From an uncultured Prevotellaceae bacterium (GTDB lineage: Bacteria; Bacteroidota; Bacteroidia; Bacteroidales; Bacteroidaceae): a stretch of DNA of 64,000 nucleotides. The notes beneath the pieces are model-generated. The model saw nothing but the letters and a program-made list of their open reading frames with translations. It had not been told where the DNA came from and made no database searches. The DNA is taken from contig CADACW010000019.1 in the NCBI GenBank assembly GCA_902786565.1, positions 1 through 64,000 on the forward strand. Direction: 5' to 3'. This document shows, in pieces, positions 1 through 64,000 of the stretch. A program made the translations under genes and the position numbers. The number at the start of each line of letters is the position of its first letter. The first letter of the stretch is position 1.

Positions 1-315
1 CATGTCCCATACTTTCAGCAGTATCAGCCCCCAGAGCAGCGGCCAGGCGATGCTCGTGGCATTGAAGAGCAGGTTGCCGAGCGGGTTGAAGCCTGACATG
101 TTGAAATAGCAGAAGGCGAAGTGGCTCACCACGGCCAGCATGAGCAGACGGCGTAGGTAGCGGTGGAAGTCGTGCGTGTGGTGATAGCCCTCGGCCACGA
201 AGAATATCATCATCGGGGCCGTCAGCCGTCCGATGCAGTGCAGGAATATCTGCGTCGGTGTCTCTGCCTGCTCGTAGGTCTCGATGCCCACCCATGCCAG
301 GTGGTCGATCGTCAT
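1..315 (-). CDS. TraX-like membrane protein, 3' part missing at window edge
   Basis: The minus strand reads from the ATG at 315 off the window edge (105 codons). It starts MTIDHLAWVGIE, continues with FLHCIGRLTAPMMIFFVAEGYHHT and then hydrophobic segments. That order (hydrophobic N-terminus with a DH pair, then GR..P..F..EGY.HT, then RLL) is typical of the TraX family of multi-pass inner-membrane proteins, some of which acetylate pilin or other substrates. The function here is unknown. TraX-like sequence (GLSGNALKVIAIVA) continues 14 codons upstream of the ATG to about 357. An in-frame TAA lies at 376-378 with no ATG, GTG or TTG between, so the start is either this ATG, a rare CTG, or lost by frameshift. 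It is the last gene seen of the minus-strand operon starting at 15.8 kb. Confidence 0.6.
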   Translation of the reverse strand, partial: MTIDHLAWVGIETYEQAETPTQIFLHCIGRLTAPMMIFFVAEGYHHTHDFHRYLRRLLMLAVVSHFAFCYFNMSGFNPLGNLLFNATSIAWPLLWGLILLKVWDM

Positions 316-468
316 GGCGACGATGGCGATGACCTTCAGTGCGTTGCCGCTCAGTCCTTTTCTTGTATTTTTGCTTTACAGGGAACGCTGCCTAAGGGGA
401 ACGAGTCGAAGTCGTGATGGCCGCGGTCGGTGTAGGCCGTGCCGGGGAAGAGGGCGGCGAGTCTTTGG

Positions 469-600
469 TCACTCCTCGTCGCCTATGCTGATGTCGTTGC
501 CGCTACGATATTCGTTCACTTCGACGGAAGCGGTGAGCATCAGCCTGGGGCCTTGGAGGGCTATGGAGCGGACCTGAGGCCGTCTGTATGTCTTTTTCAT
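469..600 (-). CDS. Small 43-aa conserved-type Bacteroidales peptide
   Basis: A 43-codon frame starts at the ATG at 600, three bases after the end of the preceding secreted-protein gene. It begins MKKTYRRPQVRSIALQG, continues LMLTASVEVNEY and ends in an acidic GDEE tail. Short peptides of this build (MKKxYxxP, hydrophobic middle, acidic end) are often found directly after large secreted-protein genes in Prevotella. This link is made from memory of the family. The function is unknown. Tight spacing suggests it is co-transcribed and translationally coupled with its upstream neighbour. It is too short to be sure it is expressed. Confidence 0.6.
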   Translation of the reverse strand: MKKTYRRPQVRSIALQGPRLMLTASVEVNEYRSGNDISIGDEE

Positions 601-602
601 GT

Positions 603-2465
603 TCATGGCTGGATGATTTTATTGCCGGAGGCGTTGTAGAGCGAATTCTTGCCGATGTTCACCTTCACGTCGTACTGAGTGCCTTTCTCTAAGGTGGCAC
701 CGAAGGGGATGTAGGCAGTGCCCGTAAATCCTTCGTAGCCCTCTTTGCTGATGGTGCAGCTCAGTTCAAGGTAGGCGTTGGCAGGCGAGCCGGAACCACT
801 CCATGCCGTCAGTGTCTGTGGAATCACGATGAGGTAGGGCTTGTCGGAGTTGTCCATGATGGTGTAGTCGGTATCGCCCAGCGTCGCGCTGCCCGAAAAG
901 ATGCTGTAATTATCTGTCGTTGTGCCTGGTACCCACGATGCGGTGTTGAAGAAGTAATTGCCCTCATTCACCACATTGCAGAGTTGCACGCCGGTCACCG
1001 TCAGTGTGTAGTCGCTGATGTTCTTCGCCTTCTTCATGTAGAAGCACAGGGCGGAGCAGGCGTGGTCGAAGGTGAAGGAGAGGTTGCCGTCAGTGCTGTC
1101 CCACGTTCCGGTAGCCGTAGCTACCAGCAAGTCTTTCTGTTTGGCGACATCATTATTGACGGTGAAGCTGAGGTAGGGCTTCTTGTCGGCATCGTCGGTC
1201 AGATAGAATGGAGCATTTTGGATGTTTCCGTTGGCGTATCCGTTGTGGGCGTACCAGTTGACAGTAGCATCGGGGTCAGGCCAGCCCTCGCCGCCGCTTT
1301 TCCATTTGCCATCACCATCTTTTTTGGCTGTTCTGTAACCGTGGGATGGCGTTGTGCCATACGTGTAGTCCATCCTAAACTCCGAGAGCGTCGAGGCGGT
1401 AGTGATGGCCGCTTTCCTGACGGAGGAGGTTCCCCTACTGGCGGAGGCATCGGGATTGATGAACGGCTTCTCCGTCACGCTGATGGTCAGAGGTCGGGTG
1501 TTGCTGACCTGCTCCGACGGGGAGGTTGGTGTTCCGGCCATGATGCTGATGATGGAAGCAATGTCGGGCACATCGACCGTGCCGTCGCCGTTCACGTCGG
1601 CAGATGCGGGCGAGTCGCCCGCGCTCCCATGGGCCATGACGCTGATGACGGTGGCGATGTCGGCCACGTCAACCGTGCCGTCGCCGTTTGCGTCACCCGT
1701 CAAGCTGCCGTCGAAGGTGAAGACACGGTGGCGGGCGGCGTCGTAGTATTTCAGGATGACGGTCTCGTTTTCATTGATCATTGAACATTGAAGATTGACC
1801 GTTGACCATTGACCATTGTCCATTGAAGATTGACCATTGACCATTGACAATTGGCTCACGCCACGGCACTCGTCGCCCACGAAGGCGGCGGCGATGTCGC
1901 CCTCGGCGGGTGTGATGCCTGCAGAGGCGAGGATGTCGGCCACGTCGATGGTCTTCACTACAGGGTACTTGGCCGAGCCGAGGGTGAAATTAGGGATGAA
2001 GTCCTCCTCGATGCCTAACACCTCGTCCGGGTCGTAAGTTATGGTGGTGGAGCGTGAGAAAACCTGACGCAGCTGGGCATTGTAGTACTTCAAGGTGACA
2101 TCTATCATGTCGCCTCCGCTCTCGTCGCCGTAGGCTTTCACTACGAAGTGCTTGTTGTCCGTCTCGCCGGTGCTCATGTCGAGGGCCGGGCCTGACATGC
2201 CGCGCAGCTCGTCGCCGACGAAGAGGGCCAGCAGGTCGTCATTCGAGGCGTAGGGCTGCAGTTCCTCCTCAAGGGTGACAAGGATCACGGAGAAGTTCAT
2301 ATAGCTCGATGCTGAGGGCTCCTGCCAGTCGGGGCGCTCCTGGTTATAGCTCCAGTCTATCTGCCACTGGGGCGCCTCGGCTACATGGGTCACGGTGTAG
2401 GCAGACACCTGCAACGACAGGGCTGCCGACAGGAGGACAGTGCAAAACATTTTCTTATAATTCAT
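603..2465 (-). CDS. Secreted dockerin- and fimbrillin-like domain protein
   Basis: This is a 620-aa protein with an N-terminal signal peptide (MNYKKMFCTVLLSAALSLQVSA). Residues about 40-150 and 155-250 are two copies of a secreted-protein module with the signature FVGDExRG. Residues about 255-305 hold two EF-hand-like segments, GDANGDGTVDVADIATVI and DVNGDGTVDVPDIASII, which form a type I dockerin-like Ca2+-binding pair. The C-terminal 270 residues resemble fimbrillin-type adhesins (YLSFTVNND, FDHACSALCFYMK, YLIVIPQTL, LEKGTQYDVKVNI). It may be a surface adhesin or a component that docks to others. The gene starts 7 bp after the giant gene and is in the same operon. Two short repeat elements lie in frame: a palindrome between the dockerin halves and a 7-bp repeat array in the second FVGDE module. 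Confidence 0.75.
   Translation of the reverse strand: MNYKKMFCTVLLSAALSLQVSAYTVTHVAEAPQWQIDWSYNQERPDWQEPSASSYMNFSVILVTLEEELQPYASNDDLLALFVGDELRGMSGPALDMSTGETDNKHFVVKAYGDESGGDMIDVTLKYYNAQLRQVFSRSTTITYDPDEVLGIEEDFIPNFTLGSAKYPVVKTIDVADILASAGITPAEGDIAAAFVGDECRGVSQLSMVNGQSSMDNGQWSTVNLQCSMINENETVILKYYDAARHRVFTFDGSLTGDANGDGTVDVADIATVISVMAHGSAGDSPASADVNGDGTVDVPDIASIISIMAGTPTSPSEQVSNTRPLTISVTEKPFINPDASASRGTSSVRKAAITTASTLSEFRMDYTYGTTPSHGYRTAKKDGDGKWKSGGEGWPDPDATVNWYAHNGYANGNIQNAPFYLTDDADKKPYLSFTVNNDVAKQKDLLVATATGTWDSTDGNLSFTFDHACSALCFYMKKAKNISDYTLTVTGVQLCNVVNEGNYFFNTASWVPGTTTDNYSIFSGSATLGDTDYTIMDNSDKPYLIVIPQTLTAWSGSGSPANAYLELSCTISKEGYEGFTGTAYIPFGATLEKGTQYDVKVNIGKNSLYNASGNKIIQP
1604..1630. repeat. In-frame palindromic element, family A, copy 1
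   Basis: The palindrome GCGGGCGAGTCGCCCGC is followed by GCTCCCA. It encodes the GSAGDSPAS linker between the two Ca2+-binding segments of the dockerin-like region. A near-identical element lies at 2972-2998 in the neighbouring gene. Confidence 0.7.
1772..1855. repeat. 7-bp tandem repeat array (ATTGAMS type) inside a coding region
   Basis: About twelve units of a degenerate heptamer (ATTGACC, ATTGAAG, ATTGTCC and similar) run through the second FVGDE module of the secreted protein. They are read in frame as a stretch rich in S, M, V, N, G and Q. The same heptamer family occurs between genes at 30521-30700 and 41349-41438. Confidence 0.85.
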
Positions 2466-2472
2466 AACTGTA

Positions 2473-5400
2473 TTACTTTATCACGATTTTGTTACCATTA
2501 TAGATGTACACACCCTTCCTCGTCGGGCGCTGCGGCAGCTCTATGCCGTTCACGGTGTACCACTTGCCCAGCTCTTGGTCGGCGTTGAGGGTGTCGATGC
2601 CTGTTGCGCTGGTGGCAAAGCGGAGGGCGAAGGGTTCGTCGGGACTGCCCACCACGTCGTCGACGCGGAAGGTGAGCACGTTGCCGGTCGAGGCGACGAT
2701 GTCGCCGTTGCGCTCGATGGCAAACCAGAGGTCGGCCTGCTTCTCGCCGCCGATATTGAGGTAGAGCGGCTCGCTTTCCTCAGCGGCAGAACCGCTGAGC
2801 ACAGTGGTGGTGAAGCCGCGCTGCTCGCCGTCGGCGTAGGCCACAAGGAGGTCGCCCTCCTCAGGCTCGAAGCCCTCTATGACGGCAGTCAGCGACATGG
2901 TGTGGCGGTATCTGTGGGCACCCAACGGAGAAGCGGCGGGCACAGTGGCATCGTTGCCGTTCACATCGGTAGATGCGGACGGGACGTCCGCGCTCCCATC
3001 TTCTGCGGCACTGCGGCTTCCGGCCACTGCCCATGCGTCGAGGAAGGTGCTGCCCGGCTCATAGAAGGGGTAGCGGAACGAGGCCTCGCCTTCAGCCTTG
3101 CGCAACAGCATGTATCCCTCGCCGGGCTTCATGTACTGCAGGTTTCCACGCCAGCGGCCCGTGCCGCCCGTCTTGGTGAAGTAGGCAAACTCGCTGTGGC
3201 TCTTGATGATGTCGCCCGGCGTGGCGTTGTCGTAGTAGTCGCTCAGGGCGGTCTCCACGCTCAGGTTCAGTATCGGCGTGTAGCCTATGCCGTTCCAGCC
3301 GTTGCTGACGGTTATGGTGCGCGTGTCCTCGCTCTTGATGATGCTGCCGCCTACGGGGAACTGTATATCCTGTGCCACCTTGATGGCGTAGCCTTTCCTT
3401 GGCGATATGCGCAGTTTCTTCACGTCGCCCGTTGCCAGCCACGTTCCGTTCTTGTAGGTCATCGTCACGTTGCCGCTCATCTCCGTCAGCACGTCGCCGT
3501 TCTCCCAGGGCAGTCCGCCGAGCAGGGTGTTCAGGTCGAAGAGCTTCTCGCTGGCCACGTTGAACGACACCCAGTTCCAGCCCTCCTTCAGGTCGAAGGT
3601 CTGCACATACAGGCTGCCGCCCTCGAAGCGCACGGGCGTATCTACGCCCACGATGGTGTCGTTCCTGAAGGTCATGCTCTCCTTGCCGTCGGCGGTGAGC
3701 ACCATCTCGCGGCCGGTGGAGTACTGCCATATCTTGAAGTAGAGTTCCGTGCCCTTCTTGCTGCTGTCGTAGACGGTGAGGAAGAGGTCGCTCTCTCCCG
3801 TCAGTGCCGAGTAGTTGACGTGTGCGATGCCGTGGCAGCGGTTCTCGCGGTCGAATACGCCCACGATGTCGCGGCTGTCGATGTCCACCTCGCCGTTCAG
3901 GATGACCTGTCCCGCGATGTTCATCGAGTATTTCAGCAGGTCTTCGTCCACGCTCCATGACCATTCGGGTGCCGATGTCGTCACGGTCAGGTTCAGGTAG
4001 AGCGGCTCGGCCACGCCGTCCTCGTCGGTCAGGTAGATGATTTCGTCGTAGGTGCCCACGTTCAGGCCCTTGTTCACCACGCCCCTTATGGTTACGGTGC
4101 CCAGCGGGCCGATGATGCCGGTGTAGGCCTCCATGTCGAGCCATCGCGGACAGTTCTCTATGGTGTACGTGTGAGAGGTCGCGCTGTTGTTGATGATGTC
4201 GAAGTAGATATAGTCCTCATAGCCGTAGCTGGCCAACCAGGTCTGGCGCTCGTTCTGCCAGCGCAGGCTGCTGTTGGTCACGTAGTAGCAGGCCGTCTGC
4301 GGCGACACCATCGCGTTGCCGTTCTTGTCCTCCACGTCGCGCAGCGTCACGTAGATGTTCCTGCGGTTGATGCGCGAGGCCAGTTCGTCGAGTTCCACCA
4401 GCACCTGGTTGTCCTTGCCGGCGAAGCTGAACTTCAGGTTCGTCAGCTCCTCGTAGGGCACCACGGGTGCTGCCGTCTCGTTGGTGATGTGGCGTAGGAT
4501 TTCGTCGGCAGAACCGACGAACACGTAGTCGCGCACCGGCGTCGTGGTGGCCTGCTTCGTCACGGGATCCAGTTCGTAGCGCACCTCGCCCCTGTCGTCA
4601 AGGTATATCTTCTTGCTCCACGTATAGGCCACCGTCTCGATGTCGTTGTCCTTCTGCCGCTCCTGACGGTCGAAGGCGAGGTAGGTCAGCAGCCCGGCCT
4701 CGTCGCCCTGCGGGCTCTTCGTGGCGTATGCCTTGATGAGCGTCAGCGGCAGTGCCTGCTGGAACATGCAGAGTTCGTCCACGTAGCCTGTCATGTCGCT
4801 GACGAGGCCCTCGATGGTGACGGTCACCGTGCAGGTGGCTGTCAGCCCACCGTCCACCGTGGTGGCGGTGATGGTGGCGGTGCCGAGGGCCACGCCAGTC
4901 ACTGTGCCGTCGTTCACCGTAGCCACGGCGGCATTGCTCGTCGTCCACGTCACGCTCTTGTCCGAGGCGTTGGCGGGGGCGATGGTCGCCATCAGTGTCT
5001 CGCTGCTGCCCATAGTTATCGAGAGCCTTGTCTTGTTGAGCGACACGCCCGTCACAGGCTGTATGACGGTCACTTCGCAGGTGGCGGTCTGACCGTTGGA
5101 GGAGGTGGCGGTGATGGTGGCAGTGCCGGGAGCCACGGCAGTCACCGTGCCGTCGGCCACGGTAGCCACGGCGGCGTTGCTCGTCGTCCACGTCACGCTC
5201 TTGTCCGTGGCATTGGGCGGATAGACGGTTGCCGTCAGCGTCTCCGTGCTGCCCACGACAAGTGTGGTGTTGACCTTGTTGAGCGATACGCCCGTGGTGA
5301 GTCGTATGACGGTGACCGTGCAGGTGGCGGTATACCCTCCGTCTACGGTAGTCACGGTGATGGTGGCGGTGCCGGGTGCTACGGCGGTCACCGTTCCGTC

Positions 5401-8400
5401 AGCCACGGTAGCCACGTCGGCGTTGCTCGTTGCCCACGTCACGCTCTTGATTGTAGCGTTGTCGGGGATGACCGTCGCCGTCAGCGTCTCGCTGCTGCCC
5501 ACAGGTAGCGTGGTGCTGGTCTTGTTGAGCGTCACGCCCGTAGCAGGATGTATGACGGTTACTTTGCAGGTGGCAGTCTTTGCTCCGTCGGCGGTGGTCA
5601 CGGTGATGGTGGCTGTGCCGAGAGCCACAGCGGTTACCGTTCCGTCAGTCACAGTGGCCACGTTGGCATTGCTCGTCGTCCACGTCACATTCATATTTCT
5701 GGCGTTACTCGGAGTTAAAGTTGCTGTCAGCTTCTCGGTGCTGCCTATAGTTAGCGTGGTAGTGGTCTTGTTGAGCGACACGTCCGTCACAGCACGTGGG
5801 GCGTAGGTGTATGGACTTTCGCTGATGACGCCTACAGTACCGCCGATGGTGACGGTGCCGACCGAATTGTTGAGCCCCACGCCGATGCTGTTGATGGCAG
5901 ATGCACCTTTGATGGCGGTCAATTCGTACACGCCGTCGGTGATGGTTATGTCGCCACACGAACCGCTATAACTGCCAATGCCAGCCGCATGGTAACCACC
6001 TCTTGCGGTGATGGTGCCACCCGATATGGTGATTTCGCCACATGAGCCTCCATGCCCGCCGATGCCTGCCCCATTTTTTCCACCTGTGGCGGTGATAGTA
6101 CCGCCCGTGATGGTGATTTTGCCGCACGACCCATATTGGCCGCTTAGGTCGCTGTATGCGTTGCCGATGCCAGCACCAGTTTCACCGCCTGTTGCTGTGA
6201 TGTTGCCGCCCGTGATGGTAATGTTGCCACACGATCTGGTACCGCTGCCGATGCCAGCTGAACCAAAACCGCCCGTAGCGATAATGGTGCCGCTCTCTAT
6301 GATGATGTTGCCGCATTCTCGGCTCCATCCACCGCCGATGCCAGTAGCGTAACCGTTGCTTGAAGCGTTGAGGGAGCCGTCGCCCTTGATGGTCAGCGTC
6401 TTGCCCTCTGCGACGTGGATGCCGGGATAATTTTCATAGAATCCCTTCACTATATTGTTGCCTTTGAGAATGATAGTGCCACCGCCATAGCAGTCGATTC
6501 CAGGATGATGTCCAACCCATGTTCCGCTGCCATTGATGTTTACGCCGTCGAGTGTCACGGTGGCTCCGCTGGCAACGCTGATCTTCACGTCCTTGCCGAG
6601 CGTGCCGGTGAGCACGTCGCCGTACTTGGCCTCATAGTCGGCGGTAATTGTCGAGAGATCCACAGTTTTGCCCATAACAGCCGTTGGCTCTGCGAACTGT
6701 GTGCGGGCAGACGCAATGGCGGTGTTGTCCGTCACGCCGGGCACGTAACCGCCGATGACGGGCGTGCCGCCGCTGATGCCGCCGAGTGAGTCGGGCGAGA
6801 AGGTGGCCTTCAGTGCCTGGTCCACGTAGATGTTCGCCACGCCGCGTGCGCGGTTCACGGTCATGGCGTAGTGGTGCCACTGGTCGTCGTTGTAGCCGCT
6901 GCCCGCCTCCACGGTCATGCCGTTGGAGCGGAAGGCCAGCGTTCCGTCGTCGAAGCCGAGCCAGAAGTGGTTCTCTGCGCCGGCCTCGTCTTTCTCCCCG
7001 CTGCCGTTGCTCACGAGCGTACCGTCCGCGTCAGCGGTCTTGAACCAGAACATCATGGTGTAGTCCTGCTCCGCTGTGCGGGCCAGTGCCTGCTGCGTCA
7101 GCGCCACGCCGCCGTTGTCCAAGCTCAGCGACCATCCTCGCGGCATGGCCCACGAGGCGCCCATCAGCTGCGCGTTGGCCCCCTGCGTCTTGTCGAGGGC
7201 GTAGTCGCCCGTGCCCTCGTTCATCGGGTAGTAATCGACAAGTCCCATCTCGTAGCCCGTTAGTCGCTTGCTGCCGTAGGTGGTGCCCACCTGTCCGCCC
7301 GTCATGGCTCGGTACCACACGCGGGCCTCCATCATGCGGCCCTCGTAGTACTGGCTCTTCGAGCGGTTGGTCTCGTTGGTGCGTCCGAAGATGAGGCGGC
7401 CCGTGCCGTTGTAGGGTTCGGTCATCTTGAAGGAGCCGAGCTGCTTGCCGCCGTTGTAGAAGGTTAAAGCCCCCTCTTCTGCCCCCGAGGGGGCTACTAT
7501 AGACATTGCCACCTGCGTAAATCCGCTCTTGACGATGGTGTCGGTGGAGAGGAACGTCTGGTCATCGATGATGGCTTTCAGGTGGTAGTCCGCAGTGAGC
7601 CACAGTTGCAGACGCTTGCCGTTGGTGCCGTGCGAGAAGAGGGGCATGTCGCGTCCCGTCTTGTCGGGGCGCACCATCAGGTCGATGGTCAGGTCCTTGC
7701 CGCTGAAGTTGCGCTGTGCCTCGCTCTCCACGCTGCCCTCTCCCGTGAACTGCACGCTGACGGCGTCCGTCACGTTGTCGTTGTTCACCTCGCCCTTCAC
7801 CTCGAAGTTGGTGATGGCGTTCAGGTAGTTATACTCTATGTCCTCCGAGAAGTTGAAGATGATGTTGCCGCCCAGTCGCAGTATGCCGTCCTTCGGCTCG
7901 GGTGTGCCGAAGAGCTGCGGTCGGCGCGTGTCCTTCACGCCGCTGACGATGGGCGACGAGGTGGTGAGGAACGAGTTGCCGTTCCTACAGTAGAGCACAG
8001 CCCGCAGGTCGTATGCCTTCTCCATCACCGTGCCTTCGCCGTAGAAGTGTGCCTCTATGTTGCCGTTCTCGGGTATCATCTCGCGCTGGCCGCTGGCCGC
8101 CTTCATCAGCTCCTCGTCGGCATAGTAGGAGCAGAGGTTGGTCCAGGCGTCATCGCCGCGCAGCGTCTCCTTGTACTGGAACTCTATGTGGTCGAAGTTG
8201 TGCTGGTGACGGTCGAATCCGTCGATGATGACGGGCATGTACCATCCCCGGTCATTGTCATACTGTGCGTAGGTGTTCATCACCCACTTGTCGCCTGGCA
8301 GCGAGATGTTCACGGGTCCGGCCTGGTGCAGGTAGTGTACGTCAAGTGTCAGCTCGTCGTAGATTTGCCGCCAGTCCTGTTCGGAGGCGATGCCGATGGT

Positions 8401-11400
8401 CAGTCCTTCGAGGTCGAAGCTGTTGCCTCCCGTCACCTCTATGACCTTGGTCACCACCTCGCCGGGCATCAGAATGACGCTTCGTCCGCTGGAGTCGAGC
8501 GCCTTGCCGTCGCAGGTGATTTTCGCGCCGTAGGGGTTGGAACTGTCACTGACGTAGAGGCTGTAGGTTGTGAGGCTTCTGCCGCCAGCCTCCGGGTCCT
8601 CGCTGTCGTTGGTCAGGTAGATGGTGAATCGTGCCGTCTCGCCGTAGGGCACGCCGCTGACGCTCTGTCGGTCGGCGGTGATTTTCGGGTTCTCAATCTT
8701 CTTGGTGCGCTCGTCGAGCAGCGTGCCCGGATGGTAGGCTATCGTGTAGCGTGCGTTTTCCCAAGGGTTGGCAGTGGCGCCGCCGCGTGTGCGGTAGATG
8801 AAGCTGCGGGGATAGATGGACTTGCTGTAGGTGATGCCCTCGTAGGAGACACCGTCCTTGACGTGGTCCTTCACTATGTCCAACCACTCATTGAAATTGG
8901 CGTTGTGATAGACGTCAAGCCAGCTCGTGCTCTTGGTTGTCGTGGTGTCGGTAGCCTCGGTAAAGACCCGGAATACATCCACGCTAAGGTGGCTCTTGCT
9001 ATCCATCACAAGGTTGAAAGACTCCTTGCGGCTGTAGTTGTTCTGCGAGCCGTAGGTGCCTATGCTGCTGTATTCTGCCACAGGCTTGATGCTGAACGAC
9101 CATTTCTGTCCCCAGAATTCTATTCGCGCTTCTTTTGCATTATTATTGTTATTTTGATTATTGTTTTGACCATCTTGGCCTTGTTGGCCTGGTTGGGCAC
9201 CATTATTATTGGTCGCCTTGCGCATGTTGATGACTCCGATCAGTGCATTGAGGGTTGATGCCAGTGCCGGCTGTGAGAGCAGTGCCCCAGCCGAAGCGGC
9301 CAACCTGTCCCAACTGCCCTGGCCGTCGTTCTCGAAGTAGTCGGCCGTGGTGAAGGGGTAGCTGATATACTGAGACTGGCTGTACTCGCTCTCGAAGGTC
9401 TCGCTGTGAGTCACCGTCCCTCCGCCGTCCACATCGTAGTTGGCCAGCTTGTCGTAGGCCCACAGTTTTTCACGCTCGTTGGACATAATCATTTCTATCC
9501 AGCAGACCATGTTGTTGTACTTCTCCAGTATCTCGTCTTGCAGCCCCGTCTTGCCCGCGGGCTTAATCATCTCGTAGGCACCGATTGTTCCGAAATCCTT
9601 ATGGCCCTCCGCCACATTCGACCAATAGACGGCCTTCCCTGTCTTGTTGACCAGTGCCACTGCCTCGTCGCGTGTGCCGGTGAACAGCAGGTCGCGAATC
9701 TCCTGTGCCAGTTTGGGCAGCAGCTCGGTGGTGATGTACTTCTGCGAGTGTATGAACTGCGATTTCAGCTCAGGGCCGTAGCCTAATGACACGTCGCGCA
9801 CCAGGTGGTAGAGGTTGCCGTCGGCGCCGGTGCCCCGTGCTATTTCCACCATCGAGCCGTACTTGCTCTCCACCTCTATGCTGTCGCGCTTGTCACTGCT
9901 GCCTATGACGCTGCCGCCCTCGTGGCCCAGCATCTTCCGGTACATGGCGTCGGGTATGGCGCGTATGGTGCTCATGGGCGTTACCACGGTGTTCTCCACC
10001 ACGCCGATATACAGGTCGGCATCGGCGCCCACCATGTTGGGGGCACTGCTCGTGGTGATGTCTTCGCCCACGTTCATCGTGTAGGAGTAGGCTTTCTTTC
10101 CTGCTCCGCTGAAGATGACATCGAGACTGATTCCGTTTGTGAAGCTGGTGGTGTTGATCGTTCCGTTGTCAGCGCTGGCCGCTATCGTACCGCTATAGGT
10201 ATCTACGCCTGTTCCCGTTCCGAAGCCCAGGGTGAGCCCGCCTTTGAACTGCATGTCCACCTCGTATGCCAGCTTTAATGTCGAGCCTTTCGAGAGGGTG
10301 GCGCTGCTGCCGCTTCCTGGCGGGTCGCGCAGTATGTCGATGAGCAGGGGTTTGTCGCTGGCCAGCACGTCCTTGCCTTCGCCCGTGGCAAAGAGGTTCA
10401 GCACATAGCCGCGCAGGGGTTCGGCCTCGTAGGTGGTGCCGTCCTGCGTGAGCGTCATCGTCACGGTGTGCAGTGCGTTCTCGCCCGTCAGCAGGCGCGG
10501 CTTGGCCTCGGCCATCAGGTAGAAGATGCCTTTGCCGTCATCGTCGAGTGGTACGGTCTCCTGCTCCAGCCCGTTCTTCATGCCGTTGTGTATGTTGACG
10601 GTGCCGCCGCCCACGTTCACGCGGTCCACCTTTCCCACGCGCGAATCATTATTATATATGTAGCGCTCTCCCACCGAAATCTCGATGGGGTACTTCCTGT
10701 CAATGCTGAACACGGGATAGTCGAAGGTGTAGTGGAAGTTGTCGTCGTAGATGGGGTTGGCCTTACCCTTTCCGCTACAAGTGAACGACAGTTCTGCCAG
10801 CTGCACGTTCTTGTCATCGCCCTCTTCCTGAGCATGGGTAATATCCAACCGGAAATACTGATAAAAGTCTGTGCTGCTGACAGCATACGTGCAGGGGCTG
10901 TTGTTGGCCGTGCCCGTTTTGCCGTCCTCGATAGCGGAGATAATAGTCCATGCATCCATATCATGCGCCCGTGCCTTCAGCGTCCAGGTCTTTGGATTCC
11001 ATGCCGACTTTTCAGAGGCATTGCCGGCTGTAGTCAGCGTGTAGTCCTTCACGCTGACAGGATAGTCGGTCTTGAACTCCACATAGACGGGCACTTTGTC
11101 ACCCTGCCAGGCGGTGCTTAAATCGCCGTCGAACAAAGCGCTGTAATTGCCATCGCCAACCGTTGCCGTCAGCTGAGGTTTGTGGGTTGCATTATCATCC
11201 ACTTTATATCCCACAATCATTCCCTTTGCCACTAAGGGCACCTCGGCTTTCGTACCGTCGAGGCTGGTGGCGTAGTAGTTCCTGTCGCCGAAGTATTCGA
11301 AGGAGTCGTAGTTCAGCTGCCGGTAAGTGATTTCCACGGGGGCGTGATAGATGCGGCTGTAGCGGGCGTTGGCCGTCTCGTGGGGGCAATAGATGGTCTG

Positions 11401-14400
11401 CTCATCGACGTCTGTATAGTAGCCCTCGAAGATGCTGTCGCGCTCGGCCAGGCAGCCGGTCAGGTCAACCACCTCGCTCACCTGTCCGTCCTGGAACAGC
11501 GTTGGGTAGCCCTTGCAGTAGATTTGCGACACCTTCCAGCGCACGGGCGGCAGCAGCAGCTCGTACTCGCCGGTGACGGGGTCGGGCTTCACCGTCATGC
11601 GCTTGCGCTGCACGGTGTATTTGGTCTTGTGTTTGCCGCCGCTGTGCATGACGCTGTCGTTGCGCTCGGAGAGCGTGGGGTTCAGGTTGTCATAGACCAG
11701 CCACGACGTGTTGTCGCCCTCCAGTGTGAAGACCATCGTGAGGTCGTCGCCAAGGTTGTTGCGCGAGAGGTTGTTCTCCAGCGGCAGGCGGCCCTGGTCG
11801 TCGCCACCGACGACGCGGCCGGCGAGGCGCACCTTCGTGGCGTCGTAGAAGTAGATCTGTGCCACGTTGTCGGTGAAGTAGTGGCCGCCCTCGCCTTTGT
11901 AGTAGCCGCGGTTGGTGAACGTGTGGCCATCCATCACGGCCTGTATGCGGCGGTTGCCGCCCAGGACGCGGAACGAGAAGGAACCGTCGAAGGCCGTCTC
12001 CAACAGCTCGCCGGCGGCATTGTGTACGTCGTTGCCATCCACGCGGAAGTGGGCACCCTTCACAGGGATGCTCGTGCCCTCGTACATCACATAGCCCGAG
12101 AATCGGTGGCCGCTGGTGATGATGAAGTCGGGCAGCGTCTCGTCGTTGCTCTTGCTGTTAAACTCTACGGGCATGGTGCCACGCTCCAGCTTGATGTTGT
12201 CACGGGCCACGGGCGTCACGTTGTAGGTGATGCTCTGCTGGCCGTAGTACGACAGCTCGTCGGCCACGAAGTAGCCCTTGTCATCAGTCGTGACGGTGAC
12301 GGTCGTTCCCCCCTCGGGTGAGTCGGAGGGGGCTATTTCCACCTCTATGCCGGCCACGGCGGTGCCGTCGTTCATGCGCACATAGCCGCTGACGCGACCG
12401 GTGTTCTTGCAGAAACCTTCCACCACGTCGGTCTCGCTGGTGTGCAGGCCCTCGCAGTCGGTCACGGCCACCACCTTGTATTCGTACTTCAGCAGGGGCG
12501 ACACGGTAGTGTCCTCGTAGCCCATCCTGTCTATGCCGGTGGCGATGGGTTCTCCCCACTCGGTGGTGCCCTTCACGCGGCGATACACCTCGAAGTAATC
12601 CAGCACGCCGTCCTCAGTGGTCCATGTCAGCACCACGCTGCTCTGCCGCGTCTCGGCGCGAGCCACCTTGTCGATGCGGCCCGTACCCTCGTGGTAGAAG
12701 TCGGGCAGGGCCGACGGGTTCACGCTGACCGTCGCCGTGCGGGGAGTCACCTTGCCGCCAGAAAGCTGCCAGCAGGGGCCGAGGGCAGTCAGCAGGCGCG
12801 CACCGGTCATGCCGACGATGGGCACGGCATTGCCGCTGCCGTCCTTCTCCCACTGACCGGGCTTGCTGGCGTTCATACGAACTATCACGCTGTCCTGGTT
12901 GGTGATGTTGCGGCAGTCCTCAGGGACATCCTTGAAGTCGTGGGAAGAGAGGCAGACGTTGGTGTCGGACCATGAATGCCAACCAGAAGAAGTACCATTA
13001 CGACTATAACCAATATAATTATTCAAGCCAAATATACTTAATGTATCACCAGTGCTATGCTCATAGACTCGTGTTTGGTGCCAGTCATAAAAGTCAGGAT
13101 AATTACCAAATGCTATGAAACCGGCCTTAAAGTCAAGCGTAGTAACATACTTGCCGTCGTACAAGCAGTCGGTGATGTTGACCTTGGTGCCCTTTTCCAC
13201 ATGCCCCACAAAACCGCCCATTACGCCATTATTCTCTGGGTTAGATGACAAGTCGGCAGACACTCGCACATGGTCGATATTCAAGTCGGTGCAGTCTTCA
13301 TTACACATACCCACAAGGGCAGTAAAGAAATAATCGCCCTTAACTTTACCTGTCACCCGCAAGTTTCTGATAGTCGTACTGGAAGTTACGGTTTTGAACA
13401 GACCAAAATTTTTGTAATAATCTAAGTCGACGCTCAGCGTGTGACCATTGCCGTCGAAGGTGCCCCGGTAGGCGTAAATACTCCCTATCATGTCACCGCT
13501 CGTCAGCGACAGGTCGGCATCTAATACGGCGTTCACGTCTTTTTCGCCCTTGGCATTGGTTACTGCCGTTTTGAATGTCGCCCAGTCGGTATTGTTCCGG
13601 ATGACGTAGAGGTCGTCGGTTGACGGTTCTATCGACGTGGCGTAGTGGCTGTTAGTGACGGTGAGGTTGCTGTTGTTGCTCATTCGTGCCCAGTTGCGGC
13701 AACGGTCGTACTTTATCTCCACCTTTGAGGGATTGAAGTGGCTGTTCACGATGGTCACCTTGCCGTTGCTCCATCCCACGAAGCCTCCGATGCTGTGGCT
13801 GTTGCTGCCCGTGAGCGAGCCGTCGAAGAGGCAGTCTACGATGGTGAGTTGTCCGCCGCCGCACGCTGCCACGATGCCGCCGTTGGTGGCGTCGCCGCTG
13901 ACGGTGCTGCCGATGTTGACCGACGAGCGGCAGTTCTCGATGATGGTGTTGCCGTTGCTCCAGGCCGTTATGCCGCCAACGAACTTCTGGCTGCTGGTGA
14001 TGGTGCCGGCGGTGTGCAGGTTGCGGATGGTGGCGTCGCCCACACTGTAGAAGGGTCCAACGTACTGCTGGTTGTAGTTCTGCTTGTTGTAGGTCAGCGT
14101 GTGGCCGTTGCCGTCGAAGGTACCGCGGTAGGTGGCATCGTCGGCGCCGCAATAGTTACTGGTGGTGATGTCGGCACAGAGCACGGCGTTGACGTCGTAC
14201 TGGCCCTTGGCGTCCTTCACGCGCTGGCAGAAGGCGTCCCAGTCGGCCGCCGAGGCTATGCGCATGGCGTCGGGCAGGTCCCAGGAGCGCAGCGGCGAGG
14301 TGCCGGGGTCCACAAACATGCGGATGTCGTACTTCACGCAGGTGCGTGAGAGGTCGATGGTCTTGGTGCGTGCGCTGCGCTCTTCGTCGGTCAGTTCGTA

Positions 14401-15816
14401 GGTCTTGGTGTCCACCTGTTCGCCGGCTTTGTTACGCATGGTGACGACCATCATCAGCTTGGCGCGGCTGTCCCACACGGCGTTAGGCTCATCGACATAG
14501 TCCCAATCCACGCGGACGGTATAGGCCCGCTCGTCGGCCCACTTGGCCGTGTAGTTCTTCAGCCGCTGCAGGTGTATGCCGCTGAGGGGCGCCTCCACGC
14601 GCTGTGCGCAGGGGTTGCCGTCCCATCCCCAGGTCTGCGTAATCATGCGGCGCACGCGGTAGGTGAGGTTGGGCAGCGACGAGCCGCCGGTGAGGTGCTC
14701 GGCGACGAGCGCATTGACGATGGTGCTGTCGGTGTAGGCGAAGTGCGGATTCTTATCGTTGATGACCACGGGCACGGTGCCGATGGTCACGAAGTCGGCC
14801 TCCTGGCCCGTCAGCGAGCGTTGCACCTCGAAGTAGTCGCTCGTAGCGAGGTCGTCGGTGCTGGGGTAGCGCACATGCCAGTCGAGCCGCACCTTGGCCT
14901 TGACGTCGCCAATCTGCGTAGCCGTGAGGCCCAAGGGGGCGTGAATGATGGTCAGGTTCTGGACCATGGAGGATACGTTGTTGATTTCATCTTCGTTGCT
15001 GTCTTCGTAACTCGCCACGACGCAGAAATTGTCGTGAGGCACGGTGGCATCGAGATAGATGGTGCCGTTGTTCTCTTTGGTAGGAATGTCCTGTCGGACG
15101 GTGATGCCGTAGGCGTCGATGTATTCATAGCGCAAGGCCGAGATTTTTTTGGTAGCAATGAACCATGGCAGCTCCATCATGCCCGCCACGCTGTAGGACA
15201 TGGAGGCCATGGTCACCTGTGGGTGGATGACCTCAGGTGCGTCGGGCATGGTGATTTCCACGTCGCTGAGGCCCGACACCTTCTCCTTGGAGCGTGAGTT
15301 GCCGTCGCGCTCTACGTCCCACGTGAACTTAAGCGTCTTGCCTAAGTACTCGTATGGCACGCGCCAAACGGCATAGACGGTGTAGGTGTTGCCGTCGCTG
15401 TTGCGGTAGATGAGACGCTCGTAGTAGCCGCTTTGCGTCATTGTGAAGTGGCTGCCGCTGTTGCCCTGCGTGATGTCGAAACTGCCGCCCACCCCGGTGC
15501 TGAAGTGGATGTAGATGTCCTCACTGTCACTGTCGGTGTCGCCGTTGCGCCACCAATTGAAGCAGGTCTTCTCCTCTCCGTTAACCACCACTTTCAGTTT
15601 GCCGTCGCTCACCCAGCAGTCGGCACCGTCCTGGTCGTAGACGGGCACCTGGATGCGAACGGTGTTCGCACCGTTGAGTGCCACCTGATACTTCCAAGTG
15701 TCGTCCACGTGCGTGGCCTGTGCCCCCTGGGGCACGAGCCATGCGAGGAGCGCCAGCAGCAGAAGCATCTGCCACGGCCGTCCCAGTCTTGTTGTTCTTG
15801 TGTCAGTTGTCATCAT
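2473..15816 (-). CDS. Giant secreted multidomain adhesin-like protein (about 4,447 aa)
   Basis: The protein has a signal peptide (MLLLLALLAWLVPQGAQA). The start was set at the ATG at 15816 because the longer frame from 15855 adds a polar stretch before it. Modules in order: GLUG/beta-helix-like repeats with FDGNGHTL (about 515-970); carboxypeptidase-regulatory-like folds (about 1140-1260); a discoidin-like region with LFDGDLSTAWQG (about 1540-1680); an Asn/Gln-rich linker (about 2200-2230); two LamG/concanavalin-like domains (about 2690-3030); Gly-rich beta-helix repeats (about 3070-3330); four BIG2 Ig-like domains (about 3340-3670); and a C-terminal part with EGWNWVSFNV. It ends KGVYIYNGNKIVIK, a tail common in secreted Prevotella proteins and possibly a type IX secretion or anchoring signal. 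The likely role is adhesion or surface binding. No catalytic domain was recognised. Confidence 0.85.
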   Translation of the reverse strand: MMTTDTRTTRLGRPWQMLLLLALLAWLVPQGAQATHVDDTWKYQVALNGANTVRIQVPVYDQDGADCWVSDGKLKVVVNGEEKTCFNWWRNGDTDSDSEDIYIHFSTGVGGSFDITQGNSGSHFTMTQSGYYERLIYRNSDGNTYTVYAVWRVPYEYLGKTLKFTWDVERDGNSRSKEKVSGLSDVEITMPDAPEVIHPQVTMASMSYSVAGMMELPWFIATKKISALRYEYIDAYGITVRQDIPTKENNGTIYLDATVPHDNFCVVASYEDSNEDEINNVSSMVQNLTIIHAPLGLTATQIGDVKAKVRLDWHVRYPSTDDLATSDYFEVQRSLTGQEADFVTIGTVPVVINDKNPHFAYTDSTIVNALVAEHLTGGSSLPNLTYRVRRMITQTWGWDGNPCAQRVEAPLSGIHLQRLKNYTAKWADERAYTVRVDWDYVDEPNAVWDSRAKLMMVVTMRNKAGEQVDTKTYELTDEERSARTKTIDLSRTCVKYDIRMFVDPGTSPLRSWDLPDAMRIASAADWDAFCQRVKDAKGQYDVNAVLCADITTSNYCGADDATYRGTFDGNGHTLTYNKQNYNQQYVGPFYSVGDATIRNLHTAGTITSSQKFVGGITAWSNGNTIIENCRSSVNIGSTVSGDATNGGIVAACGGGQLTIVDCLFDGSLTGSNSHSIGGFVGWSNGKVTIVNSHFNPSKVEIKYDRCRNWARMSNNSNLTVTNSHYATSIEPSTDDLYVIRNNTDWATFKTAVTNAKGEKDVNAVLDADLSLTSGDMIGSIYAYRGTFDGNGHTLSVDLDYYKNFGLFKTVTSSTTIRNLRVTGKVKGDYFFTALVGMCNEDCTDLNIDHVRVSADLSSNPENNGVMGGFVGHVEKGTKVNITDCLYDGKYVTTLDFKAGFIAFGNYPDFYDWHQTRVYEHSTGDTLSIFGLNNYIGYSRNGTSSGWHSWSDTNVCLSSHDFKDVPEDCRNITNQDSVIVRMNASKPGQWEKDGSGNAVPIVGMTGARLLTALGPCWQLSGGKVTPRTATVSVNPSALPDFYHEGTGRIDKVARAETRQSSVVLTWTTEDGVLDYFEVYRRVKGTTEWGEPIATGIDRMGYEDTTVSPLLKYEYKVVAVTDCEGLHTSETDVVEGFCKNTGRVSGYVRMNDGTAVAGIEVEIAPSDSPEGGTTVTVTTDDKGYFVADELSYYGQQSITYNVTPVARDNIKLERGTMPVEFNSKSNDETLPDFIITSGHRFSGYVMYEGTSIPVKGAHFRVDGNDVHNAAGELLETAFDGSFSFRVLGGNRRIQAVMDGHTFTNRGYYKGEGGHYFTDNVAQIYFYDATKVRLAGRVVGGDDQGRLPLENNLSRNNLGDDLTMVFTLEGDNTSWLVYDNLNPTLSERNDSVMHSGGKHKTKYTVQRKRMTVKPDPVTGEYELLLPPVRWKVSQIYCKGYPTLFQDGQVSEVVDLTGCLAERDSIFEGYYTDVDEQTIYCPHETANARYSRIYHAPVEITYRQLNYDSFEYFGDRNYYATSLDGTKAEVPLVAKGMIVGYKVDDNATHKPQLTATVGDGNYSALFDGDLSTAWQGDKVPVYVEFKTDYPVSVKDYTLTTAGNASEKSAWNPKTWTLKARAHDMDAWTIISAIEDGKTGTANNSPCTYAVSSTDFYQYFRLDITHAQEEGDDKNVQLAELSFTCSGKGKANPIYDDNFHYTFDYPVFSIDRKYPIEISVGERYIYNNDSRVGKVDRVNVGGGTVNIHNGMKNGLEQETVPLDDDGKGIFYLMAEAKPRLLTGENALHTVTMTLTQDGTTYEAEPLRGYVLNLFATGEGKDVLASDKPLLIDILRDPPGSGSSATLSKGSTLKLAYEVDMQFKGGLTLGFGTGTGVDTYSGTIAASADNGTINTTSFTNGISLDVIFSGAGKKAYSYTMNVGEDITTSSAPNMVGADADLYIGVVENTVVTPMSTIRAIPDAMYRKMLGHEGGSVIGSSDKRDSIEVESKYGSMVEIARGTGADGNLYHLVRDVSLGYGPELKSQFIHSQKYITTELLPKLAQEIRDLLFTGTRDEAVALVNKTGKAVYWSNVAEGHKDFGTIGAYEMIKPAGKTGLQDEILEKYNNMVCWIEMIMSNEREKLWAYDKLANYDVDGGGTVTHSETFESEYSQSQYISYPFTTADYFENDGQGSWDRLAASAGALLSQPALASTLNALIGVINMRKATNNNGAQPGQQGQDGQNNNQNNNNNAKEARIEFWGQKWSFSIKPVAEYSSIGTYGSQNNYSRKESFNLVMDSKSHLSVDVFRVFTEATDTTTTKSTSWLDVYHNANFNEWLDIVKDHVKDGVSYEGITYSKSIYPRSFIYRTRGGATANPWENARYTIAYHPGTLLDERTKKIENPKITADRQSVSGVPYGETARFTIYLTNDSEDPEAGGRSLTTYSLYVSDSSNPYGAKITCDGKALDSSGRSVILMPGEVVTKVIEVTGGNSFDLEGLTIGIASEQDWRQIYDELTLDVHYLHQAGPVNISLPGDKWVMNTYAQYDNDRGWYMPVIIDGFDRHQHNFDHIEFQYKETLRGDDAWTNLCSYYADEELMKAASGQREMIPENGNIEAHFYGEGTVMEKAYDLRAVLYCRNGNSFLTTSSPIVSGVKDTRRPQLFGTPEPKDGILRLGGNIIFNFSEDIEYNYLNAITNFEVKGEVNNDNVTDAVSVQFTGEGSVESEAQRNFSGKDLTIDLMVRPDKTGRDMPLFSHGTNGKRLQLWLTADYHLKAIIDDQTFLSTDTIVKSGFTQVAMSIVAPSGAEEGALTFYNGGKQLGSFKMTEPYNGTGRLIFGRTNETNRSKSQYYEGRMMEARVWYRAMTGGQVGTTYGSKRLTGYEMGLVDYYPMNEGTGDYALDKTQGANAQLMGASWAMPRGWSLSLDNGGVALTQQALARTAEQDYTMMFWFKTADADGTLVSNGSGEKDEAGAENHFWLGFDDGTLAFRSNGMTVEAGSGYNDDQWHHYAMTVNRARGVANIYVDQALKATFSPDSLGGISGGTPVIGGYVPGVTDNTAIASARTQFAEPTAVMGKTVDLSTITADYEAKYGDVLTGTLGKDVKISVASGATVTLDGVNINGSGTWVGHHPGIDCYGGGTIILKGNNIVKGFYENYPGIHVAEGKTLTIKGDGSLNASSNGYATGIGGGWSRECGNIIIESGTIIATGGFGSAGIGSGTRSCGNITITGGNITATGGETGAGIGNAYSDLSGQYGSCGKITITGGTITATGGKNGAGIGGHGGSCGEITISGGTITARGGYHAAGIGSYSGSCGDITITDGVYELTAIKGASAINSIGVGLNNSVGTVTIGGTVGVISESPYTYAPRAVTDVSLNKTTTTLTIGSTEKLTATLTPSNARNMNVTWTTSNANVATVTDGTVTAVALGTATITVTTADGAKTATCKVTVIHPATGVTLNKTSTTLPVGSSETLTATVIPDNATIKSVTWATSNADVATVADGTVTAVAPGTATITVTTVDGGYTATCTVTVIRLTTGVSLNKVNTTLVVGSTETLTATVYPPNATDKSVTWTTSNAAVATVADGTVTAVAPGTATITATSSNGQTATCEVTVIQPVTGVSLNKTRLSITMGSSETLMATIAPANASDKSVTWTTSNAAVATVNDGTVTGVALGTATITATTVDGGLTATCTVTVTIEGLVSDMTGYVDELCMFQQALPLTLIKAYATKSPQGDEAGLLTYLAFDRQERQKDNDIETVAYTWSKKIYLDDRGEVRYELDPVTKQATTTPVRDYVFVGSADEILRHITNETAAPVVPYEELTNLKFSFAGKDNQVLVELDELASRINRRNIYVTLRDVEDKNGNAMVSPQTACYYVTNSSLRWQNERQTWLASYGYEDYIYFDIINNSATSHTYTIENCPRWLDMEAYTGIIGPLGTVTIRGVVNKGLNVGTYDEIIYLTDEDGVAEPLYLNLTVTTSAPEWSWSVDEDLLKYSMNIAGQVILNGEVDIDSRDIVGVFDRENRCHGIAHVNYSALTGESDLFLTVYDSSKKGTELYFKIWQYSTGREMVLTADGKESMTFRNDTIVGVDTPVRFEGGSLYVQTFDLKEGWNWVSFNVASEKLFDLNTLLGGLPWENGDVLTEMSGNVTMTYKNGTWLATGDVKKLRISPRKGYAIKVAQDIQFPVGGSIIKSEDTRTITVSNGWNGIGYTPILNLSVETALSDYYDNATPGDIIKSHSEFAYFTKTGGTGRWRGNLQYMKPGEGYMLLRKAEGEASFRYPFYEPGSTFLDAWAVAGSRSAAEDGSADVPSASTDVNGNDATVPAASPLGAHRYRHTMSLTAVIEGFEPEEGDLLVAYADGEQRGFTTTVLSGSAAEESEPLYLNIGGEKQADLWFAIERNGDIVASTGNVLTFRVDDVVGSPDEPFALRFATSATGIDTLNADQELGKWYTVNGIELPQRPTRKGVYIYNGNKIVIK
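2972..2998. repeat. In-frame palindromic element, family A, copy 2
   Basis: The palindrome GCGGACGGGACGTCCGC is followed by GCTCCCATC. It encodes DGSADVPSAS in the C-terminal part of the giant protein. Core and flank match the copy at 1604-1630, including the following codons for DVNG. Confidence 0.7.
4800..5795. repeat. Four tandem BIG2 domain repeats, about 246 bp each
   Basis: Four copies of an Ig-like BIG2 domain lie in tandem in the giant gene, each starting VSLNK or VTLNK and including VTWTTSNAxVATV and GTATIT. The repeats stay close at the DNA level (for example around 4825, 5070, 5315 and 5560), which points to recent duplication or gene conversion. Confidence 0.85.
5930..6345. repeat. 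Gly-rich repeats in the giant protein
   Basis: At least five units of the form SCGxITITGGxITATGGxxGAGIG follow one another. Their regular Gly/Ile/Thr pattern suggests a beta-helix or beta-roll stalk. Confidence 0.75.
7468..7495. repeat. In-frame palindromic element, family B, copy 1
   Basis: Perfect 9-bp arms AGCCCCCTC and GAGGGGGCT flank a 10-nt loop. The element encodes VAPSGAEEGA within a LamG-like domain of the giant protein. Related elements lie at 12307-12334 and 22031-22071. Confidence 0.65.
9125..9215. repeat. AAT-rich low-complexity stretch encoding an Asn/Gln linker
   Basis: The minus strand codes for an Asn- and Gln-rich, Gly-containing linker in the giant protein (NNNGAQPGQQGQDGQ, then more Asn). 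Clustered AAT codons stand out from the GC-rich codon use around them and could slip during replication. Confidence 0.75.
12307..12334. repeat. In-frame palindromic element, family B, copy 2
   Basis: Arms CCCCCTC and GAGGGGG flank a short loop. The element encodes IAPSDSPEGG in a carboxypeptidase-regulatory-like domain of the giant protein. Its reverse complement aligns with the copy at 7468-7495. Confidence 0.65.
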
Positions 15817-15887
15817 TGTTTGTTGTCTTTGTTTATATAATTGTATAAATGCCATAATAAATACGTATTTAAGTTGAAAATTCGGTG

Positions 15888-15895
15888 CAAAGGTA
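15888..15895 (-). promoter_or_regulatory. Promoter -7 box of the giant-gene operon
   Basis: The minus strand carries TACCTTTG, matching the Bacteroidota -7 consensus TAnnTTTG, about 70 bp upstream of the chosen start at 15816. No clear -33 box was found. Confidence 0.6.
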
Positions 15896-16007
15896 CAAAA
15901 AAAATTGTAATTATGCTCCGATAGGGAAGAAAATCTTCTTAAAAGGACGCATTTTGAGGTCTGACGATTGCGCGCTTGGGTGACGTAAACGGCGACGGCG
16001 TGGTGGA

Positions 16008-16090
16008 GTTATAAGGCTTCTAACTCACAGTTATATACCTTCTAACTCATAGTTATATACCTTCTAACTCATAGTTATAAGGCTTATAAC
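16008..16090. repeat. About 22-bp tandem repeat, locus 1
   Basis: Three to four imperfect units of GAGTTAGAAGGTATATAACT (read on the minus strand) lie in tandem. The same family occurs at 25201-25237 and 55791-55857. Confidence 0.85.
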
Positions 16091-16122
16091 CTATCATGAG
16101 GATGATTGCAGCTGTGTGGTAT

Positions 16123-16278
16123 CTACTCAGCACCTCTATTGTTTGGTCGGCCTGTGGCCTCAAAATTATAAGAAAATTGGATAGAAAATTATCAAAATAG
16201 GCTATGCATGCCCATTTTGAAATAAATTTTCTTATAATTTTGAGCGAAGCGACCATATTATGAGGGGGTACTGAGTAG
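16123..16278. repeat. 156-bp MITE-like imperfect inverted repeat
   Basis: The ends are CTACTCAG and CTGAGTAG. Inside are paired TGGTCG/CGACCA, a perfect 20-bp arm CTCAAAATTATAAGAAAATT with its complement, and an inner CAAAATAGGC/GCCCATTTTG pair around TATGCAT. Nearly the whole element can fold on itself. It carries no coding frame. Confidence 0.8.
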
Positions 16279-16289
16279 TTACGCTGTGT

Positions 16290-16320
16290 GCCGCAAGTGT
16301 TAAAAAAACGCACTTGCGGC
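16290..16320. terminator. Perfect hairpin between divergent genes
   Basis: Ten-base arms GCCGCAAGTG and CACTTGCGGC flank an A-rich loop. It has terminator-like geometry but lies upstream of both flanking genes, just before the -33 box of the kinase gene. It could be a leftover terminator or a regulatory structure. Confidence 0.45.
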
Positions 16321-16327
16321 CCTTTAA

Positions 16328-16359
16328 TTTGGTGCATTGCCGAAAAACACGTAATTTTG
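16328..16359 (+). promoter_or_regulatory. Promoter of the kinase fusion gene
   Basis: TTTG at 16328-16331 and TAATTTTG at 16352-16359, spaced 20 nt apart, match the Bacteroidota -33/-7 consensus. The start codon lies about 40 bp downstream. Confidence 0.7.
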
Positions 16360-16397
16360 TAGTCGAATTGAACAATATCAACAAAAAAAAACAAATA

Positions 16398-18335
16398 ATG
16401 CTGAAACTTTTCGTACCAGGCCGTCTGTGCCTGTTTGGAGAACATACTGACTGGGCGGGCCACTACCGCACCATGAACGCCGACATTGTGCCCGGAGCGG
16501 CCATCGTGACCGGCATTGAGCAGGGCATCTATGCCGAAGTGGAGAAATCGAGCATCTTCGAGGTGCACAGCGTGGCACCTGAGATGAACTCCGGATGGCG
16601 CGACTTTGCCTGCCGCATGGACGAGCAGGAACTGAAGCGCATAGCCCGCTCTGGCGATTTCTTCTGCTATTGCGCCGGTGTGGCTTCCTATATGCTGCAG
16701 TGGTACAAGGTGGGCGGCGTGCGCATCAACATCACCGAAATGACGCTGCCAATGAAGAGCGGACTCTCGTCGAGCGCCGCCATCTGCGTGCTCGTGGCCC
16801 GCGCCTTCAACCAGCTGTACAACCTGAACCTGAACACGATGGGCGAAATGAACATCGCCTACGTTGGCGAACTGCGCACGGCCAGCCGCTGCGGCCGTCT
16901 GGACCAGGCCTGCGCCTTCGGTGTGAAGCCCAGCCTGATGACCTTCGACGGTGACGAGGTGGAGGTGCAGACCATCAATGTGAAGAGCCACCTGTATTGG
17001 GTGTTTGCCGACCTCTGCGGCGAGAAGGACACCATCAAGATACTCTCCAGCCTGAACAAGGCCTACCCCTTCGCTTCGACCGAGAAGGAGCGCCAGTTGC
17101 ACAGCGCCTTAGGCGTGCAGAACCAGCAGTTCATTGCCGAGGCATTGGACTGTATGGCCCGCGGCGATGCCGAGCGGCTGGGCCGTCTGATGACCGAGAC
17201 CGAAGAGGTGTTCAACCGCCAAGTGGCCCCCCTGTGCCCCAGCGAACTCACATCGCCCCGCCTGAAGAAGGCGCTGGCCGACGAGCACATCAAGCAACTG
17301 ACCTGGGGCGGCAAGGGCGTAGGCTCACACGGCGACGGCTCGGTGCAATTCCTGGCCCGCGACGAGCAGACGCAACAACAGCTGGTGGAATATCTGGAAT
17401 CGCTGGGAATGCCCGCCTACAAACTGACCATACAGCCCGTACACACCGTCAGGAAAGCCATCATACCCGTGGCCGGATTCGGCACCCGCCTCTACCCCGC
17501 CACGCGCTGCCTGAAGAAAGATTTCTTCCCCATCCCCTGCGCCGACGGCATGGTGCGCCCCGTCATACTCATCCTGCTGGAAGAGCTCATTCAGAGCGGC
17601 ATTGAGGAGATTTGCCTCGTGCTGGGCAGCGAAGAGGAGCGCCAGCTCTACATCGACTTCTTTGAGCGGCCCCTCAGCGCCGACCATCTGTGCAAGCTCA
17701 ACGCCGAGAGCCAGGAGTACGAGAACCAGATCATCGACATTGGCAAGCGCCTGCGCTACGTCTACCAGAGGGAGAAGCGCGGATTCGGCCACGCCGTCTT
17801 CCAGGCACAGGAGTTCGCCCACAACGAGCCCGTGCTGCTGATGCTCGGCGACACGCTCTACAAGTCCACGTCAAACAAGCCCTGCGCCCTGCAACTCATC
17901 GAGGCATACGAGCGCCACAATCTGCCCATGCTGGGCCTCTACCCCGTAGAACTGGCCGAGGTGAGCCATTTTGGCATCATGACCGGCGTGTGGGAGGACA
18001 AGGACGAGCGGCTGCTCAACGTCAGCGCACTGGTGGAGAAGCCCAAGGCCAGCTATTCAGAAGAGTTTCTCGGCGTGCGCAACGCGCAGGGCGAAAAGGA
18101 GTACTGCTCGGTCTTCGGCCAGTACATCCTCACGCCAGAAGTGTTTGCACAGCTGGAAGCCGACATCAAGGCTGCCGACCAAGCCGGCGACCACAAGAAG
18201 GAGATAGAGCTGACGGCCGCTCTCGAGGCCGTGCGCCAGCAGAAAGGCATGATGGGCGTACGCCTGAAAGGCCTGCGCTTCGACATGGGCAACCCCCACG
18301 CGCTCATCAGCACCGTCAGCACTTTCGCAAAATAA
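16398..18335 (+). CDS. Bifunctional GHMP sugar kinase / GalU-like nucleotidyltransferase
   Basis: This is a 645-aa fusion. Residues 1 to about 350 are a galactokinase-like GHMP kinase: GRLCLFGEHTDW at the N-terminus, MKSGLSSSAAICV as the phosphate-binding motif, GRLDQACAF, and GGKGVGSHGDGSVQF near the end. From about 355 a sugar-1-phosphate nucleotidyltransferase follows, with IIPVAGFGTRLYPATRCLKK and FPIPCADGMVRP, like UTP-glucose-1-phosphate uridylyltransferase. The order suggests phosphorylation of a sugar at C1 followed by activation to an NDP-sugar. The sugar is not known. It differs in domain order from Bacteroides Fkp. The start at 16398 was chosen over a longer frame because the motif begins at once (MLKLFVPGRLCLFGEH) and a promoter lies just upstream. 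murF-alr follows after 35 bp. Confidence 0.8.
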   Translation: MLKLFVPGRLCLFGEHTDWAGHYRTMNADIVPGAAIVTGIEQGIYAEVEKSSIFEVHSVAPEMNSGWRDFACRMDEQELKRIARSGDFFCYCAGVASYMLQWYKVGGVRINITEMTLPMKSGLSSSAAICVLVARAFNQLYNLNLNTMGEMNIAYVGELRTASRCGRLDQACAFGVKPSLMTFDGDEVEVQTINVKSHLYWVFADLCGEKDTIKILSSLNKAYPFASTEKERQLHSALGVQNQQFIAEALDCMARGDAERLGRLMTETEEVFNRQVAPLCPSELTSPRLKKALADEHIKQLTWGGKGVGSHGDGSVQFLARDEQTQQQLVEYLESLGMPAYKLTIQPVHTVRKAIIPVAGFGTRLYPATRCLKKDFFPIPCADGMVRPVILILLEELIQSGIEEICLVLGSEEERQLYIDFFERPLSADHLCKLNAESQEYENQIIDIGKRLRYVYQREKRGFGHAVFQAQEFAHNEPVLLMLGDTLYKSTSNKPCALQLIEAYERHNLPMLGLYPVELAEVSHFGIMTGVWEDKDERLLNVSALVEKPKASYSEEFLGVRNAQGEKEYCSVFGQYILTPEVFAQLEADIKAADQAGDHKKEIELTAALEAVRQQKGMMGVRLKGLRFDMGNPHALISTVSTFAK

Positions 18336-18370
18336 TTTCCCCCCTCAACAACAATTATCATACACACCAG

Positions 18371-20935
18371 ATGTCATATACAACTGAGAAAGTGGCGACG
18401 CTCATCGGCGCACGCCGCTACGGACGAACAAACATCAGCATCGGGTGGCTGCTCACCGACAGCCGCTCGCTCTGTTTCCCCGAACAGACACTCTTCTTCG
18501 CCCTCCGCACAAAGGTGGGCGACGGCCACCGATACATAGGCGAGCTCTACCGCCGAGGCGTCAGGGCTTTCGTCGTAGAACACGTGCCCGACAACTATGC
18601 CGACGACTATGCCGACGCCGCCTTCCTGCAAGTGCCCTCGCCGCTGGCCGCCCTGCAACGGCTGGCCGAGCGCCATCGCGACGAGTTCGACATACCCGTG
18701 GTGGGCATCACGGGCTCAAACGGCAAGACCTGGGTCAAGGAGTGGCTCTACCAGACACTGCGCGGCAGCAGCGTGGTTCAGCAGCCCGACGGCGTGTTGC
18801 ACGGCGTGACCCGCTCGCCCCGCTCCTACAACTCGCAGATAGGCGTGCCCCTCTCAGTATGGCTGCTGTCAGAACAGTCGGCCATCGGACTCTTCGAGGC
18901 CGGCATCAGCGAGCCCGGCGAGATGATGGCCCTGCACGACATCATCCAGCCCACCATCGGCGTGTTCACATCGCTGGGCGCCGCCCATCAGGAGAACTTC
19001 CGCACGCTGGAGGAGAAATGTCTGGAGAAGATGCAGCTCTTCCACGGCACCAAAGCCATCGTCTATCCCAGCGACGACGACACCATCAGCCGCTGCGTGC
19101 GCCGCTCGCAATATCAGGGCGAGCGCATAGGCTGGAGCCGATTCAACGAGAAGGCCGCCATGTACGTGCAACTGCCGCCGTCCGCCAGCCAATCAACCAC
19201 CATCGACTATGTGTACAAGGGCGTGAAGGGCAGCTATACCATCCCCTTCGTCGACGAGGCTTCCGTGGAGAACAGCATCACCTGCGCCGCCACAGCACTC
19301 TATCTGGGCGTCAGGCCCGACGAGCTGGCACAGGCCATGGCCACCCTGGAGCCCATCGCCATGCGACTGGAGGTGAAACAGGGGCAGCGCGGACTCACGC
19401 TCATCAACGACTCATACAACAGCGACCTGCAGTCGCTCGACATTGCCCTCGACTTTATGAACCGCCGTGAGTTCAAGGACCAGCCGTCGGTACTCATTCT
19501 GAGCGACATCGTGCAGAGCGGCGAAACACCAGCCGAACTCTACCGCCAAGTGGCCGACCTGGCCGCCAAGCGCGGCATAGACCAGTTTGTGGGCATCGGG
19601 CCCGTCATCACGTCGCAGGCCGACAAGTTCGACATGCCCAAGAAGTGGTTCTTCACCGACGTGCCCCACTTCCTGGAGAGTGCCTTCTTCCGCCAGATGC
19701 ACAATGAGGTGGTGCTGCTCAAGGGTGCACGCCGCTTCGGATTTGAGCACATCAGCGAACTGCTGGAGCAAAAGGTCCACGAGACCATTCTCGAGGTCGA
19801 CCTGGGGGCCGTGGTGGCCAATCTGAACCACTTCCGCTCGCTGCTCAAGCCTGAGACGAAGATGGTGTGCATGATCAAGGCCGACGCCTACGGGGCAGGA
19901 GCCGTGGAGATTGCACGCACGCTGCAGGAAAACCGGGTGGACTATCTGGCCGTGGCCGTGGCCGACGAGGGTGCCGAGCTGCGCCGCGCCGGCATCACGC
20001 AGAACATCATCGTGATGAACCCTGAAATGTCATCGTTCAAGACACTCTTCGACTACGACCTGGAACCAGAGGTGTACAGCTTCCGGCTGATGGACGCCCT
20101 CATCAAGGCGGCCCGCACCCAGGGCATCACGGGCTGGCCCGTACACATCAAGCTGGACACCGGCATGCACCGGCTGGGATTCAACAGCGCCGACGATGCC
20201 GAGATGGGCCAGCTCATCGACCGTCTGCACCACCAGCAGGCCATCATTCCGCGCTCGGTATTCTCACATTTCGTGGGGAGTGACAGCGACGACTTCGACG
20301 CTTTCTCTGCCCAGCAGTTCCAGCTCTTCATGCACGCCAGCGACCAGTTGCAGGCCGCTTTCCCGCACAAGATTCTGCGGCACATCGACAATTCGGCCGG
20401 CATCGAGCACTTCCCCGAGCGGCAGCTCGACATGTGCCGTCTGGGCATCGGCCTTTACGGCGTGGAGCCTTATCTCCCGCCCACCTCTCACCCCTCACCT
20501 CTCACCTCTCACCTCTCACCTCTCACCTCTCACCCCTCACCTCTGCAGACCGTCTCAACGCTGAAGACCACCATCCTGCAACTGCGACACGTCAAACAGG
20601 GAGAGACCGTGGGCTACAGCCGCAAGGGCGTGTTGGAGCGCGACAGCATCATTGCCGCCATCCCTATTGGCTACGCCGACGGGCTGAACCGCCGCTTGGG
20701 CAACCGCCACTGCTACTGTCTGGTGAATGGGAAGAAGGCCGAATATGTGGGCAACATCTGCATGGACGTGGCCCTCATCGACGTCACAGAAATACCGTGC
20801 CAGGAGGGCGACTCGGTGGAGATTTTCGGTCGCCAGCTGCCTGTCACGGTATTGAGCGATGCGCTCGGCACCATCGCCTACGAGGTGCTCACCAGCGTGA
20901 GCAACCGCGTGAAGCGTATCTACTTCAAGGACTAA
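18371..20935 (+). CDS. murF-alr: Bifunctional MurF / alanine racemase
   Basis: This is an 854-aa fusion typical of Bacteroidetes. The N-terminal half is UDP-N-acetylmuramoyl-tripeptide-D-alanyl-D-alanine ligase (ATP loop GITGSNGKTWVKEWL; NDSYNSD). The C-terminal half, from about residue 470, is a PLP-dependent alanine racemase (LEVDLGAVVANLNHFR; MIKADAYGAGA with the PLP lysine; LDTGMHRLG; CRLGIGLYGVEPY; GNICMDV). Together they make D-Ala and add D-Ala-D-Ala to the peptidoglycan precursor. Ddl, encoded at 51-52 kb, supplies the middle step. An unusual Ser/Pro/Thr/Leu/His-rich insert right after YGVEPY (DNA 20481-20544) is encoded by a 7-bp repeat. The gene overlaps the convergent GH31 gene by 4 bp at its 3' end. 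Confidence 0.93.
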   Translation: MSYTTEKVATLIGARRYGRTNISIGWLLTDSRSLCFPEQTLFFALRTKVGDGHRYIGELYRRGVRAFVVEHVPDNYADDYADAAFLQVPSPLAALQRLAERHRDEFDIPVVGITGSNGKTWVKEWLYQTLRGSSVVQQPDGVLHGVTRSPRSYNSQIGVPLSVWLLSEQSAIGLFEAGISEPGEMMALHDIIQPTIGVFTSLGAAHQENFRTLEEKCLEKMQLFHGTKAIVYPSDDDTISRCVRRSQYQGERIGWSRFNEKAAMYVQLPPSASQSTTIDYVYKGVKGSYTIPFVDEASVENSITCAATALYLGVRPDELAQAMATLEPIAMRLEVKQGQRGLTLINDSYNSDLQSLDIALDFMNRREFKDQPSVLILSDIVQSGETPAELYRQVADLAAKRGIDQFVGIGPVITSQADKFDMPKKWFFTDVPHFLESAFFRQMHNEVVLLKGARRFGFEHISELLEQKVHETILEVDLGAVVANLNHFRSLLKPETKMVCMIKADAYGAGAVEIARTLQENRVDYLAVAVADEGAELRRAGITQNIIVMNPEMSSFKTLFDYDLEPEVYSFRLMDALIKAARTQGITGWPVHIKLDTGMHRLGFNSADDAEMGQLIDRLHHQQAIIPRSVFSHFVGSDSDDFDAFSAQQFQLFMHASDQLQAAFPHKILRHIDNSAGIEHFPERQLDMCRLGIGLYGVEPYLPPTSHPSPLTSHLSPLTSHPSPLQTVSTLKTTILQLRHVKQGETVGYSRKGVLERDSIIAAIPIGYADGLNRRLGNRHCYCLVNGKKAEYVGNICMDVALIDVTEIPCQEGDSVEIFGRQLPVTVLSDALGTIAYEVLTSVSNRVKRIYFKD
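20481..20544. repeat. 7-bp tandem repeat (CACCTCT) inside murF-alr
   Basis: About nine units of CACCTCT (with CACCCCT variants) are read in frame as repeating LTSHLSP/LTSHPSP, inserted after the YGVEPY motif of the racemase domain. Confidence 0.9.
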
Positions 20936-23289
20936 AGTTTCACTTCCGTCTTGCTCCCGTCATAGTCGGCCTCAGTCTGCCTACCGTCGGGCAGCACCAC
21001 GGTGAACTTTCGCTTGGCCGACATGCCGGGGTAAGCGCCCTGGCGGTCGGCAATGGTCAGCGTGCGTGTGCGGTCGTTCCAGCTGAAGTCTATCGTACTG
21101 TAGACACCCTTTTCATAGTTGTAGCCATCACCCTCGTCTTCGTAGAGGGTGAAGTTGCCGTCGGCTCCCGGATAGACGCGCAGTTCCAGATGGTCCGACG
21201 ATTTCTCGCCCACATACTGCATTTCGGGACCTAATGGCAGGATGCTGCCCGCCCGCACAAACATAGGCACGCGGTCAAGGGCAGTCTGCAACGTCACGTT
21301 CTGTCCGCCCTTGTAGCTACGGCCTGTCCAGAAGTCGTACCAAGTGGCGCCCTTCGGCAGATACTTGGTGATGGTCTTCGGCTGAGTCCAGTCCGTTGTA
21401 CCGACGGGAGAACCGTCGGTCACAGTTTTTCGGTCCCAGCCCGTCATGGCATCTTCGCGGATGATTTTCTCCTGCGTGTATTGCGGCACCAAGATGGGAG
21501 CGGCCAGGATGTTGCGGCCAAACATGAACTCGTCGGCCACATCCCACACCTTACGGTCGGCGGCAAAGTCGGCAAACAGCGGGCGCATGTAACTGTCGTC
21601 ATGGCTGGTCACCTGCCAGGCTATACTATATAAATAAGGTATTAGGCGGTAGCGCAGGCGAATCTGGCGCTCGATGGCATCGTAAACAGGTTCGCCCTTT
21701 TGGCCGAACTGCCAGATTTCGCGGGGTGCATCGGCACCGTGACTGCGGAACACAGGGCAGAACAGGCCGTACTGCATCCAGCGCACATAGAGCTCCTGGA
21801 ACTGGGGATTGCGCGGAGCCGAGCCGCTACCGCGGGTGTTGTACGACCCGCAGAAGAATCCGCCAATGTCGGTGTTGAAGTTCGGATTGCCCGTCAACGT
21901 GAAGCTCAGGCCGGCCGGCACCTGCTTGCGCAGCATATCCCACGACGAGGCCACGTCGCCGCTCCACATGTTGGAGCCATAATGCTGCTGTCCGGCAAAG
22001 GATGAGCGCGTCATGATGAACACGCGCTTAGAGGCCCCCTCCTGTCCTCCCTTTTGGGCGAGAGGGGTCTTGCGCTGCGACTGGTAGATGCCGCGCACGG
22101 TCTCCAGCGGGAAGGCATTGCGCAGCGAGCGCCAGGTGCCACCGGTGACGGGATGGGCATAGTCGCTCTCCTTCGGATTGAAGAAGTCGGGGTCGGTAGA
22201 GTCCATCCACCAGGCGTCTGTGCCGTAGTCGTAGAGCCGCTTCAGGTATTTCCAGTAGATGGCCCGCGCATCGGGGCTGAAGGCGTCGTAGACCTTCACG
22301 CCAGAGGGATAGTCCTTCATCGGCGGCCACACGTGCGAGATACCGCTCTGCGGCCACGTCTCGATAGGCAGCAGCAGCCCCTTGGCGTCCAGTTCGCGAT
22401 ACTGCTGGGTCATCGGGCCGAAGCTGGCCCAGATGCTAATCATAAAGTGGGCGTGCTTCTTGTGCACATTCTCAATCATCTGACGGCCCTGGCTGAAGTC
22501 TTCGGCCAGAAAGTCCATCGCGTTCCACAGATAGTTGGAGCCCCAGTACTGCCAGTCCTGGATGATGCCGTCGAGCGGCACCTGCAAGGCCCGGTATTGG
22601 TCTACGATGCCCTCGGTCTCCTTGGCGCTCTTGTAGCGTTCCTTCGACTGCCAGAAGCCGAAAGTCCAGCGGGGGAACATGGGCACGTCGCCGCTCAGAT
22701 GGCGCATCTGGGCGATGACGCCGTCGGCCGAGCCGCCATACATAAAGTAGTAGTCCACGCCTTGCCCCGCCTCTGAGTCGAAGGTCATGCCGTCGGCATT
22801 GTCCTCGAACAGCGTGGGCGAATAGTTCTCCCAGTAGAGGCCCCAGCCCTTGACAGACTGCAGCACGTTCTGGAAGTCCTCCAAGTTCGATTGCTCCATC
22901 CTCTTCTTCTCTCCGCGCCGGTTCATCTTGCCATTCTGGATGGTGCCCAGGCCGTAGACGGCCTCGTCCTTGTCGAGAGTGAAGGTCTGGCGGGCCTCAG
23001 CGGCGTTGCAGCTCTTCTCGCGGAGCAGCACCTTGCCTTTTGCGGTGAGAAACGTCAGGTTGCCCTGTGCGTCCTGGCGCACAGTCAGTTGGCTGCTCTT
23101 CCACGTGTTGCCCTTCTGCTCTACGGCCACCCCTTCTGGTTTGGCTATGACGACGAGCGTCTTGGTGGGCTTACCCTTCACAACGTGGACGATGCCGGGG
23201 GTGAAAAACTCAATCTTCGTCGCCCCCGTTTGGGCTGATGCAGTCAGCGAGACCAGCACAGCGGTCAAAGTCAAAATTGTCTTTTTCAT
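20932..23289 (-). CDS. GH31 family glycoside hydrolase (alpha-xylosidase/alpha-glucosidase type)
   Basis: This is a 785-aa secreted protein with signal peptide MKKTILTLTAVLVSLTASA. The GH31 barrel shows WTFGFWQSKERY, PLDGIIQDWQYWG, AWWMDSTDPDFF (nucleophile Asp near residue 361), TRSSFAGQQHYGSNMWSGD and CPVFRSHGAD, followed by C-terminal beta domains. The DWQYWG form of the first motif is seen in alpha-xylosidases acting on xyloglucan, so that activity is a fair guess. It is co-transcribed with the esterase upstream through a TGATG stop-start overlap. A 13-residue insert (PLAQKGGQEGAS) before RVFIMTRSSF is encoded by a palindromic repeat element. The 3' end overlaps convergent murF-alr. Confidence 0.9.
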   Translation of the reverse strand: MKKTILTLTAVLVSLTASAQTGATKIEFFTPGIVHVVKGKPTKTLVVIAKPEGVAVEQKGNTWKSSQLTVRQDAQGNLTFLTAKGKVLLREKSCNAAEARQTFTLDKDEAVYGLGTIQNGKMNRRGEKKRMEQSNLEDFQNVLQSVKGWGLYWENYSPTLFEDNADGMTFDSEAGQGVDYYFMYGGSADGVIAQMRHLSGDVPMFPRWTFGFWQSKERYKSAKETEGIVDQYRALQVPLDGIIQDWQYWGSNYLWNAMDFLAEDFSQGRQMIENVHKKHAHFMISIWASFGPMTQQYRELDAKGLLLPIETWPQSGISHVWPPMKDYPSGVKVYDAFSPDARAIYWKYLKRLYDYGTDAWWMDSTDPDFFNPKESDYAHPVTGGTWRSLRNAFPLETVRGIYQSQRKTPLAQKGGQEGASKRVFIMTRSSFAGQQHYGSNMWSGDVASSWDMLRKQVPAGLSFTLTGNPNFNTDIGGFFCGSYNTRGSGSAPRNPQFQELYVRWMQYGLFCPVFRSHGADAPREIWQFGQKGEPVYDAIERQIRLRYRLIPYLYSIAWQVTSHDDSYMRPLFADFAADRKVWDVADEFMFGRNILAAPILVPQYTQEKIIREDAMTGWDRKTVTDGSPVGTTDWTQPKTITKYLPKGATWYDFWTGRSYKGGQNVTLQTALDRVPMFVRAGSILPLGPEMQYVGEKSSDHLELRVYPGADGNFTLYEDEGDGYNYEKGVYSTIDFSWNDRTRTLTIADRQGAYPGMSAKRKFTVVLPDGRQTEADYDGSKTEVKL
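22031..22071. repeat. In-frame palindromic element, family B, copy 3
   Basis: On the minus strand, AGACCCCTC and GAGGGGGCCT form outer arms around an inner CCCAAAAGGG hairpin. The element encodes TPLAQKGGQEGAS inside the GH31 catalytic domain, where homologs are normally shorter (from memory of the family). Confidence 0.65.
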
Positions 23290-25064
23290 CAGTATGCTAT
23301 CTTTTTACCGTTTTTGATATAAATGCCTTTCAGACTGCTGGTGGGTTCTACACGGCGACCCTGCAGGTCGTAGACGGTGCCCGACGGCGTAGAGAGCGGG
23401 GCAGCTTGGTCCTCGATAGAAGTAAGCACGCCCTTGTAGAGCACAGCCGACTGGCCCACCACCAGGTCGGCCCAAGGCTGGTCGGCAGTATAGAAGGTGA
23501 TCTGATAGGGGGCCGTCTCGTAGACATCAAAGAAGAACCTGCCCAGCGTGGCACCGCTGAAGGCATTCTCGGCCGAATTGCCGATGTTGGTGGTCGGGGT
23601 GAAGGTTTCTTCGTGCACCACCGTGCCATCCAAATGCTCAATGGTGATTCTGACGGGCGAGAACGATGGCTGGTTCCAGTTGGCCAGACGGTGGAGCATC
23701 TGGTACTGGCCCTCGTGGAGCGTCAGCACGGTCGACGTCTTCGCGTCGGCAAAGCGAGCATAGCCGGCTCCGGGCTTGCCGTCGACGTTGCGCACATAGA
23801 GTCCCCACTCGAAGTCGTGCGTGTCGCCGGTGAACTGGAACACACGGCAGCCCTGCGAATAGCCGCCGCTATAGCCCACGCGCTCCTCGTTGCCGTCGCT
23901 GGTCATCCACCCTTCGGGCACGCTGCCAACGTCAGAGAAGACCTTGCTGAACACGTAGCTGCCCGTCAGTTCTTGCACCGTGATGGGCAGTTCGGCCGTC
24001 GATGTGCCCACCATCGAGCCGTCGCTCTTCGTGGCGGTGGCCACGGCCTTGATGATGTGAGTGCCCTTTGCCAGTGTGCCCACCTTACAGGTGTAGGGGG
24101 CGGCTGTCTTGGTGGCTATCAGGTTGTCGCCATTATAGAATGTCACCTTCAGTTTGCTGCCGCTGGGGGCATTGTCGGGCAGGCTGGCATCCACGGTGAC
24201 GGTGATGGGGGCCATCTGCGTCTTTCCGCCCAGTGTGACGTAGTTCAGGCTGCCCTGCGGCGAGGTGAAACGCACCGTAGGCTCCTGCATGTTGAGCGAG
24301 AAACGGCTGCAGAAGCGCCAAATCTCGTCGCCCGTCTTCACGCCGTTGTCGTTGCTGATCCAGTGGCCCTTGGTGGCCATCTCCATCAGCACCACCTCTA
24401 CACCGTTCTTGCCCGGCCCCCAGGTGCGGCGAGTGATGTGCCAGGCGCCGCGGTAGTTAGTCTCCACCTTGGCCTGCGAGGGGCATCCGTTGTGGTTGAT
24501 CCAGGCATTCAGGGCACCCTGCACGCCGCTGAACGACACCACGTCGTCGCTGGTACCGTGGGTGTGGATGATGGGGATGGGCCTCACGTTGGCGTTGGCC
24601 GTGGTGCCCCACATGGGGTAGCCGCTGATGGGCGCAAAGGCGGCAATCAGGTCGGGTATCTTGTTCATGGCGTGATAGGTGAACATGCCACCCATCGAGA
24701 AGCCGGACAGGTAGACGCGGTTGCGGTCAATCTTGTATTTCGACACCATCGCATCGATGAGGGCCTTGACGAAATTGATGTCGCGGTCGCCGCCAATGTC
24801 CCATCCCTTGTCGATGCCGTTGGGGAAGACGGTGACAAATTTGGCCGTGTCGGCCACACTTTCAATCTGCAGCATCCCCTTCTGGTAGTTGGCATCCTGA
24901 TTCATGCCGTGGCACGAAATCAGCAGGGGTCTGTTCTCGCCAAGGTTCTTAGGGACATAGACGATGTAGTTGCGCGACGTGCCGCCCACGGTGATGTTCT
25001 CGCCCGAGGCCGACGACAGTCCTGCCAGCAGCAGGAGGAAAGCAAAAAGTAAATTTCTTTTCAT
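23289..25064 (-). CDS. Secreted CE1/PHB-depolymerase-like esterase
   Basis: This is a 591-aa protein with a signal peptide (MKRNLLFAFLLLLAGLSSASG). The first half is an alpha/beta-hydrolase of the esterase-depolymerase type: PLLISCHGMNQDANYQ (oxyanion region), nucleophile elbow GFSMGG, and KGHWISNDNG with the likely catalytic His. Such enzymes include feruloyl and acetyl-xylan esterases of family CE1. The second half holds Ig-like and carbohydrate-binding-like beta domains. It ends VYDLQGRRV...LKGIYIKNGKKIAY, a tail common on secreted Prevotella proteins, perhaps a type IX secretion signal. It is first in an operon with GH31, with the promoter at 25094-25101. The likely role is removing ester side groups so the glycosidase can act. 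Confidence 0.8.
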   Translation of the reverse strand: MKRNLLFAFLLLLAGLSSASGENITVGGTSRNYIVYVPKNLGENRPLLISCHGMNQDANYQKGMLQIESVADTAKFVTVFPNGIDKGWDIGGDRDINFVKALIDAMVSKYKIDRNRVYLSGFSMGGMFTYHAMNKIPDLIAAFAPISGYPMWGTTANANVRPIPIIHTHGTSDDVVSFSGVQGALNAWINHNGCPSQAKVETNYRGAWHITRRTWGPGKNGVEVVLMEMATKGHWISNDNGVKTGDEIWRFCSRFSLNMQEPTVRFTSPQGSLNYVTLGGKTQMAPITVTVDASLPDNAPSGSKLKVTFYNGDNLIATKTAAPYTCKVGTLAKGTHIIKAVATATKSDGSMVGTSTAELPITVQELTGSYVFSKVFSDVGSVPEGWMTSDGNEERVGYSGGYSQGCRVFQFTGDTHDFEWGLYVRNVDGKPGAGYARFADAKTSTVLTLHEGQYQMLHRLANWNQPSFSPVRITIEHLDGTVVHEETFTPTTNIGNSAENAFSGATLGRFFFDVYETAPYQITFYTADQPWADLVVGQSAVLYKGVLTSIEDQAAPLSTPSGTVYDLQGRRVEPTSSLKGIYIKNGKKIAY

Positions 25065-25093
25065 AGATTTCAGTTCATTGAATAATTATTGTG

Positions 25094-25101
25094 CAAAGGT
25101 A
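25094..25101 (-). promoter_or_regulatory. Promoter -7 box of the esterase-GH31 operon
   Basis: TACCTTTG on the minus strand lies about 30 bp upstream of the esterase start, matching TAnnTTTG. Confidence 0.65.
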
Positions 25102-25200
25102 CAGTTTTCCAGCGCCATGGTCTTTCACATTCGTTGCAATGGTTTTTCTTTTTGGCAAACGCCGCCATTTCACTCTCCCCAACGTGCTCCAGCCGACTCT

Positions 25201-25237
25201 TATAAGGCATATATCTGGGAGTTAGAAGGCATATAAT
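25201..25237. repeat. About 22-bp repeat, locus 2
   Basis: One full unit (TGGGAGTTAGAAGGCATATAA) follows a partial TATAAGGCATATA, in the gap between the esterase and the RM block. Confidence 0.7.
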
Positions 25238-25262
25238 AAAAGTTTTTGTGCATAAAAAGCAG

Positions 25263-25289
25263 TTGTTTCCAATAATTTTTGTACTTTTG
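25263..25289 (+). promoter_or_regulatory. Promoter of the RM module
   Basis: TACTTTTG at 25282-25289 matches TAnnTTTG, with a TTG at 25263-25265 as a possible -33 element. The methyltransferase start lies 43 bp downstream. Confidence 0.55.
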
Positions 25290-25332
25290 CAGTCAGCTTG
25301 GCAATCCCAAGTGAATATAACCATTAATCGTT

Positions 25333-26061
25333 ATGGAAATAGAATTGAGAAAAAAGCGTCGGCTGCCTGTCATCAGCTTGTTTTCTGGTGCCGGGGGACT
25401 GGATATAGGCTTCAGGAACGCAGGCTTTGACATTGCTGTTGCTGTAGAGATTGACCCTTCCTGCTGTGATACATTGCGGACAAATAATCCGCATCTGCCC
25501 ATCATCAACAAAAGTGTTTCTGATGTAACAGCCGAAGAACTCTTTAAAGCCGCCAATATAAAGAAAGGTGAGGCCGCACTGGTCATAGGCGGTCCGCCTT
25601 GCCAGAGTTTCAGTCTTGCAGGTCTGCGAAAAGGACTTGATGATGACAGGGGGAAACTATTGTTTGAGTTTGTGAGAATTGTCCGGGAAACGCTGCCAAA
25701 AGCTTTTGTGCTGGAAAATGTTCGCGGGCTGGCAAACTGGGATCATGGAAAAGCGCTTGCATTGTTGCTAGATGAACTCTCAAAACCGATAGAATGGGAT
25801 GGTAAAACATATCAATACACGATGCCCAAACCTCAGGTTCTCAATGCAGTAGACTTTGACGTCCCCCAGTATCGTGAACGTCTTATTATTGTTGGCAACA
25901 GAATGGGCAAACGCTTTTATTATCCGACACCAGCATTAATGACACGCCCCAAAACAGTATGGGATGCCATTGGCGATTTGCCCACTCCGGAAGGTCCGTC
26001 AGAGACGGCTTTAAGGGTTTCGGAAACTATTAAAGACAGGAGGCTGAAATATGGATTCTAA
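25333..26061 (+). CDS. Split DNA (cytosine-5)-methyltransferase, subunit with motifs I-VIII
   Basis: This 242-aa protein carries the N-terminal m5C methyltransferase motifs in order: FSGAGGLDIGF (I, SAM binding), GGPPCQSFS (IV, catalytic Cys), ENVRGL (VI) and QYRERLIIVG (VIII). It ends before the target-recognition region. Motifs IX and X are on the next gene, which overlaps by 11 bp in another frame. This matches the layout of the split methyltransferase M.AquI (alpha and beta subunits). AT-rich codon use compared with neighbours points to horizontal transfer. It would protect DNA from the nuclease encoded downstream. A simple frameshift in a once single gene is the alternative. Confidence 0.85.
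   Translation: MEIELRKKRRLPVISLFSGAGGLDIGFRNAGFDIAVAVEIDPSCCDTLRTNNPHLPIINKSVSDVTAEELFKAANIKKGEAALVIGGPPCQSFSLAGLRKGLDDDRGKLLFEFVRIVRETLPKAFVLENVRGLANWDHGKALALLLDELSKPIEWDGKTYQYTMPKPQVLNAVDFDVPQYRERLIIVGNRMGKRFYYPTPALMTRPKTVWDAIGDLPTPEGPSETALRVSETIKDRRLKYGF
26038..26043 (+). promoter_or_regulatory. Shine-Dalgarno sequence for the second methyltransferase subunit
   Basis: AGGAGG lies 7 nt before the ATG at 26051, inside the end of the first subunit gene. Bacteroidota genes rarely use strong Shine-Dalgarno sites, so this supports a real second start rather than a frameshift. A second such site, GAGGAGG at 26443-26449, precedes the nuclease gene. Confidence 0.65.
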
Positions 26062-26455
26062 AACAACAAAAAACCACGTAGTGACTGCTCACTCACCCTC
26101 TACGCTTGAAAAGATTCGGAAGGTGCCCATCGGTGGCAAATTGTCTGACGTAGAGCAGACTTTTGGGTCCACTTACCGACGGCTCGACCCCAACAAGCCG
26201 TCACCGACCGTGACCCGAAGCGGGTTTCGTGATTTCATACATCCTTACGAAGACCGTATGCTAACAGTGAGGGAATTGGCTTGCCTCCAGACATTCCCCA
26301 TTGACTGGGAGTTTAAAGGAGTACGTCTGGACTCATACAGTTCTAAGCGTAAAACCACTATGACACAGTTTGGCCAAGTGGGTAACGCCGTCCCGCCAAA
26401 ACTGGCTGAAGCCGTGGCTAAAGAAATAATTAACCAATTATTTGAGGAGGATTGA
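26051..26455 (+). CDS. Split DNA (cytosine-5)-methyltransferase, subunit with motifs IX-X
   Basis: This 134-aa protein holds the C-terminal part of an m5C methyltransferase: HSPSTLEKIRKVPIGGK, RRLDPNKPSPTVTRSG (motif IX region), RELACLQTFP and GQVGNAVPPKLAEAVA (motif X). It has no catalytic Cys and should work only as a partner of the preceding subunit. Its ATG lies inside the end of that gene (11-bp overlap, different frame) behind an AGGAGG. Sizes of 242 and 134 aa are close to those I remember for the two M.AquI subunits. The stop is 2 bp before the nuclease start codon. Confidence 0.82.
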   Translation: MDSKTTKNHVVTAHSPSTLEKIRKVPIGGKLSDVEQTFGSTYRRLDPNKPSPTVTRSGFRDFIHPYEDRMLTVRELACLQTFPIDWEFKGVRLDSYSSKRKTTMTQFGQVGNAVPPKLAEAVAKEIINQLFEED

Positions 26456-26457
26456 CT

Positions 26458-27477
26458 ATGCCAAAAGTTCCTATTGAAATCAGCAAAGAACAGTATCTGC
26501 TGAAATCCACTTTCGTCTACAATCGCCTTCGCTCAGAAGGCTACTTCAAACTGTTCTTCCAAGTTCAAAAGTTTCTGAAATCCGAAGAACAGCATTTGGA
26601 TTGGAATGACCGCAAAGAATGGGGAATTAGCGAGGAGGCATGGAAGAACATTCAGGTGACCGACATCTCACCAGCCTTGATATTTCTTCATCCGAAAGTG
26701 CTTACGACCTGTCCAGAATTCCTGAAATACTACCGGAGTGTTGCCCTTTTACCACAAAAAGGACTGAAAACCATATCTGGAGTAAGCAACGTGGAAAAAA
26801 TAGAAAGTGGCAAGGGGCGACCAAACAAGGAACAAACCGGGAAATTGGTCAATTCAATTAACAATGTGGCATCACTGATTGTAAACTTATCAACCAGTTT
26901 GGACAAGAAAGAGATAGAAGGCATGATGTATGCAACTGCTGGGACCAAAATTGATGGTTCTTGGCGGAATCAGATAGGTGCTGAAGGCGAGCGTGTGATA
27001 CGGACCATTATCTTTGATGGTTTAGCGTCCAATGGTGAATTGTCTTCTGTCTTTTACAAGGGAAACACTGAGAAGGTCACAGCAAAGAACATCGATATCT
27101 TACGAGAGAACTTAGAGGAGAACCAAACTTTGAATCTGACAAACGGCTATAGTGTCGTTTTCTCTTCAGAACCTGATGTTGAAATGAAAGACGAGAAGGG
27201 CAACACAGTAGGAGCGATAGAGATAAAATCGGGAATTGACCCCGCAGGGGCGTTGGAAAGACTGGGGGCAATGCTGAAATCATTTGAAAACACTTTGGCA
27301 GAATATCCTAATGCTGTAACAATCCTTATTGCATCATGTATCACAGATGAAGTGCAAAAACGTTTAATGGCGTCAATGGTAGTTCGCGCTACCTATGTGA
27401 CAACTTCCATTACAGCCAGTGAGAGCGAGAAGCGTAAATTTGTCAACAAAGTACGTTCAATACTAAAGTTATGCTAA
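26458..27477 (+). CDS. Type II restriction endonuclease, PD-(D/E)XK type
   Basis: This is a 339-aa protein immediately downstream of the methyltransferase pair. The C-terminal third has EPDVEMKDEKGNTVGAIEIK, a PD...ExK active-site pattern, followed by SGIDPAGALERLGAMLKSF, a motif I associate with XcyI-like nucleases, though only from memory. No other domains were recognised. The ATG at 26458 is preferred over TTG at 26452 because GAGGAGG sits 8 nt before it. The recognition site is unknown. If the methyltransferase is truly M.AquI-like, CYCGRG or a related GC-rich palindrome is a testable guess. AT-rich composition like its partners suggests joint transfer. Confidence 0.7.
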   Translation: MPKVPIEISKEQYLLKSTFVYNRLRSEGYFKLFFQVQKFLKSEEQHLDWNDRKEWGISEEAWKNIQVTDISPALIFLHPKVLTTCPEFLKYYRSVALLPQKGLKTISGVSNVEKIESGKGRPNKEQTGKLVNSINNVASLIVNLSTSLDKKEIEGMMYATAGTKIDGSWRNQIGAEGERVIRTIIFDGLASNGELSSVFYKGNTEKVTAKNIDILRENLEENQTLNLTNGYSVVFSSEPDVEMKDEKGNTVGAIEIKSGIDPAGALERLGAMLKSFENTLAEYPNAVTILIASCITDEVQKRLMASMVVRATYVTTSITASESEKRKFVNKVRSILKLC

Positions 27478-27483
27478 TTGACA

Positions 27484-29430
27484 ATGAAACAGATATTCAC
27501 GGTATTGGCGCTGCTGCTACTGCACTGCGGCGCAGCAGAGGGGAAAGAATGTAGGCTCACCTCACCCAACGGGAAGATTGGGGTGACGGTGAGCGACAAC
27601 AGGGGGCTGCACATCAGCGTGACGTGCGGAGGAAACGAAGTGGTGAACGTCACTGCGGGCATGAACGGCCAAACGCTACGCATCGGCAGCGCAAAGCGGA
27701 GCACGGTCAACATAGATACGGACGCGCCGCTCTACCGACAGCCACACATCAGACTGGCCGGACAGCAGGCCGACTTGAGGCTGAACGACGGATGGGGCCT
27801 GCAAGTGAGGGCCTGCGACGAGGGCGTGGCCTACCGCTTCTATACCCAGAACAAGGGCGAGACCGTGGTCAGCGACGAACTGGCCGACTTCCGGTTCCCT
27901 GAAGAGGCGAAAGGCTGGCTGGCCTACACCACCAATACGGAAAAGCCATTCGCCATGGCCTTCCAGAACACCTACCACGAGACGCACTTGGTGGATGCCC
28001 GCCCCTTGCCCGCCTTCCTACCCGCCACCGTCGAGGTGGCCGGCGGAGTGAAGGTCACCATCCTGGAGAGCGACCTGCGCAGTTATCCGGGTATGTTTGT
28101 GACGGCAGACGGCAACGGGCTGAAGGCCTGCTTCGCCAAATACCCCAAACGGATGGACTACTACAGATGGCGCGGTATGTCGTATGTCAGTGAGACCGAG
28201 GACTATATAGCCAAGTCGACGGGACGCCGCACCTACCCCTGGCGCGTGCTGGCCATCACCGAGCGGGACACCGACATGCCCGTGAACGATATGGTCTACG
28301 CCCTGGCCGAGCCTAACCGCATAGGCGACACGGGCTGGATAAAGCCCGGAAAAGTGGCCTGGGACTGGTGGAACGACTGGAACCTGCGCGGCGTCAACTT
28401 CGAGGCGGGCATCAACACCGACACCTATCTGCACTACATCGACTTCGCCGACAAATACGGACTGCAATACGTGGTGCTCGACGAGGGGTGGTACGACTCC
28501 AGCCGCGCCGACTTGATGAACGCCATACCGGCCATCGACCTGCCCCGCATCATCGGCCATGCCAGCAAGAAGGGCATCGGCATCGTGCTGTGGACGGTGT
28601 TCAACGTGCTGGACGAGCACCTGGAGGAGGCTTGCCGCAAATACGCCGACATGGGTGTCATGGGTTTCAAGGTGGACTTCCTGGACCGCAACGACCAGAC
28701 TGCGGTGGAGATGGCAGAGCGCATTGCCGCCGTAGCCGCCAGCCACCGGCTGATGCTGGACTACCACGGCTTCTACACGCCCACGGGCCTCAGCCGCACC
28801 TATCCCAACGTGGTCAACTACGAAGGCGTGTTCGGTATGGAGGAGTGCCGGTGGGCCAAGAAAGAGACCGACATGCCGCGCTACGACGTCACTTTCCCCT
28901 TCATGCGTATGATGGCCGGACAGGTGGACTTCACGCCGGGTGCCATGCGCAACGGTACCCGCGAGAACTGGGTGGAGTGCTACCAGAATCCCGTCTCGAT
29001 GGGTACGCGCTGCCATCAAGCCGCCTGCTATGTGGTGCACGACTCGCCCTTCACCATGCTCTGCGACGCGCCCAGCAACTACGAGCGCGAGCCCGACTAC
29101 ACCAAGTTCATCGCCGCCATCCCAGTGGTATGGGACGAGACGCGGGTGCTGCAGGGCGAGATGGGCAAATACATCGTCAGCGCCCGCCGCAAAGGCCACA
29201 ACTGGTACGTGGGCGGACAGACAGGATGGGACAAGCGTGAGGTGACGCTGCCCCTCTCATTCCTCGGCGACGGCCAGTATGAGGTGACGCTCCTGGCCGA
29301 CGGCATCAATGCCAACCACAATGCAGAAGACTACACGCTGACCACCACCCAACACAAAGCCGCCGACCGTATGACCATCAAAATGGCCTCCGGCGGCGGC
29401 TTTGTGCTGAAGTGCCGTCAGCTTCCCTAA
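27484..29430 (+). CDS. GH97 family glycoside hydrolase
   Basis: This is a 648-aa secreted protein (signal MKQIFTVLALLLLHCGAAEG) with the GH97 plan: N-terminal beta-sandwich (SPNGKIGVTVSDNRGLHISV), central (beta/alpha)8 barrel (VAWDWWNDW, YVVLDEGWYD, GIVLWTVFN, MGFKVDFLDRNDQ, LDYHGFYTPTG, EGVFGMEECRW) and a C-terminal beta domain. An Asp in KVDF near residue 397 is where retaining GH97 enzymes (alpha-galactosidase type) have their nucleophile, so this may be a retaining member rather than a SusB-type inverting alpha-glucosidase. The start ATG is only 6 bp after the nuclease stop, so transcription probably comes through the RM module. Codon use is GC-rich, like the chromosome. The 3' end overlaps lpxH by 4 bp. 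Confidence 0.9.
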   Translation: MKQIFTVLALLLLHCGAAEGKECRLTSPNGKIGVTVSDNRGLHISVTCGGNEVVNVTAGMNGQTLRIGSAKRSTVNIDTDAPLYRQPHIRLAGQQADLRLNDGWGLQVRACDEGVAYRFYTQNKGETVVSDELADFRFPEEAKGWLAYTTNTEKPFAMAFQNTYHETHLVDARPLPAFLPATVEVAGGVKVTILESDLRSYPGMFVTADGNGLKACFAKYPKRMDYYRWRGMSYVSETEDYIAKSTGRRTYPWRVLAITERDTDMPVNDMVYALAEPNRIGDTGWIKPGKVAWDWWNDWNLRGVNFEAGINTDTYLHYIDFADKYGLQYVVLDEGWYDSSRADLMNAIPAIDLPRIIGHASKKGIGIVLWTVFNVLDEHLEEACRKYADMGVMGFKVDFLDRNDQTAVEMAERIAAVAASHRLMLDYHGFYTPTGLSRTYPNVVNYEGVFGMEECRWAKKETDMPRYDVTFPFMRMMAGQVDFTPGAMRNGTRENWVECYQNPVSMGTRCHQAACYVVHDSPFTMLCDAPSNYEREPDYTKFIAAIPVVWDETRVLQGEMGKYIVSARRKGHNWYVGGQTGWDKREVTLPLSFLGDGQYEVTLLADGINANHNAEDYTLTTTQHKAADRMTIKMASGGGFVLKCRQLP

Positions 29431-30191
29431 AGTATGCTCTCGCCCTCGATGTACTGTGAGGTGAAGAGGTGCTCGCCATCGTAGACCACGTAGCTGAACT
29501 GGCTGATCCAGTCGCCCAGGATGATGACCCGCGCCTTCTTGGTGAGCTGCTTGTCCACATCGATGTGGCGATGGCCGTAGATGAAGTAGTCTACATTGGA
29601 GTGGTACTGGATGTACTTCTTGGTGAAGAGCAGCAGGTGCTCGCGGTCCTCGCCCATATAGGGAGGTTCCTCACCGCCGGGTCGCTTCATCCGCGAGTGT
29701 TTGGCCCACGTCTGGCCGAACCAGATGCCCCAGCGGGGGTGCAGGGCCGAGAAGGCCACCTGGCAGATGCGGTTGTGGAATATCCATTTGATGAGTTTGA
29801 ACCGCGGATTGGGGTCGCCCAGTCCGTCGCCGTGGGCAAGGAAGAATATCTTGCCATAGATTTCGGTGGTGAGAGGTTTCTTGTGGAGAATGACGCCACA
29901 CTCTCGCTCCAGATAATCGTAGGCCCAGATGTCGTGGTTGCCGGTGAAGTAGTGCACCTCCACCCCTCTGTCGGTCAGTTCTGACAGTTTGCCCAGGAAG
30001 CGTGTGTAGCCCTTCGGCACCACATAGCGGTATTCGTACCAGAAGTCGAACATATCGCCGAGCAGATAGACAGCCGCCGCCTTTTCCTTGATGTCATCAA
30101 GAAATCGCACCAGCCGCCGCTCCTGCATCCGCCCGTGCTCCACAGCCCAAGACCCCAAATGGGCATCGGAAAGGAAATAAATATTCTTCAT
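29427..30191 (-). CDS. lpxH: UDP-2,3-diacylglucosamine diphosphatase (LpxH-type)
   Basis: This 254-aa calcineurin-like phosphoesterase has the metal-binding motifs FLSDAHLG, GDMFDFWYE, GNHDIW, HGDGLGD and YGHRHIDV. LpxH removes UMP from UDP-2,3-diacylglucosamine to give lipid X in lipid A synthesis on the inner face of the inner membrane. Size and motif order fit. It lies 2 bp after the MIP18-family gene. Other phosphoesterases of this fold exist, but the extended DFWYEYR motif favours LpxH. Confidence 0.85.
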   Translation of the reverse strand: MKNIYFLSDAHLGSWAVEHGRMQERRLVRFLDDIKEKAAAVYLLGDMFDFWYEYRYVVPKGYTRFLGKLSELTDRGVEVHYFTGNHDIWAYDYLERECGVILHKKPLTTEIYGKIFFLAHGDGLGDPNPRFKLIKWIFHNRICQVAFSALHPRWGIWFGQTWAKHSRMKRPGGEEPPYMGEDREHLLLFTKKYIQYHSNVDYFIYGHRHIDVDKQLTKKARVIILGDWISQFSYVVYDGEHLFTSQYIEGESIL

Positions 30192-30193
30192 AG

Positions 30194-30514
30194 TCAGTCA
30201 AAACCGAGTTCTACTCTTGCTTCTTCGCTCATCATTGACTGGTCCCAGGCCGGCTCGAAGACCAAGTTCACATTGGCCGACTTTACGCCCTCGACGCTCT
30301 CCACCTTGGTGCGCACGTCCTCCAGTATGAAGTCGGCGGCAGGGCAGCTGGGGGCGGTAAACGTCATGTCGATGTCCACCGCCGCGTCGTCCTGCACGTC
30401 AATCTTGTAAATCATTCCCAGGCTGTAGATGTCAACGGGAATCTCCGGGTCGTAGACGGTCTTGAGCACATCTACGATCCGGCCTTCTATCAGTGTTTTT
30501 TCCTCTTGAGTCAT
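30194..30514 (-). CDS. MIP18/DUF59-family iron-sulfur assembly protein (SufT-like)
   Basis: This is a 106-aa protein with the MIP18/DUF59 fold: VYDPEIPVDIYSLGMIYKIDV, then TFTAPSCPAADFI with the conserved Cys, and VNLVFEPAWDQSMMSEEAR. Members help mature Fe-S proteins (SufT, PaaD and eukaryotic CIA2 relatives). Two bp separate it from lpxH. A 7-bp repeat array fills the whole gap to the gene upstream and ends about 5 bp before this start codon. Confidence 0.88.
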   Translation of the reverse strand: MTQEEKTLIEGRIVDVLKTVYDPEIPVDIYSLGMIYKIDVQDDAAVDIDMTFTAPSCPAADFILEDVRTKVESVEGVKSANVNLVFEPAWDQSMMSEEARVELGFD

Positions 30515-30520
30515 TCTAAT

Positions 30521-30700
30521 TGAAAATTGAAGATTGAAGATTGAAGATTATTGAGTGAAGATTGAAAATTGAAGATTGAAGATTGAAAATTGAAGATTGA
30601 AGATTGAAGATTATTGAGTGAAGATTGAAGATTGAAGAATGAAATATGTAAAGGGCAGTTCCATTTTCAATCTTCAATCTTCAATTTTCAATCTTCAACA
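30521..30700. repeat. 7-bp tandem repeat array with inverted portion
   Basis: Direct ATTGAAG/ATTGAAA units run from about 30521 to 30640 with one longer period broken by TATTGAGTG. From 30665 to 30700 the complement units (CAATCTT/CAATTTT) run the other way. The two parts can pair into a long stem between two co-directional genes. The stop codon and last codons of the isomerase-like gene lie inside the array. Confidence 0.9.
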
Positions 30701-32121
30701 TTATGCACGTAGAGCTGCCAGCCGAGATAGGTCTCGATGGCCTCGTTGAGAATGTCGACCACATCGGTGCGGCACATGGCCACGTGGTGCTCGAATCCGT
30801 TCTTGCAGATATACTTCATCAGTTTCTGCAGGTTGTCCACCTTCGTCACGGCGATGCAGCCGTCCATGCCGTAGGGGTCGTTGGTGATTTCGCCCTTGCC
30901 CAGATAGGCCTTGATGCAGCCACGCGGGTCGTCGGTCGATATGCGGAAGAAGGTGAATGGGCCCTCACTCACTTTGGCATTGACGGCTCCGAAGGTGCGC
31001 ACCTTGCCCAGTGTGCGTCCCAGCACGCCGAGCGGTCCGAGTTTCAGGTCGTCGTTGCCCACAAACTGGCGTGGGAAGTTGCCGCAATGGGTGCAGACGC
31101 ACTTGTTGCGGTCTTCGGCGAAGTTGTTGTTCCAGTCGAGCAGGGCTGGTGCCTGCTGCGAGGCCAGGGCAAGGGCATACATCGACACGGCGCCTGACAG
31201 GTCGGTCTCGCAGGCGGCCGGGATGAGCTTGTCTGAGAGCATCGACATGGTCACGCAGGGTGCACAGCCGAAGTTCTGCTCCAGCGAGTCCCAGCACTGT
31301 ATGGCCACGGCCTGCACGTCGTTGGCGGCAATCCACTCTTCAACGGCCACGCTGAACTTGGCCTGGAGTGTCAGTTTCTCACGATAGGCATCGGGCACCT
31401 TGGCGTAGTTGCAGGTGCGCTCGCACATGGCCTTCAGTTTCGGGTCGTCGTCTTGAATCTTCTGGGCGGCAAAGAGAATCTCAGAGAGGTCGGCGGGCAC
31501 CACGGTGATACCGCTTCGCTGCAGCAGCTTCTCGCTGGCGCGGCAGGTGTTGAAGCCCAGCGGGCGGGTGCCAATCTGTCCGAGGCGGCAGTGGCGCAGA
31601 CCGTTCACCACACGGCAGACGGCGGCAAAGCGCTGCAGATCCTGAGCCAGCAGCGGGCTGTAGATGCTGTAGGTGTGGAGGGTGGTGTCGGTGAAGGGGA
31701 TGCCGTACTGATAGAGATTGTTGCACACCGAAATCTTTCCGCAGAACGCGTCGCGGCGGCTATCCAGATCCACCTTGTCGTTCTCGTCATCGCAGGCCTG
31801 CACCATCACGGGCACATTGAGGTCGGCATCGCTAATGGCATTGATGATGCCTATCTCGAAGCCGAAGTTGGGCAGCGAGACCACGATGCCGTCAATCTCA
31901 TCACGGTGTTCGCGGAACTGGCGACTGACCTTCAGGCCGTCCTCGCGGGTCTCAATGCTCGACGAGCCGGTGGGCGTAGCGTCTTCGGGCAGGATGACAT
32001 ACTCATAGCCAAGGTCGCTGAGAGTCTTCAGCAGTTGCTTGCGCACGTCCTTTGCCAACTCAGAGTTAAAGTAGGCGCGTGTTCCGATAATTACGCCGAA
32101 ACAGGTTTTTCCGTTTTTCAT
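30688..32121 (-). CDS. L-fucose/L-arabinose isomerase family protein
   Basis: This is a 477-aa protein of the fucose/arabinose isomerase-like group (COG2407 type): MKNGKTCFGVIIGTRAYFN, DGIVVSLPNFGFE, HCRLGQIGTRPLGFNTCR, AIQCWDSLEQNFGCAPCV, DLSGAVSMYALALA, CVCTHCGNFP. Some relatives act on L-sugars, but many are uncharacterised. The start at 32121 was chosen because conserved sequence begins there and the longer frame would overlap the PL9 gene. It follows PL9 and GH127 genes, so use of a sugar freed from pectin or arabinan (L-arabinose, L-fucose or a uronate derivative) is a reasonable inference. The final codons (VED and stop) are made of a 7-bp repeat unit. Confidence 0.75.
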   Translation of the reverse strand: MKNGKTCFGVIIGTRAYFNSELAKDVRKQLLKTLSDLGYEYVILPEDATPTGSSSIETREDGLKVSRQFREHRDEIDGIVVSLPNFGFEIGIINAISDADLNVPVMVQACDDENDKVDLDSRRDAFCGKISVCNNLYQYGIPFTDTTLHTYSIYSPLLAQDLQRFAAVCRVVNGLRHCRLGQIGTRPLGFNTCRASEKLLQRSGITVVPADLSEILFAAQKIQDDDPKLKAMCERTCNYAKVPDAYREKLTLQAKFSVAVEEWIAANDVQAVAIQCWDSLEQNFGCAPCVTMSMLSDKLIPAACETDLSGAVSMYALALASQQAPALLDWNNNFAEDRNKCVCTHCGNFPRQFVGNDDLKLGPLGVLGRTLGKVRTFGAVNAKVSEGPFTFFRISTDDPRGCIKAYLGKGEITNDPYGMDGCIAVTKVDNLQKLMKYICKNGFEHHVAMCRTDVVDILNEAIETYLGWQLYVHNVED

Positions 32122-32155
32122 AGAGTCTATTTTGGGGTTATGTAACTTTTCATTA

Positions 32156-35100
32156 TCAACGGGCATTCAGTTTCTTAGCCTGACGGAAGTTGGTGCCCTC
32201 GACACTGAAGAGGACTGTTCCGCTGATGCGGGGCAGGCTGACGACGGTGGCAGCGTGGAACGTGTGGGTGCCCAGCAGCCGGCCCTCGGCGGTGTAGGCG
32301 CGCAGGGTGAAGGTGTCGCAGGCCTTGGCTCCCTGAACGGCCACGATGTAGAGGCCGTCGCGGGTCTGGCGCACGTTCAGCTGTGCCCCCTGTGCATTGA
32401 GGGGCGAACTGACAGCCGTCGGCACGTCGGGCAGCACCGTGGTCTCTTTCGGCGTGGTGGCGTCGGCCAGTTCGAAGTCAGTCTCGTAGGCGCCCAGGTC
32501 AGGTGCCTGTCCGGCATACTCGATGGCAGGTATGACCACGTTGGCGGCGGCATACTTCTGGGCATTGGCCTCCACCGTCACTCCTGCATCAATATACTGC
32601 TTGCCCTTCGTCAGGTCTATGTGGGCATAGTCCACCTCGGGCAGCGAACCGTCCTCCTGACGCTCACCGATGAGTTGTTCGGGATGGTTCATGGCCAGGA
32701 AGCACTCAGGAGCGGCCTTCCAGTCGCAGGCTTCCTCTTTCGATGCCACGGTCACCTCAAAGCGTCCCCAGACGCCGCGCTTGCCATCCTCGGTCTCAGA
32801 CCTGTCGGTGGTGAGTCGGTCGTTGATGGCTATGCTGTTCTGGATTTCGCAGACGGAGCCGCTGGCCAGTGCCTCGTAGATGCGGTAGCTGTACGACTTT
32901 CCGCCCACGTCGGTCTGTCCGATGCCAGTGCAGTTGTTCATGATGATGTCGCCCGAATTGTGGTTCTGGTCGAAGCCCTTGTTCAGGTTGCGCACGGCCA
33001 GACAGCGGTTCAGTATGCAGTTCATGCGTCCCTGGTCGGAGCCCATCTTGAAGCCATTGCCATTGCCGCTGGTTGCAGCGCCGTTCATGATGCCGTTCTC
33101 ATAGGCCAGACAGTACTCCATAATGATGGTCTTGTTGTCCTCAAATCCACCCGTCTTCTTGAAGAACACGTCGTAGCCGTCGTCGCTGTTGTTCCAGGCG
33201 CGGCATCCGAACATATAGTTGCCGTCGCCGACCGATATCTTCGGTGCGAAGCCGTCGGCATCGCCGTCGCCCTCGTCCCTGTTCTCATAGCTGTCGCAGT
33301 TGATGATGTAGTTATAGGCGCCCAGGTTCTTCATCTGCAGGCCGGTGTCGCCGTTACGGTAGAAGTTGCACTGCTCAATGATGTTGTCGTGAGCGTCCTG
33401 CGTGCGGGCAATGATGTCGCTGGCCGAGCCGCCGGTGGGCTTGTTGCGCTCAATCAGCATGCCGTTGTCCGAGGCGTTGGTGATGTCAATCTTGTAGAAA
33501 TGCCAGTAGCTGGAGGTCAGTCGCACGCCCTGGTAGGGGTTGTCGGAGTGCTTGTGATAGGGCATTCCGCTGAAGTCGAGCACGGCACGTCCACCATAGG
33601 CGAACACCTGGATGGGAGCCTCAGGCGTGCCGTTGTGGTCGATGATGTTGATGCGCTTGTCGTAGACGTAGGTGCCGGCCTTCATCCAGATGCGGTCGCC
33701 GGGCTCGGCAATGTCGATGGCCTTCTGCAGGTCAAAGAAAGGCTTCTGCTCAGAGCCGTCGGCCACGGTGTCATCGCCGAAGGGCGAGCACCATATTTCG
33801 TCGCCCACAATCTCGTCAGGTTTCTCCTCCACCTCGTCGGTCTTGAAGGAGAGCATCTCGCCGAAAGCGGTGCCCTTGGCTGTTTTGGCATAGGCGCGTA
33901 TATAATATACGGTGTTGTCGTTGAGCGTGAGGGTGGCGGTGAACTTTGCCTTGGGGTCGAGGCTGACCTTTGCTGCCGGCGATTCCGGAGCAACCGGGTC
34001 TGTACCGTAGATGAAGCCCACCTCTGTCAGGGCCATTCCGCCATCGTCTGTCACGATACCGGTGGCCTTATAGCGTGAGCCGCTCTTCACCACTTCCTGG
34101 GTCTGCACCACGGGCATGGTGGCCTCGGCCGTCAGGAAGCTGCGCACGTCGCCATAGGCATAGCCGGCATTGCTGAGGGCGTAGGCACGGTAGTAGACAG
34201 TCTGCTCGGCCTTCAGCCCCGTCACCATGACGGAGAGTTGCAAGTCCTGCGGGTCTTCGGTCTCCACCACGTTGTCGGCCAGGGTGGGCACGCTGTTCTC
34301 GGTGCTCCACACGAATCCGCTCTCCTGTAGGGGCTGGTCGCCGGCATCGACAATGGTGCCCGTCAGCACGGCGGTGTTCTTGGTGATATCGGTGGCGCTG
34401 CCAGTCTCCACGATGGCGGGAGTGCCGTAGGCTTGTGCCGTCACGGCGAGGTTGTCAATGTCGGCGTCGCCGCTGCCATCGTTGGCTATCTTGATGCGGT
34501 TCACCTCCAGGTCGTTGATGGCGATGGCATAGTTGTTGTTGCCCGTGCTTGTCTGTGCCACAGCCTTCCAGGTGCTGCCGCCGTCCTTCGAGGTGTAGCA
34601 GGTCAGTTTGTCGCCCTTGCGGGGTCCGTAGTAGCTGACGCTCTTCACACCATAGTTCAGCACCGGCGTGACCACGTAGCTGCCATTCTTGGGCAGGCGC
34701 AAGTTCATGGTCGAGCCTTCCGCGTTATAGTTGGAGTTGGTCGACTTGTAGGCGTTGTTGTATATCCACACGCCCTGTCCGGTCACATAGTATTCCACGG
34801 CCTGTGCGCCGCTCTCTTGCGGGAAGGCCGTCGGATCCTCGAAGTCCTGCACGAAGTAGGTGCCGTCGGCGGCCACGGTCTGCTCGCTGGCCTCCACAGC
34901 CACCTTGAACGATTTCACCTCGCCGTAGGTCTGTGTGTTGGCATAGCGCACGTAGGCCCGGTAGTAGACGGTGGCCCCCTGCTTCAGTTCTGTCAGCTGG
35001 ACGGTGAAGTCTGAAGCGGGAACGTTTTTGGCCGGTGCCACATTGTCGTTGAGCGTAGGTTCCTTGTTGACGATGCTCCACACGAAGCCTGCCTCCGTCA

Positions 35101-35710
35101 GCGTCTCGCCGCTGTTCTCCACAATCGTAGCGGCTACCACAGCCGAACTGGTGGTGATGTCGGTGGCAGCGCCGGTGGCCACGCGCACGGGCTGGTCGAA
35201 CTGCAGGGCATAGACGGCAATATTGTCGATGTCGGCATCCTTCGAGGTGTCGTTAGCCAGTTTGATGCGGTTCACGTCCATACTGTTCACCGTGACGGTG
35301 CAGGTCTTGCCCGTGGTGCTGATGGCAGCCTCGGCCCAGGTCTGTCCGCCGTCGGTGCTGGTGTAAGCCTTCACCGAGGCACGTCCGATGTAGAACGTCA
35401 TACGACTGACGCCCTGCTGCAGCAGCGGGGTGACGACGTAGCTGCCGTTCTTGGGCATACGCAGATTCATGGTTGACCCATTCTCGTTGTAGCTGGCGTT
35501 TGTAGACTGGAACGAGTTGTAGAAAATCCACTCGCCCTGGCCCTCTACGTTGAACGTCTGTTCCTGTCCGAGTTTGGTTTCGGGATATTGCGAGGCATCC
35601 TCGAAATTCTGTACGAAGTAGAGGCCATCGCCACCGACAGCCCACGTCTGCAAAGGCAGACCGGCGAGAGCAGCCACGAGCAGCCGCCCACAGAGTTGTT
35701 TCATTCTCAT
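32156..35710 (-). CDS. Secreted PL9-like pectate lyase with duplicated N-terminal modules
   Basis: This 1,184-aa protein has signal peptide MKQLCGRLLVAALAGLPLQTWA. Residues about 30-155 and 285-410 are near-identical beta modules (STMNLRxPKNGSYVVTPxL), each followed by a fibronectin-III-like repeat with SGFVWS or AGFVWS, and a third such repeat at about 540-625. From about 635 a right-handed beta-helix follows (IWCSPFGDD, PGDRIWMKAGTYVY, DADGFAPKISVGDGN, CRAWNNSDDGYDVFF). These match family PL9 pectate lyases and their Ca2+-binding Asp cluster, giving endo-cleavage of polygalacturonate. GH127 is encoded upstream and the isomerase-like protein downstream in the same operon, which suggests pectin use. 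The C-terminus has a short beta domain. Confidence 0.85.
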   Translation of the reverse strand: MRMKQLCGRLLVAALAGLPLQTWAVGGDGLYFVQNFEDASQYPETKLGQEQTFNVEGQGEWIFYNSFQSTNASYNENGSTMNLRMPKNGSYVVTPLLQQGVSRMTFYIGRASVKAYTSTDGGQTWAEAAISTTGKTCTVTVNSMDVNRIKLANDTSKDADIDNIAVYALQFDQPVRVATGAATDITTSSAVVAATIVENSGETLTEAGFVWSIVNKEPTLNDNVAPAKNVPASDFTVQLTELKQGATVYYRAYVRYANTQTYGEVKSFKVAVEASEQTVAADGTYFVQDFEDPTAFPQESGAQAVEYYVTGQGVWIYNNAYKSTNSNYNAEGSTMNLRLPKNGSYVVTPVLNYGVKSVSYYGPRKGDKLTCYTSKDGGSTWKAVAQTSTGNNNYAIAINDLEVNRIKIANDGSGDADIDNLAVTAQAYGTPAIVETGSATDITKNTAVLTGTIVDAGDQPLQESGFVWSTENSVPTLADNVVETEDPQDLQLSVMVTGLKAEQTVYYRAYALSNAGYAYGDVRSFLTAEATMPVVQTQEVVKSGSRYKATGIVTDDGGMALTEVGFIYGTDPVAPESPAAKVSLDPKAKFTATLTLNDNTVYYIRAYAKTAKGTAFGEMLSFKTDEVEEKPDEIVGDEIWCSPFGDDTVADGSEQKPFFDLQKAIDIAEPGDRIWMKAGTYVYDKRINIIDHNGTPEAPIQVFAYGGRAVLDFSGMPYHKHSDNPYQGVRLTSSYWHFYKIDITNASDNGMLIERNKPTGGSASDIIARTQDAHDNIIEQCNFYRNGDTGLQMKNLGAYNYIINCDSYENRDEGDGDADGFAPKISVGDGNYMFGCRAWNNSDDGYDVFFKKTGGFEDNKTIIMEYCLAYENGIMNGAATSGNGNGFKMGSDQGRMNCILNRCLAVRNLNKGFDQNHNSGDIIMNNCTGIGQTDVGGKSYSYRIYEALASGSVCEIQNSIAINDRLTTDRSETEDGKRGVWGRFEVTVASKEEACDWKAAPECFLAMNHPEQLIGERQEDGSLPEVDYAHIDLTKGKQYIDAGVTVEANAQKYAAANVVIPAIEYAGQAPDLGAYETDFELADATTPKETTVLPDVPTAVSSPLNAQGAQLNVRQTRDGLYIVAVQGAKACDTFTLRAYTAEGRLLGTHTFHAATVVSLPRISGTVLFSVEGTNFRQAKKLNAR

Positions 35711-35735
35711 AATTCTAAGTTTAGTTATCTGGTCA

Positions 35736-38168
35736 TTATTTTACAATCCATTCAAAGAGTCCGGCTGAATTGTCGTCGGGCAGCGTCACCTCCAGCCTGA
35801 GGGCGCGTGTCTTCACGGGTGTGAAGTTGACGGTGCAGGGAGTGCCCTTCAGCGTGGGATAGCCATCGGCACCGCTCACGGGCTGCCACTGGCCCTGGGT
35901 GTCCTGATAGAGCAGTCGCCACGACTTGGGCACGCGGCATCCGCCCCAAGGGCCATCGTCGTACCAGTAGACGGTGCTGCTCTGCACGGTGGCCTCGGCT
36001 CCGAAGTCGTAGGCAATCCACTCGGTCGAGGCTTGCTTGGGCCACCAGTGGGTATAGGGCACCGAGCGGTCGTTCTCGTCGCGGGGAATGAGGCGGTCGT
36101 TGATGCTCGACAGGGCAGGAATCCTGGCGGAACTGCTCACGCGGCTCTCCGACGCCAGCGTGGCCGGCTGTGCGGGCGTGGTGGCCGAGAGGTCTTGCGG
36201 CAGCCACACGCGCATCTTGCCCGAGCCGCGATGGCACCAGGCATAATAGGGGATGAGCGTCAGCCGGCAGTCCTTGGCGGTGAGCCGGCCCTGCTTGTCG
36301 AAGTCGAGGGTCTGCGCGTCGGTGGTCAGGGTGACGAGCTGTGTGCCGGCCACCTCGCCACGGCCCTCCTGGAAGCGGGGTTCCTGGTTGATGAGGGCGC
36401 TCATGATGTCGAACTGGTTGTCGGGATGTTCGGCGCAGTAGACCAGCGGCCCACGCTCCACGCTGACCATGCCGCGGTCGGCCTCGACGCGGTTGATGGC
36501 ACGCACCACGCGGGGCTCCATGTCGAAGTGGAGCAGCACGCGGTCGCCCTTCTTCCAGCGGCGCTCAATGTCGATGTAGCCGTCGGGAGAGACGAGCAGG
36601 GGCACGGTGATGCCGTTGACAGACACCGACCAGCCCAGGCGCCGGTTGTCAGTATAATGATAGAGGTTGCTGGGCACCACCTGGCCGCGCAGCCAACCGG
36701 GTATGCGTACCTTCAGGTTGAAGGTGCCCACGCTGTTCTTGTCGATGGTGATGGTGGTCTCGCCGTCCCAGGGATAGTCGGTCGTCTGCGTCAGCCCCAG
36801 CTTCTTGCCGCCCACGTCGAGGGTGGACGTGTTGGCCACAAACAGGTTGACGTAGACCGAAGGCGTCACGCCCTTGTCGGCCTTGACGGCATAGACATAG
36901 CCGGGCAGTGAGGGGATGAAGCGGCAGATGTTCGACGGGCAGCAGGCGCAGCCGAACCAGGCCTGGCGCTGGTGCTGGCCCATGGACTCCAGAGGGTTGG
37001 GATAGAAGAAACCGCCACCGTCCAGGCTGACACCGCTGATGAGGCCGTTGTAGAGCGTGCGCTCCAGCACGTCGTAGTATTTGGCCTCGCCGTGAAGCAG
37101 GAACAGGCGATAGTTCACGTAGACATTGCCGATGGCGGCACACGTCTCGCAGTAGGCGCTCATGTTGGGCAGCTCATAGTTCTTGCCGAAAGCCTCGCCG
37201 TTGCTGGTGGCGCCGATGCCGCCGGTGATGTAGAGTTTTTTCTCGACGATGTTCTGCCAGATGCGGTCTATGGCATGCACGTAGGCCGTATCGCCCGTCA
37301 GGGCAGCCACGTCGGCCATACCGGCATACATATAGGCGGCACGCACGGCGTGGCCCACGGCCTCGCTCTGCTCCACCACGGGCTGGTGGCTCTGGCTGTA
37401 GGTGCTCTTGATTTCGGTCTTGCCCCGATAGTCCAGCAGGAACTTGGCCTCGTCCAGATACTTCTTCTCGCCGGTGGCCAGATAGAGGCGGGCCAGCCCC
37501 ATCTCGGCTATCTGATGGCCGGGCACCACACAGGCCTGACCGGGATTGGGCCCCACCTCGCGCACCACGCAGTCGGCATAGCGACAGGCAATGTCGAGGA
37601 ACTTGCGGCTGCCGGTGGCCTGCCAATGGGCCACGGCGGCCTCGGCCATGTGGCCCAGGTTGTACAGCTCGTGGCTCAGGTCTTCCTCCTTCACCCAGCG
37701 GCGGTCGCCGGCCCAGTGGTGGGGATTGGCGGGATTCTGCGTGCGGGCGGTATAGAGATAGCCGTCGGGCTCCTGTGCCGTGGCGATGATGTCGATGACG
37801 GAGTCAACGTAGGCCCGCAACTTCTTGTCGGGATAGGTCTGAAGGATATAGCTGGCACCCTCGATGGTCTTATAGGGGTCGGTGTCGTCGAAGGAGTAGC
37901 CCACACCGTTCACCTTGAACACTTTCGAGGGGTCGGCCAGGTGGGCGGCGGCATGCTCGAAATTCTTGTAGCGGCCCTCGCTCTCACACTTCGAGAAGGC
38001 CAGGGGGATGGTGACATTGCGTGAAGCCTCTAAGCGCTGGCCCCAGAACGTGCCGGGAGCCACCTTCACAGCCGTGAAGGGCACGGGGGTGATGGGATAA
38101 CCTTGCTGCGCCGAGCCTGAAGCCAGCGCACAACCGACAAACGACAAACTTAGCAGGATGCGTCTCAT
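35736..38168 (-). CDS. GH127 family beta-L-arabinofuranosidase-like enzyme
   Basis: This is an 810-aa protein with signal peptide MRRILLSLSFVGCALASGSA. The GH127 (formerly DUF1680) core shows VKVAPGTFWGQRLE, GHQIAEMGLARLY, AYCETCAAIGN near residue 338 and FGCACCPSN near residue 408. The Glu and three Cys in the last two motifs are the zinc and nucleophile residues of characterised GH127 enzymes. The C-terminal 150 residues resemble a discoidin-like binding domain (EWIAYDFGAEA, SWRLLYQD). It is first in an operon with the PL9 lyase, with the promoter at 38229-38236. Related families GH137 and GH146 have other specificities, so the exact substrate is open. Confidence 0.88.
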   Translation of the reverse strand: MRRILLSLSFVGCALASGSAQQGYPITPVPFTAVKVAPGTFWGQRLEASRNVTIPLAFSKCESEGRYKNFEHAAAHLADPSKVFKVNGVGYSFDDTDPYKTIEGASYILQTYPDKKLRAYVDSVIDIIATAQEPDGYLYTARTQNPANPHHWAGDRRWVKEEDLSHELYNLGHMAEAAVAHWQATGSRKFLDIACRYADCVVREVGPNPGQACVVPGHQIAEMGLARLYLATGEKKYLDEAKFLLDYRGKTEIKSTYSQSHQPVVEQSEAVGHAVRAAYMYAGMADVAALTGDTAYVHAIDRIWQNIVEKKLYITGGIGATSNGEAFGKNYELPNMSAYCETCAAIGNVYVNYRLFLLHGEAKYYDVLERTLYNGLISGVSLDGGGFFYPNPLESMGQHQRQAWFGCACCPSNICRFIPSLPGYVYAVKADKGVTPSVYVNLFVANTSTLDVGGKKLGLTQTTDYPWDGETTITIDKNSVGTFNLKVRIPGWLRGQVVPSNLYHYTDNRRLGWSVSVNGITVPLLVSPDGYIDIERRWKKGDRVLLHFDMEPRVVRAINRVEADRGMVSVERGPLVYCAEHPDNQFDIMSALINQEPRFQEGRGEVAGTQLVTLTTDAQTLDFDKQGRLTAKDCRLTLIPYYAWCHRGSGKMRVWLPQDLSATTPAQPATLASESRVSSSARIPALSSINDRLIPRDENDRSVPYTHWWPKQASTEWIAYDFGAEATVQSSTVYWYDDGPWGGCRVPKSWRLLYQDTQGQWQPVSGADGYPTLKGTPCTVNFTPVKTRALRLEVTLPDDNSAGLFEWIVK

Positions 38169-38228
38169 AGTCTTTCTTCTGTGATGTATTAGTTAGTTAT
38201 AGTAGGTCTTTTTCTTATTAGGACGGTG

Positions 38229-38236
38229 CAAAATTA
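38229..38236 (-). promoter_or_regulatory. Promoter -7 box of the GH127-PL9 operon
   Basis: TAATTTTG on the minus strand, 60 bp upstream of the GH127 start, matches TAnnTTTG. Confidence 0.6.
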
Positions 38237-38286
38237 CGCATTAAATGTGAACTTACCAAAATAATAGGACTATTTTTTTCCAAACA

Positions 38287-38318
38287 TTTTGCCCTTTCTT
38301 CCTTTTTGTGTACTTTTG
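38287..38318 (+). promoter_or_regulatory. Promoter of the coiled-coil protein gene
   Basis: TTTTG near 38287-38291 and TACTTTTG at 38311-38318 match the -33/-7 pattern with about 20 nt spacing. The 5' leader is about 75 nt long. Confidence 0.65.
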
Positions 38319-38398
38319 CACCGCCAAAACAGGCAACTACCGTAAACAGACAAGACCATCGTCCTGACTTATAAACTTCTAAACAAACAAACATAAAG

Positions 38399-39277
38399 AT
38401 GAAGAAAGTATTGATTGTTGTGGCTGTGGCCATCGTCGCAGCCATGGGTTTCTGGATAGCAAAACTGACGACCGACAACCAGAACCTGGAGCAGGAACGC
38501 CAGGAAATGCAGGAACTGGCCGAACTGGACAAGCAGGAAATGGAGAACGACTACGAGCGGCTCACCTTGCAATACAGTGAGATGATGACGCAGATAAACA
38601 ACGACTCCATCATTGCACAACTCACTCAGGAACAGATGCGCACACAGCAACTGCTGGAGGAACTGAAGCAGGTGAAGGCCAGCGATGCCCGCGAGATTGC
38701 CCGACTGAAGAAGGAACTGGCCACCGTGCGCGAAGTGCTGCGCGACTATATCCGACAGGTGGACTCGCTCAACCAGGTGAACGAGAAACTGGTGGCCGAG
38801 AACGACATGGTGAAGAACCAGCTGCAGCGCACCAACCTGGAGAAGGAGGGCCTGCAGCACGAGAAGCAGCAGCTCACCGAGAAGGTGGCCATTGCCGCCC
38901 AGCTCGACGCCACAGGCATACAGATGATTCCGCTGGACAAGCATGGCAAGGCATACAAGAAAATCAGCAGCAGCAAGACGAAGAAGCTGCAAGTGAACTT
39001 CACCATTGCCCGCAACGTCACCGCACAGAACGGCAACCGCACGCTCTACGTGCGCATACAGACACCGGCAGGCAGCGTGCTCACGGCAGGCACATTCGCC
39101 TACGAGAACCGGCAACTGGAGTACTCGATGAAGAAAATGGTGGAGTATACCGGCGAGGAACTGCCCGTGCAGACCTACTGGACGGTGGACAACACGCTGA
39201 TAGCCGGCGACTACCGCGTCAGCATCTTCGCCGACGGCAATATGATTGGCTCACGCACCTTCAGCTTCGACAAGTGA
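38399..39277 (+). CDS. Membrane-anchored coiled-coil protein, function unknown
   Basis: This is a 292-aa protein. Residues 4-22 form a single N-terminal membrane segment (VLIVVAVAIVAAMGFWIA). Residues about 25-165 are a long Gln/Glu/Leu-rich coiled coil. The last 120 residues form a beta-rich domain (KLQVNFTIARNVTAQNGNRTLYVRI, SIFADGNMIGSRTFSFDK). The design suggests an envelope protein with an exported C-terminal domain held by a coiled-coil stalk. I recognise it as a conserved Bacteroidales type but know no function. It has its own promoter and overlaps the convergent gene at 39261 by 17 bp. Confidence 0.75.
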   Translation: MKKVLIVVAVAIVAAMGFWIAKLTTDNQNLEQERQEMQELAELDKQEMENDYERLTLQYSEMMTQINNDSIIAQLTQEQMRTQQLLEELKQVKASDAREIARLKKELATVREVLRDYIRQVDSLNQVNEKLVAENDMVKNQLQRTNLEKEGLQHEKQQLTEKVAIAAQLDATGIQMIPLDKHGKAYKKISSSKTKKLQVNFTIARNVTAQNGNRTLYVRIQTPAGSVLTAGTFAYENRQLEYSMKKMVEYTGEELPVQTYWTVDNTLIAGDYRVSIFADGNMIGSRTFSFDK

Positions 39278-40352
39278 TGTCCATTTGGTAGCGGCCGCCG
39301 GTGCAGGCAATGCGCATCACGCCCGTCACCTCATCGTCGGCGGGGGTCAGCGCCAAGGCCACGTGGCCCATCGTGCGGCGCAGGTTGACCTCGACGCAGG
39401 GATGCAGCAGAAAGGCATCTGCCGACGGCCCCGCACACACCATCATATCGACACCCAGAGGCCCTTGGTAGCGGCCCTCAAGCAACGGTGGCAGACAGCG
39501 GCAGACGCTCTCTGCCACCTTGTCTATCAGGTGGGCCGGAACGTAGCGGCCCATCATTTCGCGCTTGGCCGATTCTGTGGCCAGCACATTGCCCGTATAG
39601 GCCCCGTTCTGCGTATGGAAGAGCGAGAGGCCGCAGTAAGTCAGGCTGCCGTCGGCCCGTGCGGTGAACTCCATGCCGAAGTCTTTCACTTTATTGTAAT
39701 AGGGCTCCACCATCACGCTGCCCTGCTGGGCCAGCACATTGCGCAGCCAGCCAGTCTGGAGGCCCTGGTCGGGACCTGCAAAGCGGATGCCCCGTCCGCT
39801 GCTGCTCCACGGAGCCTTGACCACGGCGCGGCCATAGCGCTGCAGGGCTTGTTCCGCCTCTTCTTGCGTGTGGCACTCTGCGGGGGCGGCGCATATCACG
39901 TTGTCGCCACAATCGGCCAGCAGGGGCAGCAGCTGCGCCGCCGTGCGGCGGTGGGACAGATTGCGGAGCGCAGCCAGCCGGTCGGCGGAGGGCAGCAACC
40001 CATCGGCCACTCCCAGTCGCTTCAGCCGTGCCACCAAGGCGGCATCCCAGCCCCAGGGCGACAGGGCATCGGCCCGGCGAAGCGACTCCGACGGCTGGTC
40101 GGTGGGCACCCATTGTATGTTGCGGCCCACGTGCAGGCCCAATTGTTTCTTGGCGGCAATGGCCACCTTGCGCAGCATGCGCTCGGCCTGCTCCACATTG
40201 TCGGTCAGCACGGCATCGCCGTCGGCGGCCCACAGGGCGGGCAGAAAGCCCAGATCGTAGCGCAGTTGCCGCCCGGCGTGCGGGGCCGTGAAATTGGCCA
40301 GATTGGCTGCCAGCGCCAAGTCGTGTTCAGGATTGAATATGTGTACTGTCAT
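39261..40352 (-). CDS. ATP-grasp-like conserved protein, function unknown
   Basis: This 363-aa protein begins MTVHIFNPEHDLALAANL. The start at 40352 was chosen because this conserved N-terminus begins there. Elements that look ATP-grasp-like follow: AVVKAPWSSSGRGI (nucleotide-binding loop), VMVEPYYNKVKDFGMEF, GPLGVDMMV and CVEVNLRRTMGHVAL (metal-binding end). No substrate can be named. It stands alone, with a promoter at 40497-40528 embedded in a hairpin. Its 3' end runs 17 bp into the coiled-coil gene. The ATP-grasp assignment is an inference from motif spacing. Confidence 0.65.
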   Translation of the reverse strand: MTVHIFNPEHDLALAANLANFTAPHAGRQLRYDLGFLPALWAADGDAVLTDNVEQAERMLRKVAIAAKKQLGLHVGRNIQWVPTDQPSESLRRADALSPWGWDAALVARLKRLGVADGLLPSADRLAALRNLSHRRTAAQLLPLLADCGDNVICAAPAECHTQEEAEQALQRYGRAVVKAPWSSSGRGIRFAGPDQGLQTGWLRNVLAQQGSVMVEPYYNKVKDFGMEFTARADGSLTYCGLSLFHTQNGAYTGNVLATESAKREMMGRYVPAHLIDKVAESVCRCLPPLLEGRYQGPLGVDMMVCAGPSADAFLLHPCVEVNLRRTMGHVALALTPADDEVTGVMRIACTGGRYQMDITCRS

Positions 40353-40496
40353 CGTCGTTTTTCTCCATTTCATCGGTATTGTTACGCCCGCAAACCTACA
40401 GAGGGGAGGGGGTCAGCCGCTCTCTCCAGGCCCTTTAAAGCGTCGAGGGGGGAGAAGCGCGCAGACAGGGTGAGCACAGCGGCTGTAAATTGGGTG

Positions 40497-40528
40497 CAAA
40501 GTTACGAAAAAGCGGGCGAACCGCCAAA
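40497..40528 (-). promoter_or_regulatory. Promoter of the ATP-grasp-like gene, overlapping a hairpin
   Basis: On the minus strand TTTG (40525-40528) and TAACTTTG (40497-40504) are 20 nt apart. The TTTG lies in the loop of the hairpin at 40507-40545. Confidence 0.6.
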
Positions 40529-40545
40529 CGATTCGCCCGCTTTTT
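40507..40545. terminator. Perfect 14-bp hairpin with A/T ends
   Basis: Arms AAAAAGCGGGCGAA and TTCGCCCGCTTTTT pair perfectly around an 11-nt loop. It has the form of a bidirectional intrinsic terminator, but lies upstream of both neighbouring genes. Confidence 0.6.
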
Positions 40546-40620
40546 CTTGATGGCCAGCGCCACATTATAATTATTTGGTCGCAGCGATGCCGAGGATGGC
40601 CTCAATTCTGCCAAAGGAAC

Positions 40621-40858
40621 GCCGCCGAAAGAGGCAAAACCACCGACACCCGCAGAAAAAACACCTACCGCCCGGAGAAAAAACAGACGGTGCCCGGACA
40701 TAAAACTTAAATTACGTCGTAATTTATTTATATTACGTCGTAATTTATATAAATTTCGTCGTAATTTATATAAATTACGTCGAGCCGTTAAGTTTAGGTG
40801 CGGGGGGCCGGTGTTTTTGCCACGGGGGTCGGAATGTTTTTCGGCGGGGGGCCGAATG
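40621..40858. repeat. Composite inverted repeat with four central palindromes
   Basis: The centre (about 40707-40785) is four tandem copies of the palindrome AAATTACGTCGTAATTT with AT spacers. It is bracketed by AAACTTAA and TTAAGTTT. GC-rich arms outside (40621-40702 and 40797-40858) contain units like CCCGGAGAAAAAACA in opposite orientation. No coding potential is seen. Confidence 0.8.
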
Positions 40859-40927
40859 AATGGCACAAAAAGAAGGGAGCAGGAGATTTTTTCAAAGAAA
40901 AAGTGTGGGCATTTCACATTTTTATAT

Positions 40928-40935
40928 TACCTTTG
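40928..40935 (+). promoter_or_regulatory. -7 box directly before the rseC-like start codon
   Basis: TACCTTTG ends 8 bp before the ATG at 40944, so the transcript would have almost no leader. Confidence 0.6.
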
Positions 40936-40943
40936 CAGTCGCA

Positions 40944-41357
40944 ATGGAGAAGACGATACGCCACGACGGTGTCGTAGAACGGATTGAAGGCACGCACATA
41001 CAGGTGCGTATTCTCCAGACGTCGGCCTGCGCAGGATGCAAGATTGCAGGCCACTGCACGGCATCGGAGTCGAAGGAGAAAGTCATTGATGTGCGCCAGA
41101 CTCCGCCCCCCGGTCTCGGTGTGGGCGACAGTGTGGTGGTCTGTACGTCGGGGGCGGCGGCCGGCAAGGCTCTGCTGCTGGGCTTCGGGGTGCCATTGCT
41201 GCTTCTGCTCGCGGTGCTGGCAGCGATGCTGGCCCTGGGTCAGGGCGAGGGTGCTGCGGCGCTGGGCAGTATAGTGGTGCTTATACCTTATTATATTATA
41301 TTGTGGCTATGCCGCGACCGCATAGGCCGGACGGTGGCCTTTAAAATCGAAGGTTGA
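40944..41357 (+). CDS. rseC: RseC/SoxR-reducing system family protein
   Basis: This 137-aa protein has an N-terminal beta domain with a Cys cluster (QTSACAGCKIAGHC) and two membrane helices (LLLGFGVPLLLLLAVLAAML and LGSIVVLIPYYIILWLC). This is the RseC family layout. RseC partners the Rsx/Rnf complex in reducing SoxR in Enterobacteria. In Bacteroidetes it routinely precedes rnf, with a likely accessory role in Rnf assembly or electron transfer. The start ATG at 40944 was chosen over an in-frame upstream one because the promoter lies at 40928-40935. Its last codons and stop are made of a 7-bp repeat that continues to about 41438. Confidence 0.85.
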   Translation: MEKTIRHDGVVERIEGTHIQVRILQTSACAGCKIAGHCTASESKEKVIDVRQTPPPGLGVGDSVVVCTSGAAAGKALLLGFGVPLLLLLAVLAAMLALGQGEGAAALGSIVVLIPYYIILWLCRDRIGRTVAFKIEG

Positions 41358-41438
41358 AGATTGAAAATTGAAAATTGAAAATTGAAGAATGAAGGTTGAA
41401 GATTGAAAATTGAAAATTGAAGAATGAAAATTGGAAAT
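41349..41438. repeat. 7-bp tandem repeat array between rseC-like and rnfB
   Basis: About twelve direct units of ATTGAAA/ATTGAAG run from the last codons of the rseC-like gene into the gap before rnfB. Confidence 0.88.
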
Positions 41439-41473
41439 GACTATTAACAAAAAATTATAACTAACAAAATTCT

Positions 41474-42406
41474 ATGAATCCTATTTTGATTGCAGTGATT
41501 GTTCTGGGAGGCATCGCACTGATTGCAGCCGTGGTGCTGTTTGCGGCCTCGAAGAAGTTTGCTGTGTTTGAAGACCCGCGCATCGCCCAGGTCAACGAGC
41601 TGCTGCCCGGCGCCAACTGCGGCGGCTGCGGTTTCGCCGGTTGCGGCGGCATGGCCGATGCGCTGGTGAAGGGGGCCGACGCCGGCAGCCTGGAGGGGCT
41701 GAACTGCCCTGTGGGCGGTGCCGACGTGATGAGCCAGGTGGCCGACCTGCTGGGCATGGCCATTGCCAACGGCGAGCCGAAGGTGGCCGTGGTCAGGTGC
41801 AACGGCTCGTGCGAGCACAGGCCCCGAGTGAATGAGTATGCCGGACTGCGCACCTGTGCGGCCATGCACGCCTGCGGCGCCGGCGAGACGCTGTGCGGCT
41901 TCGGCTGTCTGGGCTGCGGCGACTGCGTGAGGGCGTGCCAGTTTGACGCCATCCACATGAACCCCGAGACGGGCCTGCCCGAAGTGGACGAGCAGAAGTG
42001 CACGGCCTGCGGTGCCTGCGCCAAGGCTTGTCCGCGCCAGATCATCGAACTGCGCAAGAAGGGGCCGAAGGGCCGCCGCGTGTTCGTGTCGTGCGTCAAC
42101 AAGGACAAGGGTGCCGTGTCGATGAAGGCGTGCAAGGTGAGCTGCATCGGCTGCGGCAAGTGCCAGAAGGAGTGCCAGTTCGAGGCCATCACCATTGCCA
42201 ACAATGTCTCCTACATCGACCCGGAGAAATGCCGCCTCTGCCGCAAGTGCGTCACCGTCTGCCCCACAAAGGCCATTCACGACGTGAACTTCCCCACCCC
42301 ACCGCCTGCACCCAAGCCCAAGGAGCCAGCCGCTCCCGCTGCGACCGCCGGTTCTGCCGAAGGGAAAATAGTTGAACCCGCAAAGAAAGAGGAGGCTAAA
42401 GCATGA
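41474..42406 (+). CDS. rnfB: Ion-translocating oxidoreductase subunit RnfB
   Basis: This 310-aa protein has an N-terminal membrane helix, the cluster motif GANCGGCGFAGCGG, and then repeated ferredoxin motifs (FGCLGCGDCVRAC, CTACGACAKACP, CIGCGKCQKEC, CRLCRKCVTVCP). RnfB accepts electrons from ferredoxin and passes them into the Rnf complex, which pumps Na+ or H+ while reducing NAD+. The C-terminus is a Pro/Ala-rich tail. It overlaps rnfC by 4 bp (ATGA). Confidence 0.95.
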   Translation: MNPILIAVIVLGGIALIAAVVLFAASKKFAVFEDPRIAQVNELLPGANCGGCGFAGCGGMADALVKGADAGSLEGLNCPVGGADVMSQVADLLGMAIANGEPKVAVVRCNGSCEHRPRVNEYAGLRTCAAMHACGAGETLCGFGCLGCGDCVRACQFDAIHMNPETGLPEVDEQKCTACGACAKACPRQIIELRKKGPKGRRVFVSCVNKDKGAVSMKACKVSCIGCGKCQKECQFEAITIANNVSYIDPEKCRLCRKCVTVCPTKAIHDVNFPTPPPAPKPKEPAAPAATAGSAEGKIVEPAKKEEAKA

Positions 42407-43770
42407 CTACAAAGACATTCCGTATAGGTGGTATACACCCCGAAGAGAACAAGCTGACCCACGAGGTGGCCACGCAGGTGGCCCCGCTGCCCAAGCAGGC
42501 CATCTTCCCGTTGAGCCAGCACATAGGCGCCCCGGCCAAGCCCGTGGTGCAGAAGGGCGACAAGGTGAAGGTGGGCACGCTGCTGGCCGAGGCCGGCGGC
42601 TTCGTCTCCGCTCCCATCTTCTCCAGTGTCAGCGGCACGGTGTTCAAGATTGACACCGCCATCGACGCCACAGGCTATCGCAAGCCCGCCATCATCGTCA
42701 ATGTGGAGGGCGACGAATGGGAGGACAGCATAGACCGCAGCGACAAGCTGGAACTGGTGAAAGACCATCCCGAACTGACGCCCGAAGAGATAGTGACACG
42801 CATCAAGGATGCCGGTGTGGTGGGCATGGGCGGTGCCTGCTTCCCCACGTTCATCAAGCTCACGCCTCCGCCCACGGCCAAGGCCGAATGTGTCATCATC
42901 AACGCCGTGGAGTGCGAGCCCTACATCACAGCCGACTACCGGCTGATGATGGAGCACGCCGACGAGATACTGGTGGGCCTGGAACTGCTGATGAAGGGTG
43001 CCAAGGTCACACGTGGCTACATAGGCATCGAGACCAACAAGCCCAAGGCCATCGACCTCCTCACCGAAAAAGCCGCCCAGGCGTTCAGTGCCTCGACGTA
43101 CCACGTCGAGGTCGTTCCCCTGGCCCAACGCTACCCGCAGGGCGGCGAGAAGCAGCTGGTCGACGCCGTCATTCGCCGCCAGGTGCCGGCTCCACCCGCC
43201 ATCCCCGTCAATGTGGGCGCCATCGTCCAGAACGTTGGCACGGCCTTCGCCGTCTATCAGGCAGTGATGAAGCACAAGCCGCTGTTCGAGCGCTACACCA
43301 CCGTCACCGGCAAGCGCCTGCAGAAGCCCGGCAACTTCCTGGTGCGCATGGGCACGCAGATGCAGGAGCTCATCGACCTCTGCGGCGGCATGCCCGATGG
43401 CGACAACAAGCTGCTGGCCGGCGGCCCGATGATGGGCAAGGCGCTGACATCAGCAGAGGTGCCCATCTGCAAGGGCACCAACTCGGTGACCATCCTCAGC
43501 GGCGACGACGCCCGGCGCAAGGAGGCAGAGCCCTGCATACGCTGCGCCAAGTGCGTGGGGGCCTGCCCGATGGGCCTGGAGCCCTATCTGCTGGCCAAGC
43601 TCTCGGAGGTGAAGAACTGGGAGCGTGCCGAGCACGAGGACATTGTCTCGTGCATAGAGTGCGGCTCCTGCCAGTTCACCTGCCCCGCCCACCGGCCGCT
43701 GCTGGACAACATCCGCCAGGGCAAGGGCACCGTCATGGGCATCATCAGGGCCCGTTCTGCCAAGAAATAG
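42403..43770 (+). CDS. rnfC: Ion-translocating oxidoreductase subunit RnfC
   Basis: This is a 455-aa peripheral subunit. It has a Gly-rich nucleotide-binding part (GMGGACFPTFIKL; INAVECEPYI), an SLBB-like region, and two ferredoxin motifs (CIRCAKCVGACPMGL and CIECGSCQFTCP). RnfC holds FMN and binds NADH, linking NAD+/NADH to the electron path. The length is close to usual for a form without the long C-terminal extension found in E. coli RsxC. Confidence 0.95.
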   Translation: MTTKTFRIGGIHPEENKLTHEVATQVAPLPKQAIFPLSQHIGAPAKPVVQKGDKVKVGTLLAEAGGFVSAPIFSSVSGTVFKIDTAIDATGYRKPAIIVNVEGDEWEDSIDRSDKLELVKDHPELTPEEIVTRIKDAGVVGMGGACFPTFIKLTPPPTAKAECVIINAVECEPYITADYRLMMEHADEILVGLELLMKGAKVTRGYIGIETNKPKAIDLLTEKAAQAFSASTYHVEVVPLAQRYPQGGEKQLVDAVIRRQVPAPPAIPVNVGAIVQNVGTAFAVYQAVMKHKPLFERYTTVTGKRLQKPGNFLVRMGTQMQELIDLCGGMPDGDNKLLAGGPMMGKALTSAEVPICKGTNSVTILSGDDARRKEAEPCIRCAKCVGACPMGLEPYLLAKLSEVKNWERAEHEDIVSCIECGSCQFTCPAHRPLLDNIRQGKGTVMGIIRARSAKK

Positions 43771-43809
43771 CCACCCCACCCCCCGTGATCACGTTAATGC
43801 GAAACGTCG

Positions 43810-43851
43810 CAATAACGAGATAACGAGATAACGTCATAACGAGATAACGAA
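43810..43851. repeat. 8-bp tandem repeat (GAGATAAC) between rnfC and rnfD
   Basis: Five units of GAGATAAC (one as GTCATAAC) fill the gap and end three bases before the rnfD start codon. A related array lies after rnfG. Confidence 0.88.
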
Positions 43852-43854
43852 ATC

Positions 43855-44856
43855 ATGAGTAAATTAATAGTTTCACTTTCACCCCACGCCCACGGCAGCG
43901 ACTCCGTGGAGCGCAATATGTACGGCGTCATCATCGCCCTCGTGCCCGCGCTGCTCGTGTCGCTCTTCTACTTCGGCATCGGCTCGGCCATCGTCTGCCT
44001 GTCGAGCGTGGCGGCCTGCGTCTTCTTCGAGTGGGCCATCAACAAGTTCATCCTGCGCTCCGAGCGCAACACCATCCTCGACGGCTCGGCAGCCCTCACC
44101 GGACTGCTGCTGGGCATGAACCTGCCGTCGAACCTGCCAGTCTGGATCATCATCATCGGCGCCCTCTTCGCCATCGGCGTGGGCAAGATGACCTTCGGCG
44201 GACTGGGACAGAACATCTTCAACCCCGCACTGGTGGGCCGCTGCGCACTGCTCGTGGCCTTCCCCGCACAGATGACCAGCTGGCCCGTGCCCGGACAACT
44301 GACCGACTACACCGACGCCGTGACGGGCGCCACACCGCTGGCGGTGATGAAGGAGGCCATCAAGACTGGCAATGCCGACGTGCTGAACCAGCTGCCCGAC
44401 GCCTTCAGCCTGCTGCTGGGCGACTACTCCATCGGTGGCGGTGCCGGCACCATCGGCGAAATCTGCGGACTGGCCCTGCTGGCCGGACTCGCCTTCATGC
44501 TCTGGCGAAAAATCATCACCTGGCACATCCCCGTGAGCATCATCGTCACCGTGTTTGTCTTCAGCGCCATCATGCACCTGGCCAACCCCATCTACGCCGA
44601 CCCGACGACGGTCATCCTCAGCGGCGGACTGCTGCTCGGTGCCATCTTTATGGCCACCGACTACGTCACCTCGCCCATGACCGGCAAGGGACAGCTCATC
44701 TACGGCGTGTGCATCGGCCTGCTGACCATCATCATCCGCAACTGGGGCGCCTATCCTGAGGGCATGTCGTTTGCCATCCTGATTATGAACGCCTTCACAC
44801 CGCTGATTAACAATTATGTGAAGCCCAAACGCTTCGGAGAGGAGGTAAAGAAATGA
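43855..44856 (+). CDS. rnfD: Ion-translocating oxidoreductase subunit RnfD
   Basis: This is a 333-aa membrane protein with about ten hydrophobic segments. The motif DAVTGATPLAV contains the Thr that carries covalent FMN in RnfD/NqrB. Other conserved parts: GGLGQNIFNPALVGR and GAIFMATDYVTSPMT. It is part of the ion-pumping membrane core. It overlaps rnfG by 4 bp. Confidence 0.95.
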   Translation: MSKLIVSLSPHAHGSDSVERNMYGVIIALVPALLVSLFYFGIGSAIVCLSSVAACVFFEWAINKFILRSERNTILDGSAALTGLLLGMNLPSNLPVWIIIIGALFAIGVGKMTFGGLGQNIFNPALVGRCALLVAFPAQMTSWPVPGQLTDYTDAVTGATPLAVMKEAIKTGNADVLNQLPDAFSLLLGDYSIGGGAGTIGEICGLALLAGLAFMLWRKIITWHIPVSIIVTVFVFSAIMHLANPIYADPTTVILSGGLLLGAIFMATDYVTSPMTGKGQLIYGVCIGLLTIIIRNWGAYPEGMSFAILIMNAFTPLINNYVKPKRFGEEVKK

Positions 44857-45479
44857 AAAAGCTTGAATCATCTTTAACCAATATGGTGCTGGTGCTCACC
44901 GGCGTGGCCCTCGTCGTGGGAGCCATCCTGGCTTGGGTGAACAGCGTGACCGCCGCCCCCATAGCCCAGCAGAAGGAAAAGACGCTGGCCGACGGCATCA
45001 AGGCCGTTATGGTATGCAACGACATTGTCGTTGCTAAGCCCGACACCGTCCGCCAGAACGATGCCAAGGGCAAGGAACTCACCTATATTATATATCACGT
45101 GCGCGATGCACAGGACAAGGACCTCGGCGCTGCCGTAGAGAGCACCACGATGGGCTTCGGCGGCAACCTGAAGGTGCTGGTGGGATTCAACCCCGCCGGC
45201 GACGTGCTGGGCTACACACTGCTGGAGCACGCCGAAACGCCGGGCCTCGGCGCCAAGGCCGACCAGTGGTTCCAGCAGGGCCAGAAGGGCAACATCATAG
45301 GCCGCAACCCCGCCGAGCCGCTCACCGTCTCGAAAGACGGCGGACAGGTGGATGCCATCACCGCATCGACCATCACCAGCCGCGCCTTCCTCCTCGCAGT
45401 GAACAACGCCTACAAGGCCTACACGGCCCCCCCCGCTGCCGACGCAACGACCGGTGCCTCGCAACAAGTCTCGGAATAA
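44853..45479 (+). CDS. rnfG: Ion-translocating oxidoreductase subunit RnfG
   Basis: This 208-aa protein has one N-terminal membrane helix (MVLVLTGVALVVGAILAWV) and a periplasmic FMN-binding domain. DAITASTITSRAF holds the Thr normally linked to FMN; the usual SGATxT is here TASTIT. ETPGLGAKA is the other family motif. The stop codon lies at the start of an 8-bp repeat array that fills the gap to rnfE. Confidence 0.95.
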   Translation: MKKLESSLTNMVLVLTGVALVVGAILAWVNSVTAAPIAQQKEKTLADGIKAVMVCNDIVVAKPDTVRQNDAKGKELTYIIYHVRDAQDKDLGAAVESTTMGFGGNLKVLVGFNPAGDVLGYTLLEHAETPGLGAKADQWFQQGQKGNIIGRNPAEPLTVSKDGGQVDAITASTITSRAFLLAVNNAYKAYTAPPAADATTGASQQVSE

Positions 45480-45530
45480 CGAAACAACGTGACAACGAGA
45501 TAACGAAAAGCATGATAACGTGATAACGAC
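45474..45530. repeat. 8-bp tandem repeat (GWGAYAAC) between rnfG and rnfE
   Basis: Six or seven degenerate units (GAAACAAC, GTGACAAC, GAGATAAC, GTGATAAC) begin at the rnfG stop codon. They are the same family as at 43810-43851. Confidence 0.85.
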
Positions 45531-45545
45531 AAAAAAGAAAGAAAT

Positions 45546-46130
45546 ATGAATTACATAGGAATCATCAAAAACGGCATCGTCAAGGAAAACCCAACCTTCG
45601 TACTGATGCTCGGCATGTGCCCCACCCTGGCCACCACCACGTCGGCACAAAACGGCCTGGCCATGGGCCTGGCCACGATGGCGGTGCTCATCTGCACCAA
45701 CTTTGTCATCTCGTGCATGAAGAGCGTGACGCCCGACAAGGTGCGCATACCCGTGTTCATCGTCGTCATTGCCGCCTTCGTCACTATCCTCCAGATGGCC
45801 ATCAAGGCCTATCTGCCCGATGTCGACAAGTCGCTCGGACTCTTCATACCCCTCATCGTGGTGAACTGCATCATCCTGGGCCGCGCCGAGGCTTTCGCCG
45901 CCAAGCAGAGCCCCGTGGCCAGCCTCTTCGACGGCATCGGCATCGGACTGGGTTTCACCATCGCCCTCACCCTCCTGGGCATCGTCCGCGAGGTGCTGGG
46001 TGCCGGCAGCATCTTCGGCTTCACCCTGCTGCCCGAGACCTACAACATCCTGCTATTCATCCTGCCGCCGGGCGCCTTCATCACCCTGGGTTTCCTCATC
46101 GCCATCGTCAACAAACTAAAGAAAGCATAA
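45546..46130 (+). CDS. rnfE: Ion-translocating oxidoreductase subunit RnfE
   Basis: This is a 194-aa protein of six membrane helices. It starts MNYIGIIKNGIVKENPTFVLMLGMCPTLA and includes LGLFIPLIVVNCIILGRAEAFA, both typical of RnfE/NqrD. With RnfA it forms the inverted-repeat membrane pair that holds a [2Fe-2S] centre. It lies 3 bp before rnfA. Confidence 0.95.
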   Translation: MNYIGIIKNGIVKENPTFVLMLGMCPTLATTTSAQNGLAMGLATMAVLICTNFVISCMKSVTPDKVRIPVFIVVIAAFVTILQMAIKAYLPDVDKSLGLFIPLIVVNCIILGRAEAFAAKQSPVASLFDGIGIGLGFTIALTLLGIVREVLGAGSIFGFTLLPETYNILLFILPPGAFITLGFLIAIVNKLKKA

Positions 46131-46133
46131 GCC

Positions 46134-46736
46134 ATGGAGTACCTATTGATATTCATTAGCGCCATCTTCGTCAACAACATCGTCCTGGCGCAATTCCTGG
46201 GCATCTGCCCCTTCCTTGGCGTGTCGAAGAAGATAGACACGTCGCTGGGCATGTCGGCCGCCGTGGCCTTCGTCATGGTGCTGGCCACACTGGTCACCTG
46301 GCTCATCCAGATGTACGTGCTTAACCCCTTCGGACTGGAATATCTGCAGACCATCGCCTTCATCCTGGTCATCGCATCGCTGGTGCAGATGGTCGAGATT
46401 GTGCTGAAGAAGGTCTCTCCCCCACTCTATCAGGCACTGGGCATCTTCCTGCCGCTCATCACGACCAACTGCGCCGTGCTGGGCGTGGCCATCCTCGTCA
46501 TACAGAAGGACTTCAACCTGGCACAGAGCGTGGTCTACGCCCTCAGCACCGCCATCGGCTTCGGACTGGCACTGACCGTCTTCGCCGGCATGCGCGAACA
46601 GCTGGAGCTGGCCAACATCCCCAAGGGCATGCGCGGCATGGCCATCGTGCTCGTATCTGCCGGACTCCTCTCGCTGGCCTTTATGGGCTTCTCAGGCGTC
46701 GACGGCGGACTGCGCACCCTCTTCGGCCTGGACTGA
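46134..46736 (+). CDS. rnfA: Ion-translocating oxidoreductase subunit RnfA
   Basis: This 200-aa protein has six membrane helices and the motifs NNIVLAQFLGICPFLGVS and GIFLPLITTNCAVLGVA. It is the partner of RnfE (NqrE-like). It ends the rnfBCDGEA set. The gene order B-C-D-G-E-A is the one usual in Bacteroidetes. Confidence 0.95.
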   Translation: MEYLLIFISAIFVNNIVLAQFLGICPFLGVSKKIDTSLGMSAAVAFVMVLATLVTWLIQMYVLNPFGLEYLQTIAFILVIASLVQMVEIVLKKVSPPLYQALGIFLPLITTNCAVLGVAILVIQKDFNLAQSVVYALSTAIGFGLALTVFAGMREQLELANIPKGMRGMAIVLVSAGLLSLAFMGFSGVDGGLRTLFGLD

Positions 46737-46740
46737 CCCA

Positions 46741-47946
46741 ATGATGAACCGTCGAGCCATCAGGCCATGGCGGACGATTGCCGTCGGGCTGTTTGCCACC
46801 GTCGCAACAACGGTGGCAGGCAGCCCGGCGAACCGTTACTGCCTGGACTTCACGCTCTCAAAGCACAACTTTGCCGACACCATCGCCATCGAGTGGGAAA
46901 TGGGGCAGGTCTACGTCCCTGTGGAGATGGGCGGGAGGCGGATGCGCTTCCTGCTCGACACCGGAGCGGGCCAGACCGTCATCTTCGACGATGTGGCCGC
47001 AGAAGGTCTGAAGCGGGCCGGACACCTCATCGCCTACGACGCCAACAACAGGCGCGACACGGTGCCCACCGTCGTCCTGCCGCCACTCAGCCTGGGCACG
47101 CTCACGCTGACGGGCTGCCACGCCCTCAGACAGCGACGCACGGTGAAGCGCGAAAGGCTGGACGGCATCTTGGGCTTTGACATCGTGAACCGGGGCCTGA
47201 ACCTGAAGATAGACGTGGCAGCCAACAGGCTGATCGTCTCCGACCGCAAGCACTTCTTCGACGGCGAGGGCGGGTGCAAGCTGCGCTACAAGCTGAACTA
47301 CCACGTGCCGTATGTGAAGGTGCGCCCCTTCGGGAAATATCAGGAGACAGTACTATTCGACACGGGCAGCCGCCGGCTGTACACCATCAACAAGCAGCGT
47401 TTCGACAAAGGAGCCAGAAAAGAGGCCAAAGTGGCAGAGCGGCAGGTGGAAGGCCGCTCTTTCGGCCGCCACTCCATCGGCCACGGCGGCGTTGAGCCCC
47501 TCGGCGAGGTGGTGTTCCTTTGCATAGAAAGACTCAGGGTGGGCACATTTGCCTTCGACAGCGTGCACACCATCACCACGCAAGGCGGATCGCACGTCGG
47601 AGCCGCCATCCTGCGCTATGGCGCCGTGGTGTTCAATCCCCACCGTCGACAGTTCTGCTTCCAGCCCTACGGCGACAGGCAGCACGCCATGGTGGACAAC
47701 CGCCAGACCGAAATGGCCATCATCCCCGAAAGGGGAATGCCAGTCGTCGGCCTGGTGTGGGAACGGGGCACGCCCTACAGGCAAGGCTTCCGCGAAGGCG
47801 ACATCATCGTCAAAATCGACGGCAAGCCGGTGCACAGCTTCGACCAGTATGTGCGCTGGGGATTTGAGGCCGGACGCAAATATGCCTTCACAGTGCGCGA
47901 CCGGAAGGGCTTCCAGCGCGTGGTGAAATGGGCCAGAAGGCCCTAA
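46741..47946 (+). CDS. Retropepsin-like aspartic protease with PDZ domain
   Basis: This 401-aa protein has an N-terminal signal or anchor (AVGLFATVATTVAGSPA). Two aspartic-protease half-domains follow: FLLDTGAGQTVIFDD near residue 74 and VLFDTGSRRLYTIN near residue 207. Each half provides one catalytic Asp, so the active site can be made within one chain. A C-terminal PDZ domain (YRQGFREGDIIVKIDGKPVHSF) covers about residues 330-390. It would act in the periplasm. It starts 4 bp after rnfA and is probably co-transcribed, but no link to Rnf is known to me. Confidence 0.8.
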   Translation: MMNRRAIRPWRTIAVGLFATVATTVAGSPANRYCLDFTLSKHNFADTIAIEWEMGQVYVPVEMGGRRMRFLLDTGAGQTVIFDDVAAEGLKRAGHLIAYDANNRRDTVPTVVLPPLSLGTLTLTGCHALRQRRTVKRERLDGILGFDIVNRGLNLKIDVAANRLIVSDRKHFFDGEGGCKLRYKLNYHVPYVKVRPFGKYQETVLFDTGSRRLYTINKQRFDKGARKEAKVAERQVEGRSFGRHSIGHGGVEPLGEVVFLCIERLRVGTFAFDSVHTITTQGGSHVGAAILRYGAVVFNPHRRQFCFQPYGDRQHAMVDNRQTEMAIIPERGMPVVGLVWERGTPYRQGFREGDIIVKIDGKPVHSFDQYVRWGFEAGRKYAFTVRDRKGFQRVVKWARRP

Positions 47947-48014
47947 AGCAGCGCCATACTTTCAGAGAAGACGGACAAAAATAGCGGCAAGGATGACATT
48001 TTCACTCTTTTTCC

Positions 48015-48045
48015 TTGCGTATAAAGAAAATAATGGCTAACTTTG
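48015..48045 (+). promoter_or_regulatory. Promoter of galE
   Basis: TTG at 48015-48017 and TAACTTTG at 48038-48045, spaced 20 nt apart, fit the Bacteroidota consensus. The leader is about 36 nt. Confidence 0.7.
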
Positions 48046-48088
48046 CACCGTTTAATGTCTACAACTTAAAACCACTATAAGACAAACT

Positions 48089-49129
48089 ATGAAACAAACC
48101 ATCCTCGTTACAGGTGGCACCGGATTCATCGGCAGCCACACCACAGTAGAACTGCAGGAAGCAGGCTACGAAGTAGTAATCATAGACAACCTGTCAAACT
48201 CGAATGTCAAAGTCGTCGACGGCATTGAGAAAATCACGGGCGTGCGACCTGCCTTCGAGAAGGTGGACTGCTGCAACCTGGAAGCCCTGGAGGGCGTGTT
48301 CAAAAAGTACCCGAAGATTGAGGGCATCATCCACTTCGCCGCATCGAAGGCCGTGGGTGAGAGCGTGCAGAAACCGCTGCTCTACTATCGCAACAACCTC
48401 ACCTCGCTCATCAACCTGCTGGAACTGATGCCGAAGTACAACGTGAAGGGCATCATCTTCTCGTCGAGCTGCACCGTCTACGGACAGCCCACAAAGGAGA
48501 ATCTGCCCGTGACGGAGAACGCCCCCATACAGAAGGCACTGTCGCCCTACGGCAACACGAAGCAAATCAACGAGGAAATCATACAGGACTACATCCACAG
48601 CGGCGCCCCCATCAAGAGCGTCATCCTGCGTTACTTCAACCCCATCGGCGCACACCCCTCAGCCCTCATAGGCGAACTGCCCAACGGCGTGCCCATGAAC
48701 CTCATCCCCTTTGTCACACAGACGGCAATAGGCATCCGCAAGCAACTGAAGATTTTCGGCAACGACTACAACACGCCCGACCACACCTGCATCCGCGACT
48801 ACATCTATGTGGTCGACCTGGCCAAGGCTCACGTGAAGGCCATGGAGCGAGTGCTCGACAAGCCTGAGACCGACGCCGTGGAAATCTTCAACATCGGCAC
48901 TGGCCACGGACTCTCAACCTTAGAAGTGGTAGAAGGCTTCGAGAAGGCTACCGGCGTGAAGGTGAACTGGGAGTATGCCCCCCGCCGCGAAGGCGACATC
49001 GAACAGGTCTGGGGCAATGTGGACAAAGCCAACAAGGTGCTGGGCTGGAAGGCCGACACGCCTACCGAAGAGGTGCTGAAGAGTGCCTGGAAGTGGCAGA
49101 AGAAACTGCGCGCCGACGGCATCCAGTAA
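48089..49129 (+). CDS. galE: UDP-glucose 4-epimerase
   Basis: This 346-aa short-chain dehydrogenase-type enzyme has GGTGFIGSHT (NAD+ loop), HFAASKAVGES, SSSCTVYG and YGNTKQINEEI (catalytic Tyr and Lys), plus GTGHGLSTLEVV. It interconverts UDP-glucose and UDP-galactose and supplies galactose units for the envelope. It may also process galactose released by the encoded glycosidases. It is monocistronic, with its own promoter and a clear intrinsic terminator. Confidence 0.95.
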   Translation: MKQTILVTGGTGFIGSHTTVELQEAGYEVVIIDNLSNSNVKVVDGIEKITGVRPAFEKVDCCNLEALEGVFKKYPKIEGIIHFAASKAVGESVQKPLLYYRNNLTSLINLLELMPKYNVKGIIFSSSCTVYGQPTKENLPVTENAPIQKALSPYGNTKQINEEIIQDYIHSGAPIKSVILRYFNPIGAHPSALIGELPNGVPMNLIPFVTQTAIGIRKQLKIFGNDYNTPDHTCIRDYIYVVDLAKAHVKAMERVLDKPETDAVEIFNIGTGHGLSTLEVVEGFEKATGVKVNWEYAPRREGDIEQVWGNVDKANKVLGWKADTPTEEVLKSAWKWQKKLRADGIQ

Positions 49130-49206
49130 AAGGAAAGAGATTTCGCCGAACAAGCGAACTGACAGATATACAGTCAACTATTGACTGATTTTGTGTTTGT
49201 GTTGTG

Positions 49207-49239
49207 ATGGGTTCCGATGTGACATCGGAACCCATTTTT
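49207..49239 (+). terminator. Intrinsic terminator of galE
   Basis: Perfect 13-bp arms ATGGGTTCCGATG and CATCGGAACCCAT around a 3-nt loop are followed by TTTTT. It may also serve the convergent gene ending at 49239. Confidence 0.85.
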
Positions 49240-49907
49240 CAACGCTCCACCACAAACGTGCGCTCCACCTGTCCGCTGTAAGTGTTGATGAGAAGATGGA
49301 TGGTGTCGGTCGCCAAGACTTTGACAGGGATGCTGAAGAAAGCCCGCTGCGAATAATATTCCGGCACGCCACCCTGGTCGTGGTAAAGGAGCAGGCGCAC
49401 GGCACGCGTGCTGTCGGGGAATGCCATCAAAGAGTCAATGTGGCAACCCAAGGTCTGAATGACGTTCTCGTCGGTCACGGAGCCCAGCTTCAAGTTGAGT
49501 CCCAGATTGAGGTACTGTCCGTTCTTGCTGACCCACGCACTCTCTATGCCCACAGGGTCCGTCTTCATGTCTGTGATGAACTTAGGCACCATCACGCCCA
49601 CGCGGCTCATGCGGTGGATGGTCGTCGTTCCGCCACCGTCGTTGGACTTTGTATAGTAAAAGGCGGCCCTGTAGGCCGAGTCCGGCGTCGTCATCCAGCC
49701 ATTCTTGAGGGGCTCCTTCAGTCTGTGCGCCGCCCCGTCGTCGGTCACGAAACGGTCCAGCAGGCCGTCGCTGTTGGTATAGGCCATCACCAGGTCGGCC
49801 TGCATCAGCGAATAGGCACCGTCGCCCTTGTCGTAGGCATCCTGCGTACAGGCGTAAGCGGTGAACAGGAAGGAAACGGCTGTCAGGACTTTGGTCAGTA
49901 TGTTCAT
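49239..49907 (-). CDS. NigD-like putative lipoprotein
   Basis: This is a 222-aa protein. The N-terminus MNILTKVLTAVSFLFTAYAC is a signal with a possible lipobox before Cys. The start was set at the ATG (49907). The rest is a beta-rich exported domain with GDGAYSLMQADLVMAYTNSDG, FYYTKSND and VVER at the end, resembling NigD-like proteins of Bacteroidales. That similarity is modest. It is last in the operon PASTA-RluD-Ddl-acyltransferase, 10 bp after the acyltransferase gene. Confidence 0.6.
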   Translation of the reverse strand: MNILTKVLTAVSFLFTAYACTQDAYDKGDGAYSLMQADLVMAYTNSDGLLDRFVTDDGAAHRLKEPLKNGWMTTPDSAYRAAFYYTKSNDGGGTTTIHRMSRVGVMVPKFITDMKTDPVGIESAWVSKNGQYLNLGLNLKLGSVTDENVIQTLGCHIDSLMAFPDSTRAVRLLLYHDQGGVPEYYSQRAFFSIPVKVLATDTIHLLINTYSGQVERTFVVER

Positions 49908-49917
49908 AGACAATTGT

Positions 49918-51072
49918 TTAGGGATTCTGTTTCGCTTCGCTCACCTCCAACTTGTTGCGCAGGGGGTTGGCATACATGGTTAGGATGCACTGGCGGAGGA
50001 AAGGCTCGTCTTTCTGCGGCAGGCTGATCTTGGCCATCTGGCCCGTCAGGTATTGCTCAAAGCGGCGCTTGTCGGCCTCGGTGTAGTGACTGGCCTGCTC
50101 GTTGCCGCCGTCCAAGAGGTCGGCAGCGATGTAATTGCAAGGATACAGGCGGTAGCCTTTGAATATCTCTACGTCCATGCGCTTTGCCAGTTCGGCAAAA
50201 AACTCGTGGCGCGGCAGACTCTCCAGTTCGGCCAGCCAACAGTTGACGGGCGTGCCACAATGGTAGTGCACGCGCCCTTTGTAGCCGAAGATGCCCGTCC
50301 GCATATTGTCAAGGTCGTCCTGCTTGCTCTTCTTGAAGGCCGGGTTGTCGCGTTTCTGCTGCATCTCCTGTGCCTTCAGATAGTCGCAGGGGTCAAACTC
50401 ATAACTGATGGTAAGTGGCACTATGTTCAACTCGCCCAGTTGGCCACCCATCGCCAGCATCTTCAGCACGGCGTCGTGGGTGCGGTCGTTGCTGTCTTTC
50501 GCCCTGCCCTCGCGCTGCGCTATCCAGATGTTCTCCCGTTTCTGCGTGACTGCATAGTGGATGTAGCGGCTCATCAACTGGCTCGAAGCGAGCATCTCTT
50601 TCGGCGAAAGCCCCCGTCTGACGGTGAAGGCCTTGTTCATCCGCACCAGCCGCTTGATCCAGGGGTAGATGAGGAGATTGTCGCCGATGCCTATCTCGAC
50701 CGTTGTGGGATAGCCGTTGTCCACGAGCATCACATCGAGAAAGGCCGAATCGAGAACGATGTCGCGATGGTTGGAAATGAAGGCGAAGCGTTTGCCGTTG
50801 GTCTCGCCCATCTCTTTGTCGTCGAAGGTGCATCCGTCGGTATGCTTGCGAATGATATAGTTCACAACCGGCTTCATAAAGCGCTTCTGGAAGTCGAGCG
50901 GCGTCTTCACCCCCGTAAAGGCCAGGCGCAACAGACCATTGCGCAGCCACTTTGGCAGCCATGGGGCCAGGCCCTTCATCACGGCATTGAAATGGCGGTC
51001 GCAGAGCAGCCCTTCAAAGGCCTCCTTCATCTCCTCCGGCTCGTAGGGCCGGATGCCGTCAAACTCGTTCAT
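49918..51072 (-). CDS. PlsC-like 1-acyl-glycerol-phosphate acyltransferase family protein
   Basis: This 384-aa protein has the acyltransferase box NHRDIVLD (the HxxxxD pair) and IWIAQREGRAKDSND, equivalent to the EGTRS substrate-binding motif. It is longer than classical PlsC. Likely role: acyl transfer to a glycerophosphate or other envelope lipid at the inner membrane. The start was moved to the ATG at 51072, 13 bp after ddl, because an upstream extension would run into ddl. Confidence 0.78.
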   Translation of the reverse strand: MNEFDGIRPYEPEEMKEAFEGLLCDRHFNAVMKGLAPWLPKWLRNGLLRLAFTGVKTPLDFQKRFMKPVVNYIIRKHTDGCTFDDKEMGETNGKRFAFISNHRDIVLDSAFLDVMLVDNGYPTTVEIGIGDNLLIYPWIKRLVRMNKAFTVRRGLSPKEMLASSQLMSRYIHYAVTQKRENIWIAQREGRAKDSNDRTHDAVLKMLAMGGQLGELNIVPLTISYEFDPCDYLKAQEMQQKRDNPAFKKSKQDDLDNMRTGIFGYKGRVHYHCGTPVNCWLAELESLPRHEFFAELAKRMDVEIFKGYRLYPCNYIAADLLDGGNEQASHYTEADKRRFEQYLTGQMAKISLPQKDEPFLRQCILTMYANPLRNKLEVSEAKQNP

Positions 51073-51085
51073 CGTCGGGCTGAAA

Positions 51086-52075
51086 TTAGAACTGATTCTC
51101 CACAATGTCGGTCAGCACATCGCTCATCTTCAGCCCTGCAGCCTTCACCTGCTGCGGGATGAAACTGGTCTGCGTCATGCCCGGCGTGGTATTGATTTCG
51201 AGCATGGTGATATCTCCCTTGGGTGAGATGATGTAGTCGATACGGATGATGCCGTTGCAGTGCAGTATGTCGTAAATGGCCGAAGTGAGCTGCTGTGCCC
51301 TCTCTGCCTGCTCCTGTGGAATGCGGGCGGGAGTGATTTCCTCCACCTGCCCGTTGTACTTGGCGTCGTAGTCGAAGAATTCATTCTTAGGCAACACCTC
51401 GGTGACGGGGAACACCACCGACTTGTCTTTCGTCTTGTAGCAGCCCACGGTGATCTCCTTTCCCTCCAGGAACGACTCAATCATCACCTCGTCGCTCTCC
51501 ATCATGGCCACGCGCAAAGCAGGGGCCAACTGGTCCAGGTTCTTCACCTTCGACACGCCGAAGGAGGAACCGTCGTTTGAGGGTTTCACAAAGCAAGGCA
51601 TACCGATAGTGTCGGCCAGCTGCTGCTCGTCAATCAACTGCTCCTGTCCACGGCGCACCAGCACGCTCTCGGCCACCTTCACGCCATAGCCGCGCAGATA
51701 GTGGTTAAGCACAAACTTGTTGAACGTCATCGACTCCACCAGCACGCCACTGGTGCTGTAAGGGATATGGAGCAGGTCGAAGTAGCCCTGCAGGATGCCG
51801 TTTTCGCCCGGAGTGCCGTGAATGGTGATGTAGGCATAGTCGAAATGGCGTGTACGCGTGCCCTCACGGAAGGAGAAGTCGTGCATCTTCACCCGCGACG
51901 TGGTGCCGTCGGGCAGGTCCACGCGCCAGTCGGTGCCTTTCAGCTGCACCACGTACACATTGTAGCTTTCTTTGTCAAAGAATGAATAGAGGCCCTGGGC
52001 CGAGCGCAGTGACACATCGTGTTCGCTGCTGTCGCCACCGCAGACGATGGCTATGGTTCGCTTTTGCTGTTTCAT
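51086..52075 (-). CDS. ddl: D-alanine--D-alanine ligase
   Basis: This 329-aa ATP-grasp enzyme has GGDSSEHDVS at the N-terminus, CFVKPSNDGSSFGVSKV (ATP binding), the segment EGKEITVGCY and the metal-binding end EINTTPGMT. It joins two D-Ala residues made by the Alr half of MurF-Alr; MurF then attaches the dipeptide. It lies 25 bp after the RluD-type gene in the same operon. Confidence 0.95.
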   Translation of the reverse strand: MKQQKRTIAIVCGGDSSEHDVSLRSAQGLYSFFDKESYNVYVVQLKGTDWRVDLPDGTTSRVKMHDFSFREGTRTRHFDYAYITIHGTPGENGILQGYFDLLHIPYSTSGVLVESMTFNKFVLNHYLRGYGVKVAESVLVRRGQEQLIDEQQLADTIGMPCFVKPSNDGSSFGVSKVKNLDQLAPALRVAMMESDEVMIESFLEGKEITVGCYKTKDKSVVFPVTEVLPKNEFFDYDAKYNGQVEEITPARIPQEQAERAQQLTSAIYDILHCNGIIRIDYIISPKGDITMLEINTTPGMTQTSFIPQQVKAAGLKMSDVLTDIVENQF

Positions 52076-52100
52076 GCTATATGTTGCTTTTTTAATAATC

Positions 52101-53180
52101 TCATTGTTGGTTGGCCAGTCGCCGCTGCCACTTCTCTATGACAGCCAGCATGTCTGGGGGCAGTGGCGAACTGAAGTTCATCTGCTCGCCCGTGCGTGGA
52201 TGGCGGAATCCCAACGTTTGTGCGTGGAGCACCTGCCGCGGACAGAGTTTGATGCAGTTCTGTATGAAGGCCTTGTAACTGGCCGTGCGCTCTCCCCTCA
52301 GAATCTCAATGCCGCCATAGCGCTCGTCGGCGAAGAGGGGGTGGCCGATGTGGCGCATGTGGGCACGTATCTGATGGGTGCGCCCGGTCTCCAGCCTGCA
52401 CTCCACCAGTGTGGTGTAGCCATAGCGCTCCAGCACACGCCAGTGAGTGACGGCAGGCTTGCCAATTTCGCTGTCGGGGGGAAAAACAGCCATGCGCAGA
52501 CGGTCTTTCGGGTCACGCCCGATGTTGCCCTCAATGCGGCCCTCGTCTTCCACAAAATTGCCCCACACCAGTGCCACATACGAGCGGTTGGTCTCATGGT
52601 GGAAGAACTGCTTGCCCAGGTCCGACTTTGCCTCCGGCGTCTTCGCCACGACCAGCAATCCGCTGGTGTCCTTGTCAATGCGGTGCACCAGCCCCACCTG
52701 CGGGTCGTTGGGGTCATAGGTGGGCAGCAGGCGCAAATGCCATGCGATGGCGTGCACCAGTGTGCCGTGGAAATTGCCGCAGCCGGGGTGCACCACCTGT
52801 CCGGCGGGCTTGTAGACCACCATCAGGTCGTCGTCCTCGTAGCGCACATCGAGGGGCAGCTCCTCGGGGACGATGGTCGTGTCGTAATGCGGACGGTCGA
52901 GCATCAGGGTGATGACATCGCCGCCACGCACCTTGTAGTTGCTCTTCACCGGTCGGTCGTTCACGTGCAGGAATCCGGCCTCGGCGGCCTGCTGAATACG
53001 GTTACGCGAGGCGTGGGGCGTGTGCTCCGTCAGGTACTTGTCGATGCGCAGCGGCACCTGTCCGCGGTCCACCTCCATGCGCAAATGCTCATAGAGGGCC
53101 TGGCCATCGGCACTGCGGCCACCGTCCTGCCCGTCCAGTTCCAGCTCGTCGAGCAACTCGTCGTCCATCATTTCTGCCAT
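52101..53180 (-). CDS. rluD: RluD-type 23S rRNA pseudouridine synthase
   Basis: This 359-aa protein has an acidic N-terminal stretch, an S4 RNA-binding domain (RIDKYLTEHTPHASRNRIQQA) and a RluA-family catalytic domain with HRIDKDTSGLLVVAKT (catalytic Asp near residue 167) and GRTHQIRAHM. The gene family pairs with ddl and a PASTA gene in many Bacteroidetes. The named rRNA target is inferred from the family, not shown here. Confidence 0.88.
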   Translation of the reverse strand: MAEMMDDELLDELELDGQDGGRSADGQALYEHLRMEVDRGQVPLRIDKYLTEHTPHASRNRIQQAAEAGFLHVNDRPVKSNYKVRGGDVITLMLDRPHYDTTIVPEELPLDVRYEDDDLMVVYKPAGQVVHPGCGNFHGTLVHAIAWHLRLLPTYDPNDPQVGLVHRIDKDTSGLLVVAKTPEAKSDLGKQFFHHETNRSYVALVWGNFVEDEGRIEGNIGRDPKDRLRMAVFPPDSEIGKPAVTHWRVLERYGYTTLVECRLETGRTHQIRAHMRHIGHPLFADERYGGIEILRGERTASYKAFIQNCIKLCPRQVLHAQTLGFRHPRTGEQMNFSSPLPPDMLAVIEKWQRRLANQQ

Positions 53181-53189
53181 TCCTTCTTC

Positions 53190-53861
53190 TTATTCAAACA
53201 CTTCCAGGAAAGTGTCAATATCATCGTCGTTTATTGTCTCTGCCTCGTCGCCCGCAGTGCTGTCCACGGAGAGCGAGTCGCCCATCAGGTCTTCGAGTTC
53301 CAGCTCATCGCCCAGGTAGCCGTTGCCGATGACGAGCGTCAGCATCGACTCCTTGGCCACCATATCGCCCGACGAGAGGTTGCGCCCCTCACAGCGGATG
53401 CCGTAGACCCAGTCTTTCTCGCCGTCGATGAGCACGGGCGGGTTCACCTTGAATTCCAGCGCCTGCAGTTTGGCTTGTGCCTCGCGGTAGCTGCTGTTGT
53501 CAATCAAGTCGGGCAGTGCCACGCGGGGCATCGTCAGCGAGTTGATGGTGACATAGATAATGCGTCCCTCCTTCACCTTCATTCCTGCCACGGGCTTCTG
53601 TATGACGATGCTGCCCGCAGGGAGAGCCTTGTTGTAGGTGGAGTCGTTGGCCACCAGGACCAGGCCCTTGGCATCGGCCACCTCAATGGCACGTGCGTAC
53701 TCCATACCATACATATCGGGAACTTCTATGCCTTCCCCATGATGGGTATAGGCTCCAAGCCACCAAATCATACCGGCAAACAGGGCCACCACAACGGTGG
53801 CCATTGCCAGCAGATTGCCCCACACCATGGGAGACAACAGTTTCTTGAAGAAATTTTTCAT
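53190..53861 (-). CDS. PASTA domain membrane protein
   Basis: This 223-aa protein has one membrane helix (NLLAMATVVVALFAGMIWWL). Two to three PASTA repeats follow: EVPDMYGMEYARAIEVADAKGL, then MPRVALPDLIDNSSYREAQAKL. It has an acidic tail rich in Asp and Glu. PASTA domains bind uncrosslinked peptidoglycan or muropeptides. Being in one operon with Ddl suggests a role in cell-wall sensing or synthesis. No kinase domain is present. Confidence 0.88.
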   Translation of the reverse strand: MKNFFKKLLSPMVWGNLLAMATVVVALFAGMIWWLGAYTHHGEGIEVPDMYGMEYARAIEVADAKGLVLVANDSTYNKALPAGSIVIQKPVAGMKVKEGRIIYVTINSLTMPRVALPDLIDNSSYREAQAKLQALEFKVNPPVLIDGEKDWVYGIRCEGRNLSSGDMVAKESMLTLVIGNGYLGDELELEDLMGDSLSVDSTAGDEAETINDDDIDTFLEVFE

Positions 53862-53914
53862 ACTTATGCCACCTGTTCAGCTAATATTAGGATGTTTCCT
53901 TGCAATTCACGCTG

Positions 53915-53922
53915 CAAAGATA
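53915..53922 (-). promoter_or_regulatory. Promoter -7 box of the PASTA-ddl operon
   Basis: TATCTTTG on the minus strand, about 55 bp upstream of the PASTA gene, matches TAnnTTTG. Confidence 0.6.
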
Positions 53923-54070
53923 CAATAAAAAGTGGTAACGAAAAAGGGAAATCCGAAAAAATTGACCTCCGCACCCAAAAAAGAAGAAAGGAAAGCCCCG
54001 CGATGGCCTTCTTTTTGCTAAATACCCTTAAAACTGCGCCTCAATTATGCGGTAATTGGGGAAATATGGC

Positions 54071-54078
54071 TAACTTTG
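54071..54078 (+). promoter_or_regulatory. Promoter -7 box of the GH43 gene
   Basis: TAACTTTG matches TAnnTTTG and lies 25 bp before the start codon. Confidence 0.65.
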
Positions 54079-54103
54079 CGAACATATTTCATTATTCCGC
54101 AAT

Positions 54104-55768
54104 ATGAACAACAAGCCAACAACCAGAAAATGGCTGTGCCTGGCGGCAATGCTGCCGCTGATGGCCACGGCCCAGTACAAATCGCAGGTGTGGAGCCCCG
54201 ATCTGGGCAATGGCACCTACAAGAACCCCGTCATCAATGCCGACTATAGCGACCCCGACGTCTGTGTAGGACCCTCGGGCGAGGACTATTACATGACGGC
54301 ATCCTCGTTTCAGTGCACACCAGGACTGCCCATCCTGCACTCACGCGACCTGGTGAACTGGGAGATTGTGGGCTATGCCCTGAAGCAACTCTATACGGGC
54401 CACCCCGACCTGCTAAAGCACTTCGACACCCCGCAGCACGGCAACGGCGTGTGGGCACCAAGCATACGCTACCACGCCGGCGAATACTATATCTATTGGG
54501 GCGACCCCGACCACGGCGTATTCATGGTGAAGACCAGGGGCGGCAACCCCGCCGGAGAATGGGAGGCCCCCGTCTGCGTGATTGAGGGCACAGGCTACAT
54601 CGACACCACGCCACTCTGGGATGAGGACGGCCGCTGCTACTTGGTGAACGGATGGGCCAACAGCCGCGCCAAGTTCGCCAGCGTGCTCACCGTCAGGGAG
54701 CTGTCGGCAGACGGCACACGCGCCATCGGACAGCCCGTCATCGTCTTCGACGGCAACGGCACGGAGAACCGCACCTGCGAGGGTCCGAAGTTCTACAAGC
54801 GCGACGGCTGGTACTGGATCATGTGCCCCGCAGGCGGCGTGCCTACGGGCTTCCAGCTGGCCATGCGCTCGAAAAGCCCCTACGGCCCTTATGAGCACAA
54901 GATAGTGTTGGCACAGGGCAAGACCGACATCAACGGCCCGCATCAGGGCGGATGGGTGCACACAAAGTATGGCGAGGACTGGTTCCTGCACTTCCAGGAC
55001 AAGGAGGCCTATGGCCGAGTGGTCCATCTGAACCCCGTCGACTGGTCTACAGGCTGGCCCGTGATGGGCAAGAAGGGCGAGCCGGTGGCGGTCTACCAGA
55101 AGCCGAAAGCGGCTGCCGCCACCGTGGTCAACCCCGTGGAGAGCGACGAGTTCAATGCGCCTGTCATCGGCAAGCAGTGGCAGTGGCAGGCCAACTACGA
55201 CGAGAAGTTCGGCGTGCCCACGGCCTTTGGCACCTTCCGCATCTACACCCACAAGTTGGACCAGGGCTGGAAAAACCTCTGGCTGGTGCCCAACATGCTG
55301 CTGCAGAAGACGCCTGCCGACCGCTTTACCGTGACCACGAAACTGCGCTTCACGTCGAAGGCCGACGGCCAGTTTGGCGGCCTCATCATGATGGGTCTCG
55401 ACTACTCGGCCCTGGTGGTGCGCCGTATGGGCAAGGAGTTCCAACTGGTGCAGATGACCTGCAAGGCCGCCGACAAGGGAAAGCCCCAGACGGAACAGGT
55501 GCTGGCCACCCTGAAGCCGACGGCAGAAGACAAGACAGAGTATAAACCCGGCATTCACGAGGACATCCACCTGCGGTTGAGCGTCGACAACTCGAAAATG
55601 CACTTCGCCTGGAGCCGCGACGGCAAGAAATTCCAGCCCTGCGGCGACGAGTTCCAGATGAAGGAAGGCAAGTGGATAGGCGCCAAGTTCGGCTTCGTCT
55701 CCGCCGAAACCGACCCCAAGTGCGACCGTGGCTGGGTGGAGGCCGACTGGATACGTGTCACGCCCTGA
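54104..55768 (+). CDS. GH43 family glycoside hydrolase (xylosidase/arabinofuranosidase type)
   Basis: This is a 554-aa secreted protein. The five-bladed propeller shows the GH43 acidic triad: base Asp in ADYSDPDVCVG, Asp in GVWAPSIRYHAGEYYIYWGD, and acid Glu in TCEGPKFYKRDGWYWI. The C-terminal 220 residues are the concanavalin-like module often attached to GH43 (FRIYTHKLDQGWKNLWLVPNMLLQK, GLIMMGLDYSALVV). The likely activity is beta-xylosidase or alpha-L-arabinofuranosidase on hemicellulose side chains. It is monocistronic with its own promoter. A tandem 22-bp repeat lies right after it. Confidence 0.9.
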   Translation: MNNKPTTRKWLCLAAMLPLMATAQYKSQVWSPDLGNGTYKNPVINADYSDPDVCVGPSGEDYYMTASSFQCTPGLPILHSRDLVNWEIVGYALKQLYTGHPDLLKHFDTPQHGNGVWAPSIRYHAGEYYIYWGDPDHGVFMVKTRGGNPAGEWEAPVCVIEGTGYIDTTPLWDEDGRCYLVNGWANSRAKFASVLTVRELSADGTRAIGQPVIVFDGNGTENRTCEGPKFYKRDGWYWIMCPAGGVPTGFQLAMRSKSPYGPYEHKIVLAQGKTDINGPHQGGWVHTKYGEDWFLHFQDKEAYGRVVHLNPVDWSTGWPVMGKKGEPVAVYQKPKAAAATVVNPVESDEFNAPVIGKQWQWQANYDEKFGVPTAFGTFRIYTHKLDQGWKNLWLVPNMLLQKTPADRFTVTTKLRFTSKADGQFGGLIMMGLDYSALVVRRMGKEFQLVQMTCKAADKGKPQTEQVLATLKPTAEDKTEYKPGIHEDIHLRLSVDNSKMHFAWSRDGKKFQPCGDEFQMKEGKWIGAKFGFVSAETDPKCDRGWVEADWIRVTP

Positions 55769-55790
55769 CACCACCGCCGCCCGGCCCTCT

Positions 55791-55857
55791 CTGGGAGTTA
55801 AAAGGTATATAACTGGGAGTTAAAAGGTATATAAGTGGGAGTTAGAAGGTATATAAC
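55791..55857. repeat. About 22-bp tandem repeat, locus 3
   Basis: Three units of TGGGAGTTAAAAGGTATATAA follow one another between the GH43 gene and the purL promoter. Confidence 0.88.
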
Positions 55858-55891
55858 CCCCACTCTCCCGTTTTTTAAAAGACATTAATTG

Positions 55892-55923
55892 TTTGGTTAT
55901 TAGCGTATGTTTTCGTACCTTTG
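55892..55923 (+). promoter_or_regulatory. Promoter of purL
   Basis: TTTG at 55892-55895 and TACCTTTG at 55916-55923, 20 nt apart, match the consensus. The leader is about 50 nt. No PurR-type operator was recognised. Confidence 0.72.
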
Positions 55924-55978
55924 CACCGTCAAAAGTACGTGGGCAGGCAATTCAGCCCGCATAATATATTATTAAGGT

Positions 55979-58900
55979 ATGATATTCTTTTTCAAGACCC
56001 CACAGCAGAGCGTGATCGCCACACAGGTGGACCATCAGCTCGACGCAGAAGAAGTGAACAAACTGAACTGGCTCTACGGCGGCGCCACCCTTATGCAGGG
56101 CGACAGCGTGGAGGGCAGTTTCATAGGCCCGCGCCGCGAGATGGTGACCCCCTGGAGCACCAACGCCGTGGAAATCACCCAGAACATGGCCATGCAGGGC
56201 ATACAGCGCATAGAGGAGTACTTCCCCTTCAGCGAAGGTTTCGACCCTATGCTCCAGCGCAAGTACGACGGGCTGGACCAAGGCATCTTCACCATCAACA
56301 TCAAGCCGGAGCCTATCAAGCACGTGGAGGACTTGGAGGCATACAACGAGCAGGAAGGCCTGGCCCTCTCGGCCGAGGAGATTGACTATCTGCACGGGCT
56401 GGAGAAGCAGAACGGACGCCCGCTCACCGACAGCGAAATCTTCGGGTTCGCACAAATCAACAGCGAGCACTGCCGCCACAAGATTTTCGGCGGCACCTTC
56501 ATCATCGACGGCAAGGAGATGGAGAGTTCGCTCTTCCAGATGATCAAGAAGACCACCCAGGAGAACCCCAACCAGATTCTCTCGGCATACAAGGACAACG
56601 TGGCCTTTGCCCAGGGACCCATGGTGGAGCAGTTTGCCCCGGCCGACCAAAGCACAGCCGACTGGTTCCGCGTGAAGGAGATAGAGAGCGTGATATCGCT
56701 GAAGGCCGAGACCCACAACTTCCCCACCACCGTAGAGCCCTTCAACGGCGCTGCCACTGGCACCGGCGGCGAGATTCGCGACCGTATGGGCGGCGGCACC
56801 GGCAGCTGGCCCATCGCCGGCACGGCTGTCTACATGACGGCCTACCCCAGGCTGACCGACGCCGACAGAGACTGGGAGAACATCATCCCCGTCCGCGAAT
56901 GGCTCTACCAGACGCCGGAGCAGATTCTCATCAAGGCCAGCAACGGCGCCAGCGACTTCGGCAACAAGTTCGGCCAGCCCCTCATCTGCGGCAGCGTCCT
57001 CACCTTCGAGCACCAGGAGAAGTCGCCCGCAGAGGCCACCAAGTACGCCTACGACAAGGTCATCATGCTGGCTGGAGGCGTGGGCTACGGCACCCGTCGC
57101 GACTGCCTGAAGAAAGAGCCACAGAAGGGCAACAAGGTGGTCGTCGTGGGTGGCGACAACTACCGTATCGGACTGGGCGGCGGCTCCGTGTCGAGCGTCG
57201 ACACCGGGCGCTATGCCAGCGGCATCGAGCTGAACGCCGTGCAGCGCGCCAACCCCGAGATGCAGAAGCGTGCCTACAACCTGGTGCGCGCCCTGTGCGA
57301 AGAAGACGTCAACCCCGTGGTCTCCATCCACGACCACGGCAGCGCCGGCCACCTGAACTGCCTCTCCGAACTGGTCGAGGAATGCGGCGGCAGCATCGAC
57401 ATGACGCGCCTGCCCATCGGCGACCAGACGCTCTCCAGCAAGGAAATCATTGCCAACGAGAGCCAGGAGCGCATGGGCCTGCTCATCGACGAGCGCCACC
57501 TGGAGCACGTGCAGCGCATTGCCGAGCGCGAGCGCGCCCCGATGTACGTGGTAGGCGAGACCACCGGCGATGCCCACTTCTCGTTTGTCCAGGCCGACGG
57601 TGTGAAGCCTTTCGACCTCGACGTGAGCCAGATGTTCGGCCATTCGCCCAAGACCATCATGCGCGACAATACTGTGGAGCGTCATTACGCTCCCGTCAAA
57701 TATGGCAAAGACCTTCTTTCGTATTTGGAGCGGGTGCTCCAGCTGGAGGCCGTGGCCTGCAAAGACTGGCTGACCAATAAGGTGGACCGCTCGGTGACGG
57801 GCAAGATAGCCCGCCAGCAGTGCCAGGGTGTGCTGCAGCTGCCACTGTCCGACTGCGGCGTGGTGGCCCTCGACTATCAGGGCCGCGCCGGCATAGCCAC
57901 CGCCATTGGCCACGCCCCACAGGCAGGCCTGGCCTCACCCGAAGCCGGCAGTGTGCTCTCCGTGGCCGAAGCCCTCACCAATCTGGTATGGGCACCGCTG
58001 GGCCGCGGCGGCAAGAAAGACGAGCCGCTCGACTTTGTAAGCCTCTCGGCCAACTGGATGTGGCCCTGCCGCTCGCAGGAGGGTGAGGACGCACGCCTCT
58101 ACCGCGCCGTGAAGGCCCTCTCCGACTTCTGTTGTGCACTCCACGTCAACGTGCCCACGGGCAAGGACTCGCTCTCGCTCTCGCAGCAGTACCCCAACGG
58201 CGAGAAAATCATTTCGCCGGGAACGGTCATCGTCTCGGCCGGAGGCGAGGTCTACGATATCAAGAAGGTGGTGAGCCCTGTGTTGGTGAACGACCACCGC
58301 GCCTCGCTCTACCACATCGACTTCTCCTTCTGCCCACAGCGGCTGGGAGGTTCGGCCTTGGCACAGAGTCTGGGCTATGTGGGCGACGACGTGCCCACGG
58401 TGGAGAATCCCGAATACTTTGCCGATGCCTTCAACGCCATACAGGAACTCATCAAGAAGGGCTGGATACTGGCCGGACACGACATTTCGGCGGGAGGACT
58501 CATCACCTGTCTGCTGGAGATGTGCTTCGCCAACACCGAGGGCGGACTGCACATCAACCTGCACGACCTCTGCCTGGACGGCGACATCGTGAAGACACTC
58601 TTCGCCGAGAACCCCGGTGTGGTCATCGAGGTGAGCGACGAGCACAAGCTGGAGTTCCGCGAGTTTATGGAGGAGGTAGGCGTAGGCTTCGCCAAGATTG
58701 GCTACCCCGTGGAGGACAGCCGCAGCATAGAGATTGTATGCCCCCTATGCTGCGATACTATCGCAGCAAACAAAACAAACGATACGGAGGCCATCACCCT
58801 CGACATCGACCATCTGCGCGACGTGTGGTACAAGACCAGCTATCTGCTGGACCGCAAACAGTCGATGAACGGCAAGGCCCGTGAGCGCTACGAGAACTAC

Positions 58901-59734
58901 AAGCAGCAGCCTCTGCAAATCAAGTTGCCGCGTGGCTTCAAGGGCACGCTGGCCGGACTGGGACTGCCCGTGAGCGGACCGCGAAAGGCCAAGGCGGCCA
59001 TCATCCGCGAGAAGGGCACCAACGGTGAGCGCGAAATGGCCTGGAGCCTCTATCTGGCCGGATTCGACGTGAAGGACGTGATGATGACCGACCTCATCAC
59101 GGGCCGCGAGACCCTTGACGAGGTCCAGATGATTGTCTTCTGCGGAGGTTTCTCCAACAGCGACGTGCTCGGCTCGGCCAAGGGATGGGCCGGCGCCTTC
59201 CTCTACAACCCGAAGGCCAAGGAGGCCCTCGACCGCTTCTATGCACGCGCCGACACCCTCTCGCTGGGCATCTGCAACGGCTGCCAGCTGATGGTGGAAC
59301 TGGGACTCGTCGGTGCCAAGGGAGCCAAGATGTTGCACAACGACAGTCATAAGTTCGAGAGCGGCTTCCTCTCGCTCCACATCCCTGAAAACCGGAGCAT
59401 CATGTTCGGCAGTCTCAGCGGCTCCCGACTGGGCATCTGGGTGGCCCACGGCGAAGGCAAATTCCATCTGCCCGGACAGGAGAGCGACTACAACGTCATT
59501 GCCAAATACAACTACCACGGCTATCCCGCCAACCCCAACGGCTCCGACTTCGACGTGGCGGGCATCTGCTCGGCCGACGGACGCCATCTGGCCATGATGC
59601 CCCATCTGGAGAGGGCCATCTACCCCTGGCAGTGCGCTTGGTATCTGCGTGGCCGCCGCCGCGACGAGGTGACCCCGTGGCTGGAGGCTTTCGTCAACGC
59701 AAGGAAGTGGGTGGAATCCCATAATTCCCATTAA
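55979..59734 (+). CDS. purL: Phosphoribosylformylglycinamidine synthase
   Basis: This is the 1,251-aa large form of FGAM synthase (fourth step of purine synthesis). The FGAM domains show NSEHCRHKIFGG, KAETHNFPTTVEPFNGAATG and GYGTRRDC. The C-terminal class I glutaminase has the nucleophile in LGICNGCQLMVELG (near residue 1099) and HGEGKFHLP near residue 1157. A palindrome at 58748-58768 codes for CCDTIAA in the linker before HLRDVWYKTSYLLDRKQSM. Its last residues (SHNSH) and stop are formed by a 9-bp repeat that continues to the chrA start. The start ATG has no clear Shine-Dalgarno site. Confidence 0.95.
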   Translation: MIFFFKTPQQSVIATQVDHQLDAEEVNKLNWLYGGATLMQGDSVEGSFIGPRREMVTPWSTNAVEITQNMAMQGIQRIEEYFPFSEGFDPMLQRKYDGLDQGIFTINIKPEPIKHVEDLEAYNEQEGLALSAEEIDYLHGLEKQNGRPLTDSEIFGFAQINSEHCRHKIFGGTFIIDGKEMESSLFQMIKKTTQENPNQILSAYKDNVAFAQGPMVEQFAPADQSTADWFRVKEIESVISLKAETHNFPTTVEPFNGAATGTGGEIRDRMGGGTGSWPIAGTAVYMTAYPRLTDADRDWENIIPVREWLYQTPEQILIKASNGASDFGNKFGQPLICGSVLTFEHQEKSPAEATKYAYDKVIMLAGGVGYGTRRDCLKKEPQKGNKVVVVGGDNYRIGLGGGSVSSVDTGRYASGIELNAVQRANPEMQKRAYNLVRALCEEDVNPVVSIHDHGSAGHLNCLSELVEECGGSIDMTRLPIGDQTLSSKEIIANESQERMGLLIDERHLEHVQRIAERERAPMYVVGETTGDAHFSFVQADGVKPFDLDVSQMFGHSPKTIMRDNTVERHYAPVKYGKDLLSYLERVLQLEAVACKDWLTNKVDRSVTGKIARQQCQGVLQLPLSDCGVVALDYQGRAGIATAIGHAPQAGLASPEAGSVLSVAEALTNLVWAPLGRGGKKDEPLDFVSLSANWMWPCRSQEGEDARLYRAVKALSDFCCALHVNVPTGKDSLSLSQQYPNGEKIISPGTVIVSAGGEVYDIKKVVSPVLVNDHRASLYHIDFSFCPQRLGGSALAQSLGYVGDDVPTVENPEYFADAFNAIQELIKKGWILAGHDISAGGLITCLLEMCFANTEGGLHINLHDLCLDGDIVKTLFAENPGVVIEVSDEHKLEFREFMEEVGVGFAKIGYPVEDSRSIEIVCPLCCDTIAANKTNDTEAITLDIDHLRDVWYKTSYLLDRKQSMNGKARERYENYKQQPLQIKLPRGFKGTLAGLGLPVSGPRKAKAAIIREKGTNGEREMAWSLYLAGFDVKDVMMTDLITGRETLDEVQMIVFCGGFSNSDVLGSAKGWAGAFLYNPKAKEALDRFYARADTLSLGICNGCQLMVELGLVGAKGAKMLHNDSHKFESGFLSLHIPENRSIMFGSLSGSRLGIWVAHGEGKFHLPGQESDYNVIAKYNYHGYPANPNGSDFDVAGICSADGRHLAMMPHLERAIYPWQCAWYLRGRRRDEVTPWLEAFVNARKWVESHNSH
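58748..58768. repeat. Perfect 21-bp palindrome inside purL
   Basis: TGCTGCGATA, one C, then TATCGCAGCA. It is read in frame as CCDTIAA in a linker region of PurL. Confidence 0.6.
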
Positions 59735-59769
59735 TTCCCATCCTTCCCATCCTTCCCATCGTTCCCATG
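59715..59769. repeat. 9-bp tandem repeat (TTCCCATCC) bridging purL and chrA
   Basis: Six units (two AATTCCCAT, four TTCCCATCC/G types) start in the last codons of purL, contain its stop codon, and end in CCCATG, whose ATG is the chrA start codon. Confidence 0.88.
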
Positions 59770-60309
59770 AGCATCTACTGGCAGGCTTTCACCACTTTCT
59801 TCCGCATTGGTCTCTTCACCTTGGGTGGCGGCTACGCCATGATTCCACTGATTGAGGCCGAGGTGGTGGACAAACGGCAATGGGTGTCGAAGGAGCAGTT
59901 CCTCGACCTCGTTGCCATTGCCCAGAGTTGTCCGGGTGTGTTTGCCATCAACATCAGCACCTTCATCGGCTACAAACTGCGCAAGACACCGGGGGCCATC
60001 TGTTGTGCCTTGGGCACCGCACTGCCCTCGTTCCTCATCATCCTGGCCATCGCCATCTTCTTCCACCGGTTTGAAGACAACCCCGTGGTGGCTGCCATGT
60101 TCCGTGGCATACGCCCCGCCGTGGTGGCCCTCATCGCCGTGCCGACGTTCAATCTGGCCCGGTCGGCCAAGATTTCGTGGGCCAACTGCTGGATTCCCAT
60201 CGGCGGTGCGCTGCTCATCTGGCTGCTCGGCGTTTCGCCCATCTATATCATCCTGGCCGCAGCCATTGGCGGCTACATCTACGGCAAATATATCCAACCC
60301 ACTGAGTAG
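59767..60309 (+). CDS. chrA: Chromate transporter family protein, first half
   Basis: This is a 180-aa membrane protein with the ChrA half-domain motifs: GLFTLGGGYAMIPLIEAEVV, AQSCPGVFAINISTFIGYK and a later FRGIRPAVVALI. It pairs with the next gene to make a two-subunit (short-chain) ChrA. Chromate export is the named family role, but the natural substrate in gut Bacteroidales is unclear. The start codon is provided by a 9-bp repeat. It lies 4 bp before the second half. Confidence 0.85.
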   Translation: MSIYWQAFTTFFRIGLFTLGGGYAMIPLIEAEVVDKRQWVSKEQFLDLVAIAQSCPGVFAINISTFIGYKLRKTPGAICCALGTALPSFLIILAIAIFFHRFEDNPVVAAMFRGIRPAVVALIAVPTFNLARSAKISWANCWIPIGGALLIWLLGVSPIYIILAAAIGGYIYGKYIQPTE

Positions 60310-60313
60310 AAAT

Positions 60314-60883
60314 ATGTTGTACGTTGACTTGTTTTGCACGTTCTTCATCATCGGACTGTTCGGGTTCGGTGGCGGCTACGGCATGCTGTCGCTCATACAG
60401 ACCAAGGTGGTGCCCGTATGGATAACCACGTCGCAGTTCACCGACATTGTGGCCATCAGCCAGATGACGCCCGGCCCCATCGGCATCAATTCGGCCACCT
60501 ATTGCGGCTATATGGCCTGCCACAATGCGGGCATGGGCCAGGCCGCCTCGGTGGCAGGCTCGGCCGTGGCCACTTTTGCGCTGGTGCTGCCGTCGCTCAT
60601 CCTCATGATCATCATCAGCCGCCTCTTTATGAAGTATATGAAGACACAGGCGGTGCAGTCGGTCTTCACCGGCCTGCGCCCTGCCGTGGTGGGTCTGCTG
60701 GCTGCTGCCACGCTGCTGCTCTGCAACCGCGAGAACTTCTCCACGCCCAGTGAGAACCCGTGGCAGTTCTGGATCAGCGTGGGCCTCTTCCTGACCACCT
60801 ATGTAGGCACCAAGGTCTACAAGGTAAACCCCATCAAAATGATTATTATGGCGGCCTTCGCCGGCCTACTGTTGCTGTACTGA
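60314..60883 (+). CDS. chrA: Chromate transporter family protein, second half
   Basis: This is a 189-aa membrane protein homologous to the preceding gene: GLFGFGGGYGMLSLIQTKVV, SQMTPGPIGINSATYCGY and FTGLRPAVVGLLAAA. The pair likely forms a heterodimer in which the halves face opposite ways across the membrane, as known for short-chain ChrA pairs. The ATG at 60314 is preferred. The 3' end lies 10 bp from the convergent glycosyltransferase gene. Confidence 0.85.
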   Translation: MLYVDLFCTFFIIGLFGFGGGYGMLSLIQTKVVPVWITTSQFTDIVAISQMTPGPIGINSATYCGYMACHNAGMGQAASVAGSAVATFALVLPSLILMIIISRLFMKYMKTQAVQSVFTGLRPAVVGLLAAATLLLCNRENFSTPSENPWQFWISVGLFLTTYVGTKVYKVNPIKMIIMAAFAGLLLLY

Positions 60884-60893
60884 GAGGGCGGCT

Positions 60894-61931
60894 TCACAGA
60901 TAGTCATAGCGCCCCGTGAGTTTCTTCACGCGGTGTTTCACGGCCTGCCAGATATTACGGAAGTCGCCATAGCGCAGATTCCTGTACAGTTCCTCCACGC
61001 TTCGGCCCATCTTTATCCACGGGTGTTCCCACGCCATAATGCGGAACACCCGCCGCTTGTATTCCACACTCTCAATCACGTAGCGCGGATGGCGCATGGG
61101 GAACGTCATCTCATGGGCAGGCATGGTGAGAAGCCGCTGCATGCTCCGTGGCAGTGTGCGCAGCGAGGCCCGGTAGTGGGCCGAATCCTCCGACACCGCC
61201 GTGTTGTGTATCATATTGCGCGTGGGCACGATGGTCAGTCTGCTGCCGAGCGTGATGGCCGACCAGAACACCGTCTCATAGACGGGCACACCCGCTGCCT
61301 GGTGTTTCCGCATGGCCTTCACCATCGCCTTCCAACCTTCGTGCCGGTTGGCCACCAATGCCTCCAGCTGCCGACGGTTGAAGGGGTCGGAAAGCACGCC
61401 GTAGCTGGCATCCCACTGGCTGACGACACGCCGCCACGACGCCCATCCCCAAATGGAGAAGACGGTGGTGAAGAGATAGTCATAGGGTGCCTCGGTGTGC
61501 TCCTCGTGGTTGAAGCCGCAAATCATGGCAATGCGCTCATCGTGCTCATAGCGATGGAGCAACTCGGTGCAGAAGCGGATAAAGGAGACGGCCGGCGTGG
61601 AGTCGTCCTCCAGCACGATGCACTTGTCGTAGAGGCGAAACGCCCACTGATAGGCATCGTAGGCCGATGCCCAGGCGCCGCTGTTCGCCGTGTGGTAGTT
61701 GCGGTGCACATCGCACTGCCAGTCTATCTGCTTTTCGGCCACTATTCGGCGGGCGGCCTCTGTCTTCAGGGCTTCGGCAGCGTTGCGCGGACCGTCCTGA
61801 TAGAGGAGCAGACGGGCTGGGCGGGCCTGGCGGATGGCATCGAAAGTGCGTTGCAGCGTCTCAGTTCTGGTGAAGAAGACCAGCAGCACGGCAACATCAT
61901 TCTCGGCAGGTGGCTGTTGTATTGTTTGCAT
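60894..61931 (-). CDS. Glycosyltransferase-like protein (GT-A fold)
   Basis: This 345-aa protein begins with LLVFFTRTETLQRTFDAIRQ, a GT2-like Rossmann start, followed by LLLYQDGP, YDKCIVLEDDSTP (the DxD-like metal site) and SIWGWASWRRV. Such proteins add sugars to surface polysaccharides. The start at 61931 was chosen because the homologous region begins just after it and the longer frame extends into the intergenic A/T stretch. It is a single gene with no related neighbours, so the substrate cannot be guessed. Confidence 0.7.
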   Translation of the reverse strand: MQTIQQPPAENDVAVLLVFFTRTETLQRTFDAIRQARPARLLLYQDGPRNAAEALKTEAARRIVAEKQIDWQCDVHRNYHTANSGAWASAYDAYQWAFRLYDKCIVLEDDSTPAVSFIRFCTELLHRYEHDERIAMICGFNHEEHTEAPYDYLFTTVFSIWGWASWRRVVSQWDASYGVLSDPFNRRQLEALVANRHEGWKAMVKAMRKHQAAGVPVYETVFWSAITLGSRLTIVPTRNMIHNTAVSEDSAHYRASLRTLPRSMQRLLTMPAHEMTFPMRHPRYVIESVEYKRRVFRIMAWEHPWIKMGRSVEELYRNLRYGDFRNIWQAVKHRVKKLTGRYDYL

Positions 61932-62027
61932 ACATTTCAGTTTTTTACATTTGTCTATTAAGATGCTTGCCCCACCCTTTTGACTGCACAGCAAATAATA
62001 TTTAACGGATTTTGTTAATTTACTCTA

Positions 62028-62053
62028 AAAAAAGGACTGTGATGCAGTCTTTT
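62028..62053. terminator. Possible bidirectional hairpin
   Basis: GACTG and CAGTC pair around TGATG with a run of A on the left and T on the right. It lies between divergent genes, so its role is uncertain. Confidence 0.35.
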
Positions 62054-62078
62054 GCCTACTTTGATGTATCTTTAGAGC

Positions 62079-63017
62079 GTGAATACGATTCGACTTTTGC
62101 TATTGACGGTCCTTCTCTGCTGCGCCACGCTACGGGCAGAGACCTTTGCCGTGGTCATCAGCGGCGGACGCCATAAGATGTTCAACCACGAGCGCTACTG
62201 GAACGACTGCGCCTTCCTCTACCGCACGCTGCGCCACGACTACCATATCACCAAAGACCACATCACCCTGCTGATGGCCGACGGCGACAATCCAGCCAAC
62301 GACATGCTGCGCGAGGGCGGCATTGGGTTCGCCTCGACACGCATCGACCTGGACGGTGACGGACAGCCGGACCTGCACCTTGCCGCCACCCGGCAAGACA
62401 TGGACGACACCTTCCGCCAACTGTCTGTCAGTCTGACCGCTGACGACCAGCTCTTTGTCTTCATCACCGACCACGGCGAGCGCTCGTCGGACGACGACGT
62501 CTGCCTGTGGCTGTGGGGCGACGAGAAGCTCGGCCCTGATGCGCTGGCCGCCATCATCGGCCAGTGCAGCCAAGGCACGGTGAGCATACTCCTGGGCCAG
62601 TGCTATGCCGGGGCCTTTGTGGCGCCGCTGCTGGGCCAAGGGCGCATAGTCACAGCGGCCTGCTCGGCCAACCAGCTGTCGTGGGCCTGCAAGGATAGGC
62701 CCTACGACGAGTTTGTCTACTACTGGACGTGCGCCGTCGCCCAGCACGACGAGCAGGGCCAACCCGTCAGTTCCGACACCGACGGCGACGGCACGGTGAG
62801 CATGGCCGAGGCGTTTGCCTATGCCCGTCAGCACGACAGCCGCCCGGAGTCGCCCACTCTCAGCGCCCTGCCCGCCGACCTGGCCACCCAATGGTCGCTG
62901 GACAGCAAGCGGAACGACAGCCAAGGCATCATACCCCCGACAAGCCCACACCACCCCCCAACCGTCTACGACCTGCAGGGCAGAAAAGTCAGGGGAAGCG
63001 ACGGAGAAAACCATTAA
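62079..63017 (+). CDS. Secreted C13 (legumain-like) cysteine peptidase
   Basis: This is a 312-aa protein starting at GTG with signal peptide NTIRLLLLTVLLCCATLRA. The caspase-like fold shows VVISGGRHKMFNHERYWND, FVFITDHGE with the catalytic His (about residue 131) and SILLGQCYAGAF with the catalytic Cys (about residue 173). These match peptidase family C13 of clan CD, which includes legumain and gingipain relatives. It ends VYDLQGRKVRGSDGENH. This looks like the start of the common Prevotella tail, cut short before the usual KGIYIxNGKK. It lies 13 bp before the next secreted-protein gene, so the two are likely one operon. Confidence 0.72.
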   Translation: MNTIRLLLLTVLLCCATLRAETFAVVISGGRHKMFNHERYWNDCAFLYRTLRHDYHITKDHITLLMADGDNPANDMLREGGIGFASTRIDLDGDGQPDLHLAATRQDMDDTFRQLSVSLTADDQLFVFITDHGERSSDDDVCLWLWGDEKLGPDALAAIIGQCSQGTVSILLGQCYAGAFVAPLLGQGRIVTAACSANQLSWACKDRPYDEFVYYWTCAVAQHDEQGQPVSSDTDGDGTVSMAEAFAYARQHDSRPESPTLSALPADLATQWSLDSKRNDSQGIIPPTSPHHPPTVYDLQGRKVRGSDGENH

Positions 63018-63030
63018 AAACTAAATAACA

Positions 63031-64000
63031 ATGAAGAAGAAAATAGCATTTATCACCCTCTGGCTGCTGACCGTGGCAACAGCCGTGGCCGACCACTACT
63101 ACTGGACCTCGGACGGCAAACGACTGACGTTGGGCACCAGTGCCACCAGCCAGCAGAGCATCAATATCCCAGCAGAGGCAGTGGCCGTCGACCTGCGGGG
63201 CGGCATTGCACCGCTGACAGCTTTCGACGCCAGCAGGGCCAACCCCAACTGCCTGTACTATATGGACGAGCAGGAGGTGCGGCCGCAGGGGCTGGACTCT
63301 ACGCTCAATCTGGTGTACGGACTGAAGGCCGACCACGTGAGGGTAGTAGACAGCAACGACTACTACTGTCCGCTGGCCTTCCATGCCGACTTCGTGTCGT
63401 TCCTGATGCGCCCCACATACGACAGCGCAGACGACGAAATGAGCGGGCACGGCTTCTCGCAGACGCTTATGCTGCCCTTCCACGTCAGCTACGCCTGCCT
63501 CTACGATGTCAATGGACAGACTGGCACCCTGCACGCCAACATGCTGAAGCTGCTGCGCTACGACGGCCATCACGCCGACACGCTGGATTGGTCGCACGTG
63601 CACGCCATCAATATGATGTCAGCCTACGAACCCTATATGCTGGGGGTCTACATAGGTTCGCGCCTGCTGTTCATGGGCGAGGATATCAACGTGCCGGTGA
63701 CGCATGACGCAGTTGTCGCTGGCGACACCCTGAGTTTCATAGGGACGACGGTCAGACGCCAACTCCCCACAGGCACCTATATGTACGACAACAAGAGCGA
63801 AAGCTTCAAGCAGGCGGGAGACAAGCACATTGAGCCCTTCCGTGGCTTTTTGGCCAATTTCGCTGAAGAGCCGGCAGGAAGCGAATCCGACGAGCAGGAT
63901 ACTGTTTACGCCACCTTGCTACTGCCCGACACCATTTGGGGCACACAGGGGAGCCCCATCCACAACACGCAACTTGAAGCCCCTCAATCTGACACGGCAA
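63031..64000 (+). CDS. Secreted protein of unknown function, 3' end beyond window
   Basis: A signal peptide (MKKKIAFITLWLLTVATAVA) is followed by at least 300 residues of beta-rich exported sequence, including LGTSATSQQSINIPAEAVAVDL, LAFHADFVSFLMRPTYD and NGQTGTLHANMLKLLRYDG. I recognise no domain with confidence. It is encoded directly after the C13-type peptidase gene and may be a substrate, partner or co-secreted protein of it. The frame is open at the window end. Confidence 0.7.
   Translation, partial: MKKKIAFITLWLLTVATAVADHYYWTSDGKRLTLGTSATSQQSINIPAEAVAVDLRGGIAPLTAFDASRANPNCLYYMDEQEVRPQGLDSTLNLVYGLKADHVRVVDSNDYYCPLAFHADFVSFLMRPTYDSADDEMSGHGFSQTLMLPFHVSYACLYDVNGQTGTLHANMLKLLRYDGHHADTLDWSHVHAINMMSAYEPYMLGVYIGSRLLFMGEDINVPVTHDAVVAGDTLSFIGTTVRRQLPTGTYMYDNKSESFKQAGDKHIEPFRGFLANFAEEPAGSESDEQDTVYATLLLPDTIWGTQGSPIHNTQLEAPQSDTA

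What the first reader, a model, noticed from the sequence alone, without database searches (positions are those of the whole stretch)
30521..30700. Inverted 7-bp repeat array that fills an operon gap and supplies a stop codon
The sequence shows direct ATTGAAG units followed by complementary CAATCTT units, able to form one long stem between two same-strand genes. The array runs from inside the last codons (VED, stop) of the isomerase-like gene to 5 bp before the MIP18-family start. Such an array could act as an attenuator, a processing site or a slippage-prone switch. Heptamer repeats (STRR) are known in cyanobacteria. Their use as operon linkers here looks under-described.
Basis: partly seen in the sequence, partly recalled or inferred. 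Interest (0 to 1): 0.7.

Follow-up and report, generated by a model that had tools for sequence, protein, structure and literature searches.

The report
Dispersed heptamer hairpin between two genes
The repeat array is one of dozens of look-alike hairpin-forming insertions scattered through a rumen bacterium's genome, and in related species the same structure encloses a small gene of unknown function, which points to a little-known family of mobile-looking elements rather than a custom switch for these two genes.

Summary
The array is real: direct arm 30519-30643, inverted arm 30666-30698, fold z -7.1. Its TGA is the isomerase stop. The host looks like a rumen Prevotella, not a cyanobacterium. 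The array is not specific to these genes. In the nearest relative found, the same junction is a 13-bp gap and the isomerase ends YVHE*. Of 37 ATTGANN arrays sampled in this genome, 14 supply a gene's stop codon and 8 lie inside coding sequence; all 11 strictly inverted ones have the stop-rich arm first. Unexpectedly, genes for 23S_rRNA_IVP / four-helix-bundle proteins (PF05635) in this genus are flanked by inverted short tandem arrays: 75 of 96, against 5 of 399 control genes. In two other species such a gene sits between ATTGANN arms. Best reading: the window array is an ORF-less member of an IVS-like element family living in mRNA operons. Spread driven by the IVP protein and RNase III cleavage are inferred, not shown. 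This genome has no ATTGANN-flanked IVP gene, and strain variation could not be tested.

The parts
30519..30643 (+). Direct arm: about 18 ATTGANN heptamers on the + strand; 3' (CTTCAAT) arm of the - strand transcript; contains a 63-bp duplication
   Evidence: (TRF)
30644..30665 (.). 22-bp spacer between the arms (loop)
30666..30698 (-). Inverted arm: ATTGAAR heptamers on the - strand; 5' (stop-rich) arm of the transcript; overlaps the isomerase 3' end
30688..30690 (-). TGA stop codon of the isomerase, formed by the ATTGA core of the arm
30688..32166 (-). Isomerase-like gene (Fucose_iso_C, PF02952); true start possibly at 32121
30194..30514 (-). SufT/MIP18-family gene (FeS_assembly_P, PF01883)
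29427..30191 (-). Metallophosphoesterase gene; the 2-bp SufT-phosphoesterase junction is empty here but holds an IVP element in L065, L160, L161, L167 and L219
1772..1853 (+). Second ATTGANN array (CATTGAC variant), inside an open reading frame and antisense to it
41343..41438 (+). Third ATTGANN array, beginning just after a gene on the same strand

Best explanation
The array is an ORF-less copy of a dispersed, insertion-like element. Its ends are two inverted arrays of a heptamer (core ATTGA, two looser positions); the stop-rich arm comes first in the transcript and its complement second. Full-length members in related species carry a PF05635 (23S rRNA intervening-sequence protein, TIGR02436 four-helix bundle) gene between the same arms. 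Shown: the array replaced the end of the isomerase gene and its linker relative to L065; look-alike arrays are scattered through this genome at gene ends and inside genes; IVP genes in the genus and order are strongly associated with inverted short tandem flanks; ATTGANN arms flank IVP genes at four distinct sites in other species. Inferred: the element inserts at stop/start junctions; new stops arise because the unit closes all frames; the stem is cut by RNase III as in rRNA intervening sequences; the IVP protein or a partner acts on the arms and helps them spread. Effect on the host: probably close to neutral, with altered processing or coupling of the two genes as a side effect.
For: Filled versus empty junction: window YVHNVED* plus array, L065 YVHE* plus 13 bp; of 14 orthologues whose ends could be read, 13 end E* and 1 ends ES*. 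Dispersal: 300 hits against 2 control hits in this genome; 48 of 120 genus genomes carry the exact 21-mer, with 114 hits here and up to 432 in one genome; L065's genome has 57 hits at up to 2 mismatches, control 2, though none at this junction. IVP link: 75 of 96 IVP loci with inverted flanks against 5 of 399 control genes, or 5 of 81 controls with long gaps; shifted-position controls 22 of 30 against 1 of 169 in the genus and 17 of 30 against 0 of 174 in the order. ATTGANN arms around IVP genes in L356 and L357 and in 13 of 30 loci of the nearest relatives of the L356 protein, at four distinct sites. Same junction, different states: of 24 SufT-phosphoesterase gaps, 16 are 50 bp or less, 3 are 62-134 bp without IVP (one an ATTGANN array), 5 hold an IVP gene between inverted arrays of differing units (L065 and L219 were added because already known). 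A second unit, ATAACGNN, flanks an IVP-like gene (L180, below the Pfam cut-off) and recurs at 16 other places in this genome, control 0.
Against: This genome (92% complete) has six PF05635 hits (three over the cut-off) and none has ATTGANN arms. 26 of the 37 sampled arrays have no strict inverted partner. G018 has nine ATTGAAR hits and no PF05635 hit. Stop-rich-arm-first is only a mild bias in IVP elements (35 against 18, 22 equal, p 0.03), and arrays of other units can have the opposite order (L123 and L143; ATAACG at C17). Ten of the 13 ATTGANN-armed IVP loci share one site, so they are not independent. No transposition event, target duplication or excision product was seen; the one near-identical pair of IVP copies (G141, 1070 bp, 99.5%) lies nested in another mobile-looking unit.
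Confidence: 0.55

Rival explanations
1. Host-serving 3'-end cassette: arrays are kept because they give stops in all three frames and a long hairpin that ends or protects the transcript; IVP genes merely tend to land in such places.
For: 14 of 37 arrays supply the stop, 9 more abut a stop in the sense orientation; strong stem; convergent gene pairs share one array (L059, L061).
Against: 8 of 37 arrays are inside coding sequences; most lack an inverted arm; homologous junctions in relatives are often short and array-free; orientation is forced wherever the array overlaps the gene end.
Confidence: 0.15
2. Arrays and IVP genes are both passengers of an unidentified mobiliser or of recombination between arrays; IVP has no role in spread.
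For: This genome has many ATTGANN arrays and no ATTGANN-flanked IVP gene; G018 has arrays and no IVP; in L085 a 24-bp stretch of coding sequence is overwritten at equal length by heptamers; the 63-bp duplication shows growth by recombination or slippage.
Against: The 75 of 96 against 5 of 399 association and ATTGANN arms around IVP genes at four sites would be unexplained.
Confidence: 0.17
3. One reading: a slippage-born microsatellite that serves as attenuator or switch for this operon.
For: Array fills the gap, forms a stem and has an internal 63-bp duplication.
Against: Same unit at dozens of other places; isomerase-SufT adjacency seen in 1 of 80 orthologue loci; units elsewhere at homologous gaps differ; the core is conserved while positions 6-7 vary, unlike a freshly slipped repeat.
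Confidence: 0.08
4. Arrays are scars of a telomerase-like reverse transcriptase of the DRT10 kind that writes short tandem repeats.
For: DRT10 makes tandem-repeat cDNA of variable motif (PMC12632851, passages).
Against: No PF00078 match in this genome; the paper describes no integration in the passages seen.
Confidence: 0.02

Closest known systems
23S rRNA intervening sequences (IVS) with an S23p/IVP ORF
   Same: Complementary ends forming a long stem around, in long forms, a PF05635 ORF; suspected mobile or selfish (PMC4990558, passages).
   Different: These sit between protein genes, not in rRNA; the ends are tandem arrays of 7-10 bp units; the window copy has no ORF. RNase III cleavage is shown for IVS, not here.
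TAACTGA heptamer repeats of Beggiatoaceae, Cyanobacteria and some Bacteroidetes
   Same: Intergenic heptamers that close all frames; some overlap the stop of the upstream gene; array-free homologous gaps in relatives (PMC4679880, outline, passages and section 12).
   Different: Other unit; almost always direct (one inverted case in that genome); mostly just upstream of starts; no IVP link reported in what I read.
GGGNATC heptamers of Xanthomonas and Nostoc
   Same: Heptamers near stop codons, some inverted (PMC4692102, passages).
   Different: G-rich, quadruplex-forming; different unit and hosts.
REP/RAYT elements
   Same: Dispersed palindromes whose autonomous form has a gene between inverted ends (recalled; PMC3733652 seen as listing only).
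   Different: The gene here is PF05635, not a Y1 transposase; the ends are tandem heptamers.
DGR accessory protein Avd
   Same: Related to PF05635 (PMC10053308, passages); one IVP protein hits NF033474 Avd at 1.6e-6, below its cut-off.
   Different: No reverse transcriptase found in this genome; no template or variable repeat was looked for.

Membership tests
23S rRNA IVS | Inserted in a 23S rRNA gene | tested here: not met
   Lies between two protein genes
23S rRNA IVS | Complementary ends forming a long stem | tested here: met
   z -7.07, stem of about 35 bp
23S rRNA IVS | Long forms carry a PF05635/S23p ORF | tested here: inconclusive
   No ORF in the window copy; PF05635 genes between the same arms in L356, L357 and the serC/serA-like site of other species
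23S rRNA IVS | Excised by RNase III | not testable with these tools
   Needs RNA work
REP/RAYT element | Y1-transposase gene between the ends in full-length copies | tested here: not met
   Full-length copies with ATTGANN arms carry PF05635; RAYT genes were not searched for genome-wide
TAACTGA repeats | Unit TAACTGA | tested here: not met
   Core ATTGA with two looser positions
TAACTGA repeats | Stops in all three frames, overlap with gene 3' ends | tested here: met
   14 of 37 arrays supply a stop
Cyanobacterial STRR | Cyanobacterial host | tested here: not met
   Orthologue records are Prevotella/Prevotellaceae (and Bacteroidales) titles
Phase-variable simple repeat | Unit number varies between strains or cells | not testable with these tools
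   One genome per species is held
DRT10-type repeat synthesis | Reverse transcriptase in the genome | tested here: not met
   0 PF00078 matches in this 92% complete genome

The most novel reading that the evidence does not exclude
PF05635 four-helix-bundle proteins are the trans-acting factors of a widespread class of mRNA intervening sequences in Bacteroidales. Each lineage of the protein recognises its own short core repeated in inverted arrays (ATTGANN, ATAACGNN and others), and thereby copies or inserts array elements at stop/start junctions and into tolerant protein loops. The window array is a cargo-less product of this system.
Probability: 0.3. Interest if true: 0.9.

Novelty: new variant of a known kind. 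Interest (0 to 1): 0.7.

Why it matters
S23p/IVP proteins have no known function (PMC4990558, passages), and the heptamer excess in bacterial genomes has no agreed cause. A tie between the two gives both a test: does an IVP protein bind its own arms, and does it make arrays appear? It would also explain recurrent C-terminal tails such as ...KIED* and odd heptamer-coded loops in conserved enzymes, which could otherwise be taken for functional motifs.

Tried and rejected
Cyanobacterial STRR: wrong host. Telomerase-like RT: no PF00078 match. G141 twin IVP copies as proof of IVP transposition: rejected, the 1070-bp twin looks like another mobile unit with the IVP element nested in it (the transposase name there is recalled, not searched). 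Fisher p 1.5e-5 for IVP clade against ATTGANN arms: not used as evidence, because 11 of the 12 loci with at least 67% identity share one site. Counts of period-7 arrays inside genes in the 80 relatives were not used as such, since the home-made gene caller is crude; I relied on translated cases. Presence of ATTGAAR in 3 of 16 genomes without IVP against 45 of 104 with (my count from the tables) was not tested further. Compensatory change in the arms was looked at by eye in the serC/serA-like site: positions 6-7 often mismatch, so strict pairing is not conserved; one search suggests a conserved core, but its register was set by that core.

Limits: the 37 arrays come from places printed, whose lists were cut; two of 34 stretches (L031, L052) gave no cluster. 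IVP flanks were measured from the start codon nearest the profile match, which may be internal in some loci. Two of the five control hits are explained (L065 IVP itself; L099, by recall a RAYT); I left them in. Gene names serS, serC, serA, frdB, rpsG, GlnRS, IleS and SpoT are recalled from sequence, not searched.

Full report
What is there. On the - strand an isomerase-like gene (Fucose_iso_C), a SufT/MIP18 gene (FeS_assembly_P) and a metallophosphoesterase gene follow one another. Between the first two lies an inverted heptamer array: an ATTGAAR arm read first by the transcript (30698-30666), a 22-base spacer, and the complementary arm (30643-30519). The 221-nt RNA folds far better than shuffles, z -7.07. 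The isomerase stop is the TGA of the first arm. The direct arm holds a 63-bp duplication.

It is one of many. The 20-mer has 300 hits at up to 3 mismatches in the 4.03-Mb genome, control 2. In 120 genus genomes the exact 21-mer pattern occurs in 48, with counts from 1 to 432 and 114 here. I took 34 stretches around listed places and examined 37 arrays: 14 supply the stop codon of a gene (15 genes, since L059 serves two convergent genes), 9 begin between -1 and 25 bp after a stop in the sense orientation, 3 are antisense to the upstream gene, 8 lie inside open reading frames, 3 are unclear. Several proteins end in the array-coded tail ...KIED* or ...KIEN*. All 11 strictly inverted arrays have ATTGA first and TCAAT second; 26 lack a strict inverted arm.

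Empty and filled junctions. Among the 80 best orthologue loci (of 271 relatives found) SufT follows the isomerase directly only in L065, where the gap is 13 bp and the protein ends YVHE*; in the window it ends YVHNVED*. So the array replaced the last codon, the stop and the linker. L065's genome does carry ATTGAAR arrays elsewhere (57 hits at up to 2 mismatches, control 2).

Inside genes. In relatives, heptamer arrays of several units lie in frame inside conserved enzymes: a xylulokinase-like loop is invaded in three of 33 aligned species with two different units, and in the L085 isomerase a 24-bp stretch is replaced at equal length by a heptamer run. In this genome arrays occur in ORFs that look like GlnRS, IleS and SpoT (names recalled). 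In the 80 loci, period 7 gave 54 arrays, period 8 gave 16, and other periods from 5 to 13 gave 5 together. Because ATTGANN closes all frames within 21 bp and its complement closes none, selection alone would leave stop-bearing arrays at gene ends; this explains much of the striking stop-codon pattern.

The IVP link. In L065 the next gap (SufT to phosphoesterase) holds a PF05635/TIGR02436 gene between inverted heptamer arrays of another unit. I therefore tested PF05635 genes in general. Inverted flanks (local score of at least 14) were found in 24 of 36 loci and 51 of 60 further loci, together 75 of 96, against 5 of 399 control genes and 5 of 81 controls with long gaps. Direct-orientation scores were not raised (4 of 96 against 13 of 399). 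With the same geometry shifted along the same loci the figures are 22 of 30 against 1 of 169 in the genus and 17 of 30 against 0 of 174 in the order. Unit lengths are mostly 7-10 bp. In the ATTGAAR-rich genomes G008 and G065, IVP genes lie exactly between ATTGANN arms (L356, L357); in L356 the upstream stop is the arm's TGA. Of the 30 nearest relatives of that protein in 200 genomes, 26 have inverted flanks and 13 have ATTGANN on both sides. Ten of these 13 are one site (serC/serA by recall), so the independent sites are four; in 9 of 14 such loci the upstream stop is an arm TGA.

One junction, several states. In 24 loci with SufT next to the phosphoesterase the gap is 50 bp or less in 16, 62-134 bp without IVP in 3 (L168 an ATTGANN array), and holds IVP (degenerate in L167) between inverted arrays in 5 (two of the five, L065 and L219, were added because already known).

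Against this reading. This genome has six PF05635 hits, three over the cut-off, and none with ATTGANN arms. Arm polarity in IVP elements is only mildly biased towards stops (35 to 18, 22 equal), though 66 of 75 upstream arms are purine-rich. Some arrays of other units have the opposite order. G018 has arrays but no IVP hit. No insertion event was observed, and the only twin copies belong to a different-looking unit.

Known ground. Heptamer repeats with stops, some overlapping gene ends, are described for TAACTGA (PMC4679880; outline, passages, section 12) and GGGNATC (PMC4692102; passages). IVS in 23S rRNA have complementary ends, RNase III excision and an S23p ORF of unknown function (PMC4990558; passages). 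PF05635 resembles Avd of diversity-generating retroelements (PMC10053308; passages). In ten searches of the open PMC library I saw no report of IVP genes flanked by inverted short tandem arrays; subscription papers and preprints outside that library were not searched.

Verdict. Observation confirmed; interpretation partly supported. The array is best read as an ORF-less, IVS-like inserted element with probable side effects on the two genes. How it spreads is open, and the IVP protein is the leading candidate.

Noticed in passing
window 43812-43850: Array of an 8-mer ATAACGNN; the same unit flanks an IVP-like gene (L180) and recurs at 15 further places in this genome.
   Followed up: partly
window 20482-20544: CACCTCT x9 array inside a long ORF that looks like a MurF-alanine racemase fusion (recalled); reads PTSHPSPLTSHLSPLTSH in frame.
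   Followed up: partly
L047 2951-3024 and 3692-3724: ATTGAAR arrays on both sides of a gene that looks like rpsG, before a gene starting MAKQDL (fusA-like, recalled): arrays inside a ribosomal operon.
   Followed up: partly
L061 2901-3024: In a convergent gap, ATTGANN arms lie on both sides of a GC-rich palindrome (ACGCCCGGCGTA...TATGCCGGGCGT) that looks like a terminator.
   Followed up: no
L331 3059-4128 and L332 3079-4148: Two 99.5% identical 1070-bp copies in one genome with unrelated flanks; an IVP gene with inverted flanks seems nested in a broken RAYT-like unit (name recalled).
   Followed up: partly
L177, L178, L179, L180: A longer class of IVP-like proteins (about 250-280 aa) in this genome, each next to its own 8-9 bp tandem arrays.
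   Followed up: partly
L065 5280-5300: The IVP element at the SufT-phosphoesterase gap seems to have changed the phosphoesterase start from ATG to a TTG at the array edge.
   Followed up: no
window 16007-16080, 40708-40782, 55791-55857: 21-22 bp tandem arrays, one made of a near-palindromic unit (TAAATTACGTCGTAATTTATA).
   Followed up: no
window 4818-5787: Four copies of a 246-bp tandem unit.
   Followed up: no
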